Source: Methanoculleus horonobensis (lineage in GTDB: Archaea; Halobacteriota; Methanomicrobia; Methanomicrobiales; Methanoculleaceae). From it: 64,000 bases of DNA. Where the stretch lies: assembly GCF_001602375.1 (NCBI RefSeq), contig NZ_BCNY01000013.1, positions 186,001 to 250,000 on the forward strand. Direction: 5' to 3'. This document shows positions 1-64,000 of the stretch, one piece after another. The notes beneath the pieces are model-generated. The model did no database searches. It was not told the origin of the DNA and was given only the letters and a program-made list of their open reading frames with translations. A program made the translations under genes and the position numbers. Within the stretch, counting starts at the first letter, position 1; each line of letters starts with the position of its first letter.

Positions 1-473
1 AACACCTCCCGGGGACCGGGGTTTCTCCGGAGCAGGAGAGGCGCGGCAAGCAGCGTCCCGGCGAGGAGGTAGCGCGAGGCGATCCAGAGCTGCGTCGGGA
101 GGTTTGCGTCGTAGCCGGCGAAGATCCCCATGCCGTCATACGCGAGGGTGTGGACCAGTTCGATGCCGGCCACGAAGAGCAGCCCGGTGCCGGCGACCAG
201 CAGGTAGCCGTTCTCCCGCATCGTCCGGGCATTCCACGCCACGATGAAGACGCCCGTCGCGATCGCGATGGCAACGAATTCAGCGATCGTGTGGAAGAGG
301 AGGTAACTGTACAGGCTCGTCGCCGCGAGACCGGCCAGAAGCACCGTAAGGACGATGAACGATCGCCAGATGCCGGATTCCGCGGCCCCCTGTTCTATGC
401 GGCCCCACCGGCTCTCCGCTCCGCTCCGGGCTGCATGTGCCGACGGATCTCTTCGCATTGAGTTGCTTTGCAT
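1..473 (-). CDS. MASE3-type membrane sensor, N-terminal part only
   Basis: Reading leftward from an ATG at 473, the window holds the first 157 residues of a membrane sensor whose gene continues past the left edge. After a polar stretch of about 33 residues there are four hydrophobic segments. Phrases such as HTIAEFVAIAIA, GIELVHTLAYDGMG and LPTQLWIASRYL are typical of the MASE3 membrane-associated sensor domain. In known proteins MASE3 precedes PAS domains and usually a histidine kinase core; whether that is so here cannot be seen. An in-frame ATG at 458 is an alternative start. Neither has a strong Shine-Dalgarno sequence, but an AT-rich promoter-like block lies upstream at about 565-670. 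The identification of the domain is fairly secure; the output domain is unknown. Confidence 0.72.
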   Translation of the reverse strand, partial: MQSNSMRRDPSAHAARSGAESRWGRIEQGAAESGIWRSFIVLTVLLAGLAATSLYSYLLFHTIAEFVAIAIATGVFIVAWNARTMRENGYLLVAGTGLLFVAGIELVHTLAYDGMGIFAGYDANLPTQLWIASRYLLAGTLLAAPLLLRRNPGPREV

Positions 474-559
474 GGTTCTTTCCCGGCTGGGGCGAGCCCC
501 TCGACGTTTCGCTCAAATCCCGCCCCGGGGGTGCGACGCCAGGGCCCGGAGCATCCGCC

Positions 560-680
560 CCGTTTTCATTCTACTAATAATATATTTGATGAAACATCAA
601 TGTATTGGATACAATAACTAACAGATTTGAAATAATTCAAGAAAACGAGGAATATATTCTTAGAACCAGGAGGACGACTC
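560..680. promoter_or_regulatory. AT-rich intergenic promoter region
   Basis: An AT-rich block in otherwise GC-rich DNA, with several TATA-like strings (around 573-582 and 651-658). It lies upstream of the leftward MASE3 gene and just beyond the 3' end of the leftward PAS gene, so it probably carries the promoter of the former. A short rightward open frame at 605-787 runs through it but has no recognisable features and overlaps the PAS gene; I do not call it. Confidence 0.35.
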
Positions 681-713
681 CCATGCTGATTGAGATAGGC
701 CCGGAAGAGACCG

Positions 714-3566
714 TTACACCAGTTCATTCCTCCGCAGAAACTCCCGGATGTCGCGGGACTCGACCCAGCCCTCGTCGAGCTGTCTGACGATCGCGTTGAT
801 CCGGTCAACCTGCTCCCGGATCTTTTCCGACATCGCCTCATCGTCGGCAAGATCGGCCATGCCCAGGATCACCTGCAAAGGCAGCCGGATATGATCCGCG
901 AGAACTGCAAACTGTTCGATATTCTGCTCGATCTGGTAGAACGCCTGCAGCCGCATATCCTCGTAGCGCACCCGCTCCGAGACGTCCCGACCAACGATCT
1001 GCACGCCCACAACGAGGCCCTCCTCCACGATCGGAGACTCGTTCAGTTCGAGGAACGCCACCGACCCGTCTTTGCGGCGGAACTCGACCTCAAGCCCCTC
1101 GACCGGTTCGCCCCGGGCGATCTTCTCCCGTCCCTCCTCCCAGACGGGGAGGGACGAGGGGGCGACATAGTCTTGACACCTGCGGCCGATCAGTTCATCG
1201 GGGGTATACCCGAGGATGCGGGCCACCGCCGGGGAGATGTAGGTGATCCCCCGGTCATGGTAGCAGGTGTAGATCATATCAAAACTCCGCTGCGCAATCT
1301 GGCGGAACCGCTCCTCGCTCTCCCCGAGAGCGTTCTGCATCTCCCGCCAGTCGGTGATGTCCTCCAGCATCGCGATGACCAGGCCTCCCTCTCCGGAGTC
1401 GTGAAGCAGCGACGTGGTCAGCCGCCCCCAGACGATCCTGCCGTCCTTCGTCAGGTAGCGCTTCTCCCGGCGGATGCCCTTCCTCAGGACGGTCTCCTGG
1501 TGGAGAGAACCGGCCTCCTCCCGGTCGGGGGGGTAGATCAGGTCGTACGACCGCATACGATACAGTTCGTCCTCATCGTAGCCGAACATGCGCACGAGCG
1601 CCGGGTTCGCCTCCATGATCCGCCCGTCCGGGTCGATGAGCGCGATCCCGGTGCCCGCCTGCTCGAAGATCCCCCGGAACCGCTCTTCGCTCTTCCGCAG
1701 GGCAAGTTCCGCCTTCTTCTGCTCGGTGATCTCCTGACCCGTGACGGCCAGCATTCCGGCCCGCGGCCGGTAGATCTGCAGGTCGTACCACCGTCCGGTT
1801 CTCGGCTCCTGCAGCCGCCGCTGCACCGGGAGACCGGTCTCTGCGACCTCTCCGTAGAGAGCACGGGCACCCTCGCGGATCGCCGGGAAGATATCGAAGA
1901 GTCGCTGCCCGACCAGTTCTTCCCGGCTGCGGTCGAATACCTCGGCCGCTTTCTCGTTCAGCTCGCTGATACGGTAATCGACAGGGTTCCCTTCGTCGTC
2001 CCGGATAACCTCGTAGAGGGTGTAACTCTCGAGCATCCGCTCAAAGAGAAGGCGGTACTTCTCCTCGCTCCTCCCGATATCCTTGTTCGCCCGCATCCGC
2101 TCGATGACCCGGCCGAGCCGCCCGGCAACGGCGTCGATCAGGCGGCGTTCACCGACGAGAAACAGCGCACCGTCGTCTTCGGGCCGCGGGTGGCGGTAGC
2201 AGACCTCCACCCTCCCGGCTATCCTTCCCTGGACGACGATCGGGCTCTCCTGGCGCCAGGGGCTCTCGACAAATCCGGCCGACCGGTATTCCCGGCCGTC
2301 GACCACGATGCGGGCGGCGGCATCTTCCGGATGGAGCCAGCCGGCCGGAAGGATGACGGCAACATCGCGGAGAACCTCCTCGACCGAGTTCCCCGGCCGC
2401 TCGATGACACCGCTCACGGCATACAGCGTCGCAAGTTCCCTCACCCGGTTGTCCAGAGCGATCCGCTGCTCCCGCAACATCTCTTCGGCCCTGCGCCGTT
2501 CCGTGACGTCTTCCGCGATGACGACGAGCAGGTCGTACTGCGGCCGGTACACCTTCAGTTCGTAAAATGAGCCGGTTTCGGGGGTTGAGACCTCGCGGTA
2601 CACCGTCCTCCCGGTTGCGGCAACCTGGTAGAAGAGGTCGAGCGCAGTGGTGCCGATCGCCGGAACGGCCTTCGGAAGGTCTTCTCCGACGACCTCTTCC
2701 TGCGGACGCCCGAGGCTTTCGGCGGCTTTGCGGTTGATCCAGACGATCCGGAAGCCGGCAGGGTTCTCTGAAGCGTCGCGGAGTATCTCAAGAAGGAGGC
2801 CGGCGTCCGGCATCTGGTCGAAGAGGAGGCGGTACTGGTGCCCGGTTGATGCAGCAGGAGTGTGTGCCGGTGCGATGGCCACCCCGAGCATCGCGGCGAC
2901 GGCACGGACGAGGGCGTGCTCCTGCGGCACAAATGGGTCGTCGCTCCCTTCCGGCCTCTTCCGGCACTCAACCACGAGGTATGCGGGTGAACGTTCTCCC
3001 GCATCAATCCCGGCAACAATCCTCCCGGGTTCGGGAACGGCGGTTCCGGGCTCTATCCGCACCGAGACCAGCTCAGGGTGGCGGAAGCCGCCGGGTAGAA
3101 GAGCGGCCGTCTCCCGGAAGACCACGTCGGCATCGGCGCAGCCTTCTATCGCGCGGGCGACCGCGGAGAGGGTGCAGAGTTCCTTCGTCTGCCAGCAGGG
3201 TTCGTCCCGGCCGGTGACGTCGAGGTCGACCCCCGCCCAGAGTACGATCCTGCCCGCGCCGTCCCTGACCGGGATGCCCCTGCTCGCGATGGTGCGATAG
3301 CCGCCGCCAGCATCCCGGATCCGGTAGTCGCATCTCCGCAAAAGACCGGCATCGCTGCAGCGTTCCCACCGGGCGAGCACCCTCCCGGCGTCCTCCGGAT
3401 GGAGGTTGTCCGCCCATGCGGAATCAGAACGCCATTCGAACGTCGTCTTCCGGAGAGCAGGCGCCACGCCGTTGGGCCCGCGGGTCCAGATCCTGCAGGG
3501 GACTGCCTCGTCGGCAGGCAGATCCCGTTTTTCCGGGGCGGGCGCGGTGAAGTCTGGTGACGGCAT
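714..3566 (-). CDS. Multi-PAS sensory protein with H-box domain but no ATPase domain
   Basis: A 950-residue soluble sensor. In order: a PAS domain (about 25-125), a small domain with the pattern LYAVSxxIE...LPxGWxHPE seen twice (about 125-235 and 365-480), PAS domains at about 245-355, 490-610, 625-740 and 745-865, and a C-terminal two-helix segment (870-950). The last contains ADHIRLPLQVI, which resembles a histidine kinase H-box with His892 as phosphoacceptor. The protein ends at FLRRNELV with no HATPase_c domain (no N, G1 or G2 box), so it cannot autophosphorylate as a standard kinase. There is no membrane segment. A paralogue with the same tail lies at 13510-15258. It could be a phosphotransfer or dimerisation partner for a separate kinase; that is inference. 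Confidence 0.85.
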   Translation of the reverse strand: MPSPDFTAPAPEKRDLPADEAVPCRIWTRGPNGVAPALRKTTFEWRSDSAWADNLHPEDAGRVLARWERCSDAGLLRRCDYRIRDAGGGYRTIASRGIPVRDGAGRIVLWAGVDLDVTGRDEPCWQTKELCTLSAVARAIEGCADADVVFRETAALLPGGFRHPELVSVRIEPGTAVPEPGRIVAGIDAGERSPAYLVVECRKRPEGSDDPFVPQEHALVRAVAAMLGVAIAPAHTPAASTGHQYRLLFDQMPDAGLLLEILRDASENPAGFRIVWINRKAAESLGRPQEEVVGEDLPKAVPAIGTTALDLFYQVAATGRTVYREVSTPETGSFYELKVYRPQYDLLVVIAEDVTERRRAEEMLREQRIALDNRVRELATLYAVSGVIERPGNSVEEVLRDVAVILPAGWLHPEDAAARIVVDGREYRSAGFVESPWRQESPIVVQGRIAGRVEVCYRHPRPEDDGALFLVGERRLIDAVAGRLGRVIERMRANKDIGRSEEKYRLLFERMLESYTLYEVIRDDEGNPVDYRISELNEKAAEVFDRSREELVGQRLFDIFPAIREGARALYGEVAETGLPVQRRLQEPRTGRWYDLQIYRPRAGMLAVTGQEITEQKKAELALRKSEERFRGIFEQAGTGIALIDPDGRIMEANPALVRMFGYDEDELYRMRSYDLIYPPDREEAGSLHQETVLRKGIRREKRYLTKDGRIVWGRLTTSLLHDSGEGGLVIAMLEDITDWREMQNALGESEERFRQIAQRSFDMIYTCYHDRGITYISPAVARILGYTPDELIGRRCQDYVAPSSLPVWEEGREKIARGEPVEGLEVEFRRKDGSVAFLELNESPIVEEGLVVGVQIVGRDVSERVRYEDMRLQAFYQIEQNIEQFAVLADHIRLPLQVILGMADLADDEAMSEKIREQVDRINAIVRQLDEGWVESRDIREFLRRNELV

Positions 3567-3756
3567 AGTTTAACACTGCAGGGAAGTCGGGCAGGGTGAC
3601 GGAGATTGACGGCAGGCCGTCACCCGGGCATGCTGTGCTGGGGGCGATCTTCCGATCAGTTGGGTCGAACTCGTCATAATGGTTCTGCTCGGTGAAAGGG
3701 CGACCCCCATATGAGCGATCGCGCCGGCGAGATATCGTGATATACACCCGGACACC

Positions 3757-3792
3757 CTTTAAGTGCGAAGCAGCCAGGGTAGTATTATCATG
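3757..3792 (+). promoter_or_regulatory. Promoter and out-of-frame leader ATG before the Zn/Cd P-ATPase
   Basis: A TATA-like CTTTAAGTG (3757-3765) lies about 28 bases before an ATG at 3790, as in a leaderless archaeal gene. That ATG opens an 18-codon frame (MTETAPERP...) that ends at a TGA at 3844-3846, in a different frame from the ATPase, whose GTG start at 3833 overlaps it. It may be a short upstream ORF, or the mark of a frameshift at the 5' end of the ATPase gene. Confidence 0.4.
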
Positions 3793-3832
3793 ACGGAGAC
3801 TGCGCCCGAACGACCCCGGCCGGAGGCCGGTC

Positions 3833-5767
3833 GTGACGGAGCATGAGGAGGGGGCGTCCTGCCCCCGCTGCCGGGTCGGGGCCTCTCACGGGCAGGTCGT
3901 CGGCCGCCGGGAGATTGCGGTCTTCGGGGTCTCGGGCATCCTCCTTATCGCAGGGGTGATTGTCGGGTACTTCACCCCGTATCCCTTCGCCGGGACGGCC
4001 CTGCTCCTCGCCGCCGCGATCATATCCGGCTATGATGTCCTGAAAGCCGGATTTCTCGCCCTCATCCGGCTCCGGTTCAGCATCGCCGTGCTCATATCCA
4101 TCGCGGCGGCAGGGGCGTTCCTGACCGGAAACCCCGCCGAAGGGGCGACCGTGCTCTACCTCTACGCCGTCGCCGAGTTTCTGGAGGAGTACGCAGCCGG
4201 CAGAGCCGAACGCTCGATAGCGTCGCTTCTCGATCTCACGCCGCAGATCGCCCGGGTCAGGCGGGACGGCGGCGAGGTGACCATTGCGGTCGACGACGTC
4301 GGCGTCGGGGAGATCGCGATCGTAAGACCGGGTGACACCGTTCCACTCGACGGCATCGTCGTTGCCGGCGCCTCATCGGTCGACCAGGCGGCGATCACCG
4401 GGGAGAGCGTCCCGGTGGCAAAGGAGGTCGGGGACGCCGTCTACGCCGGGACGCGGAACGTCGACGGGTACCTCGAAGCCCGGGTGACGAAACCGGAACG
4501 AGAGAGCACGATTGCCCGGGTCGCCGCCCTGGTCGCGGAGGCCCAGTCCCACACCTCTCCCACCGAAGCGTTCATCGAGCGGTTCTCCCGCTACTACACG
4601 CCGGCGGTCATCCTCCTCGCCGGCCTCCTCGTCGTCGTCCCGCCGCTCGCCTTCGGCGTCCCGTTCCTCGAAGCGTTCTACCGGGCGCTGATCCTGCTCG
4701 TCATCGCCTGCCCCTGTGCACTCGCGATCTCCACCCCGGTCTCGATGGTCTCGGGGATCACGACCGCGGCGCATAACGGCGTGCTGATCAAGGGCAGGGA
4801 CTCGCTCGAGGCCGTGGGGCTTGCCCGGGTGGTCGTCTTCGACAAGACCGGGACGCTCACGACCGGGAGGCTCGAGGTGGACGGCGTGGTCGGGTTCGGG
4901 GTTCCGGAGGCGGAGGTGCTCGCCGTCGCCGCGTCGCTCGAGTCACGCTCCGGCCACCCGATCGCGGAGGCGATCCGACGGCGGGCGGAGGAGGAGGGCG
5001 CCGTCCTCTTGGACGTCGAGGAGTTCGTCTCGATCGCGGGGAGAGGCGTCCGGGGGAGGATCGGCGGTGCGGCCTACGCCCTCGGGAGCGTTGCGCTCTT
5101 CGCCGAACCCGGGGACAACGCATGGCAGGCGGCGTACGACCGGCTGGAGAGCGAGGGGAAGATCGTCGTCCTCGCCGGCACCGCCTCAGGGGTGATCGGG
5201 CTCATCGCTCTCTCGGACGTAGTGAAGAAGGATGCAGAAACGACGGTTGCCGCTCTTCGGGCGCGGGGCATCAGGACGGTGATGCTCACCGGGGACAACG
5301 AACGTGTCGGGGAGGCGGTAGCCCGCCGCATCGGGATCGACGAGTGCCATGCCGGGCTCCTGCCGGAGGATAAGGTGGCGATGGTCGAGCAGCTGATGGA
5401 CCGCTACGGGCTCGTGGTGATGGTCGGGGACGGCGTGAACGACGCGCCGGCGCTTGCACGGGCGAACGTCGGGGTCGCGATGGGGGCGATTGGCTCGGAC
5501 GTCGCGATCGAGGCGGCCGCTATCGTTGTGATGGAGGACGATATCTCGAGGGTCGCCTACCTCGTCGCCCTCTCGGAGAAGACGGTCTCGGTCGTCCGGC
5601 AGAACGTCGCAACGGCGCTCGTGGTGAAACTCGGCATCGCCGCACTCGCGGTCTTCGGGCTGGTCACCCTCTGGATGGCGGTGGCGTTCGGGGACATGGG
5701 GCTCTCGCTTGCGGTCATCGCAAACGCACTCAGGATAGGCCGGCTGGATACCGGCAACCCTCCATGA
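3833..5767 (+). CDS. P1B-type heavy-metal ATPase (Zn/Cd/Pb class)
   Basis: A 644-residue P-type ATPase that should export divalent soft metals across the cytoplasmic membrane. Visible landmarks are TGES (189-192, actuator domain), the membrane metal site CPC (293-295), the phosphorylation site DKTGT (Asp337), the HP motif in SGHPIAEAI and the hinge GDGVNDAPAL. The last membrane segment has a Lys in VVKLG and an Asp in FGDMG, the pattern of the P1B-2 (Zn/Cd/Pb) group. There is no full HMA domain; the N-terminus has only a short SCPRCRVG. The GTG start follows an out-of-frame ATG 43 bases upstream, so the true N-terminus is uncertain. A second, different metal ATPase lies at 9473. Confidence 0.9.
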   Translation: MTEHEEGASCPRCRVGASHGQVVGRREIAVFGVSGILLIAGVIVGYFTPYPFAGTALLLAAAIISGYDVLKAGFLALIRLRFSIAVLISIAAAGAFLTGNPAEGATVLYLYAVAEFLEEYAAGRAERSIASLLDLTPQIARVRRDGGEVTIAVDDVGVGEIAIVRPGDTVPLDGIVVAGASSVDQAAITGESVPVAKEVGDAVYAGTRNVDGYLEARVTKPERESTIARVAALVAEAQSHTSPTEAFIERFSRYYTPAVILLAGLLVVVPPLAFGVPFLEAFYRALILLVIACPCALAISTPVSMVSGITTAAHNGVLIKGRDSLEAVGLARVVVFDKTGTLTTGRLEVDGVVGFGVPEAEVLAVAASLESRSGHPIAEAIRRRAEEEGAVLLDVEEFVSIAGRGVRGRIGGAAYALGSVALFAEPGDNAWQAAYDRLESEGKIVVLAGTASGVIGLIALSDVVKKDAETTVAALRARGIRTVMLTGDNERVGEAVARRIGIDECHAGLLPEDKVAMVEQLMDRYGLVVMVGDGVNDAPALARANVGVAMGAIGSDVAIEAAAIVVMEDDISRVAYLVALSEKTVSVVRQNVATALVVKLGIAALAVFGLVTLWMAVAFGDMGLSLAVIANALRIGRLDTGNPP

Positions 5768-5801
5768 AACCAGAACAGGCGCCGAAAAAAGAAGAGAGGA
5801 T

Positions 5802-6665
5802 CTACTCAAAGAGGACAGTCTTCTCCGGTGTCCACGCCGGGTCGATGAGCGAGAGGAGTCTCGTCGTCGAGTCCGCGACGTTCCGGGTCTCTTTCACCTG
5901 GTCGGGCCGGACATAGGCAGCACTCCCTGCAGGAACCCGTATCGTCTCTCCGCCGGGCGTGGCAACCTCTATCTCGCCCTCGATCACGTAGAGGAGGTCG
6001 GAAGAGCCGTTGATACCGTCATATCCAAGATACCCGCCCGGGAGGAGTTCAGCGTATGCGAGGCTGTAGCCGACCGGGATCGCCGTCTCGTTCATCAGCA
6101 CCGGGTTGATGAGGGTGTAGACCGCCACGCCGGATTCGAGGCTCCACTCGATCCCTTCACGGGGATCGGCGACGACGAACGGCGCACAGTCCGTCTTCAC
6201 GTCGACCGCATCGAGCTCGTCCCCCGAGATCTCGATCTCGGCCGTGTAGGCCGGCTGGCTCACGGTGAAGTAAGTGAGATCGGTATCCCCGGCCGGGGCT
6301 ATCGACTGCAGCACCCCTTCCGGCAGGAGCACGGTCTCTCCCTCGCGGGCGGTCACCGTCTCGTTGTCGCAACGGATCTCCGCCGTACCGCCGAGCACGT
6401 AGACGAGTTCCGCCGTCCCGATCAGGCGGTGCGGCGGCGTCATGTTGCCCGGTGTGATGGCAACGAAGCCCATGCTGTAGTTCGTCTGGATCTGCGGCGT
6501 CTCCACACCGATGATCCCGGCGTAGGTTGCCTGGCCGTCGAATATGGGTATCGGGTCAACCGGGGCGATCAGGCTGAGACCCGCCCCCACCGAAGACTCG
6601 TCCGCGCCGAGGCATCCGGCGGAGAGGAGAATACAGACAAAGAGAAGAGCAGCAATTCGATGCAT
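5802..6665 (-). CDS. Double-cupin lipoprotein
   Basis: A 287-residue lipoprotein, starting at the Met at 6665 because MHRIAALLFVC followed by LLSAGC is a complete lipoprotein signal with lipobox Cys18. A longer frame to 6824 exists but would bury the signal. The mature protein has two cupin-like beta-barrel halves: one around AELVYVLGGTAEIRC...REGETVLLPEGV and one around DLLYVIEGEIEVATPGGETIRVPAG. Only a few His residues are present (for example PPHRL), so metal binding is not assured. It is probably anchored on the outer face of the membrane. It lies 62 bases downstream of the leftward histidine kinase gene, so the two may be co-transcribed. Ligand unknown. Confidence 0.78.
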   Translation of the reverse strand: MHRIAALLFVCILLSAGCLGADESSVGAGLSLIAPVDPIPIFDGQATYAGIIGVETPQIQTNYSMGFVAITPGNMTPPHRLIGTAELVYVLGGTAEIRCDNETVTAREGETVLLPEGVLQSIAPAGDTDLTYFTVSQPAYTAEIEISGDELDAVDVKTDCAPFVVADPREGIEWSLESGVAVYTLINPVLMNETAIPVGYSLAYAELLPGGYLGYDGINGSSDLLYVIEGEIEVATPGGETIRVPAGSAAYVRPDQVKETRNVADSTTRLLSLIDPAWTPEKTVLFE

Positions 6666-6727
6666 GGTAAAATGTCTGCGACAGCAGGAATAAACCCGAT
6701 CGTCCGTAGCAGCATGCACGGGAGCGC

Positions 6728-9142
6728 TCAGGCGGAGGCATTGCCTCCACGTCCGGCTTTCCTGAGGGAGAACCGGAATGCCGCGCCCTGCTCCGGATGC
6801 CCCGGAACCCGGTCTTCGACCCACATCCTGCCGCCGTAGCGCGCGGCAAGCATCCGGCAGATCGAGAGCCCGAGCCCCTGGCTCCCCCGCCTGCCGCCCT
6901 CCCGCTCGAACCGGAAGAAGATCGACTCCTTCGCATCGTCCGGAACCCCGGGGCCGGTGTCGGCAACGGTGACGACAACGGTCTCATCGTCCGGAGCATC
7001 GACCGCCACCGTGACCTCGACACCCGGCCCGCCGTGCTTTGCGGCGTTGCCGATGAGGTTCGTGAAGATCTCGGGAAGGAGATCGTCGGCCAGGACTTCC
7101 ACGGGTTGCCCGGAATACCGGATGCAGAGACCGGAAAAGTGGGCGATCTCTCCCTGGATCACGTCGTTGAGGTCTTGCCGCGTAAGGCCGTCCCGTTCCT
7201 CCTGGATCTTTCGGAGGGTGGCGACGTTTGTGGTGATCTCGATGCTCTTCCTGATCCCGTCCTTCAGTTTCCGGGCGTATCGGGCCGGATCTCCCTCGAG
7301 CTCGTCGATGAGGAGGTCGGCGTAGATGTTTGCGACGTTGTCCGCATTCCGGATATCGTGCGTAAGGATGTCGAGGTAGAGGTTCGCCTCCCGGTTCGCC
7401 ACCTCAAGCCTCCGGTAGAGCATCCCCCGCACGATGCCGGCCCCGATCTCGCGACCGACGGCTTCGAGAAGCGCACGCTCGTCGCGAGAGAAGAATCCAC
7501 GCTCCCGGGTCCCGATGAGGAGCGCCCCGACGACGTCGGACTCGACGACGAGCGGGATGCAGGCGAGTGCGGCAAACCCGAACTCCCGGAGAAGACGGGA
7601 TCCCGGGGAGTTCAGGCCCCGATCCAGTTCAAGGTAGCACGGAAGGCCGGTGGCGATGGTATCGGCAAACGACCTTCCGAAAACGATCTCTGCCAGATCC
7701 GTGCACGTATCCGGCATGTTTCGCCGGCACTGAAGAGCGGCCTCTCCCTGTCCGGACTCGATACGGTAGATTGCGCCGCTATCGTAGCCGAGGAGATCGA
7801 GTGTCTGGTCAAGCGCCGTCTCCAGCAGTTCTCCCGGCAGATGGGTCGAAGCGGATGTGCCGATGATCCGGTTAAGCAGAAGGAGATGCCGGTTCCTCGC
7901 CTGCAGTTGCTCCTCCGCCTGTTTCCGGTGGCTGATGTCCCGCATGACGACCTGAACCGCAGGTCGGCCCTCAAAGATCGTCCGAGCTCCCCTCCCCTCG
8001 ATGGGAACCGTCGTTCCGTCGAGTCTGACGACCAACAACTCGACAAGCGGCGTCTCCACGCCCTGGAGATCCCGCACGGTGATGGCCTCGATGATGTCGC
8101 GGGCATCCGGGTGGACGATATCGAGGATAACCATCCCGATCACCTCTTCCGGGCGTGAAGCCCCGAGCAGCTTCAGGCCGGCGGGGTTGACGAATATGAT
8201 CCTCCCGTCACGGTGGATCAGGGTCGCCTCGGCAGAGAGTTCAACGAGAGACCGGTACTTCTCCTCGCTCTCGCGGAGTTTTGCTTCCATCTGCTTCAAG
8301 GGGGTGATGTCCTGGACAGTGGCAAGGAACCCCCGGCAGGTGCCGCCGGCGTCGATGATGGGAGTGGTTGCTATCAGCGCATGGATACGTCCGCCGCCTT
8401 TTTGAACCAGTTCGAACTCGAAGACCTCGCGCATGCTCCGGCCAAGAGTCTGCAGGTGTTCCCTCACGTCTCCGGCATCGTTCTCATCGACGAACGCGTA
8501 GACCGGCGCTCCGATGACCCCGGGGATCGAATAACCGATGATATCGGCCATCCTCTGGTTTGCGAAGACCACGATGCCCTCCCTGTCGATCAGCGCGATC
8601 CCCTCGTTGAGGTTCTCGACGAGGAACCGGTATCTGTCCTTGCTCTCCCGCAGTATCGCCTCTATCCGCCTCCGCTTTGCGGAATCCATGCCGCTTCCAG
8701 GACCTTCGACACGGGAGGCCCGGGTTTCGGGGACCGGGACGGCCCCGGGGCCGGAGGTGTCGGGAGAAAAACGAACGAGCCGGCTGCCGCGAAACCGACC
8801 TTCATGAACCGCGCGGCATGAGCAGCGGAACCATCCTTCGCCACCCCCGGGCAACCGCATCGCGCACGGGAAGTCGGCAGCAGAAGCGCGGCCGAAGAGA
8901 AATGCGGTGATCTCGGTTCTGCCCGACCCTCCGCAGATACGGGGTATCAGGGTCCAGCGGACGAAATGATTCGCGTCGGTTCCGACGGGCACGTCGTGAG
9001 TGATGCCGAGCAGATGCCGCAGATGACTGCTGATGCAGGCCACCCGGTTGTCGGGGCCGACAATAAGCAGCCCCTCGTCGAACGCATCCAGGATGCCGGA
9101 GAGTTCGAGGATATCGCCATGTGCGGGTGTGCAGTCATGCAT
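6728..9142 (-). CDS. PAS-PAS-PAS-GAF sensor histidine kinase
   Basis: An 804-residue cytoplasmic kinase. A short PAS-like region (about 10-130), two clear PAS domains (about 170-290 and 293-415), a GAF domain (about 425-580, ending ERALLEAVGREIGAG) and a C-terminal kinase core can be read. The phosphoacceptor helix is LTHDIRNADN with His595; the ATPase domain shows the N box at Asn699 (NLIGNAAKHG), DTGPG at 728 and GLGLSICRMLA. This THDIRN type of kinase is common in Methanomicrobiales. No receiver domain or response regulator gene lies beside it. The start is the first Met of the open frame. The downstream cupin lipoprotein may belong to the same transcript. Confidence 0.88.
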   Translation of the reverse strand: MHDCTPAHGDILELSGILDAFDEGLLIVGPDNRVACISSHLRHLLGITHDVPVGTDANHFVRWTLIPRICGGSGRTEITAFLFGRASAADFPCAMRLPGGGEGWFRCSCRAVHEGRFRGSRLVRFSPDTSGPGAVPVPETRASRVEGPGSGMDSAKRRRIEAILRESKDRYRFLVENLNEGIALIDREGIVVFANQRMADIIGYSIPGVIGAPVYAFVDENDAGDVREHLQTLGRSMREVFEFELVQKGGGRIHALIATTPIIDAGGTCRGFLATVQDITPLKQMEAKLRESEEKYRSLVELSAEATLIHRDGRIIFVNPAGLKLLGASRPEEVIGMVILDIVHPDARDIIEAITVRDLQGVETPLVELLVVRLDGTTVPIEGRGARTIFEGRPAVQVVMRDISHRKQAEEQLQARNRHLLLLNRIIGTSASTHLPGELLETALDQTLDLLGYDSGAIYRIESGQGEAALQCRRNMPDTCTDLAEIVFGRSFADTIATGLPCYLELDRGLNSPGSRLLREFGFAALACIPLVVESDVVGALLIGTRERGFFSRDERALLEAVGREIGAGIVRGMLYRRLEVANREANLYLDILTHDIRNADNVANIYADLLIDELEGDPARYARKLKDGIRKSIEITTNVATLRKIQEERDGLTRQDLNDVIQGEIAHFSGLCIRYSGQPVEVLADDLLPEIFTNLIGNAAKHGGPGVEVTVAVDAPDDETVVVTVADTGPGVPDDAKESIFFRFEREGGRRGSQGLGLSICRMLAARYGGRMWVEDRVPGHPEQGAAFRFSLRKAGRGGNASA

Positions 9143-9472
9143 CGGCCGGGATCACCTTCCCTTACTCTCGGAGGAGTTTCATCCCCATAGGCAGATAAAA
9201 TGTTCCCGCACACACCTAACGAATTCGGCCAGAATTCAAAAGAATCTTGGCGATCCTATCGGTCTTGCGGGCAGGTTCATCCGAGCACAGGCATAATGCT
9301 GTTTCCCTGAAGTTATAAACCTGTTCATTTTCACCGGACGATATCCGTCACCCAAAGGGAGGCAGAGATGTGCCCCGACACTCCCGGGCTGTGCGCGGCC
9401 GATATATATACATCCCCAGCAAGAACGGCATCACCACCATGAACCGGTACGCACAAGGATCGGGCATGCACG
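9143..9472. other. Intergenic region between divergent kinase and copper ATPase genes
   Basis: 330 bases without a gene. It must hold the leftward promoter of the kinase (a TATA-like TTTTATCTG on the minus strand near 9190-9200) and the rightward promoter of the CopB-type ATPase at 9402-9409. A further TATA-like string, AGTTATAAAC, is at about 9310-9320. I see no hairpins or repeats beyond this. Confidence 0.4.
9402..9409 (+). promoter_or_regulatory. TATA box of the CopB-type ATPase gene
   Basis: A strong ATATATAT motif in GC-rich surroundings. The expected transcription start is near 9430. ATGs at 9439 and 9466 are out of frame with the ATPase, whose own ATG is at 9473, so the transcript should have a leader of about 40 bases. 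Confidence 0.6.
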
Positions 9473-11548
9473 ATGGGGCAGCAGAAGAGCAGCGGACGGG
9501 GAGGGCATGAAGTGGGCCACGATCACGGTGAGGGCGGACGGCGGAACGAGACGGATCTAGAAGAGGCCACCCAAAAGAAGCCGCCGGAGACCCACCGGCC
9601 CGGCCATGGCTCGCACCACCACGCCCTCGAGGACTTCCGGCGACGCTTCATCGTCTCGACGATACTGACGATTCCAATCCTTCTCCTCTCGAAACCGGTT
9701 CAGGATCTTCTCGGGATCGCTATCCGGTTCCCGGGATCGGACTACCTGCTCCTCGCTCTTGCGACCGCGGTCTACCTCTACGGCGGGTGGCCGTTTCTCA
9801 CCGGCATCGTAAGCGAACTCGAGGCGCGGATGCCCGGGATGATGACGCTCATCGCCGTCGCGATCACCGTCGCCTACGTATACAGTTCGGCGGTCGTTCT
9901 CGGTATCGTCGGCGAGGAGGGGTTCTTCTGGGAACTCGCCACCCTGATCGACATCATGCTCCTCGGGCACTGGGTGGAGATGCGCTCGGTTCTCGGGGCA
10001 TCGCGTGCGCTCGAGGAACTCGTCCGGGTCATGCCCTCGGAGGCGCACCTTCTCCGGGACGCCGGCACGGACGACGTGCCCGTCGACCGGCTCGAACCGG
10101 GCGACCGGGTTCTCGTCCGGCCGGGGGAGAAGGTGCCGGTGGACGGCACGGTGATCGAGGGGGCGACGAGCGTCGACGAGGCGATGCTCACCGGCGAGTC
10201 GCGCCCGGTGGAGAAGCGCCCGGGTGATGCGGTCATCGGCGGAGCGGTGAACGGCGAGGGCTCGATCGCCGTGGAGGTCCGGCGGACGGGTGCGGAGACC
10301 TATCTCGCGCAGGTGATCGACCTCGTCCGAAAGGCGCAGGAGAGCAGGTCGCGGACGCAGGATCTCGCCGACCGGGCGGCGTTCCTCCTGGTGGTGATCG
10401 CCCTCTCGGTCGGCGCGGTGACGTTCGCGGCGTGGTTCGCCCTCGGAGAGGGGGCCGGATTTGCAGTGGAGCGGGCCGCGACCGTGATGGTCATCACCTG
10501 TCCCCACGCGCTCGGCCTCGCCGTCCCGCTCGTGATTGCAGTCTCGACGGCGCTTGCCGCAAAGTCGGGATTCCTGATCCGGGACCGGAGCGCGTTCGAG
10601 CGGGCAAAGGATCTCACGGCGGTCGTCTTCGACAAGACCGGAACTCTCACGACGGGAAGATTCGGTGTCACGGACGTCCTCGCCTTAGACGGCGCGACAG
10701 AGGAGGACGTGGTCGGGACGACGGCATCGGTAGAGGCGCACTCCGAGCACCCGATAGCCCGGGGCATCGTCCGGAGCGCGGAGGAACGGGGAATTGCTCC
10801 GCTCCCGGTAGATGGGTTTCGGGCGATCCCGGGAGTCGGCGTCGAGGGGAAGGCCGGGGGCCGGACCGTCCGGGTGGTCGGCCCGGGCTACCTCGCGGAG
10901 CGGGGCATCGATCCCGGGGACGGGCGGATCGAGACGCTCCAGCAGCAGGGCAAGACCGTCGTCTTCCTGCTCGAGGACGACCGTCTCACGGGAGCGCTCG
11001 CGCTTGCCGATATCATCAGGCCGGAGTCGGGGGAGGCGATCCGCCGGCTCAAAGAGATGGGCGTCCGGTGCATGATGCTGACCGGGGACAACCGCGACGT
11101 CGCCGCGTGGGTGGCGGGGGAACTTGATCTTGACGAGTTCTTTGCCGGGGTTCTCCCCCATGAGAAGGCGGAGAAGATCCGGGAGGTGCAGCGGCGCTAC
11201 CGGGTGGCGATGGTGGGCGACGGGATCAACGACGCACCCGCGCTCGTCGAGGCCGATGTGGGCATCGCCATCGGGGCCGGAACCGATGTGGCCGTCGAGA
11301 GCGCCGATATCGTTCTCGTCAGGAGCGACCCGCGGGACGCGGCGGCGGTCATCGACCTCGCAAAGAAGACCTACCGGAAGATGCTCGAGAACCTCCTCTG
11401 GGCGACGGGCTACAACACCGTCGCCATCCCGCTCGCCGCCGGTGTCCTGATCGGTGCCGGGATCCTTCTCACCCCGGCCGTCGGGGCGGTGCTGATGAGT
11501 GCAAGCACGGTGATCGTCGCGATCAATGCCCGGCTGCTCCGGGTATAG
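9473..11548 (+). CDS. copB: CopB-type copper/silver P-ATPase with His-rich N-terminus
   Basis: A 691-residue P1B-type ATPase. The first 50 residues are rich in His ([26 protein letters not shown]) and replace the usual HMA domain. The actuator loop has TGES (240-243), the membrane metal site is CPH (Cys343-Pro-His345), the phosphorylated residue is Asp387 in DKTGT, and EHPIARG and [10 protein letters not shown] follow. The CPH motif defines the P1B-3 group, which exports Cu(II) or Cu(I)/Ag. With the CPC-type ATPase at 3833 this gives the organism two distinct metal exporters within 8 kb. The ATG at 9473 is the first in frame. Confidence 0.9.
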
Positions 11549-11645
11549 ACGATCGTCCACCACCGCCCGGCTAATCGATTGAACCGGGAAGCTCAATGCG
11601 GTCAAATAGGGGGGCAGGGCCAGTATCTACCGGAGGTAGACACTC

Positions 11646-12494
11646 ATGAAACAAGATACCACGATCCGAATCTTCTCCCTCTTCATCGCCCTCATTGTGG
11701 CGGTTCCTGCCGTGCAGGCCGCCCTTGTCCTCGATGCAGGGGGCGACCGCACCGTGCTTGCCGGGGAGCCGGTCACCATCCTCGCGACCTGCAACGACAC
11801 CGATGTCTTCGACGCGATGAACCTCTCGGCCTCCGTCGACTGGAGCACGGGAACGACCAGGGCGGAAGTTGTGCAGGACGACGAGCAGAACGGCACCGTC
11901 CGGGCAACCTATACTTACCCCGCCGCCGGCGCCTACGCAGTCACCGTAAAGGTCGTAAATAACGCCACTGGCGCCGTTGCCTGCGACACCCTGAACGTGA
12001 CCGTCGCCCCGCAGACGGCGGAGGTGAAGGTCGCCCCGAAGACCCTGAACCAGAAGAGCAACGGTGTCATGACCGTCTTTATCAGCATCGCGGAATGGTT
12101 CGGGTTCGCCGGATCCGGTAGCGAGAACACGACGGTATCGGACCCCTCGGAGTTCAGGATAGGGAACGCAACGCCGGAGCGGGTCAACTTCTGTATGAAA
12201 GATGGCGGCACGCTCATCCTGAAGTACCGGCAGCAGGATCCCGACCTCGCCACTGGTGACGGAAACCTGACGGTGACCGGCAGCGCCGTGACGGAGAACG
12301 GAAACGTCTCGGTCGTCGGCACCGGGGCCGTCTCCGTCATCAACCCGGGCAACGGCAAAAAGATGGAGAAGGGTGACGCCGACGGGTATGCCTGGACCGC
12401 GAAGGGGAACGCGAAAGAGAAGGTGAAGAACCAGAAAGGGTTCCTTGATGCGCAGCAGAAGTCCAACGGAAGAGCAAAGGGGCAGACGCCGTAA
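11646..12494 (+). CDS. Secreted protein with PKD-like domain
   Basis: A 282-residue exported protein. The N-terminus (MKQDTTIRIFSLFIALIVAV followed by PAVQA) is a Sec signal peptide, probably cleaved near residue 25. Residues 26-120 look like a PKD/immunoglobulin-like beta domain (DAGGDRTVLAGEPVTI...VRATYTYPAAGAYAVTVKV). The rest is Asn- and Gly-rich and ends in a strongly basic tail (GKKMEKGDADGYAWTAKGNA onwards). There is no membrane anchor or PGF-CTERM tail. It stands alone between the CopB ATPase and the MazF gene. Role unknown; cell-surface adhesion or matrix is a guess from the PKD fold. Confidence 0.72.
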   Translation: MKQDTTIRIFSLFIALIVAVPAVQAALVLDAGGDRTVLAGEPVTILATCNDTDVFDAMNLSASVDWSTGTTRAEVVQDDEQNGTVRATYTYPAAGAYAVTVKVVNNATGAVACDTLNVTVAPQTAEVKVAPKTLNQKSNGVMTVFISIAEWFGFAGSGSENTTVSDPSEFRIGNATPERVNFCMKDGGTLILKYRQQDPDLATGDGNLTVTGSAVTENGNVSVVGTGAVSVINPGNGKKMEKGDADGYAWTAKGNAKEKVKNQKGFLDAQQKSNGRAKGQTP

Positions 12495-12580
12495 CAGCGC
12501 ACCGGGGGCGGGAACGCCCCCCCTTCTCCTGTAGTCATAAGCCCGGATCAATTCTCTTATCGGTTTTCACGTCGACCGGT

Positions 12581-12943
12581 ATGCATATGGGACGCTACGC
12601 CAGCGGCGACGTCGTTTTAGCCCCCGTGCGGATAGGGGGAGTGGGCGAGCGGAAAGTGCGCCCGGCGGTGGTCGTTTCTGCGGGAGAGAGCGGAAACCTG
12701 CTGATCTGCCCGGTATCGAGCAGTCCGTCCATCGACGGGATCTCGATCCCCCTCTCGCTCAACGACTTCGCCCGGGGCGGGCTCGACCTCTTCACCGAGA
12801 GTTACGCTCTCGCCGCACACGCCGCCACCATCCGGACATCGGACGTCGTCGGAAAGAAAGGCACGCTCCTGCCGGAGACGTTCGCCGCCATCAGGGAGGC
12901 CGTGCCGGGGGTGTACGACAAGAGGGGACGGGGACGGCGGTGA
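12581..12943 (+). CDS. MazF/PemK-like protein without a visible antitoxin
   Basis: 120 residues with the PemK/MazF pattern: GDVVLAPVRIG near the N-terminus, RPAVVVS, then NLLICPVSSSP and a C-terminal PETFAAIREAVPG. Characterised members are sequence-specific mRNA endonucleases neutralised by a small antitoxin encoded just upstream. Here only 86 bases separate it from the preceding secreted protein and no antitoxin-sized frame is visible on either side. In archaea many such proteins are single genes of unknown role, so toxin activity is not certain. An ATG at 12587 is an alternative start. A perfect hairpin follows the stop codon. Confidence 0.75.
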   Translation: MHMGRYASGDVVLAPVRIGGVGERKVRPAVVVSAGESGNLLICPVSSSPSIDGISIPLSLNDFARGGLDLFTESYALAAHAATIRTSDVVGKKGTLLPETFAAIREAVPGVYDKRGRGRR

Positions 12944-12950
12944 ATGGGTA

Positions 12951-12965
12951 AAGACTACAAGTCTT
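12951..12965 (+). terminator. Short perfect hairpin after the MazF-like gene
   Basis: AAGACT-ACA-AGTCTT, a 6-bp stem with a 3-nt loop, 7 bases after the stop codon. No T-run follows, so it is more like the small hairpins of the nearby repeat region than a standard terminator. Confidence 0.4.
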
Positions 12966-13029
12966 GACTGGTGAGCCTCGGGTATTGTATGCGTTTCACG
13001 TAGCGAGAGATGAAGCGATCCGAGAGCGT

Positions 13030-13339
13030 GGAAAAATCCCAGTACAGTGGACCGTGGGAGTATCGCATGGGGGAACGACGCTCCGGAGAACGACCGTCCG
13101 CAGGACGGGAGTTTGAGCACCGAAGGTGCGAGGCGCGAACGCAGTGAGCGTGAGCACCGTTAGGTGCGAGGAGGGGCTGACGGGGAGTGCGATGGTTCGT
13201 GGAACCGGAGCTCGACCACCGTCAGGTGGGAAGGGGGGCTTGCCCCCCTCGAAACTCTTCGAGTTTCTCATGCTCGCTGCGCTCGCACTCCCCTTTGTCC
13301 CCACCCCCTTATGGCGATATCCACTGGAAATCCGTGTCA
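13030..13339. repeat. Dispersed intergenic repeat, copy 1 (hairpin array with conserved arms)
   Basis: This fills most of the gap between two convergent genes. Arm A is at 13030-13073 (contains GTGGACCGTGGGAGTATCGC). Short hairpins follow: CCGTCC-GCA-GGACGG (13094-13108), GCACC-GAA-GGTGC (13117-13129), GCACC-GTTA-GGTGC (13154-13167), CCACC-GTCA-GGTGG (13216-13229) and GGGGGGC-TT-GCCCCCC (13233-13248). A core GGGGCTGACGGGGAG is at 13173-13187. A 44-base stretch (13265-13308) is identical to 16580-16623. Arm B is at 13310-13339 (GGCGATATCCACTGGAAATC). The arms are in the opposite order to the other copies. Open frames here are not genes. Confidence 0.8.
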
Positions 13340-13509
13340 TTTTAGCCGAAGGGCTTTCAAAAGCGCGATGGTTCGTAAGTGCGACTACCGTCCCGGCAAG
13401 ATTTTGAGCACAGGGCGGTGCGAGTTGTGCAATTCACTGCGATCCACTGCACGGAAACCCCGGTGCAACCACGATCCTATAAAACAACCCTGAGGCCCCT
13501 AACAGCCCT

Positions 13510-15258
13510 TCAGAGTTCATACCGCTTCAAGAACTCCCGGATCTTCCGTGACTCCATCCATTCCCGGTCGAGCTCGCTGATCTGCAGATTGATCCGCCGG
13601 ACCTGCTCCCGGAGTTTCGCCGCGACCGCCTCGTCGTCGAGGAGATCCGCGACCCCCATGATCACCTGGAGCGGGTGGCGGACGTGGTCGGCAAGGACGG
13701 CGAACTGGGCGATATTCCGCTCGGTCATATCGAACGCCTGCTCCCGGAGCCGCTCGTGCAGGATCCGCTCGGAGATGTCCCTGCCGATCACCTGGAACCC
13801 CACGATCGCCTTCTTCTCGATGATCGGCGACTCGTTCAGTTCCAGTATGGCGGTCTCCCCGTTCTTTCGCCGGACCTCGATCTTGAGCCCCTCGATCTGC
13901 TCGCCCCGGAGGACTCTCCGTCGCCCCTCTTTCCAGGTCAGAAGGCTTGTCGGGAGGATGTAATCCTCCCAATCGGTTCCCACCATCTCTTCGGGAGAGT
14001 ACCCGAGTATCCGCTCCATCGCCGGCGAGACGTAGTTCAGCCCGTCGTCCAGGTACGACGTGACGATGAGGTCGAAACTCCGCTGGGCAATCCCCCGGAA
14101 CGTCTCCTCGCTCTCTTCAAGCGCCGCTTCTACCTGCAGCCGTTCGATGATCCGGCCGAGCCGCTTCGAGATGGCGTCCAGCAGCATCTGCTCTTCCGGC
14201 AGGAACGGCCCTTTGCCGCCCTCGGGGATATCCGCGAGGTATCGCACCTCGATCTCACCGACCTGTTTGCCGTGGACGGCGATCGGGCTCTCCTGAGTCC
14301 AGGCTGAATCCGCCGGGTCGCCCCGGAAGTAATCCCGGCCGTCGACGGTGATCCGCACCCCGGTATAGTCCGGGTACTGCCATCCCATCGGAAGGGTATC
14401 GGCAACCGCCTGCAGGAGTTTGTCGAGCGTCATCCCGGGCGTCTCGACGAGGTGCGTGATGGTGTAGAGGCACCGGAGTTCGTCCATCCGCTTCTTCAGT
14501 TCGTGCGTCTTCTCCCGGAGCATCTCCTCTACCCGGTTCCGCTCGGTCACGTCGAAGGCCGTCCCGGCAACGCCGACGATCTCCCCGCTCACATCCCGGA
14601 ACGGCTTGAGCGTCAGATCGCGGACGCGCTGTTCGCCCGCGACGGTGAACGTCACCGCAGCCCGCACGGACTCTCCCGTCTCAAGAACCCGCCGCTTGAG
14701 CGCGGAAAGATGCTCGGCGTTCTCGGGAAAGACATCCTCTTCGCGCATGCCGATGATGGACGTATCCGTAGACCCCAGCTGCTGGTTGTACGACCAGATG
14801 TAGCGGAGTTCTTCGTCCTGCACGAAGACGACCACCGGGGACTGGTCAAGCGCGACCCTGAAGTGATGCGCATGCAGATCCGCGGTGGCGTCCCGAATCT
14901 TGATGAGCCGCTGCCCGGTCACGGGGAACGCCTGCTTGCTCGATACCGAGATCCAGCGCCGGGTGCCGTCGGGTGTCCGGGCACGGCAGAGAAGAGAAGG
15001 CAGGTCCGCGCCGTTCTCAAGGACATGACGGAGCAACTGCATGGAATCGTCATCCTCGATGATCGGAAGGAAGTATGTCTCGAGGAGAGAACCGAACTCC
15101 ATCCCGATGGCGTCCTTCTGCCGGATACCGAGGGTTCGTGCCAGGGCAGGGTTGTACCACCTGACCTTCCGGTCGTCGCCGACCACAAGAAGTCCGTCTT
15201 CGAGAGCGTTGAGCACCGCACTATGAAAGGGTGCCCGATCCTGGTGCGAGTCCGTCAT
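13510..15258 (-). CDS. PAS sensory protein with H-box domain but no ATPase domain
   Basis: 582 residues, no membrane segment. A PAS domain at about 12-125, a second at about 130-250 (RVALDQSPVVVFVQDEEL onwards), the LYTITHLVETPG...LPMGWQYPD domain at about 260-375, a third PAS at about 380-500, and a C-terminal two-helix segment with ADHVRHPLQVI (His525 in the H-box position). It ends at REFLKRYEL, with no catalytic ATPase domain, as does the 950-residue paralogue at 714-3566. The start has GGTGA four bases upstream. A TATA-like CTTTTTAATC on the minus strand lies near 15311-15320. The role of such kinase-less proteins is not known. Confidence 0.85.
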   Translation of the reverse strand: MTDSHQDRAPFHSAVLNALEDGLLVVGDDRKVRWYNPALARTLGIRQKDAIGMEFGSLLETYFLPIIEDDDSMQLLRHVLENGADLPSLLCRARTPDGTRRWISVSSKQAFPVTGQRLIKIRDATADLHAHHFRVALDQSPVVVFVQDEELRYIWSYNQQLGSTDTSIIGMREEDVFPENAEHLSALKRRVLETGESVRAAVTFTVAGEQRVRDLTLKPFRDVSGEIVGVAGTAFDVTERNRVEEMLREKTHELKKRMDELRCLYTITHLVETPGMTLDKLLQAVADTLPMGWQYPDYTGVRITVDGRDYFRGDPADSAWTQESPIAVHGKQVGEIEVRYLADIPEGGKGPFLPEEQMLLDAISKRLGRIIERLQVEAALEESEETFRGIAQRSFDLIVTSYLDDGLNYVSPAMERILGYSPEEMVGTDWEDYILPTSLLTWKEGRRRVLRGEQIEGLKIEVRRKNGETAILELNESPIIEKKAIVGFQVIGRDISERILHERLREQAFDMTERNIAQFAVLADHVRHPLQVIMGVADLLDDEAVAAKLREQVRRINLQISELDREWMESRKIREFLKRYEL

Positions 15259-15460
15259 ATCTCACCGGCGCCGAAGTAAAGTCGCTGTAGTGGTTGTGCT
15301 CCGGGGAGATTAAAAAGATTGCTATCCGGTTATCAGGTGAAACCCGGGTTTTTTTGAACTCCCGGATAATTCAGCGACATCTCCGGGTTGACAAAGAAGC
15401 AGAAGGGAGGCCCGGGGAGAGGGGCTCCCGGCGGGAGGCCTGTGAGGCCCGCCTCGCCAA

Positions 15461-15470
15461 GGTATAAATA
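15461..15470 (+). promoter_or_regulatory. TATA box of the nitroreductase gene
   Basis: GGTATAAATA, about 32 bases before the ATG at 15497, which predicts a leader of fewer than about ten bases. Confidence 0.65.
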
Positions 15471-15496
15471 CCGCCGGCAGGCCATAGCCGGAGTCC

Positions 15497-16084
15497 ATGA
15501 TGACGGATGCCGAATCCATCGAGATCTTCTCCGTGATCCGGGAGCGCCGGAGCGTCAGGAACTACACCGACCGGGACGTCCCGGACGAGGCCCTGAGAGC
15601 GATCATCGCTGCGGGCATCCAGGCCCCGACCGCCCTCGGGCTTCAGCCCTGGCAGTTCGTGATCGTAAAAGACCGTGCCCTGATGCGCCGGGCATCCGAT
15701 TACTGTAAGCCGATCCTCATCGAGAAGATCGGCGAGGAGGGCGGAGCAGGGACGGAAGAGTTTCTTGAGGCACTCAAGAACCCCGCGTTCAACATCTTCT
15801 ACAACGCCCCGGTGCTGATCCTGGTTCTCGGTGCCCGGGAAGCCGCATCGAGCTTCCTCGACTGCGCGCTCTGCGCGGAGAACATGATGCTTGCCGCCTG
15901 GGCGCTCGGTATGGGCAGTTGCTGGATCGGTTCGGCGGCTCTCATCCAGCAGAACCCCGACCTCCTTGCAGCGCTGAAGATTCCGGACGACCACCAGATC
16001 GTGGCACCGCTGATCTTCGGCTATCCTGCCCCCCTCTCACCGAAACAGGTGCGCCGGGAGCCCCGGATAACGTGGGTTCCCTGA
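15497..16084 (+). CDS. Nitroreductase-family flavoprotein
   Basis: 195 residues. The N-terminal RRSVRNYTDRDVPDE and the later GMGSCWIG and FGYPAPLSPKQVRREP are the FMN-binding and dimer signatures of the nitroreductase family, whose members reduce nitro compounds, quinones or flavins with NAD(P)H. The length is normal for the single-domain form and no ferredoxin domain is fused. The start is the first of two adjacent ATGs behind a good TATA box. It is monocistronic, between a leftward PAS gene and a repeat region. The substrate cannot be told from sequence. Confidence 0.85.
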   Translation: MMTDAESIEIFSVIRERRSVRNYTDRDVPDEALRAIIAAGIQAPTALGLQPWQFVIVKDRALMRRASDYCKPILIEKIGEEGGAGTEEFLEALKNPAFNIFYNAPVLILVLGAREAASSFLDCALCAENMMLAAWALGMGSCWIGSAALIQQNPDLLAALKIPDDHQIVAPLIFGYPAPLSPKQVRREPRITWVP

Positions 16085-16195
16085 GAATCCGGGTTCGCCG
16101 GCGGGATCAGGGCAATCCTGCTGCTATACCCTGCCGGCTCACGCGGAGTGGGAAGAGCGTGATGCCCGGTTGACGGAGAGTAGACACCCCTCTTC

Positions 16196-16669
16196 ACACC
16201 TTCGGTGTTCAAGCTCCTGCTCCCACCCTGCGGGTGCTCACGCTCCGGACATTGTCCGTCGCGCCGTCCCGGCAGTCGCACTCACGAACCGTCCATCCTA
16301 CCGGAACGCCGTTCTCCGGTGCTCGAAAGTTCTACGGACAGCGCTTCGATGCACTGACACGGATTTCAGTGGGACCGCGCACCTCGCACCTCCGGTGCTC
16401 GTGCTCCCGCCCCCGCACCTCGCACCTCCGGTGCTCGAACTCCGTTCCCATGGAACGTCGTTCCTACCGGTGCTCCAGCTCCGTTCCAGAGGAACGTCGC
16501 ACCTTCGGCCGGTCGCATATCGCCCCCGGGGGAGGGGCCGACGGGGAGGGGGGCTCGCCCCCCTCGAAGACCTTCGGCCTTCTCATGCTCGCTGCGCTCG
16601 CACTCCCCTTTGTCCCCACCCCCCCATGGCGATGTTCCCACGGTCCACTGCATCGGGATATTTCCTCGC
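16196..16669. repeat. Dispersed intergenic repeat, copy 2 (hairpin array, G-tract core)
   Basis: This lies between convergent nitroreductase and HtrA genes. Hairpins: ACACC-TTC-GGTGT (16196-16208), CACCC-TGC-GGGTG (16224-16236), GCACC-TCC-GGTGC twice (16386-16398, 16432-16444), and GTTCC-CAT-GGAAC and GTTCC-AGA-GGAAC between about 16443 and 16497. Arm B is at 16351-16375. Four G-tracts (G5-A-G4-CCGAC-G4-A-G6) span 16528-16553, and the last pairs with C6 as GGGGGG-CTCG-CCCCCC. The 44 bases at 16580-16623 equal those at 13265-13308. Arm A (complement strand) is at about 16622-16669 with GGTCCACTGCATCGGGATAT. Frames through this region have no protein-like features. Confidence 0.8.
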
Positions 16670-16845
16670 TCCACTTGCTTGTTTGTCGCACAACGACGGC
16701 CTTCGTCCCATCGCGGCTCGAAGCTTGACGGCTTCTCAAGCTCCAGACGTTATCCGTCGCACTTCGCATGGGGTGAAACATGTCAATCCGTGGCTTGCCG
16801 TTGCACCTCGAGACCCCGGGAGAGAGGGGCGAACCCTTCCCCGCT
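16670..16845. other. Remainder of the gap before the HtrA-like gene
   Basis: 176 bases with further short imperfect repeats of the hairpin type (for example CGACGGCCTTCGTC near 16693-16707). No gene is seen. Confidence 0.35.
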
Positions 16846-17901
16846 TCACCCGGCAACGGTGCACGCGACCGCTTCCGCGGGGACGATCGGGAGCGTGATC
16901 CGCCGCCGGTTCCGGACAATCGTCAGGGTTGCGGGTTCCGCGATAGGCCAGGCGGCAAGGAACCGGTGCAGATCGTCGACGCAGGTCACGCAGGTCTCGT
17001 TGATCCCGACAATCATATCCCCCGGCCTGAGTCCGGCCCGGCCGGCGGGGCTGGCCCGGTTCACCGAGACGACCTCGACCGCCTGGTTCGCGGCGAGGCC
17101 AAGCGCCAGAGCGAGGTGCTGCGGGAGCGGCTGCGACTGGCCGGCGATGCCGAGGTATCCGCGCCGAACCCTGCCGTCGGCGACCAGCTGCGGGAGAACC
17201 CACGAGGCGGTGTTCGAGGGGATCGAGAAGCAGATACCCTGCGCTGTCGGGATGATGGCCGTGTTGATCCCGATGACCCGGCCGCGGGAGTCCACCAGCG
17301 GGCCGCCGGAGTTGCCGGGGTTCAAGGGAGCGGTGTGCTGGATGATGTTCTCGATCAGGCGGCCGTCCCGGCTTCGAAACGCCCTTCCGAGAGCGCTCAG
17401 GACTCCCGTCGAGACGGTCGAATCAAAGCCGAGCGGGTTGCCGATGGCTATCGCGAGCTGGCCGACCGCGAGCTTCCCGGAGTCCCCGAACGACGCGTAG
17501 GCGAGATCTGCCGTCTCGGCGCGGAGCACGGCGAGGTCGGTTGCCGGGTCGGCCCCGGCCAGGCGTGCGGGGAGAGCGGTGCCGTCCGCCGTCCTGACCT
17601 CGATCCTCCCCGCCCCCTGCACCACGTGGTTGTTGGTCAGGATGTAGCCCTCCGGCGATACGGCCACGCCTGATCCTGCTCCCACCTGCTCGCCGCGCCA
17701 CCCCGGGGAGTTCTTCCCCACGACCACGCTCACGACCGCGGGGCCCACGGACTCGACGACCCGGACGACGGCGCGGGAGTAAGCGTCGAGGAGGTCGGCA
17801 TCGGACTCCCCGGGATCGGGGCTTGCAGCGTGCCTATCTGGAACGGATTTCTGAGAAGAATCTCCGATATGCTGGAAGAGTCTGTGCCCAATTTTATCCA
17901 T
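16846..17901 (-). CDS. HtrA/DegP-like serine protease with PDZ domain
   Basis: 351 residues. The trypsin-like domain (about 45-240) has His92 in TNNHVV, Asp122 in ATDLAVL and Ser198 in NPGNSGGPL, a complete catalytic triad. One PDZ domain (about 250-345) includes the loop YLGIAGQ and the GLRPGDMIVGIN core. Family members degrade or refold damaged proteins. Unusually there is no signal peptide or membrane anchor at the predicted N-terminus, so it appears cytoplasmic. A TATA-like string (17906-17916) lies only 5-15 bases before this ATG, which leaves room for a later start or an unusual promoter. It is single-domain-PDZ, as in bacterial DegS-type proteins. Confidence 0.9.
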   Translation of the reverse strand: MDKIGHRLFQHIGDSSQKSVPDRHAASPDPGESDADLLDAYSRAVVRVVESVGPAVVSVVVGKNSPGWRGEQVGAGSGVAVSPEGYILTNNHVVQGAGRIEVRTADGTALPARLAGADPATDLAVLRAETADLAYASFGDSGKLAVGQLAIAIGNPLGFDSTVSTGVLSALGRAFRSRDGRLIENIIQHTAPLNPGNSGGPLVDSRGRVIGINTAIIPTAQGICFSIPSNTASWVLPQLVADGRVRRGYLGIAGQSQPLPQHLALALGLAANQAVEVVSVNRASPAGRAGLRPGDMIVGINETCVTCVDDLHRFLAAWPIAEPATLTIVRNRRRITLPIVPAEAVACTVAG

Positions 17902-18048
17902 CGTAGTATATAATTTGTAATCAATAGTAATGTACTTTCCGCACGGGTCTACGAACGCTACCCCGGTTTCGCGGGATCGCTCCCTACCCGGGCGCGCAAA
18001 AGCCTCCCTGCCGCAAAGGACAAATAGACCCGATCTCTATTGCCCCCC

Positions 18049-18747
18049 ATGCTCGGAACGGCTGCAATTGAAGTGGAGGATGCGAGAGTCGACGTGCGCC
18101 CAACGGATATCAGGCGATTCCCACAGGCCGGCGAGGCCTACGACACCGTAGAGATTGCGACCGACCGGGGGACGACCGTCTGCCGCTACTACGAAGCGCA
18201 GGAAGCCAGAAGCGGCGTCGTCATGGTGGGCGGAACCGGCGGCGGATTCGACACCCCGGCACGGGGACTCTACCCGCGGCTGGCAGAGGATCTTCCGAAC
18301 CACCGGATCAGTGCGCTCCGGGTGCAGTACCGGCACCCGACCGACCTCGTGGAATCGGCCTTCGACACGGTGCTCGGGCTGCGCTACCTCGAGAGCCGGG
18401 GTGTCGCGGCCGCCGGGGTGGTCGGACACTCGCTCGGGGGAGCCGTGGCTATCCAGGCGGCGGCGAACGTCCCGGCGGTCAGGGTCGTCATCGCCGTCGC
18501 CACCCAGTCCGCCGGAACCGAACCGGTCGCCGCCTTCGCCGGCCGTGCGGCAATCCTCCTGGTGCACGGGGACGCCGACCTGGTTCTCTCCCATCACTCC
18601 TCCGAGGTGGTCTACCGGCGTGCCGGCGAACCCCGGCGGCTGATCATCTACGAAGGAGCGGGGCACACCCTCGACGAGACGGCCGAGAGCCTCTATGTCG
18701 AGGTGAAAGCGTGGCTCCTCAAGCACCTCCCGGGGACGCTTGTCTGA
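18049..18747 (+). CDS. Alpha/beta hydrolase
   Basis: 232 residues from the ATG at 18049; a TTG nine bases upstream is an alternative. The nucleophile elbow is GHSLGG (Ser128). The probable acid is in HGDADLVL and the catalytic His is in GAGHTLDE near the C-terminus, in canonical order. An oxyanion-hole segment is VMVGGTGGGFDTPARG. It resembles dienelactone hydrolase/acyl-peptidase-like esterases, but the substrate is unknown. There is no signal peptide. The 3' end overlaps the convergent glycerophosphodiesterase gene by 29 bases. Confidence 0.82.
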   Translation: MLGTAAIEVEDARVDVRPTDIRRFPQAGEAYDTVEIATDRGTTVCRYYEAQEARSGVVMVGGTGGGFDTPARGLYPRLAEDLPNHRISALRVQYRHPTDLVESAFDTVLGLRYLESRGVAAAGVVGHSLGGAVAIQAAANVPAVRVVIAVATQSAGTEPVAAFAGRAAILLVHGDADLVLSHHSSEVVYRRAGEPRRLIIYEGAGHTLDETAESLYVEVKAWLLKHLPGTLV

Positions 18748-19438
18748 CCGGGCGCTCCCCGGCCAACCCCTCAAGGTAACGCCGCGCAGCGCAGGGATCA
18801 TCGCTTGAGAACCCGTCGATGCCGAGCCGGAGCGCTTCACGGATATCATCCTCCGTGTTCAAGAGCCAGGGAGCGACAAGCAGCCCGGCCGCGTGCGCTC
18901 GCTCCACCAGTTCGCGCGAGACCCGGTCCCATCGCGGGAGGATGAGGTCGGCCTGCACCGAGCGGGCGAGCGCTACGGGATCGCCGGTCTCCTCAGAGTA
19001 GATGAGGCCCGCCTGCGCCCCGGGAAGGAGCCTCTTTGCCGTCGCAACGCTTGCGGGATGAAACGAGACTAAAAAGAGACGTTCCGGCATCTGATCCATG
19101 AGCGCCGAGACGATGATCGCCTCCGTCCCGGGCTCTTTGATCTCCGCAACAAGCCCTGTAGCGTTGCGGACGAGGTCGAGAATCTCCGCTAGCGTCGGGA
19201 TCCTCTCGCCCCCGCCGGCGTCCAGTCCGGCCAGGTCTTCGACGGTATGACCCTTGACCGGCCCGGCCCCGTCCGTCGTCCGGTCGAGGGTTGCATCGTG
19301 GATCGCGACCGGGATGCCGTCCCGTGTGAGGCGCAGGTCGACCTCGACGAGATCCGCGCAGGCCATACCCTTTCGGAGAGAGCTCAGGGTGTTCTCCGGC
19401 CCGAGGGCCCTCGCTCCCCGGTGTCCGATGATGAACAT
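18719..19438 (-). CDS. Glycerophosphodiester phosphodiesterase
   Basis: 239 residues from the Met at 19438. The open frame extends upstream to 19693, but that part is low-complexity Arg/Ser and the enzyme fold begins exactly at MFIIGHRGAR. The GDPD signature is complete: His6-Arg7, Glu15 in ENTLSS, Glu32 and Asp34 in VEVDLRLT, and His47 in AIHDATLDR. Members hydrolyse glycerophosphodiesters to glycerol phosphate and alcohol, using Mg or Ca, in lipid turnover. No signal peptide, so probably intracellular. It overlaps the alpha/beta hydrolase gene tail to tail. Confidence 0.9.
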   Translation of the reverse strand: MFIIGHRGARALGPENTLSSLRKGMACADLVEVDLRLTRDGIPVAIHDATLDRTTDGAGPVKGHTVEDLAGLDAGGGERIPTLAEILDLVRNATGLVAEIKEPGTEAIIVSALMDQMPERLFLVSFHPASVATAKRLLPGAQAGLIYSEETGDPVALARSVQADLILPRWDRVSRELVERAHAAGLLVAPWLLNTEDDIREALRLGIDGFSSDDPCAARRYLEGLAGERPVRQASPGGA

Positions 19439-19625
19439 GCGGCGCCGTGCACCGGGTGACCAGATATAGATGACGGGTGGCGAGCCTTTCCGGCAGAGCG
19501 CCCCATGCCAGGCACTTCCCGGCACGGTGCGGTTGCCTGCATGGCTCCCGGCACGGGGCCGGCCTGAGAAACGATTCGTCAGGGCCAGGTGCCGCCTCCG
19601 GCGCCTGTGTATGACTAAAAAAGGG

Positions 19626-19880
19626 TTACTTCTGCTGGACCTTCTGAAACTCTGATTTGATGTCTTCCTGGCTGTTGTACTGCTTATCCTCAAACCGGTT
19701 CAACGTGTCGAGGAGGCCCTGGGGCGCTCCGCTCTCCTTCGCCTGGGAGATAAGATTGCCTTTCGATGCGGGGAAATTGATCTTCGAAGTGATCTGTTCG
19801 ATGATCCGGGGGTCGAGTTCCTGCAGGGACCCGGCGACTTTCGACATCCCGCTCGCGGCGGATTCTTTCATGCCTTTCAT
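19626..19880 (-). CDS. Small DUF2795-type protein
   Basis: 84 residues from the ATG at 19880, which has GGTGA five bases upstream; an in-frame ATG at 19892 is possible. The C-terminal half (ITSKINFPASKGNLISQAKE, then SGAPQGLLDTLNRF and YNSQEDIKSEFQKV) matches the DUF2795 pattern of a short helical domain with no known activity. A TATA-like CGATAAATAC (minus strand TATTTATCG) is near 19943-19951. It is divergent from the amino-acid binding-protein gene. Confidence 0.75.
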   Translation of the reverse strand: MKGMKESAASGMSKVAGSLQELDPRIIEQITSKINFPASKGNLISQAKESGAPQGLLDTLNRFEDKQYNSQEDIKSEFQKVQQK

Positions 19881-20182
19881 GCTGCTCACCATCCATATCT
19901 GCGCTTCCCTTCCGGGAGGCGGCCTCAGAAGAGGTAAGATACGATAAATACCTATCGGCCGTACCATGGCGGGGATGATTACTCCGTGCCGGCCGCAAGC
20001 GACCGACCTCTCCTGCTGTGAACGCCGGCAGGACGCCGGAGGCCGCACCGGTCCGGGCGGAAGGGCGGCGACGGCGAATATTTGCTCCGAAACGAGAGAT
20101 TTCGCGGGCTGCAAAGCCAACCGCACCTCCGGCAGCGCCAAATCAAAAGGTTAATTTTACTCGTCTAACTAACCCTTCCCTT
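19881..20182. other. Divergent intergenic region with a possible operator
   Basis: About 300 bases between the DUF2795 gene and the binding-protein gene. The right end has GGTTA (20149-20153) and TAACC (20170-20174) as inverted repeats around a TATA-like TTAATTTTA (20151-20159). The TATA is about 28 bases before the ATG at 20183, so a protein bound at the inverted repeat would block transcription. The remainder is GC-rich without recognisable signals. Confidence 0.4.
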
Positions 20183-20956
20183 ATGAAAAAGTATGGTATT
20201 CTCACGCTGCTCGCATGTATCGTCGCAGTGCTGGCAGTCGCAGGTGCAGGGTGCACCGGTACGACCACCGAACCGGACTACGTCGTCGGTATCGACGGCG
20301 CGTATCCTCCCTTCAGCTACGTCGATAAGGACGGTAACGCCCAGGGATTCGATGTCGATTCCATGAAGTGGATCGCCGAGAAGAAGGGCGTCAAGGTGAC
20401 GTTCATGGCGGTCGACTGGGACGCCATCATCCCGACTCTCCAGGCAGGAAAGATCGATATGGTCTATGCCGGGATGTCGATCACCCCCGAGCGGCTGGAG
20501 AAGGTCAACTTCAGCGACCCCTACTGGTCAATCAACCAGGACGTCGTAGCCCGCGAAGACTCGAACGTGACGCTTGATGACGTTCTTGCCGGAAAGGCGA
20601 TCATCGGAGTGCAGCGGGGATGCACTGCCGCCATCTGGATCGAGGAGAACCTGGTCGAGACCGGAAAGATGTCCAAGGACAACCTGAGATACTACCCCGA
20701 CACACCGGCTGCCGTCAGCGACCTCGAGATCGGCAGGATCGACGCGGTCATGTATGACGACGTCTCCATCCAGGACATCATCGCAGGCAAGCCGCTGAAG
20801 ACCATCGGCTCCGTCGAGACACAGGAACAGGAGCAGTTCGGCGTCGCCATCAGAAAGGAGGACACTGCGCTCCTCGAGTTCATGAACGAGGGGATTGCGG
20901 AACTGCAGGCCGATCCCTACTGGGAAGAACTCAAAGAGAAACACAACCTGAAGTAA
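20183..20956 (+). CDS. Polar amino-acid ABC transporter binding lipoprotein
   Basis: 257 residues. Start at 20183 because MKKYGILTLLAC leads into a lipobox (AGAGC, Cys24); the frame is open upstream but that part is not protein-like. Mature sequence features such as VVGIDGAYPPFSYVDKDGNA, GFDVDSMKWIA, DMVYAGMSITPERLEKV and the final WEELKEKHNL are those of family 3 solute-binding proteins for glutamine, arginine or similar amino acids. The protein is lipid-anchored on the cell surface. Its permease and ATPase genes follow only after 3.4 kb (24357-26488), with three unrelated genes between. Confidence 0.9.
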   Translation: MKKYGILTLLACIVAVLAVAGAGCTGTTTEPDYVVGIDGAYPPFSYVDKDGNAQGFDVDSMKWIAEKKGVKVTFMAVDWDAIIPTLQAGKIDMVYAGMSITPERLEKVNFSDPYWSINQDVVAREDSNVTLDDVLAGKAIIGVQRGCTAAIWIEENLVETGKMSKDNLRYYPDTPAAVSDLEIGRIDAVMYDDVSIQDIIAGKPLKTIGSVETQEQEQFGVAIRKEDTALLEFMNEGIAELQADPYWEELKEKHNLK

Positions 20957-20975
20957 CCGGGGACGACTCGTCCCT

Positions 20976-20982
20976 CCTTTTT
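20976..20982 (+). terminator. T-rich terminator after the binding-protein gene
   Basis: A run of T residues after CTCC about 20 bases past the stop codon, as expected of archaeal termination. Confidence 0.35.
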
Positions 20983-21014
20983 CACGACATTCAATCATCC
21001 CGGAGGCAACTCTC

Positions 21015-22139
21015 CTGTACCCGCGTAAACCCGCCGCTGTAGAGAACGGATCCATCCTGACACAGTACCGGACACCCGTCCTCTGTGCGCTGGCGACGGC
21101 GATCCTGATCGGCGGGAGCGCCCCGTTCACGAAACTTCTCCTCGCCGATATCGGGCCGCTCGCTCTCGCCGCACTCGTCTCGCTCGGGAGCGGTTGCGGC
21201 GCCCTGCTCTTCTCCCTCGCCGGAACGGCGGCGGGAACCCGGCGGAGCCAGATCGAGGCGCCGCCCGGCAGGAGCGACATACCCTGGCTCATCGGCGTGA
21301 CGCTCTTTGGAGGGCTCCTCGCACCGGTCACCCTGGTGTACAGCCTCCCCGGAACGCCTGCGGCGACGGCGGCTCTCCTCCTGAACTTCGAGGCCGTTGC
21401 CACGACGCTGATTGCCGCGACGATCTTTCGCGAGTGGGTGAGCCGCCGCGTCTGGGTTGCGCTCGGGTGCATCACCGCATCGTGCCTCCTCCTCACCTGG
21501 AACCCGGCCGCCGGACTCGGCCTCTCCCTCCCGGCACTCGGCATCCTGCTCACCTGCCTCTTCTGGGCGGTCGACAACAACCTGGGACAGCGGCTCTCGG
21601 CGAAGGATCCCCTCCTCGTCATCTCCATAAAGGGGATCGGCGCCGGCACCGTCACGCTCCTCGTCGCGCTCACCGCCGGGGAGCACCTCCCGGCCACGGC
21701 CACGGCTGCCGCCGCCATGGCGGTCGGGTTCCTCTGCTACGGGGGCCTGACGAGCATCCTCTTCCTCCTCGCCCTCCGGGGCATCGGTGCAGCCCGGGCG
21801 GGTTCGCTCCTCGCCGTCTCCCCGTTCTTCGGCGTCCTCTTCTCGCTCCTGCTCTTCGCCGAACTTCCGGCAGGCGCCTTCTACGTCGCGCTGCCCGTCA
21901 TGGCCATCGGGGCCTGGCTGATGATCTCCGAGGAGCATTCGCACCCTCATCGGCACCCGGCGACCATCCACGAACATCGCCACCGCCACGACGACCTCCA
22001 CCACGACCACGACCACGAGGCCGGCGACCCGCCGCTCCCGGCGGCCGGGGAGCACTCCCACGTACACGCCCATGCCGAGGTCGCCCACGAGCACCCGCAC
22101 CAGCCCGACATCCACCACCGGCACCTGCACCGGCGTTAG
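21015..22139 (+). CDS. EamA/DMT-family transporter with His-rich C-terminal tail
   Basis: About 374 residues. Two five-helix EamA repeats can be read, the first from LCALATAILIGGSAPFTKLL and the second from GILLTCLFWAVDNNLGQRLS, and the last helix ends at GAWLMISEE. A tail of about 70 residues follows with 23 His among Asp, Glu and Pro, likely to bind metal. There is no ATG, GTG or TTG in frame between the preceding stop (20949) and 21297, and a start at 21297 would remove two to three helices. CTG at 21015 has GGAGG (21002-21006) at ideal spacing; CTG at 21057 (LTQYRTPV) is the other option. Substrate unknown; the tail suggests a metal-linked role, as inference. Confidence 0.8.
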   Translation: MYPRKPAAVENGSILTQYRTPVLCALATAILIGGSAPFTKLLLADIGPLALAALVSLGSGCGALLFSLAGTAAGTRRSQIEAPPGRSDIPWLIGVTLFGGLLAPVTLVYSLPGTPAATAALLLNFEAVATTLIAATIFREWVSRRVWVALGCITASCLLLTWNPAAGLGLSLPALGILLTCLFWAVDNNLGQRLSAKDPLLVISIKGIGAGTVTLLVALTAGEHLPATATAAAAMAVGFLCYGGLTSILFLLALRGIGAARAGSLLAVSPFFGVLFSLLLFAELPAGAFYVALPVMAIGAWLMISEEHSHPHRHPATIHEHRHRHDDLHHDHDHEAGDPPLPAAGEHSHVHAHAEVAHEHPHQPDIHHRHLHRR

Positions 22140-22148
22140 GGTCTCCGC

Positions 22149-23183
22149 TCACCCCCCGTAGAAGATGCTCGCGATCTTGTAGAGATCCATATCCACCGTC
22201 TTGAGGTTCGCCACCGCCTCCTCGAGGGGGACCGCGACGATATCGTTCCCCCGGAGCGCGACCATCTTCCCGAAGTCCTTCTCCTTGATGAGGTCCGCCG
22301 CCGCCACCCCGAACCGGGTCGCGAGCACCCGGTCGTGCGCCGTCGGGGAGCCGCCGCGCTGGATATGCCCGAGCACCGTCACCCGCACCTCCATATCGAG
22401 CCGCTTCTCGAGTTCGTCGCGCAGGAAGTTCCCGACGCCGCCGAGGGTGACATGGCCGAACTCATCCGTCCGGGCGGACTGCGCGATCGCCTCCGCCATC
22501 CCCTTCGGCTGGGCGCCTTCGGCGACCACGACGATGCTGAACTTCTTCCCCCGCTCGTAGCGCACCCGGAGATGGTGGGTGACCTCGTCGAGGTCGAACG
22601 GGATCTCCGGGATCAGGATCTCGTCTGCTCCGCCCGCAATCCCGGCCACGGTCGCGATCCACCCTGCATGCCGGCCCATCACCTCCACCACCATGACACG
22701 GTGGTGCGACTCCGCCGTCGTGTGGAGGCGGTCGATCGCCTCCGTGACGATGGAGACGGCGGTATCGAACCCGAAGGTGTAGTCGGTCGCGCCGACATCG
22801 TTGTCGATGGTCTTCGGGACACCCACGACCGGGATGCCTATCTTCGAGAGTTTGTTCGCGACGCCGAGGGTATCTTCGCCGCCGATCGCGACGATCGCGT
22901 CGATCCCGAACTTCCTGATGTTGTCGCGCAGCCGCTGGACATCGGCCTCGTTCTTGAAGGGGTTCGTCCGCGACGTCCCGAGGATCGTCCCGCCCTTCGG
23001 GAGGATCCCGGTCACCGAGTAGTCGGTGAGCGGTTCGACGTTCCCGGCAACCAGCCCGTGCCACCCGTCCCGGATCCCGATCGCGTCGAACCCGTGTTTC
23101 GCCCCCGTCCGCACGACCGCCCGGATAACCGCGTTCAGGCCCGGACAGTCTCCTCCTCCCGTCAGTATGCCGACCGTCGTCAT
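22149..23183 (-). CDS. pfp: 6-phosphofructokinase, probably PPi-dependent
   Basis: 344 residues, starting at the Met at 23183 (MTTVGILTGGGDCPGLNAV). This is a PfkA-superfamily enzyme converting fructose 6-phosphate to fructose 1,6-bisphosphate. The residues that separate donor types are GGED (Asp104) and PKTIDND (Lys124), and the protein happens to share the standard numbering. Asp104 with Lys124 is the pyrophosphate-dependent pattern; ATP enzymes have Gly104. Asp127 is the catalytic base. The start lies four bases after the stop of the aldolase gene, so the two form an operon for fructose 1,6-bisphosphate metabolism. Methanogens more often use ADP-dependent kinases, so this may work reversibly in gluconeogenesis. 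Confidence 0.9.
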   Translation of the reverse strand: MTTVGILTGGGDCPGLNAVIRAVVRTGAKHGFDAIGIRDGWHGLVAGNVEPLTDYSVTGILPKGGTILGTSRTNPFKNEADVQRLRDNIRKFGIDAIVAIGGEDTLGVANKLSKIGIPVVGVPKTIDNDVGATDYTFGFDTAVSIVTEAIDRLHTTAESHHRVMVVEVMGRHAGWIATVAGIAGGADEILIPEIPFDLDEVTHHLRVRYERGKKFSIVVVAEGAQPKGMAEAIAQSARTDEFGHVTLGGVGNFLRDELEKRLDMEVRVTVLGHIQRGGSPTAHDRVLATRFGVAAADLIKEKDFGKMVALRGNDIVAVPLEEAVANLKTVDMDLYKIASIFYGG

Positions 23184-23187
23184 ACCC

Positions 23188-24108
23188 TCACTTACCTCCC
23201 TCGTAGATCCCGACCGCTTCGTCGACGCCCGCATCGTCGAGGGTGATCGCCGATATCGCGTTGCAGAACCGGACGGCCTCGTCGAGCGGCCGCTGGTGGA
23301 TGTTCCTGCCGGTCGCGTTCCCGAGCGTGCCGCCGACGTGGATCTGGTCGTGGAGCTGCTGCAGGAACTCCGGCGCGTCGGCATGCGATCCCCCCGCGCA
23401 GACAACCCCGGTCCTGCCGCCGGCCGCCACCGCCTCCCGGAGCAGCGCGGCGTCGATCCTGTCGCCCGCCTTCGGCGGGTTCACCTTCACGAAGTCGCTC
23501 CCGAGGGTCGCCGCGACGCCCGCCGCGCCCGCGATCAGGTGCGGGTCGCGTTCGTCCTTGACCGCTTTGCCCCGGGGATACATCCAGAGCACGGTGATGA
23601 GCCCGTTTGCGTGCGCGTTGTTGACGATCTGCGCCGCCTGGAAGAGCATCATCGGTTCGTACTCGCTCCCGAGGTAGATCGTGTAGCCGACGCCGAGGAT
23701 CGCGAGCCCCGTCCGGTCGCGGAGGTCGACGACCTGCCGGACGAGATGGAGTTCCGAGCTGAGCGGATCGCGCTGGGCGGTCTTGACCAGATGGGTCTTG
23801 GAGTTGAGCTTGACGAGGTAGGGGACATCCCGGTAATCCTCACCGTAACGCGCGATCATCCCGAGTTGCGTCGCAAAGACCCCGATCCTCGCCCGGTCCG
23901 CGATCCGGAAGAGGTGTTCGGGATCGGCGTCGTCGGGATGGATGCCTTCACCGTAGAAATCGTCGTTGAGGTGCTCGACCTTCTGGTCCCCGGCAAAGAG
24001 CATCAGTCTCCCGGTACCGTGCGTGATTTTCCGGTAGTTCTCCCGGTACCTCTCCTGCTCCTCAGAGGGGACATCGAGAGGGATCCTGATATCGGGTGCA
24101 GATGGCAT
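23188..24108 (-). CDS. Class I (DeoC/FbaB-like) aldolase, probably fructose-bisphosphate aldolase
   Basis: 306 residues forming a TIM barrel of the archaeal class I aldolase group. FAGDQKVEHLNDDF supplies the first barrel strand acid, and Lys208 in SDFVKVNPP is the expected Schiff-base lysine. CAGGSHADAPEFLQQ and GGTLGNATGRNIHQRP form the phosphate-binding end of the barrel (the latter like ASGIxxGRNIxQ). It is directly upstream of the phosphofructokinase gene with a four-base gap, which supports fructose 1,6-bisphosphate as substrate. Related enzymes acting on other sugar phosphates exist, so substrate is a good but not certain call. Confidence 0.85.
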   Translation of the reverse strand: MPSAPDIRIPLDVPSEEQERYRENYRKITHGTGRLMLFAGDQKVEHLNDDFYGEGIHPDDADPEHLFRIADRARIGVFATQLGMIARYGEDYRDVPYLVKLNSKTHLVKTAQRDPLSSELHLVRQVVDLRDRTGLAILGVGYTIYLGSEYEPMMLFQAAQIVNNAHANGLITVLWMYPRGKAVKDERDPHLIAGAAGVAATLGSDFVKVNPPKAGDRIDAALLREAVAAGGRTGVVCAGGSHADAPEFLQQLHDQIHVGGTLGNATGRNIHQRPLDEAVRFCNAISAITLDDAGVDEAVGIYEGGK

Positions 24109-24130
24109 ACCCCTTCTTCCCCCTCCCCCA

Positions 24131-24140
24131 CATACTTAAG
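24131..24140 (-). promoter_or_regulatory. TATA box of the aldolase-PFK operon
   Basis: CTTAAGTATG on the minus strand, about 28 bases before the aldolase ATG at 24108, so the message should be leaderless or nearly so. Confidence 0.5.
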
Positions 24141-24356
24141 TGTTGCTGGAGCCTCCCGGAGCATGGCGTGGAGAGCGTTTGCCGCGGATACAGTCGAATC
24201 CGCCTCCGGGGATAAGAACCTCCCGCTGCGGCGAACGGCCAACCTGCTCAACCGGGGCGGATTTGGCAACGTTTATTTTGCTCTCCGTCAGATTCATGCA
24301 TAGAGTACCCGGCACCGTTCTTGCCGGAGAGACTGCAGTGATTCAGGAATAGCCAA

Positions 24357-25034
24357 ATGGACGTTTTGCCGATTCTCATCGACTGGTTACCATATCTCCT
24401 TTCAGGCGTCGCCTCTACCCTCGGTCTTGTCCTCGCCGCCCTCGGCCTTGGAGTCCTTTTCGGACTGCCCATGGCGCTCGGCCAGGTCTACGGGGCGCGA
24501 CCGATCCGGTGGGCCGTCGGGATCTATGTATGGTTCTTCAGGGGTCTCCCGATCCTCGTCCTGCTCTTCCTCTTCTGGTTCGGCATATTCCCGGCGATCG
24601 GGCTCGGCCATCTCTCGGCGTTCGTCGTCGGGGCGGTCGTGCTGGGCCTCCGGGGGGCGGCATACCAGTCCCAGATCTTCCGGGGAGCCGTACAGTCGGT
24701 CGGCGAAGGACAGATGATCGCGGCGCGATCCCTCGGGATGAGCAGGCTCACCGCCATCCGTTCGGTCATCCTTCCCCAGGCGATGCGCATAGCGCTCCCG
24801 GGCTGGTCGAACGAGTACCCCAACATCCTGACCGATTCGGCGGTCTGCTACGCGATCGGGGTCGTGGAGTTGCTCACCATCACGTCACGGATGGTCACGC
24901 AGACCCACATAACCATGCCCGTCTACCTCGCCACGGCGGGGATCTTCATCGTCCTGAACTACGGCGGCCTCAAACTCCTGCACAGGCTTGAGGCGAGGAT
25001 AGCAATCCCGGGATTCGGAACCGGAGCGATGTAG
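24357..25034 (+). CDS. Polar amino-acid ABC transporter permease 1
   Basis: 225 residues with about five membrane helices of the HisM/GlnP type. The ATPase-contact loop is EGQMIAARSLGMSRLTAIRSV followed by ILPQAMRIALPGWSNE, the EAA motif of these permeases. It is the first gene of a permease-ATPase-permease operon; the ATPase starts four bases after its stop. The two permeases of the operon are different and probably form a heterodimer. The binding protein is presumably the one at 20183. Confidence 0.9.
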   Translation: MDVLPILIDWLPYLLSGVASTLGLVLAALGLGVLFGLPMALGQVYGARPIRWAVGIYVWFFRGLPILVLLFLFWFGIFPAIGLGHLSAFVVGAVVLGLRGAAYQSQIFRGAVQSVGEGQMIAARSLGMSRLTAIRSVILPQAMRIALPGWSNEYPNILTDSAVCYAIGVVELLTITSRMVTQTHITMPVYLATAGIFIVLNYGGLKLLHRLEARIAIPGFGTGAM

Positions 25035-25037
25035 AGC

Positions 25038-25793
25038 ATGAACGACAACGACATTGTGCTGAGAGTCGAGGATATACACAAGTCCTTCGGGGAGACCGAG
25101 GTGCTGCGCGGAGTATCGTTCGACGTCCGCCGCGGCGAGACAAAGGTCTTCATCGGCCCCTCGGGGACAGGGAAGAGCACGCTTCTCCGGTGCATCAACC
25201 AGTTGACGCCGCCCGACCACGGAAGGGTCTGGCTCGACGGGGAGGAGGTCACGAACTCGGGAGCCAGGATCAACTACTTCCGGCAGAAGATCGGGATGGT
25301 CTTCCAGAACTTCTTCCTCTTCGACCACCTCACCGCAGTTAAAAACGTCGAACTGGCGCTCCTGAAGGTCAGGGGCATGGGGAAGGCGGAAGCGCGGGAG
25401 AAGGCCCTCACCGAACTTCGGCAGGTGGGGCTGGAGGACTGGGCCGACCACTACCCGGCGGAACTCTCCGGCGGCCAGGCCCAGCGGGTCTCCATCGCAC
25501 GGGCGCTTGCCATGGACCCGGACGTCATCCTCTTCGACGAACCGACCTCCGCGCTCGACCCCGAGCTGACGAGGGAGGTGCTCGAGGTCATGAAGAAACT
25601 GGCCCGGAACGGGATGACGATGCTCGTCGTCACCCACGAGATGGGGTTTGCCTGCTCGGTTGCAAACGAGGTTCTCTTCATGGAGAACGGCGTGGTTGCC
25701 GAACAGGGGTCGCCGGACCTGCTCCTGCATGACCCGCGGTTCACCCGGATGAAGGACTTCATCGGCCGGATCGATTCCCGGATGGATGACTGA
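25038..25793 (+). CDS. Polar amino-acid ABC transporter ATPase
   Basis: 251 residues, a complete nucleotide-binding subunit of the GlnQ/HisP type. Walker A is GPSGTGKST (40-48), the signature is LSGGQAQRV, Walker B is [12 protein letters not shown] and the switch His is in VVTHEMGFA. It lies between two permease genes with gaps of three and eight bases, so it certainly works with them. It energises uptake of amino acids delivered by a lipid-anchored binding protein. Confidence 0.93.
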
Positions 25794-25801
25794 GGAGCGG
25801 C

Positions 25802-26488
25802 ATGGATCAGGCAGTATTCCTCTTTGAGATTCTCCTCCCGGCGCTGATGCAGGGGCTGATCGTGACATTGCAGCTGATCGCGTGCTCCGCCCCGTTCGGC
25901 CTCGCGCTCGGGATCGCCGTCGCGGTGGGGAGGCAGTACGGTCACCCGGTCATATCCTGGCTCTGCAAGACGTATGTCTTTCTCATCAAGGGTACGCCGT
26001 TGCTCCTCCTTCTCTTCATCCTCTACTTCGGGCTCCCGTCGATCGGGATCACCTTCACCGCGTTCGTGGCGTCGGTGGTCGGATTTATCCTCTGCAACGG
26101 AGCGTATAACGCCGAGTACATCCGGGGCGCCCTCATATCGATCAAGGAAGGCCAGATGGTTGCCGCCCAGGCGCTCGGGATGACCCGATGGCAGGCGATC
26201 AGAAACGTCATCCTGCCGCAGGCGCTCTGCCGGGCGATACCGGGGCTTTCAAACGAGTTCATCTACCTGATCAAGTACTCGTCGCTTGCCTACATGATCA
26301 CGGTGATCGAACTCTCCGGGGCGGGGAAACTGGTGGCGACGAAGTATTTCACCTACACGGAGTCGTTTGCTGCCGTCGGCATCGTCTACCTCGTGCTGGT
26401 CTCGATCACGACCATCGCCGTCACCATTCTTGAAAAGCGAGTGGCCGTTCCCGGGACGGCCAGGGCAACCCCCGCTGCCCAGTTGTAA
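25802..26488 (+). CDS. Polar amino-acid ABC transporter permease 2
   Basis: 228 residues, HisM/GlnP family, about five membrane helices. The EAA loop is KEGQMVAAQALGMTRWQAI then LPQALCRAIPGLSNEF. Only part of the sequence matches the first permease, so the operon encodes a heteromeric channel. The C-terminus (GTARATPAAQL) is short and non-conserved. The gene ends the operon and is followed by a T-run. Confidence 0.9.
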   Translation: MDQAVFLFEILLPALMQGLIVTLQLIACSAPFGLALGIAVAVGRQYGHPVISWLCKTYVFLIKGTPLLLLLFILYFGLPSIGITFTAFVASVVGFILCNGAYNAEYIRGALISIKEGQMVAAQALGMTRWQAIRNVILPQALCRAIPGLSNEFIYLIKYSSLAYMITVIELSGAGKLVATKYFTYTESFAAVGIVYLVLVSITTIAVTILEKRVAVPGTARATPAAQL

Positions 26489-26497
26489 CTTTTTTTC
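26489..26497 (+). terminator. T-run terminator after the ABC permease operon
   Basis: Seven or more T residues immediately after the stop codon, the usual archaeal terminator form. Confidence 0.5.
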
Positions 26498-26530
26498 GGT
26501 GGAGATCTCTCCAAAAACAGCCGCAATCTC

Positions 26531-27283
26531 TTAACCATCCCGGGGACCCGGCCGCACGACCGCACCGGCAACCCCGGCGGCGGTCCCGAGGAGTGGGAAG
26601 AGCAGTCCCAGCGCGATCGCGACCATCCCCGCGAGCCCGGCGACGAACCCCGTGGCATGCGATGCCGTCCAGAGGAATGGAATCAGGAAGATGCCGGTTC
26701 CGAAAAGCCCCGCGACAAGGCCGGCCTCAAGGCCATCCCCCGGTCTCGGCCCGGCAGAGTACCCCGCGATGAATCCGCCGACAAGGGGAGGGGCCAGGAT
26801 CAGCGGGCCGAGAAAGGCGATGACGAGAGACGAACCGCCGATGACGGCCGTGCCGATTCCTATCCCGAGCCATCGCCTCCGCTCGCCCGGCCCGGCGGTG
26901 CCTCTCCTGACCCCGTTTCGCACCGCCGTCCCGGCCGCCCCGCCGACGGCGTTGTAGGGGAGGAGGAGTGCCGTGAAAATCAGAGCGTAGAAGCCGAAGG
27001 TCATGTCTGCTGGACTCACGAAGGCCATTAGAGAGGCTACGATCAGTGCCACGAGCACCCCGCAGACCGCACCGGCAACGGCCCCGTCCCTGACCCTGCC
27101 CCGGGTGAAGAGACCGGCGATGAAACCCCCGCCGAAGAGGAGCGCCACCGTCATGATCGGGGCCGAGAGGAGACCCAGCCAGCCGAGAAAAAAACCGCAC
27201 CGACCACCAGTGCACCCGGAACCGCCCCGGAGAAGCGACCGGCGTTCAGCGATACCATATGGAGCCTTCACCACGCCACACAA
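26531..27283 (-). CDS. Membrane protein with two related halves (DUF5518-like)
   Basis: 250 residues, mostly hydrophobic, with about six to eight helices rich in Gly and Ala. Each half contains a similar segment: GGGFIAGLFTRGRVRDGAVA and VGGFIAGYSAGPRPGDGLEA, each followed by another Gly-rich helix, so the protein looks like an internal duplication of a unit found in DUF5518-type archaeal membrane proteins. The N-terminal 30 residues are polar and atypical, and the true start may be later (for example the Met before TVALLFGGG). Function unknown. It is divergent from the ABC exporter at 27402. Confidence 0.65.
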   Translation of the reverse strand: MCGVVKAPYGIAERRSLLRGGSGCTGGRCGFFLGWLGLLSAPIMTVALLFGGGFIAGLFTRGRVRDGAVAGAVCGVLVALIVASLMAFVSPADMTFGFYALIFTALLLPYNAVGGAAGTAVRNGVRRGTAGPGERRRWLGIGIGTAVIGGSSLVIAFLGPLILAPPLVGGFIAGYSAGPRPGDGLEAGLVAGLFGTGIFLIPFLWTASHATGFVAGLAGMVAIALGLLFPLLGTAAGVAGAVVRPGPRDG

Positions 27284-27401
27284 TAGCCTTTCTGGTTTGC
27301 CCCGACCTCCGTGCCGCAGGTATTATACGCCTGAACGATATGGGACTGCAACGGAGACCCGGCAGAAGACCGGGGACCGTTCCTCAACGGGGACCCATAC
27401 C

Positions 27402-29243
27402 ATGAGCATCACAGACTGCTGCCGGCGCACCGTCGCCTTCACCCGGGATATCATGCGCCAGCCGGTGGCGGCGAAGACCGATCTCGGGTTCTCCGACCTC
27501 GCCTTCTTCCTCAGGTTCGCCCGGCCGATCAGGATGGTGGGCGTGCTGGCCCTCGCGGCGACCGCTCTCGTCTCGGCGGCAAAGACCGTGCTCCCGCTCA
27601 GCATCAAGTTCTTCATCGACAACATCCTGCTCGGCGGAACGGAGGCCTCCGGCGCTATCCTCGCAGGGGCGGGCGCCATCCTCTCCTCGCTCGACACCCT
27701 CATCGCCGCACTCCTGGTGCTCGGACTCTTCACCGGCGGCATGGATCTGTTGCGGAACTACTGGACCGCCCGGTTCCGGGAGGGCTACGCCTTCAACCTC
27801 CAGACCGCCCTCGTCGAGCACGTCCTGAGTTTCCCGATCTCGTACTTCAAGTCGCAGCAGACCGGCTACATCATGTCCCGCCTCTCCGACGATGTCCAGA
27901 TCCTGCAGTACACCGTCTCCCAGTACCTCCCCCTGATCGTCGCAAACGGCCTCTACGTCGTCTTCACCCTCGCCATCCTCTGCATCCTGAGTCTGAAACT
28001 CACCCTCGTCGTCGCCGCCTTCATCCCGCTCTACCTCCTGGTCAACGCCGTCTTCATCCGGCGGATCCGCGCCGCCACCCACCGGGAGCGCGAACGGCAG
28101 GCCTACGTCTCCCGCGATATCCAGGAAGTGATCTCCGGCATCGAAACGGTAAAGACGCACGCCGCGGAGGATCGGGAGGTGCACCGGGTCTCCGGGACGC
28201 TCCGGAGCATGGTCGATGCCCGGATCAAAAACACGATGCTTTCGGCGTTCTCGGAGTACTTCAGGATCGGCACGATGTCGCTCATGCTGATCGCCGTCTT
28301 CTGGGTCGGCGGGAACGAGGTGCTCGCCGGGGGCATGACCGTCGGGGACTTCGTCGCGTTCGCGGTCTACGTCGTGACGTTCGCCCCCACCGTCAACACC
28401 TTCTTCGCCTTTCCCGTCGTCATGCAGCCCGCGGCGACATCCGCCTCCCGCCTGCGCGACCTCTTCGCGATGGACGGGGAGCCGGCCGGCGGCGGGGTCG
28501 TGCCCGCCGCGGTGCAGGGCAGGATGGAGTTCTCCGGTGTCCGGTTCGGGTACGCGGAGTCGGAACCGGTGCTCGCGGACGCAGATTTCGTCATCCGTCC
28601 CGGCGAGGTGGTCGCCGTCGTCGGGCGGACAGGAGCAGGAAAAACGACGCTCGTGAACCTGATCCTCCGGGCGTTCGCGCCGCAGGAGGGTACAATCACC
28701 CTCGACGGCCGCGATCTCGCGTCGCTCGATCCAAGATGGCTGCGGCGGCAGGTATCGCTCGTCTCGCAGGATCTCTTCCTCTTCCACACCACCATCGAGG
28801 AGAACATCCGTTACAGCAGGCCCGAGGCGACCTTCGAGGAGGTCGTCAAAGCCTCACGGAAAGCACAGGTTCACGATGAGATCATGGGGTTTTCGGACGG
28901 GTACCGGACGATCGTCGGGGAGCGCGGGACGCAACTCTCCGTTGGCCAGCGGCAGCGGGTCGCCATTGCAAGAGCCTTCCTGAAGGATGCTCCCATCCTC
29001 ATCCTCGACGAGCCCACATCCGCGCTCGACATGCGGACCGAGGAGCAGATCTGCCGGACGCTCCGGCTTCTCGTCCGGAACCGGACGACCATCCTCATCA
29101 CCCACCGCCCGTCGCTCCTGACGCTCGCCGACCGCGTCCTCGCGGTCGAAGGCGGGCGGGTGCGGGAAGAGCAAGGGACGGATCTCCCGGCGGGACACGA
29201 TCCCGGCCGGATACACCGTTCCGGCCAATCGGCGGCCACGTGA
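27402..29243 (+). CDS. ABC exporter, fused membrane and ATPase domains
   Basis: 613 residues from the ATG at 27402; the open frame upstream to 27003 is antisense to the neighbouring membrane gene and is not coding. Six helices of an ABC type I exporter (about 50-340) are followed by an ATPase domain with GRTGAGKTTL (Walker A), LSVGQRQRVAIAR (signature, with Val for the usual Gly) and [12 protein letters not shown] (Walker B). Such half-transporters act as homodimers exporting lipids, peptides or drugs. No partner half-transporter lies beside it, which supports a homodimer. The substrate cannot be predicted. Confidence 0.9.
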   Translation: MSITDCCRRTVAFTRDIMRQPVAAKTDLGFSDLAFFLRFARPIRMVGVLALAATALVSAAKTVLPLSIKFFIDNILLGGTEASGAILAGAGAILSSLDTLIAALLVLGLFTGGMDLLRNYWTARFREGYAFNLQTALVEHVLSFPISYFKSQQTGYIMSRLSDDVQILQYTVSQYLPLIVANGLYVVFTLAILCILSLKLTLVVAAFIPLYLLVNAVFIRRIRAATHRERERQAYVSRDIQEVISGIETVKTHAAEDREVHRVSGTLRSMVDARIKNTMLSAFSEYFRIGTMSLMLIAVFWVGGNEVLAGGMTVGDFVAFAVYVVTFAPTVNTFFAFPVVMQPAATSASRLRDLFAMDGEPAGGGVVPAAVQGRMEFSGVRFGYAESEPVLADADFVIRPGEVVAVVGRTGAGKTTLVNLILRAFAPQEGTITLDGRDLASLDPRWLRRQVSLVSQDLFLFHTTIEENIRYSRPEATFEEVVKASRKAQVHDEIMGFSDGYRTIVGERGTQLSVGQRQRVAIARAFLKDAPILILDEPTSALDMRTEEQICRTLRLLVRNRTTILITHRPSLLTLADRVLAVEGGRVREEQGTDLPAGHDPGRIHRSGQSAAT

Positions 29244-29262
29244 ACCGCCGGGTTCACCCCGG

Positions 29263-29454
29263 CTACCCGACCGGGTGACCCACGGCCCGGAGAACGGTTA
29301 TGATGATAAAGTAGCCGGCAACGGTTCCGGCAAGCGTCGCGGCGACTGCGATCAGGCCGTCACCCCACTGCGTGCGGCTCCACCACCCCGCCACGCTGCC
29401 GATGAGGAACGAGGCGAAGATGACGAGGATCTCCTGCCGATCAAGCGTTGCCAT
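29263..29454 (-). CDS. Small two-helix membrane protein
   Basis: 63 residues with two hydrophobic segments (about 9-25 and 34-56: LVIFASFLIGSVAG and LAGTVAGYFIIITVLRA). It is not a member of any family I recognise. It lies between the ABC exporter and the next membrane protein, convergent with the former; its stop lies 20 bases beyond the exporter's stop. The hydrophobic pattern and clean start (MATLDRQE) support a real gene, but it is short. Confidence 0.55.
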   Translation of the reverse strand: MATLDRQEILVIFASFLIGSVAGWWSRTQWGDGLIAVAATLAGTVAGYFIIITVLRAVGHPVG

Positions 29455-29544
29455 AGTCCGGAGAGTTATCGGCTCTCCCCGGCCATATCGTTTGCCCCAC
29501 CCCGAGCAGCAGGAATATAACCACCGGCATCATCTTCATGAAAA

Positions 29545-30231
29545 GTGTTCGTCGCCTGCCACCTCTTCCTCGGCCTCATCCTGGGCCTCGCCTTCGCCGG
29601 ACGCCTCGACGACCGGCGGCTCATCGGCTTCTCTGCTCTCGGGGCCGTCCTTCCCGACCTGATCGACAAGCCGGTCGGCCACATTCTTCTTGCAGGCACG
29701 CTCGATTCCGGGCGGCTCTTCGGGCACGGACTGCTCTTCCTCGCGCTCCTCGCAGTTGCAGGCATCGCCCTGTACTGGAGACGAGAATCCTTTGCGCTCC
29801 TCGCCGTCGCGGCGGGAGCACTCTCCCACCATCTTCTCGACGCGATGTGGGCAATCCCCGTCACCTGGTACTTCCCGCTCCTCGGCCCGTACCAGCCTTA
29901 CGGGTTCACCGACTACTTCGGCGGGGCCATCCTTGCCGAGGTTTCTTCGCTCTCCGAATGGATATTCCTCGCGGCATCGGCCGGGATCGCTCTCGCCGCC
30001 TGCCGGGGCTTTGGTTCCGGCAGACCCGGGCTCGCCGCGGCACTCGTCCGCGTCTCCGTCCCGCTCCTCGGAATCCTCGCCCTCGTCTCACTCCTCGCCT
30101 GGGCAGCCGGCAGCCCGGAGAGCATCCTGATGGCCGGGGCGGGGCCGGAGGATTACCTGCTGCTCGCAATGGTGGCGGCAGTCGGGGTCGTCGGGGCGAT
30201 ACGGTACCGGGAGTACCTGTACGCCGGGTAG
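29545..30231 (+). CDS. Membrane-bound metal-dependent hydrolase-like protein (YdjM/DUF457 type)
   Basis: 228 residues with about six helices. The N-terminal half has ACHLFLGLILG, GAVLPDLIDKPVGH and, further on, GHGLLFLALL and SHHLLDAMW. These His/Asp pairs within helices are the pattern of the YdjM/DUF457 family of predicted membrane metal-dependent hydrolases, named from bacterial members of uncertain activity. It starts at GTG; an ATG seven bases upstream is out of frame. The C-terminal half is hydrophobic and unremarkable. Function unknown. Confidence 0.78.
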   Translation: MFVACHLFLGLILGLAFAGRLDDRRLIGFSALGAVLPDLIDKPVGHILLAGTLDSGRLFGHGLLFLALLAVAGIALYWRRESFALLAVAAGALSHHLLDAMWAIPVTWYFPLLGPYQPYGFTDYFGGAILAEVSSLSEWIFLAASAGIALAACRGFGSGRPGLAAALVRVSVPLLGILALVSLLAWAAGSPESILMAGAGPEDYLLLAMVAAVGVVGAIRYREYLYAG

Positions 30232-30236
30232 AGGCG

Positions 30237-30827
30237 TCAGTCAAGCCGGGTGATCGTGGTGATGCTGCCCGGCACCGTTCTCTCCACCCGGAGCGCCGGC
30301 CTCCCGGCCGGTTTGAGCTCGACGGCAAACGTCCGGTACGCCATGCAATCCGACTTGCCATTCGGTGAGATGTTCAGGATGTACTGCTCTCCGGCCTCGA
30401 GAAGGTGATCGGAATCGGCGTTGAACCGCTCCTGGACGCTCCAGTTCCCTTTTTCGGGGGCGACGTCTATGAGTGGCTCATTCCGGTAAACCGTCTCCCT
30501 GTGTGCGGCGCCGATCAGGCGGACGGATACCGTGGTGATATCGATCGGCTCGCTACCGGCGGTGAGACCGACCGGGACGATGATGGAACTTATCATCCCG
30601 GGAGTGTTGCTGACGCCGTATACGCCGCCGGTCACGGTGAGGCTCGACCCCGCCTCCTGGATCCCCCGGTGAACGGTGGATCGGCTCTCCTCGGAGAAGA
30701 GGAGACCCGCCCCCAGAACGACGTACGCAAAGACGGCTGCAACGACAACAAATGCAATCAGCACGATTGCAGCCTCGAGTCCGGTGAATCCGGCTTCAGA
30801 AGAGTTCGACGTAGACATTCTTCCCAA
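30237..30827 (-). CDS. Archaellin-like protein 2
   Basis: 196 residues (or 193 from the Met three codons later). The class III signal is EAGFTGLEAAIVLIAFVVVA, cleaved after Gly in archaellins, followed by a hydrophobic helix that would form the filament core. The C-terminal domain is beta-rich and includes LEAGEQYILNI and AVELKPAGRPALRVERT, typical of methanogen FlaB proteins. Residue -2 is Ala, where archaellins usually have a basic residue. It overlaps the end of the upstream archaellin-like gene by 32 bases. No other archaellum genes are in the window. Confidence 0.8.
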   Translation of the reverse strand: MGRMSTSNSSEAGFTGLEAAIVLIAFVVVAAVFAYVVLGAGLLFSEESRSTVHRGIQEAGSSLTVTGGVYGVSNTPGMISSIIVPVGLTAGSEPIDITTVSVRLIGAAHRETVYRNEPLIDVAPEKGNWSVQERFNADSDHLLEAGEQYILNISPNGKSDCMAYRTFAVELKPAGRPALRVERTVPGSITTITRLD

Positions 30828-31356
30828 TACCCGCCGGAACAGTTCTGGTCAGCGAAACGGTCTCTCCCCCGGCGGCGATCACCTGGAGGGTGAACGTATC
30901 TCCCCGCCCGATCTCCACACCGATCGTATTCAGTCTCACCATGACGGTCTCCCCCGCCTCAAGGAGGGCTCCGCCGTCCTCCGGATACCGCCAGGTGATG
31001 GTTACGCGAGGGTCGCCGGGAGGGAACGTGACGAGAGTCTTCTTCGTCGCGATGGTGTAGGTCATGCTCCCCAGATCGATGACGGCGAGGTCGGTCGCGG
31101 TCTCGAGATCGAACTCCATGAACTCGACGAGACCCTGACCGTTATCCAGCTTGGCGATGATCGACTGTCCCGGGCGGAGGGCGGATCCGGCTTCACCGAG
31201 AGCGGCATGCATCGTCTCCTGGCTCTTCTGCGACGTGGTCATGCCCAGCCCGAGAACGACGTACGCAAAGACCGCAGCGACGACGATAAAGGCGATGAAG
31301 ACGATGGCTGCTTCGAGTCCGGTGAACGCCCGATCGTCCCAACCTTCCCGGGGCAT
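30796..31356 (-). CDS. Archaellin-like protein 1
   Basis: 186 residues, first gene of an overlapping pair. The signal is WDDRAFTGLEAAIVFIAFIV; Ala replaces the Gly usually found before the cleavage site of archaellin peptidase. The hydrophobic helix VVAAVFAYVVLGLGM follows, then a beta-rich domain (TITWRYPEDGGALLEAGETV). The short length and variant signals of the pair suggest minor archaellins or pilin-like subunits and not the main filament protein; this is inference. Translation of the second gene may be coupled to this one. Confidence 0.8.
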   Translation of the reverse strand: MPREGWDDRAFTGLEAAIVFIAFIVVAAVFAYVVLGLGMTTSQKSQETMHAALGEAGSALRPGQSIIAKLDNGQGLVEFMEFDLETATDLAVIDLGSMTYTIATKKTLVTFPPGDPRVTITWRYPEDGGALLEAGETVMVRLNTIGVEIGRGDTFTLQVIAAGGETVSLTRTVPAGIGKNVYVELF

Positions 31357-31465
31357 ATGAATGCGGGTTAGTCACGCTTCGATTAAAAGGTGCTGATCTC
31401 TCCCGCAGCCCGGCCTCCATTGATTCCAGGTCTTCGTATCTCCCAAAAACGCCCTCGCCGGAGAA

Positions 31466-31476
31466 CTTATTTATAC
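31466..31476 (+). promoter_or_regulatory. TATA box of the DUF1616 gene
   Basis: CTTATTTATAC, about 30 bases before the ATG at 31501, giving a very short leader. Confidence 0.6.
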
Positions 31477-31500
31477 CATGGCTTTTTATGGGGTAGCAGA

Positions 31501-32472
31501 ATGACATCCGAAACTACCGCAGGCACTCTCATCGGGTCACTGGATCCCCGCACCATCCCGCTGGACTTAAAGGGCATCTACCTCTGGGTCTTCCTCGCCC
31601 TTGCCGGCATCTACGCCCCAATCCTCAGCGAGAGTCCCCTTCGCGTGGTCTTCGTCCTGCCGTTCATCCTCTTCATCCCCGGTTACCTCCTGACTGCGGC
31701 GCTCTTCCCGGCAAGAGACGACCTCGACGGAATAGAACGCACCGCCCTCTCGTTCGGGATCTCCATCGCCGCCGTGCCGCTCCTCGGCTTTGCGCTCAAC
31801 TACACGTCCTGGGGCATCGGACTCGACTCCATCGCCGCCATCCTCCTGGGATTCAGTCTCGCCGTCGGCCTCACCGCCCAGTTCCGGCGCCGAGAACTCC
31901 CGGAAGAGAACCGCTTTACGGTTCCCTTCGCCACCTACCGGGCTTCGATACGGGAGGAGTTCTCCGGCGGTTCCGCGTCCCGGTTCGACCGGGTCTTAAG
32001 CGTCGCCCTCATCGCCGCCGTCCTCGTGGCCGCGGCAACGACAGTCTTCATCATCACGGTTCCAAAAGAGGGCGAGAAGTTCACCGAGTTCTACGTCCTC
32101 GGGCCGCGAGGGAAAGCGGCCGATTACCCGACCGAGTTCATGTCCGGAACGCCTCAAACGGTCATCCTCGGGATCGGGAACCACGAATACCGGGACATCA
32201 CCTACACGGTGGAGACGTTTGCCGTGGAGAGCAGGTTCAATAACGCGACGAACCAGTCGACGATCGTCTCGGCGACGCTCATCGACCGGTTCTCCGTCAC
32301 GGTGCCGCACAACCGGACCGTCGAGCAGCCCTACACCTTCAGGATCATGGATCCGGATACGAACCGGATCGAGTTCCTCCTCTTTGCAGAGACACCGCCC
32401 GACAACATCGCGAGAAACGATCTCACACAGGCCGGCTACCGCAACCTTCACCTCTGGCTGCGGGTACACTGA
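31501..32472 (+). CDS. DUF1616 membrane protein
   Basis: 323 residues. The start at 31501 follows a good TATA box; a longer frame to 31390 is not needed. The first half has four helices (YLWVFLALAGIYAPIL, VVFVLPFILFIPGYLLTAAL, FGISIAAVPLLGFALNY, IAAILLGFSLAVGLT), then a basic loop and one more helix (SVALIAAVLVAAATTVFII), and the rest is an outside beta domain with possible N-glycosylation sites (NATNQS). This is the DUF1616 arrangement, found in archaea next to surface-protein and glycan genes. Its role is unknown, but position beside archaellin-like and secreted proteins suggests the cell envelope. Confidence 0.82.
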   Translation: MTSETTAGTLIGSLDPRTIPLDLKGIYLWVFLALAGIYAPILSESPLRVVFVLPFILFIPGYLLTAALFPARDDLDGIERTALSFGISIAAVPLLGFALNYTSWGIGLDSIAAILLGFSLAVGLTAQFRRRELPEENRFTVPFATYRASIREEFSGGSASRFDRVLSVALIAAVLVAAATTVFIITVPKEGEKFTEFYVLGPRGKAADYPTEFMSGTPQTVILGIGNHEYRDITYTVETFAVESRFNNATNQSTIVSATLIDRFSVTVPHNRTVEQPYTFRIMDPDTNRIEFLLFAETPPDNIARNDLTQAGYRNLHLWLRVH

Positions 32473-32547
32473 CCGGAAGGAGCCATCCGCAGGATGACTC
32501 CAAAAATTTATCCATTCAAACGCCATAATGTTCTTCGAGGTACAAGA

Positions 32548-33042
32548 ATGAAACGCGAGATTCTGGTCGCCTCTCTTCTGCTCATGGCGATTATCGTGGC
32601 TCCAGCAGGGGCTTTCAGCGCGGACCGCCTTCAGATAACCGTGAATGAGGATGCGAGCGCGGACATCACGTTCAACTACACACTCTCATGGATCGAGACA
32701 ATCGCTGTCTTCCTCAAGATCACCGATCCGGCGCAGGAGCTGAAGTCGGCGCTCGAAGGAACGCTCGGGGTTCCCGTAACGGTGACCTCGGCCGAGAGCG
32801 ATCTCGCCTCGTTCTCTGCTGCAGAGTTTGCAAAGATCACCGATGCGGCCGGAGGGAAGACATACTCGACACCGGGCCTCGACTTCACTGAGGCACAGGC
32901 CGTCCTCGACGGTTACTGGTTTGCACCGTTGGTAGAGGCCGATTTCTCCCCCGCTCAGACAGTGGTCTGGTTCCCGGACGGCCACGAGGAGACCTTCTCC
33001 GACCAGAGCGCAATTCCCCCCCTCTCTCACACGGTTCTGTGA
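32548..33042 (+). CDS. Small secreted protein, unknown
   Basis: 164 residues from the ATG at 32548. MKREILVASLLLMAIIVAP followed by AGAFS is a signal peptide. The mature part has an alternating beta pattern (DRLQITVNEDASADITFNYT) and acidic composition, with no membrane anchor. A TATA-like AAATTTATCC is at about 32504-32513. It sits 75 bases after the DUF1616 gene on the same strand. I do not recognise a family. A T-run follows at about 33057-33062. Confidence 0.7.
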   Translation: MKREILVASLLLMAIIVAPAGAFSADRLQITVNEDASADITFNYTLSWIETIAVFLKITDPAQELKSALEGTLGVPVTVTSAESDLASFSAAEFAKITDAAGGKTYSTPGLDFTEAQAVLDGYWFAPLVEADFSPAQTVVWFPDGHEETFSDQSAIPPLSHTVL

Positions 33043-33183
33043 GCAGAGTCACACCCTCTTTTTAGCCCCGGGTAGCATCCGACACCTGAACTTGAGGAGC
33101 GGAGCAGAACCAATCCAGTCTCTCATAATCCGATTGATGATCCAATCGGCGCCGGAGCCTCCGCTGACCGGTCGCAGTCTGCC

Positions 33184-33208
33184 AAAAAAAAGAGGGAGAA
33201 GACTCCCC
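33184..33208 (-). terminator. Hairpin plus poly-T terminator after fdhB
   Basis: Read on the minus strand, a GGGAG-TCTT-CTCCC hairpin begins right after the fdhB stop codon and is followed within a few bases by eight T residues. This is the form of a bacterial intrinsic terminator and is unusually compact for an archaeon. Confidence 0.65.
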
Positions 33209-34447
33209 TCACTCGAAGACGTTGAAGATCTGGTCGCTGCCGGTGTCGGAGAGACGCTTGCGTTCCGCCTTCTCCTCGACGAGCGCGAGCACCGGGAGTT
33301 CCATGTCCACACCCGGGACATGGCCGAACATCTCCTGGAGATCAACCTGCAGGGCGTGCATGAAGAGCGCGTTCGGGATATCCATCGCGCAGTTCTCTTC
33401 GCACTGACCGCAGTTGATACACGAGTCGGAGATGTGGGCATACCGGATCAGGTGGAACATGAAGGGCGGCGGGACCTGACCGGGTTCGACCAGGTACGCC
33501 TTCTTCGTGCTGCACTCGACACAGTAGCAGATCGGGCAGTTCTCGATGCAGGCGTAGCACTTGATGCACCGGCTCGTCTCGTCCATGATCTTCTTGAGAC
33601 GATCCTTGCCCTCGCCGAGGCCCTCGAAGTATTTCGCCCGCCACTTGTCGCCGAGTTTCAGCATCGCGTTCTCGACCTTGCCGCGGATCTCGATACCCTT
33701 CGGGTTCGCGGGCTCGGTCTTGAGTTCTCCGGCTTTTGCGGCGCCGTCGAGGAGGTTTGCACCCTTCTCGGAGCAGACCTCGACGAAGGTGGCCTTGCCC
33801 GCCTTGTCGCCGATGACGCCCCAGTTGCCGCAGGCGAGATCCGCCTGGCGCGGGACTTTCATCTTGCAGCGGCGGCAGTTCGACCGGCGGCCGAAGCCTT
33901 CCTCCTCGAGTTCGTCCATCGAGATGCCCTTGTGCTGGCCGTCCTTCGTGACGATGATGAACTGACCCTTGTCGATCTCTTCCTTGACGACGTCGTTCGG
34001 GTCGACCCCGAACTTCTCGGCGATCATCTTCCGTGCAGCCACGGGGCTCACGGATCCACCGCAGTTGAGGCCGATCATCAGGATGTTGTCCAGGTTGATC
34101 TGGTTGCGCTTTGCAAGTTCGTACAGGCCCATCGCATCGCAGCCTTTCACCGGCATGGCGATCCGCATATCCTCGGCGCCATCCAGGTACTTCTTGACCA
34201 GCTTCGAGAGCAAGAGCGTTCCGCAGTGGAGTGAGCCGGACGTCTGTGCGATCTCGGCCGGGTCGGTGATGAACGTGGGGACGGCATCGTAGAGATCCTG
34301 TCCCTTCTTTACGGCAAGGACAGCGTCCACCATGCCGGATTTAAGCGCGTGCGTCAGCAGAGCGGTGACCGCTCCGCCGCACTCGCCCTTCTCCTGGCAG
34401 GCGGCGTCGGCTGCCCATGCGTAGACCATATCGCCTTTTGCTGCCAT
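33209..34447 (-). CDS. fdhB: Formate dehydrogenase beta subunit (F420-reducing)
   Basis: 412 residues. The N-terminal two-thirds is the F420/FAD-binding FrhB-type domain (AADAACQEKGECGGAVTALL, MPVKGCDAMGLYELAKR, NCRRCKMKVPRQADLACGNW). The C-terminal third has two 4Fe-4S clusters, CIKCYACIENCP and CINCGQCEENC, that carry electrons from FdhA. The subunit reduces coenzyme F420 with electrons from formate, and in methanogens it also joins the heterodisulfide reductase complex. It begins two bases after the fdhA stop, so the pair is one transcript. Complete and of usual length. Confidence 0.95.
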   Translation of the reverse strand: MAAKGDMVYAWAADAACQEKGECGGAVTALLTHALKSGMVDAVLAVKKGQDLYDAVPTFITDPAEIAQTSGSLHCGTLLLSKLVKKYLDGAEDMRIAMPVKGCDAMGLYELAKRNQINLDNILMIGLNCGGSVSPVAARKMIAEKFGVDPNDVVKEEIDKGQFIIVTKDGQHKGISMDELEEEGFGRRSNCRRCKMKVPRQADLACGNWGVIGDKAGKATFVEVCSEKGANLLDGAAKAGELKTEPANPKGIEIRGKVENAMLKLGDKWRAKYFEGLGEGKDRLKKIMDETSRCIKCYACIENCPICYCVECSTKKAYLVEPGQVPPPFMFHLIRYAHISDSCINCGQCEENCAMDIPNALFMHALQVDLQEMFGHVPGVDMELPVLALVEEKAERKRLSDTGSDQIFNVFE

Positions 34448-34449
34448 CT

Positions 34450-36516
34450 TCAGGCCTCCGTAATCTTCTCGACCTTCACAGCACAGGCCTTGAACTCAGG
34501 GATCTTTGCGATCGGGTCGAGCGCGTTGTTCGTCAGGACGTTCGCTGCACACTCGGCGAAGTGGAACGGCATGAACATGACGCCCTTCTTGATCTCGTCG
34601 GTCACTTTCGCTTCGACTTCGACCTTGCCGCGGCGGCTGCTTGCCCGGACCATTTCCTTGTTCGCTATGCCGAGTTCTTTTGCGTCCTCGGTGTTGATCT
34701 CGATCCAGCCGGTCGGGACCTCGTTATCGAGCGTCTCGGAGCGGCGGGTCATGGATCCGGTGTGCCAGTGCCAGATGCACCGTCCGGTGGTGAGGATGTA
34801 GGGGTACTCCGCGTCGGGGACTTCCGCCGGGGGTTTCCACTCGATGGGGTGCATCACGCCCATGCCATCGGGGTGCGAACACTTGCCGATGTGCAGGATG
34901 GGCGTGCCGGGGTGGTCTTCCGTGGGGCAGGGCCAGTGGAGTGCTTCGGGCCGGTTGAGCCGCTCGTAGTTCATGCCGTGGTAGGACGGCGTGAGGGCGG
35001 CGACCTCGTTGAAGATCTCCTCGGCGCTCTGGTAGGGGAACTGGGCGGCGTAGCCCATGGCGGCTGCCACTTCGCAGAGGATCTTCCAGTCGACCTTTGC
35101 CTCGCCGGGCGGGTTCTGGGCCGTGCGCCACATCTGGACGCGCCGCTCGGTGCTGGTCTGGGTGCCTTCCTTCTCTGCGTAGCAGGAGGCGGGCAGAACG
35201 ACGTCCGCGTGCTGGGCGGTCTCGGTCAGGAAGATGTCCTGCACCACCAGGAACTCGAGCTGTTCGAGTGCGTGCTCCGCGTGGGTGAGGTCCGGGTCGG
35301 AGAGCATCGGGTTCTCGCCCATGATGTACATCGCCTTGAGCTCGCCGGGGTTCTCGGTCAGGACGTTGAACATGACGGTGACCTCATAGCCGTTCTTCGG
35401 CTCGCAGATGCCGTCGGGGAAGCCCCAGGCGTCGGCGAACTTCTTGTGGACGGCCTCGTCGATGACCTTCTGGTAGCCGGTGAAGACAACGGGGAGACAG
35501 CCCATGTCACAGGCGCCCTGGACATTGTTCTGGCCACGGAGCGCGTTCACGCCGCCGCCGCGCTTGCCGATGTTTCCGGTAAGCATCTGGAGGTTTGCAG
35601 TCGACTTGACGTTGTCGACGCCGACCGTGTGCTGGGTGATGCCCATCGAGTAGAGGAGCGAGGAGGACTCGGCGGTACCGATCCATTCGGCTGCCTTCTT
35701 GAGGTCAGCAGCGGCAATGCCGGAGACCTTCTCGACGTTCTCGGGGAGGTAATCGTCCTTGAGCACCGTCGCTTTGAGTTCCTCGTATCCCTTTGCACGC
35801 TTCGAGACCCATTCCTTGTCCTCCCATCCGTTCCGGATGATCTCTCCCATCAGGCAGTTGAGGATGGCCACATCGGTGCCGGAGTAGAAGGATGCATAGA
35901 GATCCGCCTGCTTCGCGGTCGGCGTGTAGCGCGGGTCGAATACGATGACCTTCGCACCGTTCATCTTTGCCTGCATGATCTTGCGGCCGATGAGCGGGTG
36001 CTGCTCGAATGTGTTGGACCCGATGACGAAGACGCACTTCGACTCGGCGATGTCGAGGATGGAGTTGGTCATCGCACCGGAGCCGAACGAGGCGGCGAGG
36101 CCGGCGACGGTGGACGCGTGGCAGAGCCGGGCGCAGTGGTCGATGTGCCGCGTCTTGAAGACGCCGCGTGCCAGTTTCATCAGCAGGTAGTTCTCTTCGT
36201 TGGAGACACGGGCTGAGGAGAGGCAGGCAATCTCATCGGGCTTGTACGACTTGAACTTCTGGGCGATCAGGTCGTAGGCCTCGTCCCAGGTCGCCTCGAC
36301 GAACTTGCCGTCCTTCTTGATGAGCGGCTTTGTGAGGCGGTCCGGGCTGTTCACGAACTCGTGAGCGTAAGTGCCCTTGGGGCAGACTTTTCCCTCGTTG
36401 ACCGGAGAACGCTTGTAAGGTTGTGTGCCGACAACCTTCCCGTCCTTCACAACTAGGTTAAAGCTGCACCCCGTACCGCAGTACGGGCATGTAGTTTGAA
36501 CATACTTGAGATCCAT
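34450..36516 (-). CDS. fdhA: Formate dehydrogenase alpha subunit (molybdopterin/tungstopterin)
   Basis: 688 residues of the molybdopterin oxidoreductase family. The N-terminal 4Fe-4S cluster ligands are Cys10, Cys13, Cys17 and Cys45. The metal ligand is Cys132 in HCARLCHAS, where some formate dehydrogenases have selenocysteine, so this is the selenium-free form. GENPMLSDPD and the C-terminal pterin-binding domain (about 575-680) are present. It oxidises formate to CO2 and passes electrons to FdhB. The presence of fdhAB shows that formate can feed methanogenesis. Start at 36516; a TATA-like GTTAAATATT on the minus strand is at about 36552-36562. Confidence 0.95.
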   Translation of the reverse strand: MDLKYVQTTCPYCGTGCSFNLVVKDGKVVGTQPYKRSPVNEGKVCPKGTYAHEFVNSPDRLTKPLIKKDGKFVEATWDEAYDLIAQKFKSYKPDEIACLSSARVSNEENYLLMKLARGVFKTRHIDHCARLCHASTVAGLAASFGSGAMTNSILDIAESKCVFVIGSNTFEQHPLIGRKIMQAKMNGAKVIVFDPRYTPTAKQADLYASFYSGTDVAILNCLMGEIIRNGWEDKEWVSKRAKGYEELKATVLKDDYLPENVEKVSGIAAADLKKAAEWIGTAESSSLLYSMGITQHTVGVDNVKSTANLQMLTGNIGKRGGGVNALRGQNNVQGACDMGCLPVVFTGYQKVIDEAVHKKFADAWGFPDGICEPKNGYEVTVMFNVLTENPGELKAMYIMGENPMLSDPDLTHAEHALEQLEFLVVQDIFLTETAQHADVVLPASCYAEKEGTQTSTERRVQMWRTAQNPPGEAKVDWKILCEVAAAMGYAAQFPYQSAEEIFNEVAALTPSYHGMNYERLNRPEALHWPCPTEDHPGTPILHIGKCSHPDGMGVMHPIEWKPPAEVPDAEYPYILTTGRCIWHWHTGSMTRRSETLDNEVPTGWIEINTEDAKELGIANKEMVRASSRRGKVEVEAKVTDEIKKGVMFMPFHFAECAANVLTNNALDPIAKIPEFKACAVKVEKITEA

Positions 36517-37069
36517 GGTTAAAACCTCGGATACATAGAAATACGGGGTTCAGAATATTTAACTATAGTGATTAACACCCCTTTTTTTGATGAATAAGTG
36601 TGGGCTGCAGCCGGCCCGGTACCGGGAGACCTGCACGATGTCGGACATACTTGCCCTGAAATGCATTCGGGAGCATTTTATCGGCCTGATGGGGGATGCG
36701 CCCTGAAATATCCCATTGTAAAAAAATAGTCAGGAGATATTGGTCGCCTTCCCGGGTTCGGGGCCGAATGCGGTCTTGCGTCTGGATCCGGTAGCGTGGG
36801 GGACGAGCACAAACGGGGTGTCCATCAGAAAGAGTTATTTGCACCGGCCGCAGATTATAGGGGACTCCGGGATGCTCACGAACCTCGGCGGGTGGAAGAT
36901 CGGCCCCAACCGGGATCAGTGCCCGGGGGACGGCATCTCCGGGCGCTCAGGAGCCGGATTGTCACCTGACGAAGCCGGGACGGCAGGATAGACCAGAACC
37001 GGTGCTCTCCGGAGCACTCTCCTGCGGCCTGTAACGACCATGATGCCGTTCACTCTTGCTCGATGAGAG
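36517..37069. other. Long intergenic region upstream of fdhA
   Basis: About 550 bases. The left end must contain the fdhA promoter (AT-rich, 36530-36600). A perfect hairpin GTGCTC-TCCG-GAGCAC is at 37002-37017, like the small hairpins of the repeat regions, and an 11-bp palindrome ATGTCGGACAT is near 36637. A TATA-like AGTTATTTGC at about 36832-36842 could start a small RNA, but I find no gene or known RNA. The leftward frame at 36572-36844 is not protein-like. Confidence 0.35.
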
Positions 37070-37756
37070 ATGTTATTATTGGTGGGTGCAAACCCCTCTC
37101 ATACAACTACACGGGAGAGAGTTGCCATAGCAAAGAAGACAGTGCTGATCCCGCCGATGCTCGTCGATCTGGTGGGAAACGCCCTCGCGTCGATGGACGG
37201 CGTGATATTCGGCGATCTCGACGCCTGCCCGTCGTGCGGGGGCCAGGTGCTCGGGCACGACATGCGGGCAAAGCGGTTTGCCGTCATCCTCGATGATGAC
37301 AAAGAACGCACCATCCGGGTCTTCGTGAAGCGTTTCTACTGCCAGGACTGCGGCGTCCTCTGCTATGCGGACGCTCCCTTCTACCCCGACACCCGCCTCG
37401 CGTCGCCCATCGTCGATCTCTGCCTCCTCCTCTCGCAGCAGATGCCTTTCAACCAGGTTGCGCAGCATCTGCGGGCGATGGGGATCGTCGTCGACCGCGG
37501 AACGATCCGGAACTACGCTTCCCGCGACTTCGGGCCGATCTCCGCAACCGACCTCTTCGGTTTCCTGTTACCGCTCTCTCTCCTGAACCTCGCCACCTTC
37601 ACCCTCAACCGTGAGCGGCGTCCCATCGTAGGGGCAGAAGCGCTCGCTGCCTGCGGTTTCCCACCCGCAGGCAGGGCACCGCTTCACGGCAGGGCGGCGC
37701 CCAAAGAGCGGGATCAGCGGTATGAACAGGAAGAGAAAGAAGAACGGGAATCCTAG
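37070..37756 (+). CDS. Zinc-ribbon plus HTH protein, transposase-like N-terminal part
   Basis: 228 residues as drawn. Residues 50-95 form a zinc ribbon (ACPSCGGQVLGHDMR ... FYCQDCGVLCYAD) and residues 110-150 a helix-turn-helix-like segment (QMPFNQVAQHLRAMGIVVDR then GTIRNYASR). This pair resembles the DNA-binding head of ISL3/DUF6431-type transposases, but no DDE catalytic domain follows. Alternative starts include a GTG near 37141. The last 60 residues overlap the opposite-strand zinc-ribbon gene by 189 bases and are low in protein character, so the real end may be different. It may be a domesticated or truncated transposase, or a regulator. Confidence 0.55.
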   Translation: MLLLVGANPSHTTTRERVAIAKKTVLIPPMLVDLVGNALASMDGVIFGDLDACPSCGGQVLGHDMRAKRFAVILDDDKERTIRVFVKRFYCQDCGVLCYADAPFYPDTRLASPIVDLCLLLSQQMPFNQVAQHLRAMGIVVDRGTIRNYASRDFGPISATDLFGFLLPLSLLNLATFTLNRERRPIVGAEALAACGFPPAGRAPLHGRAAPKERDQRYEQEEKEERES

Positions 37757-37789
37757 TGCCAGCGATACGGCCGTGACGGCGAGAGACAC
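37568..37789 (-). CDS. Small membrane protein with double-CxxC zinc ribbon
   Basis: 73 residues. A hydrophobic helix (LALGFPFFFLFLFIPLIPL, about 10-29) is followed by a compact zinc ribbon, CPACGWETAGSERFCPYDG, with three Cys and a possible fourth ligand. Small proteins of this kind are common in archaea and unstudied. Its ATG lies 17 bases after the mfnF stop on the same strand, so it may be the third gene of that operon. It overlaps the rightward gene at 37070 tail to tail by 189 bases. Confidence 0.65.
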   Translation of the reverse strand: MSLAVTAVSLALGFPFFFLFLFIPLIPLFGRRPAVKRCPACGWETAGSERFCPYDGTPLTVEGEGGEVQERER

Positions 37790-37806
37790 CGCGAGCAGAA
37801 GAAGGG

Positions 37807-38736
37807 TCAGGTTCCACCGGCGCGCCGTAGCGCCACCTCCCTGACCGCGTATGCCGGCAGTGCATCCGAGACTTCTCCGATCTCTTCTTGAAGCGTAACG
37901 CCGCCGAGTTCGCGGGCAAAGAGGTCCGCTCCAATCCCGGCCGTGATCAGACGCCCGGCACCGCTCCGGGATACTGCACGATCTACTGCGCGGGCGATCA
38001 GCGTTCGCTGGGCATCCCAGAACACCCGGGCGACTGCCAGCGCCCCGTCCCTCCCGATCTCGTCGAGATCGGCGCAGACCACCCGGGCAAGCCTCCTTAG
38101 CGCCGCTTGGGGGGTCTTCTCGCCGTCGTCGGGTGCAGGGGAGGTGTAGTCCTCCGGGGTGATCTGGCCGAGCGCGAGGTGGGCGTCGGCGCTTGCGGCG
38201 AAGTACTCGGTGCTCACCGGGGTCGCCGTCCCGTCGAGCGTGACCGACGAGACCAGCGTCGCGACGTTCGTCCGGAGCATGCCGGTGTAGACTAGGTACT
38301 GCTCCTGCAGCCGCCGGGTGTCGGTCAGCCCCTTGAGGTCTTCAAAACGGTTCAGGGGGATGACGTCGGCGGTGGTGCTTCCCACGTCGAGGAGCACCGC
38401 GTCGGCATGGTTCTCCCGCAGGTAGTCGGCCGACGCCAGCCAGTTCGCGGCGGCAAGGGCCGGAACCGGCCGGGTATGGAACGCCGCGTCGGTGCCGTAG
38501 AAGACAGCGCCGGGAATGACCTCCTGCACCGCTTCGACGATCCACCGGATGCCGTCCATCTTGCTCGCAAAGCAGTCGGCGAGCTCCCCGCTCATCACCA
38601 CGGCGGCGGGCTCTCCGGCATAGGGTTTGAGGAGAGCGGCGAGCGGCGCGCCCTGCCAGAGGGGGCAGTAGTGGATATGCACGCCGGTATCGTCGACGAC
38701 CTTGAGGTTCGCGCCGCCGATATCGATCCCGATCAT
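37807..38736 (-). CDS. mfnF: Methanofuran biosynthesis synthase MfnF
   Basis: 309 residues of the ASKHA/hydantoinase-like family once called H4MPT-linked C1 transfer proteins. The phosphate-1 loop is GIDIGGANLKVVDD, the second is LLDVGSTTADVIPL, and the C-terminal ITAGIGADLFAREL is also typical. In Methanocaldococcus MfnF joins the tyramine-glutamate moiety to the phosphorylated furan methylamine, forming the core of methanofuran. The start codon overlaps the mfnD stop (ATGA), so the two are translationally coupled. Complete and of normal length. Confidence 0.88.
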   Translation of the reverse strand: MIGIDIGGANLKVVDDTGVHIHYCPLWQGAPLAALLKPYAGEPAAVVMSGELADCFASKMDGIRWIVEAVQEVIPGAVFYGTDAAFHTRPVPALAAANWLASADYLRENHADAVLLDVGSTTADVIPLNRFEDLKGLTDTRRLQEQYLVYTGMLRTNVATLVSSVTLDGTATPVSTEYFAASADAHLALGQITPEDYTSPAPDDGEKTPQAALRRLARVVCADLDEIGRDGALAVARVFWDAQRTLIARAVDRAVSRSGAGRLITAGIGADLFARELGGVTLQEEIGEVSDALPAYAVREVALRRAGGT

Positions 38737-39620
38737 AGCCGGTGAAGCCCCCCGTCCTTGTCGAACCGCACCCTCCCGGCGAGGTGCACCTCCGCCGGCG
38801 CCTCGCCGTGCGACGCTGCAACAAGGATATCGGCGATCTCCTCCTCCATGACGGCCGCGATCCCGACCAGGCTGGTCGTGGGCCTCGGGTTGACGTCCAC
38901 GACGTAGATCCGGTCACCGGCGACGACGTCGATCCCGGCGTACCCCTGGCACCCGAGGACGTTCATCGCCCGGACGGCAAGATCGACGATCTCCTCCTCG
39001 CGATCGGGATGGACGGGCGTCTCTCCCCCGAGGTAGAGGAACCTCCCTTCGTCCGCGACGGCGATCTCCTGCCGGTTGACGGCGAGCAGGAGCGGCACGG
39101 CGCCCGTGTAGAACTCGCAGACGTTGCCGGTCACCCGGCTCCCCACCAGGCTCACGCTCAGCGCCTCTCCTTCGACGTAGGTCTGTGCAAACTCGCCGGC
39201 TCCCGGCTCCTCATCCGTCAGGCGGACCCCGAGAGCGCCGCAGCCCGTGATCGGTTTGACGACTCTCCTTCCTTCCCCGGCAGTGGGGGGAACGGCTATC
39301 CCGTTCCGGGAGAGGATATCCGCCGTCCGCTGCTTGTTGGCGCAGACCGCCGCGTTCATGCTCCCGCACCCGATGTTGTGGGTCAGCCCTTCGAGGAGAT
39401 GCGTGTACCGGAAGAGGAGGTGATCCGGTGCGATGACCAGGCCTACGTCGCACTCCGGCGCGAGCCTCTTGATCTCGCCCTCGAAGTCGGGGCGCTCGGG
39501 CGTCACCACCTCGTAGCCGCACCGCTCAAAGCTGCCGCGTATGGCGGCGAGCATGGCGGCGCCCTCGGGCGCAAGCTCGGGGTCGTTGCATACGGAGTAT
39601 TCGGCGAGAAAGACCTTCAT
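38733..39620 (-). CDS. mfnD: Tyramine-L-glutamate ligase MfnD
   Basis: 295 residues, ATP-grasp fold. The N-terminal MKVFLAEYSVCND, then NKQRTADILSRNGIAVPPT, VVKPITGCGALGVRL and the metal-binding GIDVVAGDRIYVVDVNPRPT are the family landmarks. MfnD attaches glutamate to tyramine by a gamma-amide in methanofuran synthesis. Its gene precedes mfnF with a four-base overlap. Divergent from surE. Methanofuran is the first C1 carrier of methanogenesis from CO2, in line with the formate dehydrogenase genes nearby. Confidence 0.9.
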   Translation of the reverse strand: MKVFLAEYSVCNDPELAPEGAAMLAAIRGSFERCGYEVVTPERPDFEGEIKRLAPECDVGLVIAPDHLLFRYTHLLEGLTHNIGCGSMNAAVCANKQRTADILSRNGIAVPPTAGEGRRVVKPITGCGALGVRLTDEEPGAGEFAQTYVEGEALSVSLVGSRVTGNVCEFYTGAVPLLLAVNRQEIAVADEGRFLYLGGETPVHPDREEEIVDLAVRAMNVLGCQGYAGIDVVAGDRIYVVDVNPRPTTSLVGIAAVMEEEIADILVAASHGEAPAEVHLAGRVRFDKDGGLHRL

Positions 39621-39703
39621 TGCAGTAGAGGTTAGCTACAGAGGACTTGACCCTGACGATCGGGCAGGTTTTTGATGCGCGGAAACCATCCCTATAGACA
39701 AGG

Positions 39704-40495
39704 ATGAAGCCCAAGATTCTGCTCACCAACGACGATGGGATAACCTCTACGGGACTCTGGGCGGCATACGACGCGCTCGCGCCGATCGCCGACGTCACCG
39801 TGGTCGCGCCTGCCACCCAGCAGAGCGCCGTAGGAAGGTCTATCTCCATCTTCGAGCCTATTCGTGCGAATCAGGTGACGATGAACGGCGTGACCGCCTA
39901 CTCGGTCGGCGGGAAACCGACCGATGCCGTGATCATCGGACTCTTCGCGCTGCACCTGAACCCCGATCTTGTGGTCAGCGGGGTAAACATCGGCGAGAAC
40001 CTCTCGTTCGAGTCGATCATGACCTCGGGAACCGTCGGGGCCGCGCTCGAGGCGTCGAACCAGGGGGTGCCGTCCCTTGCCTTCTCGCTCCAGGTGGAGG
40101 ACCAGGGCGACAAGTTCGACGACCCCTCGCGGATCATCGACCGGTACTCCGACGCGAAACGGGTGATTCGCGAGATCTGCGAGAAAGTTTTTGCAAACGG
40201 GTTCCCCGGAAAGGCTCACGTCATCAACGTGAATATTCCGGCACGGGTGCGCGGCGGATACGAGATCACCCGCCTTGCCGAGAAACTCTTCTACACCGGC
40301 GTTGAGGAGCGCCTCGACCCGCGCGGCCGTCCCTACTACTGGATCGACGGGCCGCTGTACGAGGATGCGGAGGAAGGCACCGATGTGCACGCGGTGCAGA
40401 GAGGCAACGTCTCCATCACGCCGATCACCCTCGACTGCACGGCGTATGCCGCCGCGGACGAGCTCAAGGGCATCTTCGACGGCATGCATATCTGA
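39704..40495 (+). CDS. surE: 5'/3'-nucleotidase SurE
   Basis: 263 residues. LLTNDDGITSTG at the N-terminus (Asp10-Asp11), SAVGRSIS and VVSGVNIGENLS form the divalent metal site of the SurE family, which dephosphorylates nucleoside monophosphates and short polyphosphates. Length and domain are complete. The ribose-5-phosphate isomerase gene follows after 21 bases on the same strand, so the two may share a transcript that links nucleotide and ribose salvage. Confidence 0.93.
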   Translation: MKPKILLTNDDGITSTGLWAAYDALAPIADVTVVAPATQQSAVGRSISIFEPIRANQVTMNGVTAYSVGGKPTDAVIIGLFALHLNPDLVVSGVNIGENLSFESIMTSGTVGAALEASNQGVPSLAFSLQVEDQGDKFDDPSRIIDRYSDAKRVIREICEKVFANGFPGKAHVINVNIPARVRGGYEITRLAEKLFYTGVEERLDPRGRPYYWIDGPLYEDAEEGTDVHAVQRGNVSITPITLDCTAYAAADELKGIFDGMHI

Positions 40496-40516
40496 GCGGG
40501 AGGAGAAGAGTACAGC

Positions 40517-41215
40517 ATGAGTGCAGCAGAACAGGCGGCATCGAAGAGGAACGCAGGCTACCGCGCGGCAGAAGAGGTCGAGGACGGGATGGTCGTCGGG
40601 CTCGGCACCGGGTCGACCGTCTTCTTCGCGATGGAGCGGCTGGGCGAGCGGATAGCAGAGGACGGGCTCACCATCGTCGGCGTCCCGACCTCTTACCAGG
40701 CGGCCATCCGGGCACGCCGGTACGGCATTCCCCTCGCGAGCCTCGACGAGCACCCCGAACTCGATATCGCCATCGACGGGGCCGACCAGATCGATCCCGC
40801 TCTCCACCTGATCAAGGGGCGCGGTGCCGCGCTTCTGCGGGAGAAGTGCGTCTGCGACGCGGCGCGGAGGGCGCTCATCGTCGTTGATGGGACAAAGATG
40901 GTGGAGACCCTGAACGCGCCCGTGCCGGTAGAAGTGCTCCCGTTCGCCGTGGAGGCGGTCTCCCGCCGGCTTGCGGCGCTCGGTGCCGACCCGGTTCTCC
41001 GGGAAGGGGTGAAGAAAGACGGCCCGGTCGTAACCGACAACGGCAACTTCATCGTCGACTGCAATTTCGGGACGATCGCAGACCCCGGGCGCCTGGAGGC
41101 GGAGATCGCCTCGATCCCCGGTGCGCTGGAGTGCGGCCTGTTCACGGCCTACACGGAAAAAATAACGGTTATTATCGGTGAGGAGAAGGGTTGCAGCGTC
41201 ATATCACTGCGTTGA
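40517..41215 (+). CDS. rpiA: Ribose-5-phosphate isomerase A
   Basis: 232 residues. GLGTGST (28-34), AIDGADQIDP and KGRGAALLREK are the phosphate-binding and catalytic segments of RpiA; the Lys in VREGVKKDGPVVTDNGN is also conserved. It interconverts ribose 5-phosphate and ribulose 5-phosphate. A good GGAG lies shortly before the ATG. The 3' end overlaps the convergent regulator gene by 12 bases. Confidence 0.94.
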   Translation: MSAAEQAASKRNAGYRAAEEVEDGMVVGLGTGSTVFFAMERLGERIAEDGLTIVGVPTSYQAAIRARRYGIPLASLDEHPELDIAIDGADQIDPALHLIKGRGAALLREKCVCDAARRALIVVDGTKMVETLNAPVPVEVLPFAVEAVSRRLAALGADPVLREGVKKDGPVVTDNGNFIVDCNFGTIADPGRLEAEIASIPGALECGLFTAYTEKITVIIGEEKGCSVISLR

Positions 41216-41584
41216 GATGCATTCCCGCATCTTCTGGATGAGGTCTAACTGATGCCGGGCTTCCTTCTTCTTTTCTTTCTCGATTGTATCCATGATCTCC
41301 GTTATTGAGCGCGAGAGCGTGTAGATCTTCACCGGCCTTCCCTTGCTCTCCGACTTGCTCTCGCGGGTATCGATCCAGTCGCATTCTTTAAGGTAGCGCA
41401 TGGCGATGCTGACTTCGGGCTGGCGGAGATCGGTGCCGCGCTCGATGTCCCGGGATGTCGCCTCCTCGGTATTTGCCAGGTATACGAGCACTTTGGAGAC
41501 GTTTCTTTTGATGCCGATGCCCATCAAGAGCTCGGCGAGTTCTTCGTCGCGTGGCGTAAAATACCGTACCTTATCGGACCTCAT
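41204..41584 (-). CDS. Winged-helix transcription regulator
   Basis: 126 residues. A DNA-binding winged helix can be read at about 20-85 (NVSKVLVYLANTEEATSRDI, ERGTDLRQPEVSIAMRYL as recognition helix, then the wing ESKSKGRPVKIYTL). The C-terminal 40 residues form a charged helix (MDTIEKEKKKEARHQLDLIQ) likely to mediate dimerisation. It has no ligand-binding domain. GGTGA lies just before the ATG, and a minus-strand TATA-like AATATTTTTATAG is near 41622-41634. Targets unknown. The type is common in Methanomicrobiales. Confidence 0.8.
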   Translation of the reverse strand: MRSDKVRYFTPRDEELAELLMGIGIKRNVSKVLVYLANTEEATSRDIERGTDLRQPEVSIAMRYLKECDWIDTRESKSESKGRPVKIYTLSRSITEIMDTIEKEKKKEARHQLDLIQKMRECISTQ

Positions 41585-41742
41585 CCATTCACCATCAGAT
41601 AGTTATCTAGTGTTTTAAATCTAACTATAAAAATATTATTATTTCAATGGGAGATCTGGCGATTGTATCTGTTTAAAGTGAATGAATGAACCATCAAACC
41701 TTCGAGAACAATCTTTTATCCACCGGATCGCGCTTCCGCACG

Positions 41743-41940
41743 CGGCAGGAGGGTGCCCTCCGGAGAAGAGTGATGGCGATCGAAAGGACGGGGAAGTCCG
41801 AAAACGGCCAGCCGTGCCATCGGTCTGGGAGACTGTGGTTGCCCGGCTCCGCCGGAGATTCGAAACGGCCCTTATGGAAAACCAACGGCCCAATGGCCCT
41901 TATGGGTTGGGGAAAAAGAGAGAAGGATTATCAGACGGGT
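41743..41940 (+). ncRNA. Candidate structured RNA between regulator and TBP genes
   Basis: Part of a gap of more than 350 bases. A TATA-like CTTTTATCC (41713-41721) would start a transcript near 41743. From there I can fold GGAGGG-TG-CCCTCC (41748-41761); an outer stem GATGGC (41772-41777) with GCCATC (41816-41821) that encloses two hairpins, GGAC-GGGGAA-GTCC (41786-41799) and ACGGC-CA-GCCGT (41804-41815); then CCGGC-TCC-GCCGG (41843-41855). The enclosed pair makes a three-way junction. It does not match RNase P, SRP or tRNA as far as I can see. It would run into the 3' end of the TBP gene on the opposite strand. Confidence 0.25.
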
Positions 41941-41941
41941 T

Positions 41942-42505
41942 TCAGATGAGCCCGAGACTGGAAAGTTCGGAGAGGATCCGCCGTACCGCACGCTGCGCAT
42001 CCTCGGGCACCTTGCCGCCCGTGATGATCAGTTTGCCGGACCCGAAGAGGAGGACGACCACCTTGGGGTCATCGAGCCGGTACACGAGCCCGGGGAACTG
42101 CTCGGGTTCGTACTCGATCTTGTCCAGGTTGAAGCCCACGGCGATCTTATTGAGGTTGATTGGCGTCCCGAGGTCTGCGGATGTGACGATGTTCTGAATC
42201 TTATACTCCGGGTTCTCGGGGATGTCGATGTCGAGCGCCCGCAGCTGGTCGGCGAGGATATCCAGGCCGCGCGAGAGGCTGTCGATGCTCTTTGCGCCCG
42301 TCAGGACGACCTTGCCGGAACCGAAGACGAGCGCGGCGATCTTCGGGTCCTGCATCCGGAGAACGACGCCGGGGAACCGCTTCTTATTGTATTCCGCGTC
42401 CTTAAGCCGGGACGCAAGAGAGGGTAGATCAAGAGACTCCGTCACTTTCGCGGAAGCGACGATATTTTCTATCTTGAGGGACTCCTCTGGTCTGTGCTCA
42501 TTCAT
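41942..42505 (-). CDS. tbp: TATA-box-binding protein
   Basis: 187 residues made of two direct repeats of about 90 residues (8-96 and 99-187), each with the pattern NIVxSA...FPGxVxRxxDPKxxxLxFGSGKxxxTG. This saddle binds the TATA box and recruits TFB and RNA polymerase. There is no acidic C-terminal tail. It has its own TATA box (CTTTATATACC at 42527-42538) within the 42-base gap after the acetyl-CoA synthetase gene, about 27 bases before the ATG, so the message is probably leaderless. Other TBP paralogues may exist elsewhere in the genome. Confidence 0.97.
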   Translation of the reverse strand: MNEHRPEESLKIENIVASAKVTESLDLPSLASRLKDAEYNKKRFPGVVLRMQDPKIAALVFGSGKVVLTGAKSIDSLSRGLDILADQLRALDIDIPENPEYKIQNIVTSADLGTPINLNKIAVGFNLDKIEYEPEQFPGLVYRLDDPKVVVLLFGSGKLIITGGKVPEDAQRAVRRILSELSSLGLI

Positions 42506-42528
42506 ATATATAGCATGCTTAAAAAAGG

Positions 42529-42536
42529 TATATAAA
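42529..42536 (-). promoter_or_regulatory. TATA box of the TBP gene
   Basis: TTTATATA on the minus strand, a near-perfect archaeal TATA box positioned about 27 bases before the start codon. Confidence 0.7.
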
Positions 42537-42547
42537 GAGTTGGTTTT

Positions 42548-44446
42548 CTACTCTTCCAATGTCGAGATATCACCGGGGTCCATACCCAGCTCCTGTGCTT
42601 TTAAGACCCGGCGCATGATCTTGCCGCTCCGGGTCTTCGGGAGCGAATCGACGAACTCAATCTCGGACGGTATGGCGATGGGACCGAGTGTCATCCTGAC
42701 ATGGTAGACGAGATCGTTTCTCAGCTTCTCACCGGGCTCCCGGCCGTTTCTGAGGATGACGAAGGCTTTGATGGTGTTCCCCTTCAGGGCGTCGGGTTTC
42801 CCGATGACCGCGGCCTCCGCCACGGCCTCATGGGAGACAAGCGCGCTCTCGACCTCGGCCGTCCCGATGTTGTGCCCGGCGACGACGATCAGGTCGTCGG
42901 ATCGCCCGATCACCATGATGTAGCCGTCCTTGTCCTTCACCGCGAGGTCGGCCGCAGTGTAGCATCCCGGGACGGTGTTCCAGTACTTGCGGTATCGGTC
43001 GTCATCGTTCCAGATCGTCCGCATCATCGACGGCCAGGGCTCCCTGACGACCAGGAGGCCGCCCGTCCCCGGCGGGCACGGGTTGCCCGCCATATCGACG
43101 ACGTCCGCGACGACGCCCGGGATCGGTTTTCCCGCAAACCCGGGGCGCATCGGCTCGCCGATCATCGTGGTCACCATATGCATCCCGGTCTCGGTCTGCC
43201 ACCAGGTGTCCACGATCGGGCACCGGTCTTTGCCGATGGTGCGGTAGAACCACTCGAACGCCTCGGGGTTGAGCGGCTCGCCGACCGACCCGAGGACGCG
43301 GAGCGACGAGAGGTTGTAGCGGTCCGGCCACTCTTCACCCACCCGCATGAACATCCGGATGGCGGTCGGGGCGGTGTAGAAGATGGTGACGCCGTACTCC
43401 TCGATGAGGTTCCAGTAGGTGCCCGGGTCCGGGTAGTCCGGAGTTGTCTCGGCGATGAGGCAGGTTGCGCCGTTCAGGAGCGGGCCGTAGACGCCGTAAC
43501 TGTGGCCGGTGATCCAGCCGGGATCGGCAGTGCACCAGTAGATATCGTTGTCCTTGACGTCGAAGACGTGGCGGGTGGTGTAGTAGGTTCCGACCATGTA
43601 GCCGCCGCAGGTGTGGACGATGCCCTTCGGGGATCCGGTGGTGCCGCTCGTGTACAGGATGAAGAGCGGGTCTTCCGCATCCATCGGTTCGGCCGGGCAC
43701 TCCCGCTCGACGCCCTCCGTCAGGTCGTAGTAGTCCACCTCCATCTCGGGATGGAGTTCGACGGGCTTGTCGAGATCCCGCCGGAGAATGACGATCCGCT
43801 CGACGGAGGGCGCGTTGACGACCGCCTCCTCGACGATGTTCTTGAGCGGGATTGCCTTGCCCCGCCGGTAGGTGACGTCGGCGGTGATGACCACCTTAGC
43901 ATCGGTGCCCGTGATGCGCTGGTTGAGCGCGCTGACGCCGAACCCGCCGAAGACGACCGTGTGGATCGCTCCTATCCGGGCGCAGGCGAGCATGGCGACG
44001 ATCTGTTCGGGCACCACCGGCATGTAGATGCAGACCCGGTCGCCCTTCCCGACTCCGAGACGCTTCAGGCCGTTTGCGAACCGGCAGACGGCCTGGAAGA
44101 GCTGGCGGTAGGTGAAGATCCGCTCTTCCTCCTCGGTCTCTCCCCGCCACATGATCGCGACCTTGTTGCGCCGCTGGTTGTGGACGTGGCGGTCCAGGCA
44201 GTTGTGGGTGATGTTGAGTTTGCCGTTCAGGAACCACCTGGCGTAGGGATAGTTCCACTCCTTCACCCGATCCCAGGGCTGGAACCACTCGAGTTCTCTG
44301 GCGACGGTGTCCCAGAACCCGTCGGGGTCTGAAAGGAACTCCCGGTAGGCCTGGTTGTAGTCCCCGACCCAGGACTGCTCCCTGCAGTGGGCTTCGGGGG
44401 TATAGTACTTCGCCTCCTCGAGTTTGACATCAAAATTTTCCGCCAT
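42548..44446 (-). CDS. acsA: Acetyl-CoA synthetase (AMP-forming)
   Basis: 632 residues from the ATG at 44446, which has GAGGT six bases upstream; an in-frame Met seven codons earlier is less likely. YTSGTTGSPKG is the phosphate-binding loop, DTWWQTETGMH the adenine/acetate region, and Lys609 in KTRSGKIMRR the catalytic lysine of the second half-reaction. It converts acetate, ATP and CoA to acetyl-CoA for assimilation. A 22-bp palindrome lies 15 bases upstream of the start. The TBP gene follows after 42 bases with its own promoter. Confidence 0.94.
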   Translation of the reverse strand: MAENFDVKLEEAKYYTPEAHCREQSWVGDYNQAYREFLSDPDGFWDTVARELEWFQPWDRVKEWNYPYARWFLNGKLNITHNCLDRHVHNQRRNKVAIMWRGETEEEERIFTYRQLFQAVCRFANGLKRLGVGKGDRVCIYMPVVPEQIVAMLACARIGAIHTVVFGGFGVSALNQRITGTDAKVVITADVTYRRGKAIPLKNIVEEAVVNAPSVERIVILRRDLDKPVELHPEMEVDYYDLTEGVERECPAEPMDAEDPLFILYTSGTTGSPKGIVHTCGGYMVGTYYTTRHVFDVKDNDIYWCTADPGWITGHSYGVYGPLLNGATCLIAETTPDYPDPGTYWNLIEEYGVTIFYTAPTAIRMFMRVGEEWPDRYNLSSLRVLGSVGEPLNPEAFEWFYRTIGKDRCPIVDTWWQTETGMHMVTTMIGEPMRPGFAGKPIPGVVADVVDMAGNPCPPGTGGLLVVREPWPSMMRTIWNDDDRYRKYWNTVPGCYTAADLAVKDKDGYIMVIGRSDDLIVVAGHNIGTAEVESALVSHEAVAEAAVIGKPDALKGNTIKAFVILRNGREPGEKLRNDLVYHVRMTLGPIAIPSEIEFVDSLPKTRSGKIMRRVLKAQELGMDPGDISTLEE

Positions 44447-44460
44447 CCGTATACCTCGAT

Positions 44461-44482
44461 TATACATTATTAATAATGTATA
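44461..44482. promoter_or_regulatory. 22-bp perfect palindrome upstream of acsA
   Basis: Two half-sites of TATACATTATT and its complement meet with no spacer. It lies 15-36 bases upstream of the acsA ATG, where the TATA box and transcription start are expected, so it can serve as both promoter element and operator. It is the only long perfect palindrome of AT-rich type I see in the window. Confidence 0.6.
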
Positions 44483-44812
44483 TTATATCAACATTCTGGT
44501 TGAGGGGACGGATTCGCCTGAGGGTAAGCGGCAGGGAACGGTTGCCGAAACCGCACTGGAATGGCCGCGTCTGCGCCGGAGCATGTGGCGCCCGCGCCTA
44601 TACTGGGGAATCGAAACCCGGGAGGGCCGGGCCGGCGGGCAGAATTGAGGTTTTGCCGGGGACGGGCGCCGCGCAACGAGAGTGTCCCCAGTATGGCCGC
44701 CGCACCACGAGAGGCCGCCGGAAGATCGTGAAATCGTCAGCGGCGGCCTTCGATACGCAGGGATAAATGCCAACCTTTTTGCCGGGCTCTTTTCCATATT
44801 CCATTGATCGCC
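44483..44812. other. Intergenic region between acsA and the HEPN-like gene
   Basis: 330 bases. After the palindrome an AT-rich stretch to about 44500 is followed by GC-rich sequence. A TATA-like GGATAAATGCC (44761-44771) probably serves the rightward gene at 44813. A string resembling a tRNA T-arm near 44610-44630 does not fold into a tRNA. Nothing else is recognisable. Confidence 0.35.
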
Positions 44813-45868
44813 ATGCCCACCAGGGTGATTTCAAAGATCCTCTCCTTCCGGCACCACGACCGCATGGTTACCTTTGCGGAGCAGGCGCTCGACCAGAACA
44901 AGCGCCCCGCGGCGGTGAAGACCGCGCACGAGCGCGGGGTGCTCGCCGGGATGAACGATGCGGCCGACCGGCAGAACGATAGGCAGGCCTGCGAGTTCAA
45001 CGGGCTCGCGGAGGGCGGGGGTGACGGGATGAAGGACCTGGAAGGGATCGGGCGAACGATAAACGAACTCGAGACCACTGCAATCGAGATCGAAAAGGTT
45101 GTAATCGGACTGCTCCGAACCACAAACCTGATTCAACGGCCGGATCCCATGGGAGTGATATTCTTCGCTCCAAATAACCAGTGGGACGAATTGTCCGACC
45201 AGGAACAGCAAAAACAGCGGGACGCGCTACGGAAGTATCAACGGTGGTACACGGTCGCCCACAGGTATGTCAGGGAGTATGTCCCCGAGAGGGTCGATGA
45301 GTTCAACCTGTGCTATTCCGGCGGTACGCAGGGGAGGTACGGCGTTATCGATTATATTCAGCTGGAACGGCTGCAATGGTCCCGCAATAAGTCTAGGATC
45401 ATCGATGATTTCTGGCGTATCTTCGAGATTCAGAGGAGTATCCTCCTCTCTATAACGGATTTGACCGAAATAGAGCGAATAAACGTCCGGGAACTCATAT
45501 CTTCGGATTTCATCGACCGCGAGATCGACGAAGCCGAGAATCTCTACAGGCTGGGCCACCATCGTGCCGCGGGGGTTCTTGCAGGGGTTGCACTTGAACG
45601 ACACCTGAAAATGCTCTGCGACAGGTACGGCCTTGAGTACCTGAAGGAGGATATCGTCGAACTTCTGGTCCAGCGGTTGTATGAGACCGATTGTATCGAT
45701 CGCGGGCAACTTGTGACCATTCGGCACCTTGCCGATATAGGGGAGAGATGCAGTCATCCAGGCGATATCACCGGCGAAGAGGTCAAAGAATCGATTGATC
45801 GGTTCAAAGAATTAATACGACAGAGTTCTCCGGCCGAACCCGTGCGGCCGCAGGATCAGATAGCGTAG
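44813..45868 (+). CDS. HEPN-like (DUF4145-type) protein with unusual N-terminus
   Basis: 351 residues from the ATG at 44813. The C-terminal third (about 255-340) has AENLYRLGHHRAAGVLAGVALERHL as two helices and IRHLADIGERCSHPGD as the fourth, which is the HEPN/DUF4145 arrangement; the Rx2H in ERCSH is shorter than the RNase-active Rx4-6H motif. Such domains occur in antiviral and toxin-antitoxin proteins and in nucleotide-binding partners. The first 72 residues are GC-rich and different in character. An ATG at 45029 (MKDLEGIG) with GGGGTGA five bases upstream may be the true start of a 279-residue protein. GC content drops after that point. Confidence 0.65.
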   Translation: MPTRVISKILSFRHHDRMVTFAEQALDQNKRPAAVKTAHERGVLAGMNDAADRQNDRQACEFNGLAEGGGDGMKDLEGIGRTINELETTAIEIEKVVIGLLRTTNLIQRPDPMGVIFFAPNNQWDELSDQEQQKQRDALRKYQRWYTVAHRYVREYVPERVDEFNLCYSGGTQGRYGVIDYIQLERLQWSRNKSRIIDDFWRIFEIQRSILLSITDLTEIERINVRELISSDFIDREIDEAENLYRLGHHRAAGVLAGVALERHLKMLCDRYGLEYLKEDIVELLVQRLYETDCIDRGQLVTIRHLADIGERCSHPGDITGEEVKESIDRFKELIRQSSPAEPVRPQDQIA

Positions 45869-45963
45869 TGGTGACAGGCCTTCGTGGAGTTGAAAAGAGC
45901 CCGCCAAAAAACGACAGAAAGAAATGCGCCCCAAAGGGGCATCAGAACAGTAACGTTGCCGAA

Positions 45964-46275
45964 TCAATCGTACTCGCGCCAGGTCTTGCCGCAGGCGGTG
46001 CACCGGAAGAACCGAACTTCGCTCTCATCCGCCGCACGCAGCTGCCGCAGCCACCAGAATGCCGTCGTGCAGTCGCACTCCGGGCACTTGATGCTCGCGG
46101 TCGGGAGGGTCGCTATCTTGTCCTCTTCGTCGACGATGGTGATCTCTTTCTCCACGCGTTTGTCTGTCTTCTTTAACCGGTCGGAATCGTCGATCTCACG
46201 GATATAGCCGCATTTTTTACATTTCAGCTGACCACCGGACGATATCATCAGACCTTTGCACTGCGGACAGAACAT
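45964..46275 (-). CDS. tfs: Transcription factor S (TFS/RpoM)
   Basis: 103 residues from the Met at 46275, the normal length for TFS. The N-terminal ribbon is CPQCKGLM...CKKCGY (Cys3, Cys6, Cys19, Cys22) and the C-terminal ribbon CPECDCTTAFWWLRQLRA...CTACGKTW, with the catalytic Asp-Glu pair in ADESEVRFFRC. TFS rescues arrested RNA polymerase by stimulating RNA cleavage, like eukaryotic TFIIS. A TATA-like AATTAATT (46303-46310) lies about 30 bases before the ATG. Divergent from artA. Confidence 0.95.
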   Translation of the reverse strand: MFCPQCKGLMISSGGQLKCKKCGYIREIDDSDRLKKTDKRVEKEITIVDEEDKIATLPTASIKCPECDCTTAFWWLRQLRAADESEVRFFRCTACGKTWREYD

Positions 46276-46302
46276 CATTGTAATGAATGGGGTGGCAATC
46301 GC

Positions 46303-46310
46303 AATTAATT
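46303..46310 (-). promoter_or_regulatory. TATA box of the TFS gene
   Basis: AATTAATT about 30 bases before the ATG, which predicts a leaderless message. Confidence 0.45.
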
Positions 46311-46370
46311 CTTGGTCATGCCGCATGATCGTTCCACACGAGAGGCGACCCGGACAGAACGGGTGCACAA

Positions 46371-46379
46371 ATAATTATA
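46371..46379 (+). promoter_or_regulatory. TATA box of artA
   Basis: ATAATTATA about 29 bases before the artA ATG at 46404. The promoters of TFS and artA face apart with about 60 bases between their TATA boxes. Confidence 0.5.
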
Positions 46380-46403
46380 GCCGGATACGCCGAAGGGTAA
46401 AGG

Positions 46404-47228
46404 ATGAAGGACTACCTGGTGCTGATCTCCTGCATCTGTTTTCTCGCCTTTCTCATCCCGGGCAGGTACCGGAAGTACTTCGCACTCGGCGGGTGGATAA
46501 GCATCGTCGGATACCTCTTCCTCGAGCTCCCCCACTACTTCTCACTCAATAACTTCATGTACCCGGCGATAGCCGTCCTTTCGGTACCCTTCCTCTATAT
46601 CACCGCAAAATACCTGCTCCGCGACGACCCCCGGGTGATGCAGGTCTCGATGATTGCCGCCGTGGCATTCCTGATCTACGCTCCCTTCGGTTACATGCCC
46701 GCACTCGGGAACTGGCTGATTGCAGCCGTCGCCGACCAGACCGCGGCGGCGCTCGCGGCGGTCGGCTACCCCGTAACCTTCCAGGCCTGGAACCTGATGG
46801 AGCGCAACGGGTTCCAGACCGAGATCATCCTCGCCTGCACCGGCATTCAGAGCATCGCGATCATGCTCGGGGTCGCCTGGGGCGTGCAGTCGACGCTGAA
46901 GCAGAAGATCGTCGGCTTCTTCATCGTATTCCCGACGATCTACATCCTCAATATCGTGCGGAACGTCTTCGTGATCGCGGCCTATACCGAACAGTGGTTC
47001 CCCTACCTGCCCGAGATCGCCGGCAACGGCGAACTCGGGTACGAGAGTTTCTTCTGGGCGCACAACGTCATGGCAGAACTCGGGGCTCTTGTCTTTCTCG
47101 TGGTCCTCGCCTACGCCCTCTTCATGATCGTGCCCCAGCTCGGCACCCTCGCGGAAAACCTCTACCGCCTCTACCGCGGCGAAGTGGAGCGGGTTGTCCG
47201 ACCGAACGCGGGAAAGACCGAACGCTGA
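46404..47228 (+). CDS. artA: Archaeosortase A
   Basis: 274 residues with about seven or eight membrane helices. The exosortase/archaeosortase active-site residues are Cys145 in ACTGIQS, Arg186 in NIVRNVFV and a third conserved site at His220 in FFWAHNVMAE. ArtA cuts the C-terminal PGF-CTERM signal of surface proteins and joins them to a membrane lipid. No PGF-CTERM substrate is encoded in this window. A CDP-alcohol phosphotransferase gene, of the type needed to make archaeal phospholipids, lies just across a repeat region on the opposite strand. Length normal. Confidence 0.9.
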   Translation: MKDYLVLISCICFLAFLIPGRYRKYFALGGWISIVGYLFLELPHYFSLNNFMYPAIAVLSVPFLYITAKYLLRDDPRVMQVSMIAAVAFLIYAPFGYMPALGNWLIAAVADQTAAALAAVGYPVTFQAWNLMERNGFQTEIILACTGIQSIAIMLGVAWGVQSTLKQKIVGFFIVFPTIYILNIVRNVFVIAAYTEQWFPYLPEIAGNGELGYESFFWAHNVMAELGALVFLVVLAYALFMIVPQLGTLAENLYRLYRGEVERVVRPNAGKTER

Positions 47229-47267
47229 CGCCGGGCGGGGAGTGCCCGGCAGCCGCATCCTGAGTGT

Positions 47268-47760
47268 CGTTCTTCGAAGACCTTCGGTCTTCTCATGCTC
47301 CTGCCCCGAAAACGCTTCGCGTTTTCTCATGCTCCTGCCGTTCCGGCAGTCGCACCCTTCGGCCAGTCGCACTTCGCGTGAGACTTCAGCTCAGGGAGAA
47401 CTGAGGATCTCACGCGAAGCCGAGAAGAACGGTAGGAGGTTTACCTGGAACACCCTTCGCGGCTTCGCGCCCTTCGCGTGAGACTGTATTGTTATCCTTC
47501 GCAAGCAACTCACGCGAAGAACGGCACGAAGTCCGGTTGACAGGTAGAGTAACTTCCCTTCTCGGCTTCGCGTGAGTCGGCAGTAGAGGGTAATGACCGA
47601 GCCTTACGCGAAATGCAACTGCCCTACGGGCAGGAACTTGAGCACCACAAGGTGTGAAAGATGCGAAGCCGGGAAGGCCGAAGGGCCGGAGTTTGAGAAG
47701 CCATCAGGCTTTGAGGGACGACGCCCCGAAGGAGCACAGTTTGAGGCACCGTCAGGACGC
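47268..47760. repeat. Hairpin-rich intergenic region with alternating decamer array
   Basis: About 590 bases lie between convergent artA and the phosphotransferase gene. The left part has GAAGACC-TTC-GGTCTTC and CGAAAACGC-TTC-GCGTTTTC, each followed by TCATGCTCCTGCC. The middle has five copies of TTCGCGTGAG in alternating orientation (47373+, 47409-, 47473+, 47509-, 47567+); the two inverted pairs have the same 36-base spacing, and the first pair extends to an 11-bp stem. The right part has CACC-ACAA-GGTG (47643-47654) within a TTGAGCACC context shared with other copies. It lacks the arms and G-tract core of copies 1, 2, 4 and 5. No gene. Confidence 0.75.
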
Positions 47761-47820
47761 GGACCGTGACGCCCACTCGCCACGCTTCACCTCAAGACCC
47801 GAAAAAGAGATACGAACCGG

Positions 47821-48453
47821 TCAGGAGTACCGGCGGTAGAGGTAGAAGACCCGCTGGGCCGCGGAGAGGTTCGTGCAGATCGCGATGAGGAGCACCGCAA
47901 CCCAGAGGAGCCCGGTCACACCGCCGAGCACCAGCACGAGGATCGTCTCGGGCCTGCCGAAGAAGCCTACCCCCTCGAGGGGATCCTCGATCTTCCCGGC
48001 GACCCTCTCGGAATACCCGATCTCAGCATACGTGACCGGCTTGATGAAGGTGTTCATCAGCGACCCCGCGAGCGCCAGCCCCACGACACCGAAGTCGGCG
48101 ACCGGCGGGACGTTCACCAGGTGGCTGATGATGGGGATGCCGGAGAACCCCACGCCGAGGATGACCGCCGCGTCGACGTATTTGTCGGCGATCCAGTCGA
48201 AGACCGCCCCGAACCGGCTCTCCGCATGATTCTTCCGGGCGACGTTGCCGTCCACCAGATCGAGGATCGCCGAGACGAACAGGAGCAGGCTGCCCGCAAT
48301 GAAGTGGCGCCCGGCGAAGGCAAGTGCGCACGAAAAGCCGAAGAGCACGGAGAGCACCGAGACCTGGTTCGGCGTAACGCCCAGGCGTATAAAAAACGAC
48401 GCGATTGGCTCCGTATATTTGATGAATTTCGGCCGCAGGGAGGTTATATTCAT
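47821..48453 (-). CDS. CDP-alcohol phosphatidyltransferase family protein
   Basis: 210 residues, about six helices. The catalytic motif is Asp65-x2-Asp68-Gly69-x2-Ala72-Arg73 ... Gly82-x3-Asp86-x3-Asp90 (DLVDGNVARKN, GAVFDWIAD), complete. The N-terminal FIRLGVTPNQVSVLS is typical of archaetidylinositol phosphate or archaetidylserine synthases, which transfer an alcohol onto CDP-archaeol. The exact head group cannot be told. The gene is convergent with artA across the repeat region; a TATA-like GGTTAAAC on the minus strand (about 48480-48487) is about 30 bases before the ATG. Confidence 0.85.
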   Translation of the reverse strand: MNITSLRPKFIKYTEPIASFFIRLGVTPNQVSVLSVLFGFSCALAFAGRHFIAGSLLLFVSAILDLVDGNVARKNHAESRFGAVFDWIADKYVDAAVILGVGFSGIPIISHLVNVPPVADFGVVGLALAGSLMNTFIKPVTYAEIGYSERVAGKIEDPLEGVGFFGRPETILVLVLGGVTGLLWVAVLLIAICTNLSAAQRVFYLYRRYS

Positions 48454-48595
48454 CGCATATTTTATCAGCCTGTATGGAGTTTAACCTTTGCTCTGCAGAG
48501 TGAAGCCGCAACACTTCACCCGAATACCGTTTACCGGCTAAAATCACCAGATTCATAAACGCTCCCGCCAGATAGATCACCGGGAACGAATTTCA

Positions 48596-49282
48596 ATGCC
48601 AGAATACGACAGGCCGCACGTCCTCATGATGTCGGAGATCACCGTCGACGGGAAACTTACCCTGAAGCGCGGGGCTTCGAGCAAGATCCTCATGAAGTAC
48701 ATGGCCCCCGAAACCGAACTCCTCCTCCACAAAACCCGGGCGGAATACGACGCCATCATGGTCGGGGCGAACACCATCAGGATCGACAACTCATTCCTGA
48801 CGGTCAGGCTGGTCGAGGGAAAGAGCCCGCTCCGCGTCATTCCAAGCAGCCGGGCGGATATCCCGCCGGACGCAAACGTCCTCGGACCTGACGCGAGAAC
48901 CGTCATCGCCGTCAGCGAGGCCGCGCCGGCGGAGAATGTCGCCCGGCTCCGGGACTGCGGCGTCGACGTCGTCGTCGTGGGCGAGAAAGACATAGACCTG
49001 CCGGGACTGATGCGGGTCCTGAAGAGAGACTACGGCGTCGAGCGGATGATGATCGAGGGGGGGCCGACGCTGAACTGGTCGATGCTGAACCACCGCCTCG
49101 TTGACGAGATACGCCTTATTCACCTGCCGTTCATCGTCGGTGGCGCCGACACCCCGTCGCTCGTCGGCGGCATGCACATCGAGACCGAGGAGGAGATGTT
49201 CCGGCTCTCCTTGAAGCGCCACTACATGTGTGGGAGCAACCTGGTCACCGAGTGGGATGTTCTCTACCATCCCCGCGAATAA
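48596..49282 (+). CDS. Archaeal diaminohydroxyphosphoribosylaminopyrimidine-type reductase (RibD C-terminal family)
   Basis: 228 residues. The dihydrofolate-reductase-like fold is visible in HVLMMSEITVDGKLTL, AIMVGANTIRIDNSFLTVR and MMIEGGPTLNWSMLN, the signature of archaeal 2,5-diamino-6-ribosylamino-pyrimidinone 5'-phosphate reductase. It reduces the ribosyl group with NADPH in riboflavin and F420 precursor synthesis. No deaminase domain is fused, as is usual in archaea. A TATA-like TTCATAAAC (48552-48560) lies about 38 bases before the ATG. The gene is convergent with truD. Confidence 0.9.
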   Translation: MPEYDRPHVLMMSEITVDGKLTLKRGASSKILMKYMAPETELLLHKTRAEYDAIMVGANTIRIDNSFLTVRLVEGKSPLRVIPSSRADIPPDANVLGPDARTVIAVSEAAPAENVARLRDCGVDVVVVGEKDIDLPGLMRVLKRDYGVERMMIEGGPTLNWSMLNHRLVDEIRLIHLPFIVGGADTPSLVGGMHIETEEEMFRLSLKRHYMCGSNLVTEWDVLYHPRE

Positions 49283-49300
49283 TCCTTTTTCACCGAACGT

Positions 49301-50572
49301 CTAGATCATCACGTACGGGTCGGCCTTCATATACTCCCGGCAGACCGTCGTCGCGTAGTGGCCGGGAGGGAGCGTGAATCTGAGCCGGACGTCCGCACCG
49401 GATACGTCCGCCTCCACGTCGGCGGAGAGGCTGATCGGTCTCAGAACGCCGGCAAACGCCGTCTTCACGAACCGGGAGGCGCGCTTGAAGTCTCCGGCGT
49501 CGATGCCCGACTCGGCCATCAGTTCCTGCATCATCTCGTCCATCGGCCCGTGCGACACTATCGGTTCCGAACCCGGGATGAAGAGGGCGATCCGGCACCG
49601 GCCGCGGCGGATCTGCATCAGGGCCGCCTGCCGGTTTCGCGCGGAGACGATATCCTCGCGACCATCCAGAAAGAGGAGCCGGTCGCCGACTTCGGGATCG
49701 GTGAGCGACATTCCTGCGTCGATCCGGGAGGAGAGCGCGCGGTTGAAGAGGTAGGACTGGTATGCGCTCACCAGGAGCGAGAGGAGCTTCGGGGGGAGCG
49801 CCCGGAGCGCGCCGGCATAGTCGCCGGGGTTCGCGACGAGGTGGTTCGCCATCGCCCGCTCGTAGGTCATCCGTATGGGTAGGTCGGCGAGCGCCGCCCG
49901 GGCATCGTGGGTCTCGGTGAAATGAGTCCGGGCGCGCTGTCCCTCCTCCGACTCCCGGGGGTAGGCCCGGCCGATGTATATGGTCACGGCGCCTTCGTAG
50001 TCGCCCTTGAGGATCTTCTCGCCGACGAGGTGCGTGACCGGCCGGACGACGCCGAACCGCTGCAGCCCGTAGTAGTTCGGTATCCCGGCGGACGCCACCT
50101 CCGTCGCCGCCTGCACCCGCGCCGCGAGGCCGTCTTCGATGCAGTCGCGGATGGCGATATCGAACCGGTTGCCCGCGAGGCTGCCGAGGGAAAGCGAGTG
50201 CTGCGACCGCCCGACGACCTCAAGCGTGATATCCGCGAGGTGCACCTGTTCGACCGCTTCGGGCGGGACATCGTAGATCGATATGAACTGGGTGGTCACC
50301 GCGTTCTTGTCCTTCGTCCCCGCCCAGGCGATCCTCCGGTGGCTGATGCCGAGCCGCTTTGCAATCTCCTTGACCGCCCGCTGGAGTTCCCAGTTCGTCT
50401 TGATGAGCCGGCAGATGAGGTAGGGGCCGTCCGGGTCGGCGATCGGAAGCGGGAGTTCTTCGACGGCGAAGTCGGCGGGGCTTGCGCGGAGCCGCCCGCC
50501 GATACCGGGATCATCGGATGCGTAGTAGCGCATCCCGAGATCCACCTCAAGGGGATGGGGCGAGGGCATCAT
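49301..50572 (-). CDS. truD: tRNA pseudouridine synthase D (TruD)
   Basis: 423 residues, the longer archaeal form. The catalytic Asp88 is in WAGTKDKNAVT, and GNRFDIAIRDC and GIPNYYGLQRFGVVRPVTH follow. The enzyme converts uridine to pseudouridine in tRNA (position 13 in characterised enzymes). Its ATG overlaps the stop of the upstream peptidyl-tRNA hydrolase gene by four bases (ATGA). A second Met follows directly and could be the true start. Confidence 0.93.
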   Translation of the reverse strand: MMPSPHPLEVDLGMRYYASDDPGIGGRLRASPADFAVEELPLPIADPDGPYLICRLIKTNWELQRAVKEIAKRLGISHRRIAWAGTKDKNAVTTQFISIYDVPPEAVEQVHLADITLEVVGRSQHSLSLGSLAGNRFDIAIRDCIEDGLAARVQAATEVASAGIPNYYGLQRFGVVRPVTHLVGEKILKGDYEGAVTIYIGRAYPRESEEGQRARTHFTETHDARAALADLPIRMTYERAMANHLVANPGDYAGALRALPPKLLSLLVSAYQSYLFNRALSSRIDAGMSLTDPEVGDRLLFLDGREDIVSARNRQAALMQIRRGRCRIALFIPGSEPIVSHGPMDEMMQELMAESGIDAGDFKRASRFVKTAFAGVLRPISLSADVEADVSGADVRLRFTLPPGHYATTVCREYMKADPYVMI

Positions 50573-50931
50573 AGCAACGAGAGGTCTCCGGTGATACGGT
50601 CGAGGTCTTCGGAGCGAGCGGGGCCGAGGCCGAGCGCCGTCACGGTTCCCGGCGGAATCTCGGTCATCCCGGCGTCCTGGATGATCGACGCGGGGATGCC
50701 CGCCCGCTCCGCGATCGTCTTGAGTTCAAAGAGCTGCCGCTCGGACGAAGCCTTCAGCACCACTTTCTTCTGCCCTTCGTCGAACCAGGCCTTCTTTGCA
50801 ATCTTGTCGGCCTTCTCGTACGCCCCGATGGCGGCGTGGGCGATCTGCGCACACTTCTTGCCGCAACTCATCTTGATGTCGGCGCGCACGACCAGGCACT
50901 GCTTCCACTTGAACTCCCGCATATCCGGCAT
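50569..50931 (-). CDS. pth2: Peptidyl-tRNA hydrolase, class II
   Basis: 120 residues. KQCLVVRADIKMSCGKKCAQ, IAHAAIGAYEKA, and TEIPPGTVTALGLGP near the C-terminus are typical of Pth2. The enzyme frees tRNA from peptidyl-tRNA that drops off the ribosome. It lies upstream of truD with a four-base overlap, so both tRNA-related genes are on one transcript. Copy 4 of the dispersed repeat begins just upstream of its start, so its promoter must lie within or next to the repeat. Confidence 0.95.
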   Translation of the reverse strand: MPDMREFKWKQCLVVRADIKMSCGKKCAQIAHAAIGAYEKADKIAKKAWFDEGQKKVVLKASSERQLFELKTIAERAGIPASIIQDAGMTEIPPGTVTALGLGPARSEDLDRITGDLSLL

Positions 50932-50984
50932 TTCGTACTACCTGGGGCATGATCCGTCAAATACGCAGCTGTGGGAGCGAGGTT

Positions 50985-51329
50985 GGCAGGCCATGGGGTG
51001 CGATGGGCCGAAGGGTGCGACGTTCCGACGGAACGGAGCAGGAGCACCGAAGGGTGGGAGCAGGAGTTCGAGCACCGAAGGTGCGGGGGCGGGGGGCACA
51101 CGATCGCACCTCTCTAGGCCATGTGGAGAGCCGTGCAGCGAGGAACCAGAGGGGGTTGTGTCTATTTACTCCAGCCGTTCGTTGGAACATTGCAAACCCC
51201 AGTACACGGATTTCCATTGGATATCGCCATAGGGGAGGGGCTGACGGGGAGGGGGGGCATGCTCCCCTCCCCTGTCCCCACCCCCCAACTGCGATATTCC
51301 CACGGTCCACTCTACGGGATTTCTCACGG
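50985..51329. repeat. Dispersed intergenic repeat, copy 4 (compact form)
   Basis: This lies between divergent pth2 and the flavoprotein gene. The left part has small hairpins including GTTCC-GAC-GGAAC (about 51023-51035) and GCACC-GAA-GGTGC (51072-51084). Arm B is at 51201-51235 (CACGGATTTCCATTGGATAT). Four G-tracts (G4-A-G4-CTGAC-G4-A-G7) span 51232-51257, and GGGGAGGGG (51246-51254) pairs with CCCCTCCCC (51264-51272). Arm A on the complement strand is at 51281-51329 (GCGATATTCCCACGGTCCAC). From arm B to arm A this copy is only about 130 bases and may show the minimal element. Confidence 0.8.
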
Positions 51330-51575
51330 TTTATCCTCCCGCTAATACCCACAAAAAAACGAAGATCTCCTCCTATTTCGGGCGACCGGTCTATTGCGTT
51401 CCCAGGCGTCGCACTCCCTATGGATCGCATGCCTGGATGTGACATGTAACGTTCCCACCATCCGCTCCCTTTTAAGTCACCGAACGTCCACTCTACTCAG
51501 GAACCAGCCCCCCGGCCTGCACCACAGGGACAGGCAGCCGGCGGCCGGAAACCAACTCGTGCGGGGCATGATACT
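51330..51575. other. Gap between repeat copy 4 and the flavoprotein gene
   Basis: About 245 bases with no recognised gene. A TATA-like CTTTTAAGTC (about 51469-51478) could start the flavoprotein transcript with a long leader. Confidence 0.3.
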
Positions 51576-52727
51576 CTGGTCTGGGATGTAGTCGTTGTGG
51601 GCGCAGGGCCTGCCGGGAGCGCGGCGGCGCGGGCGTGCGCGGAGGAGGGGCTTTCAACGCTCTGTATCGAGGAGCACGGGACGATCGGCTACCCGGTGCA
51701 GTGCGCGGGACTGCTCTCGGTCTCCGCTCTTGCCGAGTGCGGCGTCTCGAACCGCTCGATCCTGAACGAGGTAAGCGGCGCACGGATGGTCTCGGGTCTC
51801 GGAGGGGAACTCCTCTTCGATGCGGGGGTCACGAAGGCTTACGTCGTCGACCGGGGCATCCTCGACCGGGAGATGGCAGAGAAGGCGGTGGACGCCGGTG
51901 CGGAGTTCCGCCCAAAGACCAGCGCGTCGGGGATCAGCGGCTCCTCACTCCTGACCCGGGGCGTCCGCGGGCGGGAGGAGATCCCGTTTCGCCTTCTCGT
52001 CGCCGCCGACGGGCCGCGGAGCTCCGTCGCCCGCATGCTCGGCCTGCAGCGGCCTGCGCTCTACCTCGCCGGGGTGCAGGCGGAGGTTCCCTATGAGATG
52101 GATCCGCGCTACGTGGAACTCCACCCCAATGCCGCTCCCGACTTCTTCGGGTGGGTGATCCCGATCTCGGCGACCCGCGCCCGTGTCGGCCTCTGCGCCC
52201 GGGAGCATGCAAAAGACCACTTCGACCGGTTCATCGCCCGCTACGGGGGTAACTCGCTCCACCTCGCGAGCGGGGTCATCCCGCTCGGGGTCATGCCCCG
52301 GACATACGGACGGAGGGCGCTCTTCGTCGGCGATGCGGCGGGGTTCGCAAAACCCACATCGGGCGGCGGGGTTTACACCGGCGTTCGGTCGGCAAAACAT
52401 GCGGCCGCCGTTGCCGCGGCCTGCTGTGCGCGCGGGGAGTTCGACGACGAGAGCCTCCGGGACTATGAGCGGCGCTGGAAGGAAGACTTCGGGAAAGAAC
52501 TCGATATCGGTATGAAGGCACTCCGGATGCGCCAGAAGATGACGGCGGAGGATATCGACCGCCTCTGCCGGGCTCTCGACGATCCGGATCTCATCAGGAC
52601 GATCGTGGAGCACGGCGATATGGATCGGCCGGGCACCCTGCTTCGCAAACTTGCCCTGAAACCCGCGCTGGCCAGGGCAATGGGCATACTTTTCGCATCG
52701 GGAGTACGCCGGATTCTTACCGGCTGA
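51576..52727 (+). CDS. Geranylgeranyl reductase-family flavoprotein
   Basis: About 383 residues. The dinucleotide-binding start WDVVVVGAGPAGSAAARACA is complete only if translation begins at CTG 51576; the first GTG in frame (51597) lies within that strand and would remove DVVVV. No ATG, GTG or TTG is in frame between the stop at 51447 and 51597. Later FAD motifs are VVDRGILDREMAEKA and RRALFVGDAAGFAKPTSGGG. The family includes digeranylgeranylglycerophospholipid reductases, which saturate archaeal lipid chains, and related enzymes; the shorter length fits a paralogue. The exact substrate is uncertain. Confidence 0.82.
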   Translation: MVWDVVVVGAGPAGSAAARACAEEGLSTLCIEEHGTIGYPVQCAGLLSVSALAECGVSNRSILNEVSGARMVSGLGGELLFDAGVTKAYVVDRGILDREMAEKAVDAGAEFRPKTSASGISGSSLLTRGVRGREEIPFRLLVAADGPRSSVARMLGLQRPALYLAGVQAEVPYEMDPRYVELHPNAAPDFFGWVIPISATRARVGLCAREHAKDHFDRFIARYGGNSLHLASGVIPLGVMPRTYGRRALFVGDAAGFAKPTSGGGVYTGVRSAKHAAAVAAACCARGEFDDESLRDYERRWKEDFGKELDIGMKALRMRQKMTAEDIDRLCRALDDPDLIRTIVEHGDMDRPGTLLRKLALKPALARAMGILFASGVRRILTG

Positions 52728-52744
52728 GATATGCGATGTGCTTA

Positions 52745-52773
52745 GTAATACATTTATACCAATACGTAATACA
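52745..52773 (+). promoter_or_regulatory. cbiMNOQ promoter with direct repeats
   Basis: A TATA box, ATTTATACC (52752-52760), lies between two copies of GTAATACA (52745-52752 and 52766-52773) spaced 21 bases apart, two helical turns. The cbiM ATG is at 52791. The repeats are placed where a metal- or cobamide-responsive repressor could bind, but the regulator is unknown. Confidence 0.5.
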
Positions 52774-52790
52774 ATCGCATCAGGTGTGTC

Positions 52791-53429
52791 ATGCATATAC
52801 CTGACGCGTTTATACCGATGGGGCAGGCCCTGGTCTACTGGGTCATCGCCCTCGTCTTCATCGCCCTCGCCCTCCGGTGGGCGCGGCGTTCGATGGGAGA
52901 GGAGAAGATACCGCTGGTCGCCGTGCTCGCCGCAGGCATCTTCGCCATCCAGGCGTTGAACATCCCCATCCCCTGGGGGACGAGCGGCCACATGGTCGGT
53001 GCGGCGCTCGCGGCAATCGTCCTCGGGTCGCCGTTCGCAGGAGTCTTCGTCCTGACGCTGGTGCTCCTCGTGCAGGGTATCATCTTCGGCGACGGCGGCA
53101 TCACCGTCATGGGCGCGAACATCATCAACATGGGCGTCGTCGGAGGGTTCATCGGCTACTACGGGTATACCGCCATCAAACGCGTGATTGGGAATGCGTA
53201 TGCCGCCGCCTTCATCGCCGCATGGGCGGCGCTCTTCATCTCCGCAATCCTCTGTGCCGTCGAACTCGCAATCGCCGGAACGTTCCCGCTGGTTCCAGCA
53301 CTCACCGGCCTTGGGCTCTACCATGCGGTCATCGGGCTCATCGAGGGAGGCATCACCGCGGGCGCCCTCTACCTGATCGCCTCGGCACGCCCCGACATCC
53401 TCGAACACCCGACGGGGGTGAGCGTGTAA
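52791..53429 (+). CDS. cbiM: ECF-type cobalt/nickel transporter substrate component CbiM
   Basis: 212 residues. The N-terminal MHIPDAF supplies the metal-binding Met-His of CbiM/NikM; the family usually has Gly in place of Ala6. WGTSGHMVGAALAAIVLGSP and FGDGGITVMGANIINMGVVG are the conserved membrane segments. It binds Co or Ni from outside and delivers it through the CbiQ-CbiO module. First gene of cbiM-cbiN-cbiO-cbiQ. Cobalt goes to cobamides and nickel to F430, both needed in methanogens; sequence alone does not settle which metal. Confidence 0.92.
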   Translation: MHIPDAFIPMGQALVYWVIALVFIALALRWARRSMGEEKIPLVAVLAAGIFAIQALNIPIPWGTSGHMVGAALAAIVLGSPFAGVFVLTLVLLVQGIIFGDGGITVMGANIINMGVVGGFIGYYGYTAIKRVIGNAYAAAFIAAWAALFISAILCAVELAIAGTFPLVPALTGLGLYHAVIGLIEGGITAGALYLIASARPDILEHPTGVSV

Positions 53430-53779
53430 TGGAGAGGAAGCAGTTCGTCGTCATCGGTATCGCGATCGCCCTCGTGATCGCGATTGCCGCGCCGTTCCTT
53501 GCGTCCGGAGACCCCGACGGGCTTGAGAGCGCGTTCTTCAGCATTTACGGCGCAAAGCCCTTCATGGGGAGCGAGCTCGATGAAGATGCCGCCGGCGCCG
53601 CAGAGGAGCAGGTAATAGCCGCTACCGGGAACGACTTCGCGTACGAGGCGCTCATGCCGGACTACAGCATCCCCGGCATGGATAAGGCCGGAGAGGTGCT
53701 TGCGGTCGTTATCGGCACGCTTCTCATGTTGATACTGGTCTTCGCCGTCGCGAGGGTCTCTGCACGGCCCGACAACTAG
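53429..53779 (+). CDS. cbiN: Cobalt/nickel transporter accessory protein CbiN
   Basis: 116 residues with two membrane helices (FVVIGIAIALVIAIAAPFLA and VLAVVIGTLLMLILVFAVA) and the PDGLE motif at 29-33 in the outside loop. CbiN is needed with CbiM for metal uptake. The ATG shares one base with the cbiM stop (TAATG), so translation is coupled. The presence of a separate CbiN leans towards cobalt, but NikN-type proteins exist too. Confidence 0.9.
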   Translation: MERKQFVVIGIAIALVIAIAAPFLASGDPDGLESAFFSIYGAKPFMGSELDEDAAGAAEEQVIAATGNDFAYEALMPDYSIPGMDKAGEVLAVVIGTLLMLILVFAVARVSARPDN

Positions 53780-53809
53780 ATACCTGAAAAACTCTCACTT
53801 TTTGCCATC

Positions 53810-54643
53810 ATGCACCTGCTCGAGACCCGCAGTCTCACCCATATCTATCGCGGCAACGTCCACGCTCTCGAGGGCGTGAACTTCACCGCAGAGAGGAAGT
53901 CCCGCATCGCCGTCATCGGGCCGAACGGTGCCGGGAAGAGCACGCTCTTCAAGCACTTCAACGGCATCCTCAAACCCACGTCAGGCGAGGTGCTGATCAA
54001 GGGCGAGCCGATCACGAACGCGAACGTCCGCGAGGTCAGGAAGTTCGTCGGGATCGTCTTCCAGAATCCCGACGACCAGATCTTCTCCCCCACCGTGGAG
54101 CAGGATGTCGCGTTCGGCCCGATCAACCTCGGCCTCGACGAGACGACGGTCGCCCACCGTGTCGAGGAGGCCCTGCACCTCCTCGGGATCGAGGATCTGC
54201 GCGAGCGCGTGCCGCACCACCTCTCGGGAGGTGAGAAGAAACGGGTCGCCATCGCCGGCATCCTCGCGATGGAGCCGGAGGTGCTGGTGCTCGACGAACC
54301 GACCGCGGGGCTCGATCCCCAGGGCGTCACCGACCTCGTTCGCTTCGTCAACCGGCTCCCCGAGGAGTACGGCATGACGGTGGTCTTCTCGACCCACCAC
54401 CTCGACCTCGTGGCGGAGATGGCGGACTATGTCTACGTGATGGATAGGGGAACGATCGTGGGCTCCGGGACGGTCGGGGAGGTCTTCGCCCGGCCGGAAC
54501 TCCTCACCCGGACAAGGCTCGACGTGCCGCCCATACCGAAACTGATCCGGTCGCTCCGGGAGAACGGCGTCGCCATCGATATGGCCTACACCTACGAGGA
54601 CGCGAAGAAGGCGTTCCTCGAAGCCTACGCGAGTCGAAGATGA
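53810..54643 (+). CDS. cbiO: ECF transporter ATPase CbiO
   Basis: 277 residues. Walker A is GPNGAGKST (37-45), the Q-loop VFQNPDDQIFSPTV is the ECF-type, the signature is LSGGEKKRV and Walker B VLVLDEPTAGLDP. It drives metal uptake as a homodimer with CbiQ. The stop overlaps the cbiQ start (ATGA). Order here is M-N-O-Q; in bacteria M-N-Q-O is common. Confidence 0.94.
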   Translation: MHLLETRSLTHIYRGNVHALEGVNFTAERKSRIAVIGPNGAGKSTLFKHFNGILKPTSGEVLIKGEPITNANVREVRKFVGIVFQNPDDQIFSPTVEQDVAFGPINLGLDETTVAHRVEEALHLLGIEDLRERVPHHLSGGEKKRVAIAGILAMEPEVLVLDEPTAGLDPQGVTDLVRFVNRLPEEYGMTVVFSTHHLDLVAEMADYVYVMDRGTIVGSGTVGEVFARPELLTRTRLDVPPIPKLIRSLRENGVAIDMAYTYEDAKKAFLEAYASRR

Positions 54644-55455
54644 TCGACGACCTCTACTTCATCGAGAAGTACGCTTATCGGACAAGCATCGTCCACCGGC
54701 TGGACGCAAGGATAAAACTCCTCATAGCCCTCGCCGCCATCGTGACGATCGTGGCCGTGCCCTACTCGACGAGGGTCTACGCACTCGGCGCCATCCTCTT
54801 CGCTTTCGTCGCCGCACTCTGGGCCGCATCGCGTCTCCCGCCGACGGTCTACTTAAAGCGGCTCGCGCTCATCCTGCCGTTCGGGATCTTCCTGGTCGCG
54901 TTCCAGGTATTCGTCAAAAACCCTTATTATGATGTTTTCCATACGATTGCCGTCCTGCCGTTCGGGATCGAGGTCTATGCGGAGTCGGTAAAGTTCGCGT
55001 CGGTCCTCCTCGTGAAGTTCATCGTCAGCGTATCGTTCATCATTCTGCTCTCGTCGACGACGAAGATGCAGGACATGATCGAGGCGGCAGGAAGGCTCGG
55101 CCTGCCCCGGGAGTTCACCCTCACGCTCGCGATGATGGTCCGCTACATCTTCGTCTTTGCCGAGATGTTTACCCGGATACGAACCGCGATGGCGACCCGG
55201 TGCTTCGATCCCCTCGACCGCACCCTCCCCTACCGCTACCGGCTGAACCAGCTCGGCTACACGGTCGGGACGATCTTCATCCGGTCGTACGAACAGGGCG
55301 AACGCACCTTCACGAGCATGCTCTGCCGGGGATATGGGGCGAATGCCGGCCTGTATGTCAGGAAAAAACCCCTCCGCACCAGGGAGACCGTCTTCTTCGT
55401 CATGACGCTCGGCTTCATCGTCCTCTCTGCAGTTCTGATCTATGGGTCGGCGTAG
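54640..55455 (+). CDS. cbiQ: ECF transporter membrane component CbiQ
   Basis: 271 residues, five or more helices. The ATPase-coupling segments are EAAGRLGLPREFTLTLAMM and RGYGANAGLYVRKK, close to the Ala-Arg-Gly motifs of EcfT proteins. Last gene of the operon. A stem-loop of nine base pairs follows 37 bases after the stop. Length is normal. Confidence 0.92.
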   Translation: MIDDLYFIEKYAYRTSIVHRLDARIKLLIALAAIVTIVAVPYSTRVYALGAILFAFVAALWAASRLPPTVYLKRLALILPFGIFLVAFQVFVKNPYYDVFHTIAVLPFGIEVYAESVKFASVLLVKFIVSVSFIILLSSTTKMQDMIEAAGRLGLPREFTLTLAMMVRYIFVFAEMFTRIRTAMATRCFDPLDRTLPYRYRLNQLGYTVGTIFIRSYEQGERTFTSMLCRGYGANAGLYVRKKPLRTRETVFFVMTLGFIVLSAVLIYGSA

Positions 55456-55491
55456 GTCTGGTTGGGTGGGTCGGAAGCCTACGGGTTTCTC

Positions 55492-55518
55492 ATACACCGG
55501 ACGTTCTATCCGGTGTAT
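55492..55518 (+). terminator. Hairpin after cbiQ
   Basis: ATACACCGG and CCGGTGTAT form a perfect 9-bp stem with a 9-base loop, 37 bases after the stop codon. A short CTTT follows. It could stabilise or end the cbi transcript. Confidence 0.5.
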
Positions 55519-55553
55519 CTTTGGCCAGTCATTCTCCGGCACATCATGAAGCC

Positions 55554-55857
55554 GTGCACGGATTTCCACCGAATATCGCGACTGGGGGTGGGGCTGACGG
55601 GGAGGGGGGGTGCCCCCCTCCCCTGTCTCTGTCACATAATAGGATACCTGTAACCCCCACCCCACCCGGCCTCCGGCCTCCTCCCCCACCCCCAGGGGTG
55701 GGGGCAGTTCATGGCGATAGGCGATGTCCCTATGGGACATCGCTGGAGAAGACCAAAGGTCTTGGACTGGCGATGTTCTTTCAGGAACAAAGTTTGAGCA
55801 CCGCAAGATGCGAGATGTGCAGCCCCCACGACCCACTGATACGGGATTTTCCCTCGC
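55554..55857. repeat. Dispersed intergenic repeat, copy 5 (G-tract core and hairpins)
   Basis: This lies between cbiQ and the next rightward gene. Arm B is at 55554-55580 (GTGCACGGATTTCCACCGAA). Four G-tracts (G5-T-G4-CTGAC-G4-A-G7) span 55584-55610, and GGGGAGGGGGG (55599-55609) pairs perfectly with CCCCCCTCCCC (55613-55623). Small hairpins ATGTCCC-TAT-GGGACAT (about 55724-55740) and AAGACC-AAA-GGTCTT (55749-55763) follow, then a degenerate TTTGAGCACCGCAAGATGCG. Arm A (complement) is at 55823-55857 (CACTGATACGGGATTTTCCC). Order B-core-hairpins-A, as in copies 2 and 4. Confidence 0.8.
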
Positions 55858-56001
55858 TTCGGTTGATCAGCTCATCATAACTCGATACAAACCAATGATT
55901 GGGTTCAGACCAGCCAGATCCACAGACCCGGAACCGTTTCCTTGGCACCACCGACACGAGAAACCAGATCGTTCATATCCCCCGGCGGTGCATAGGGTGG
56001 T
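55858..56001. other. Gap between repeat copy 5 and the small gene at 56002
   Basis: About 145 bases with no gene. No clear TATA box is visible, so the promoter of the following gene is uncertain. Confidence 0.3.
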
Positions 56002-56316
56002 ATGCCCCCAAAGAGCGAATTCGGCAGAGGGTTCGTCGTCAACCTGATGCTGCTTTCACGGCACTTCGGCCTGCCTCCCGAGCGAGCGTTCTATGGCGCC
56101 GCAGACCACCTCAACGACTTCACCATACCGGAACAGTTCCGGGGAACCGAGATCGAGGAACTCGTCGGGCGGCTCCGCAAGATGGTGATCTGGCACCAGC
56201 CCGGCACGCTGGACAGGGAAGATGCGGCCGACGTAAAACGGATCCTCAACCGTCTCGCGATCGCGGTCGATAAAGAACTCGGCATACCCGATCCGGATAC
56301 GGGAAAGTACGATTGA
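56002..56316 (+). CDS. Small conserved-type protein upstream of gyrB, unknown
   Basis: 104 residues, soluble and helical, with an orderly start (MPPKSEFGRGFVVNLML) and charged C-terminus (DPDTGKYD). No motif is recognised. GGTGG lies just before the ATG. It precedes gyrB by 215 bases, on the same strand, but gyrB has its own promoter. The codon use and regular amphipathic pattern (FRGTEIEELVGRLRKMVIW) support a real gene. Confidence 0.65.
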   Translation: MPPKSEFGRGFVVNLMLLSRHFGLPPERAFYGAADHLNDFTIPEQFRGTEIEELVGRLRKMVIWHQPGTLDREDAADVKRILNRLAIAVDKELGIPDPDTGKYD

Positions 56317-56461
56317 CGGGAGCGCATGCCTCCCGCCCCATAGCCGGGATGACCGGGAGGTCGGGGCTTCCCGGGCACGCCGGTATTGGAGCCCTGCCAA
56401 TCCGTAAAACAACAGGATAACCCCGAAACAGGGAATTCCCCGGAGCCATATAATATAAGTG

Positions 56462-60921
<4,460 letters not shown>

Positions 60922-60930
60922 GCGCCCGTC

Positions 60931-60955
60931 CTCTCCTCTTTTTACACCATTTTTT
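60931..60955 (+). terminator. T-rich terminator after gyrA
   Basis: Two runs of five or six T residues (60939-60943, 60950-60955) within 35 bases of the gyrA stop, a typical archaeal terminator region. Confidence 0.55.
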
Positions 60956-61092
60956 CGGATCTCTGCGTGTCCTTCAGCCTCAGGACTGGCTGCTTTGATG
61001 CCCGGAACATACCGGCCCCCATAGAGAAGCGTGTCGCACCATATGGGAAGTTATTTACACAATAAGAGAAGTACTCGTTACATAGTGGAAGC

Positions 61093-61662
61093 ATGAAGCA
61101 ACGAACCTATCTCATCTGCGTCGTCCTGGTGGCAATCGGCCTGATCCTCGCTCTCGGGTACGGCCTGACATCCGCAAACATGATCATCCCGGTCATCGCC
61201 GTCGTCGTCGGTATCGGTATCCTGGCTCTCTGCCGCCGCAGCGTGACCGAGGTCACGGAAGACGAACTCTCGACGGTCCTGCACGGAAAGGCGGCGCTCA
61301 GCGCGCTCGAGGTGACCATCCTGGTCACTGCGATCGGGTTTGCCGTGCTGATGATCTTCTCGTTCACCGGCGGGACTGGTTCGACCCTGTCCAGATGCGA
61401 GAACGGGTCGATCCTGGTCGTCTACGGCGTACTCACCGCTCCTCCGGACCCGGAGTTTCTCTACAAGAACACCTACCTCATCCCCGACCCGGCGAACCTG
61501 ACCATAGACGATATCGTCGCCCTCGACGATCTCTTTGCGGAAGGTCACCGCATCCGGGATACGACCCGCGCGTTCGGTGCAGCGCTCGGCGTGGTCACGG
61601 TGCTGCTGACTGCACTGTATGGTGCGTTTTTGTGGTACTACAACAGAAGGTATGGGACGTAG
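61093..61662 (+). CDS. DUF2178-type membrane protein
   Basis: 189 residues with four helices: two at the N-terminus (YLICVVLVAIGLILALGYG, MIIPVIAVVVGIGILAL), one mid-protein (LEVTILVTAIGFAVLMIF) and one near the C-terminus (FGAALGVVTVLLTALYGAFL). A loop of about 60 residues before the last helix is outside and contains possible glycosylation sites. DUF2178 proteins are often paired with an XRE regulator, as here, where the regulator starts five bases later. A TATA-like GTTATTTACAC (about 61050-61060) lies upstream. Function unknown; it may sense the membrane and act on the regulator. Confidence 0.72.
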   Translation: MKQRTYLICVVLVAIGLILALGYGLTSANMIIPVIAVVVGIGILALCRRSVTEVTEDELSTVLHGKAALSALEVTILVTAIGFAVLMIFSFTGGTGSTLSRCENGSILVVYGVLTAPPDPEFLYKNTYLIPDPANLTIDDIVALDDLFAEGHRIRDTTRAFGAALGVVTVLLTALYGAFLWYYNRRYGT

Positions 61663-61667
61663 AACCG

Positions 61668-61886
61668 ATGAAAAACAAGATCAAGGTCTTTCGCGCGATG
61701 CACGACATGACCCAGGAGGAACTTGCCGATGCGATCCGGGTCACCCGGCGGACGATCAACTCCATCGAGCGGGGGAAGTACAACCCCTCCATCGAGGTCG
61801 CCTACAGGATCGCGAAGACCTTTAACGTCACCATCGAGGAGGTCTTCTGCTTCGAGGACGGCGAGGATGCGGAGGCCGGGCGATGA
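61668..61886 (+). CDS. XRE/HTH regulator (small)
   Basis: 72 residues, almost all one helix-turn-helix domain: MKNKIKVFRAMHDMTQEELA, then VTRRTINSIERGKYNPSIEV and AYRIAKTFNVTIEEVFCFED. This is the compact YozG-like subtype found next to DUF2178-type or ABC-2 transporter genes. It has no ligand domain. It overlaps the following ATPase gene by four bases (ATGA) and probably regulates this operon. The start is the only good one after the DUF2178 stop. Confidence 0.88.
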   Translation: MKNKIKVFRAMHDMTQEELADAIRVTRRTINSIERGKYNPSIEVAYRIAKTFNVTIEEVFCFEDGEDAEAGR

Positions 61887-62794
61887 TCCGCTGCGACCGC
61901 CTGACCAAAGTCTACAACGGCATCGCTGCCGTGGACGACCTCTGCCTTGAGATCCCCGACGGCGAGGTCTTCGGGCTGCTCGGCCCGAACGGCGCCGGCA
62001 AGAGCACCACCATCCTGATGCTCGTCGGGCTCATCCAGCCGACCTCGGGCGCATGCTCCATCGGCGGGACCGAGGTCGCCGCCCACCCGATCGAGGTGAA
62101 GAAGAAGATCGGCTACATGCCTGAAGACGTCGGGTTCTACGCCGACCTCACCGCAGAAGAGAACCTCGACTACGCGGCGAGGTTCTACGGGCTCAGCGAG
62201 GCCGAGCGGAAACGGCGGGTCGACGACCTCCTCGCCCTCGTCGGGCTGGACGGTGTCGGGACGAAGGTCGGCGGCTACTCGAAAGGGATGCGGCAGCGGC
62301 TCGGCCTCGCCCGGGCCCTCGTCAACGATCCCGCCGTCGTCATCCTCGACGAACCCACGGCGAACCTCGACCCCCGGGGAGTGCTGGACTACCGCCGGAT
62401 CGTCAGGGAACTTGCCGACCGGGGAACGACCGTCCTCGTCTCCTCGCACATCCTCTCGGAGGTGAGCAAAGTCTGCACCTCCGTCGTGATCCTCGCACGC
62501 GGCAAACTCATCGCGTCCGGCGACCGGGAGATGCTCTCGCGCGCCGCGCTACAGGACCGGGTGACGATCGACGTCGACACCATGACCCCGATGCCCCGGC
62601 TCACGAACCCGGAGATCCTCTCTGCGGAGTATTCGCAGGACGCCTGTTCCGCCCGGATCGTCGCGAAGCATGATATCAGCGGTTTCATCGCAGAGACCCT
62701 GTATGCCGAAGGTATCCTCCCCCGGCGGCTGGCGGTCGAGATGCCCGACATGGAGGATATCCTGCTCTCGTATTACGCGGAGGGGACCGCATGA
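61883..62794 (+). CDS. ABC-2 type exporter ATPase
   Basis: 303 residues. Walker A is GPNGAGKST (34-42), the signature is YSKGMRQRLGLA (the YSKGM form of ABC-2 exporters), Walker B VVILDEPTANLDP. The last 90 residues are a C-terminal domain of the CcmA/NosF kind. It pairs with the permease whose gene overlaps its end by four bases. The substrate is unknown. Confidence 0.92.
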   Translation: MIRCDRLTKVYNGIAAVDDLCLEIPDGEVFGLLGPNGAGKSTTILMLVGLIQPTSGACSIGGTEVAAHPIEVKKKIGYMPEDVGFYADLTAEENLDYAARFYGLSEAERKRRVDDLLALVGLDGVGTKVGGYSKGMRQRLGLARALVNDPAVVILDEPTANLDPRGVLDYRRIVRELADRGTTVLVSSHILSEVSKVCTSVVILARGKLIASGDREMLSRAALQDRVTIDVDTMTPMPRLTNPEILSAEYSQDACSARIVAKHDISGFIAETLYAEGILPRRLAVEMPDMEDILLSYYAEGTA

Positions 62795-63849
62795 CGCAGG
62801 CGGCCTTGCGTATCATCGCGGGCAAGGAGTTCTCCGACCATCTCCGGAGCAGGCGGTTCCACCTCCTCTTCGCGATCCTGGCCGTCGTCGCCGCCGTCGG
62901 CATGATCACCGGAGCGGTCCAGTACTCGAAAGACCTCTCCGACTACAACGCGGTCCAGATGATCGCGGAGAGTGACGACGACCCGACGCTCGCCGGCAAC
63001 CTTGCCGGGATGAAACCCTCCATCCTCTCGGCATACTCCCAGATGGGAATGCTGATGGCCGGTATCGGCGTGGTGCTCGGGATCGCGATGGGGTTCGACC
63101 TGGTGACCCGGGAGAAAGAGAGTAAATCCCTCAAAAGCCTGCTCGCCTACCCGGTGTTCCGCGACGAGGTGATCAACGGAAAAGCCCTCGGGGGCGTCGG
63201 CGCAATCGCGCTCGCGATGGGGGTCGTCCTGGTCGTCTCCGTTGCAATCATGGCCCTGTTCGGCATCGTCCCGAACCTCGACGAACTGGTACGCATCCTG
63301 GTCTTCGGGGTGACGTCGTTCCTCCTCGTCTTCACGTTCTTTGCCCTCGCCCTCCTGATGTCGACGGTCTCGAAAGACAGCGGGAGCGCCCTGCTATACT
63401 CCCTGATCGTGATGATCGTCCTCTCTTCGTTCGTCCCGATCTTCGCGTACACCCCGGTGTACTCGGCCGTCTTCGGCGACGTCCCCACCCCGCCGGGCAT
63501 GTCCACCTACTCCTACCAGCAGAGTTCTTCGGCCTACACGGTGACATCGGTCGCGGTTTCATACAAATCCAACGATGCCGTAGACCCGGAAGCCCTCGTG
63601 GAGTACGAGCGGGCATCGAGAGAATATATGAACCAGAAACGGACGATCACCGATATCGTCACGCTCGTCTCGCCGACCGGCAACTACCAGACGATTCTCG
63701 GCGCTGCATCACAGCCTGCAGGGGATAATACCCCGGGACTCGGAAACCTCCTCGGCGCCCTCGCCTGCAACATCATCGCCCTGCTCGCGATGCCGGCGGC
63801 CTTCTTCGGGCTGGCATGGGTCCGGTTCATGCGGGAGGATATCCGATGA
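62791..63849 (+). CDS. ABC-2 type permease (NosY-like)
   Basis: 352 residues. An N-terminal helix (FHLLFAILAVVAAVGMIT), a large outer loop, then five more helices (for example MLMAGIGVVLGIAMGFDLVT, GAIALAMGVVLVVSVAIMAL, ILVFGVTSFLLVFTFFALAL, and the last NIIALLAMPAAFFGLAWVRF). The arrangement is that of the NosY/CcmB-like ABC-2 permeases, with DLVTREKESKSLKSLLAYPV before the second half as the coupling segment. A long loop between helices at about 240-310 is outside. The next gene overlaps by four bases. Confidence 0.87.
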   Translation: MTQAALRIIAGKEFSDHLRSRRFHLLFAILAVVAAVGMITGAVQYSKDLSDYNAVQMIAESDDDPTLAGNLAGMKPSILSAYSQMGMLMAGIGVVLGIAMGFDLVTREKESKSLKSLLAYPVFRDEVINGKALGGVGAIALAMGVVLVVSVAIMALFGIVPNLDELVRILVFGVTSFLLVFTFFALALLMSTVSKDSGSALLYSLIVMIVLSSFVPIFAYTPVYSAVFGDVPTPPGMSTYSYQQSSSAYTVTSVAVSYKSNDAVDPEALVEYERASREYMNQKRTITDIVTLVSPTGNYQTILGAASQPAGDNTPGLGNLLGALACNIIALLAMPAAFFGLAWVRFMREDIR

Positions 63850-64000
63850 CCGGAGCCCACTCATGGCTGGACAAGCCGGGCGTGGTGCTCATCATTCTCC
63901 TTGCCGGACTGACGGCGGCGACGGTCTCGAACATCGGCGGGAGGGAGGTCGCCGTCTATCTCATGGCGGTACTGGCGGTCGCGAGCGCAATCGTCGTGTA
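63846..64000 (+). CDS. Membrane protein, N-terminal part only
   Basis: Fifty-one residues before the right edge. MTGAHSWLDKPGVV leads into a first helix (VLIILLAGLTAATVSNIGG) and the start of a second (VAVYLMAVLAVASAIVV). Its ATG overlaps the permease stop (ATGA), so it is the fifth gene of the DUF2178-XRE-ABC operon, perhaps a second membrane component. Too little is seen to name it. Confidence 0.6.
   Translation, partial: MTGAHSWLDKPGVVLIILLAGLTAATVSNIGGREVAVYLMAVLAVASAIVV

Follow-up and report, generated by a model that had tools for sequence, protein, structure and literature searches.

A conserved palindrome ahead of acsA as the likely operator of an acetate-assimilation regulon in Methanomicrobiales

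The stretch of DNA analysed here (the window, 64,000 nucleotides) belongs to a genome of 2.45 Mb in 15 contigs (G000). Its minus strand carries acsA (42548-44446), which encodes an AMP-forming acetate--CoA ligase of 632 amino acids scoring above the cut-off of both TIGR02188 (863 bits) and NF001208 (897 bits). Among 80 public loci, from which the window's own genome was possibly left out, the closest acsA was that of Methanoculleus sediminis (97%), and the window was accordingly placed in a Methanoculleus-like genus. Directly 3' of acsA on the same strand lies the gene of the TATA-box-binding protein (41942-42505, NF001600), whose own TATA-rich promoter begins at the acsA stop codon (within 41942-42548), and behind it, two genes downstream of acsA, that of a MreA-family regulator (41204-41584, minus strand; NF053756, 155 bits). 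The mreA promoters of the genus share a conserved block, AATAATAATATTTTTATAG, which falls in the 41204-41942 region of the window.

The acsA ATG at 44446 is preceded by a Shine-Dalgarno-like GAGGT (44453-44457, minus strand, direct reading; most relatives have a G-rich stretch there), and 14 bases separate the ATG from the palindrome at 44461-44482. Direct reading confirmed what the preliminary description had claimed for this element: TATACATTATT and AATAATGTATA are joined without spacer into a perfect 22-bp palindrome (TATACATTATTAATAATGTATA on the plus strand), within which an 18-bp core, TACATTATTAATAATGTA, occupies 44463-44480. On the basis of this reading, of the palindrome scan and of the conservation in relatives we propose it as an operator, assigned to neither strand. 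Directly upstream of it on the minus strand, the putative TATA-like TTGATATA (44484-44491) is kept in the acsA promoters of the genus. Comparison of these promoters delimited a conserved 17-bp box, ACCAGAATGTTGATATA (44484-44500, minus strand), made up of the BRE/TATA region and CCAGAATG. The box occurs once in G000 when up to 2 mismatches are allowed, and in the other genomes of the genus, too, its best copy is found at acsA, except in G029, where no acsA is listed; it is possibly the site of a second regulator. Part of the box, CCAGAATGT, also adjoins the palindrome at permease promoters of another family (G058 and G053; L114 and L247), and this neighbour of the palindrome, too, may possibly be bound by a second regulator.

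In a scan of the 64-kb window the palindrome was the sole perfect spacerless one with arms of at least 8 bases, and no further position of the window lay within 3 mismatches of it. Under a first-order Markov model of the window (100 simulations) the mean number of perfect 22-bp palindromes per 64 kb was 0.07 and the maximum 1, which means that chance would supply one in about 7 of 100 windows of this length. The element is thus uncommon, as had been stated, and 'very rare' was somewhat overstated. An origin by chance was considered and, this frequency being by itself not decisive, was ruled out by conservation; it is because the palindrome is conserved, rather than because it is rare, that we regard it as significant.

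Conservation ahead of acsA in related species had been named in the preliminary description as the test of the site. Sixty-one genomes were searched, 35 of them in the Methanoculleus-like genus, and 30 acsA loci of the genus were returned. All 30 promoters (29 of them distinct) contained the 18-bp IUPAC core at up to 3 mismatches, 23 with none, 3 with 1, 2 with 2 and 2 with 3; the reversed pattern occurred in none of them, and dinucleotide shuffles gave no match in 20 rounds (mean 0.00). These counts come from sequences that are not independent of each other; some of the promoters counted had also served to refine the core, and gene starts were placed from homology or from a pattern. The centre of the site lay 24-26 nt before the ATG in 30/30 promoters, and according to the hit tables the site is also present at acsA in four more genomes of the genus (G004, G021, G028 and G034). 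In the alignment of the acsA promoters the C and the G at positions +-7 were invariant; at +-10, 22 of the 30 had A/T, 4 had C/G with both arms changed together, and 4 were asymmetric. A second in-frame ATG sits within the palindrome. It is the less likely start of acsA, since in the relatives the spacing between the centre of the site and the ATG corresponding to 44446 shifts by one base.

Across the order the recurrent site reads roughly ATTNTACATKATTAATMATGTANAAT, with the consensus TACATKATTAATMATGTA, and 38 chosen sites aligned on their centres gave roughly ATT-N-TACATKATT|AATMATGTA-N-AAT (one row, the por site of G060, stands in the wrong register; the G038 row is that of the AceTr gene described below). 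In this alignment TATA-like stretches were found about 16-22 bp upstream of the site centre in many promoters of acs and of the acd-type genes described below. TATA-like stretches upstream of the site are TTTATATA in L124 and TATTTA or TATATA in acd-type promoters. The acs promoters of the Methanocalculus type have the TATA-like stretch further upstream, and some of those of Methanogenium have none that is obvious. The usual distance from TATA to the transcription start is 25-27 bp. With this spacing, transcription of acsA is predicted to start near 44461, at the far edge of the palindrome, which fits an operator placed between the TATA-like element and the predicted start rather than a TATA box.

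The palindrome had earlier been taken for the TATA element itself. Its high AT content and its nearness to the start codon would agree with this, and in the por promoters of the genus the TATA-like TTTATAT overlaps its left arm. As a merely symmetric AT-rich element for TBP it would, however, be expected neither to have a TATA-like stretch of its own upstream, TTGATATA at acsA, nor to keep an invariant C and G at +-7. The control promoters also speak against this reading: at 3 mismatches the site was found in 0/29 mreA promoters (one of 30 was left out of the count), 0/29 tbp promoters and 0/8 Lrp promoters, and at 4 mismatches in 1 mreA promoter, 6/29 tbp promoters and 0/8 Lrp promoters. We consider the TATA reading highly improbable. 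The proposed exclusion of TBP by a bound repressor fares differently from one promoter to another. At acsA a block of RNA polymerase or TFB is likelier, because the palindrome spans the region from the TATA-like element to the predicted start; at the por promoters of the genus, given the overlap, exclusion of TBP is possible. Sites with 4 mismatches are not regarded as specific, because 6/29 tbp promoters match at that level too.

A role of the palindrome as an RNA hairpin in the mRNA leader was also weighed. The matched changes at +-10 would look alike for a hairpin, and the sites of the acs paralog described below lie far upstream, some perhaps within a long leader. The predicted fold, however, was no better than that of shuffled sequences (-6.6 kcal/mol, z -0.83), and the predicted start of acsA would leave most of the palindrome untranscribed, which makes the hairpin a very remote explanation. 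Among six loci searched with Rfam nothing exceeded the threshold; a single miRNA match below the threshold, at the palindromes of the acs paralog, was taken as chance, and there was none near the acsA site.

The 61 genomes were searched with the 18-bp core and then with WACATKATTAATMATGTW, and among the matches listed the site preceded a small set of target genes. G000 has seven sites at up to 3 mismatches (the reversed control gave three): one at acsA, three upstream of an acs paralog, one 20 nt before porG and two unassigned ones. Two matches with 2 mismatches, in G013 and on contig 11 of G056, lie inside reading frames and were taken as chance; the one in G013 is in a sequence common to G011 and G029. 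Of 80 acs loci fetched by the acs protein alone, 58 matched the site at up to 3 mismatches in the 320 nt ahead of the gene, and the reversed pattern gave 0. The 22/80 without a match under these limits include two bacterial loci and one that is cut off 24 nt ahead of the gene. With the upstream sequence restricted to 120 nt the count was 53/79 (one of the 80 was too short), against 0 for the reversed pattern and a mean of 0.25 for shuffled ones.

In the acs paralogs about 160-260 nt with GC-rich possible stem-loops lie between the upstream palindromes and the ATG (L061:2346-2672, L071, L073, L125 and others), and in L061 a gene for a membrane pyrophosphatase (Pfam H_PPase) lies upstream of the paralog. 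Some paralogs have no palindrome (L127, L129, L133 and L134, from G039, G052, G046 and G041, respectively); the upstream region of L128 is very similar to that of L127. A gene that runs divergently from the L127-type acs begins shortly upstream of it. By eye its start looks HTH-like, and in the one protein scanned, that of L127, Pfam found PAS domains; the gap between the two genes contains TGCACTGCATA-like repeats. Judged from this arrangement, which in some families takes the place of the palindrome at one acs-permease operon, the L127-type acs would be under a different, locally encoded regulation.

The pyruvate synthase genes (por, Pfam POR) also carry the site. Within the genus it was present in 2/30 por promoters at 2, 28/30 at 3 and 30/30 at 4 mismatches, and in other genera of the order in 4/20, 6/20 and 14/20, respectively, with no match of the reversed pattern in either group; outside the genus these sites are often weak (14/20 beyond 3 mismatches, 6/20 beyond 4). 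Outside the order 0/20 por promoters had it at 3 mismatches and one (L339) at 4. In a family outside the order (f14; L337, L340, L341 and L345) the por upstream regions share a common block, ACATGTAAAATCATTAA, the last bases of which differ in L341, and ATGTAAAAT in this block resembles the right half of the operator.

A gene for an MFS permease comes after the acs paralog in many genomes, and lone MFS permeases of the monocarboxylate type had the site in 3/8 cases (G048, G058 and G053); the remaining 5/8 (L245, L246, L248, L249 and L251) had none, their best match within 250 nt having at least 6 mismatches. The permease of G048 scored above the cut-off of the L-lactate MFS transporter model NF049980 and below that of the oxalate/formate models. 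There the site overlaps the first codons of the longest permease frame, and a later start was assumed. The gene of an acetate uptake transporter in G038 (NF038013, 279 bits, cut-off 50; Pfam Gpr1_Fun34_YaaH, AceTr) has the site 88 nt upstream. Single sites were seen at L111:3108 (G036), before genes reading like Mrp antiporter subunits, and at L385:2484 (G122), before the gene of a proton-antiporter/hydrogenase-type membrane subunit (Pfam Proton_antipo_M); these antiporter-type genes may belong to the regulon as suppliers of energy, or the matches may be due to chance.

In the genus of G056 the site is found at a different enzyme. A protein search of G056, the sole member of its genus tested, gave no close Acs (best match 34%). 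A site with 1 mismatch precedes there a gene whose product has the Pfam domains ATP-grasp_5, CoA_binding_2, Succ_CoA_lig and Ligase_CoA_2, which we take to be the make-up of an ADP-forming acetyl-CoA synthetase (acd-type). Its best acetate-specific NCBIfam match was TIGR02717, and since the score (484 bits) was below the cut-off of 567, acetate is only the presumed substrate. Of 25 genomes of this genus 24 had the site at up to 2 mismatches, and the reversed control gave hits in 10/25 of these AT-rich genomes; such matches alone therefore say little, and only the sites before the acd-type gene were counted. The acd-type gene was present in 19/24 loci, one per genome, with a 1-mismatch site at a distance of 65-81 nt from its start and a TATA-like stretch upstream of the site; five of the 24 were without the gene, one of them being only 1,622 bases long. 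Three genomes (G117, G118 and G132) have a further site some 90 nt ahead of the gene of a formate/nitrite-family (FNT) channel (PF01226 in each of them); a divergent gene of the MoeA type, assigned by Pfam in G117 only, flanks this site on the opposite side and leaves its target ambiguous. Judged by the genes that follow it, the site tracks function and not any one gene.

The MreA-family regulator (41204-41584) offers itself as the binder, which would tie acsA to the role of MreA in acetate metabolism: its gene is two genes away from acsA, 59/61 genomes of the order contain the protein above the cut-off, and deletion of mreA, which encodes a TrmB-family protein, in Methanosarcina acetivorans is reported to lower the expression of ack and pta on acetate (PMC12918732). 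In the G056 genus, however, MreA exceeded the cut-off in 0/25 genomes (weak matches below the threshold were seen in 14), yet 19 keep the acd-type site. A genus can thus have the acd-type site and no MreA above the cut-off; on this ground MreA is probably not the binder, and we give the idea little credence. The mreA promoters are also without the site at 3 mismatches, an own-promoter site being common and not obligatory. So are the 20 por promoters outside the order, which would count against MreA provided that their genomes encode it. For MreA itself no binding motif is known (PMC4158304). An Lrp/AsnC domain is present in 60/61 genomes and is thus not discriminating; the Lrp gene sits between cdc6-like and aminotransferase-like genes (by eye), and the 8 Lrp loci examined had no site at up to 4 mismatches. 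Since neither the Lrp gene nor mreA is preceded by the site, there is no autoregulated candidate. An HTH protein encoded beside acs in G048 gave weak HTH_28/TiaS matches.

Two other known archaeal systems resemble the arrangement in part. At the malE promoter of Thermococcales, TrmB binds a palindrome in the core promoter of an operon for carbon uptake and is released by the substrate, but its motif, TACT-N3-AGTA at BRE/TATA, is a different one and belongs to other organisms and genes (PMC4158304). Ss-LrpB of Sulfolobus solfataricus binds as dimers to short palindromes, one or several per promoter, and its regulon (porDAB and permeases) recalls the present target set, which includes por and permeases (PMC4046817). 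Of the Ss-LrpB-type targets, por and an OFA-type permease, por has the site here; of the lone permeases, which are putative counterparts, 3/8 have it, and the one scanned scored above the cut-off of the L-lactate model and below the oxalate/formate models. The consensus of Ss-LrpB is TTGCAAAATTTGCAA as against TACATKATTAATMATGTA here, acs is not among its named targets, and Ss-LrpB adjoins its targets, binds its own promoter and activates (PMC4046817). Its activation of porDAB and permease genes would favour an activator, and not a repressor, on the palindrome too; we regard this as unlikely, although less so than MreA as the binder, since many promoters of acs and of acd-type genes have the site downstream of a TATA-like stretch and ahead of the predicted start. 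Archaeal repressors usually sit between TATA and the start. Among the open-access literature matches listed there was no report of this operator or regulon.

We consider it likely, then, that a homodimeric repressor uses the palindrome as its operator and governs an acetate-assimilation regulon of Methanomicrobiales. The earlier proposal of a dimeric repressor site stands in so far as a symmetric regulator site, conserved and recurring at linked genes, is very probable; repression itself is the presumed mode of control. Of the generic features of an archaeal repressor site, symmetry is present; the geometry at acsA and the acd-type genes would be consistent, given the predicted starts, and the spacing differs among families. 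From the site, its symmetry, its conservation and the downstream genes, all read in the sequences, we infer binding by a dimer, repression and a signal, as well as the positions of TATA and start. The uptake arm of the regulon would comprise the AceTr transporter, the monocarboxylate-type MFS permease and perhaps the FNT channel, and the activation arm AMP-forming Acs, or the ADP-forming-type synthetase in the G056 genus; pyruvate synthase would be a further member. A dimer on the acsA palindrome would stop RNA polymerase or TFB from forming or opening the initiation complex, and repression would be lifted when the cell needs C2 units, the signal presumably being the acetate, acetyl-CoA or pyruvate status.

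For hydrogenotrophic Methanomicrobiales acetate is chiefly a source of carbon, and no acetate-assimilation regulator of the order was named among the open-access literature matches listed. We suggest, with considerably more reserve than for the operator itself, that in the whole of Methanomicrobiales an undescribed regulator, which may represent an uncharacterised family, responds to C2 status and governs the uptake and activation of acetate as well as the synthesis of pyruvate. It would act through a single operator that moved among non-homologous genes (from Acs to the ADP-forming synthetase, and from the MFS permease to AceTr to the FNT channel) as lineages swapped enzymes and transporters. 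The short, defined palindrome is a direct bait for its regulator. If the site has indeed remained with the function through the replacement of enzyme and transporter by unrelated proteins, this would clearly exemplify regulation that is kept over gene identity.
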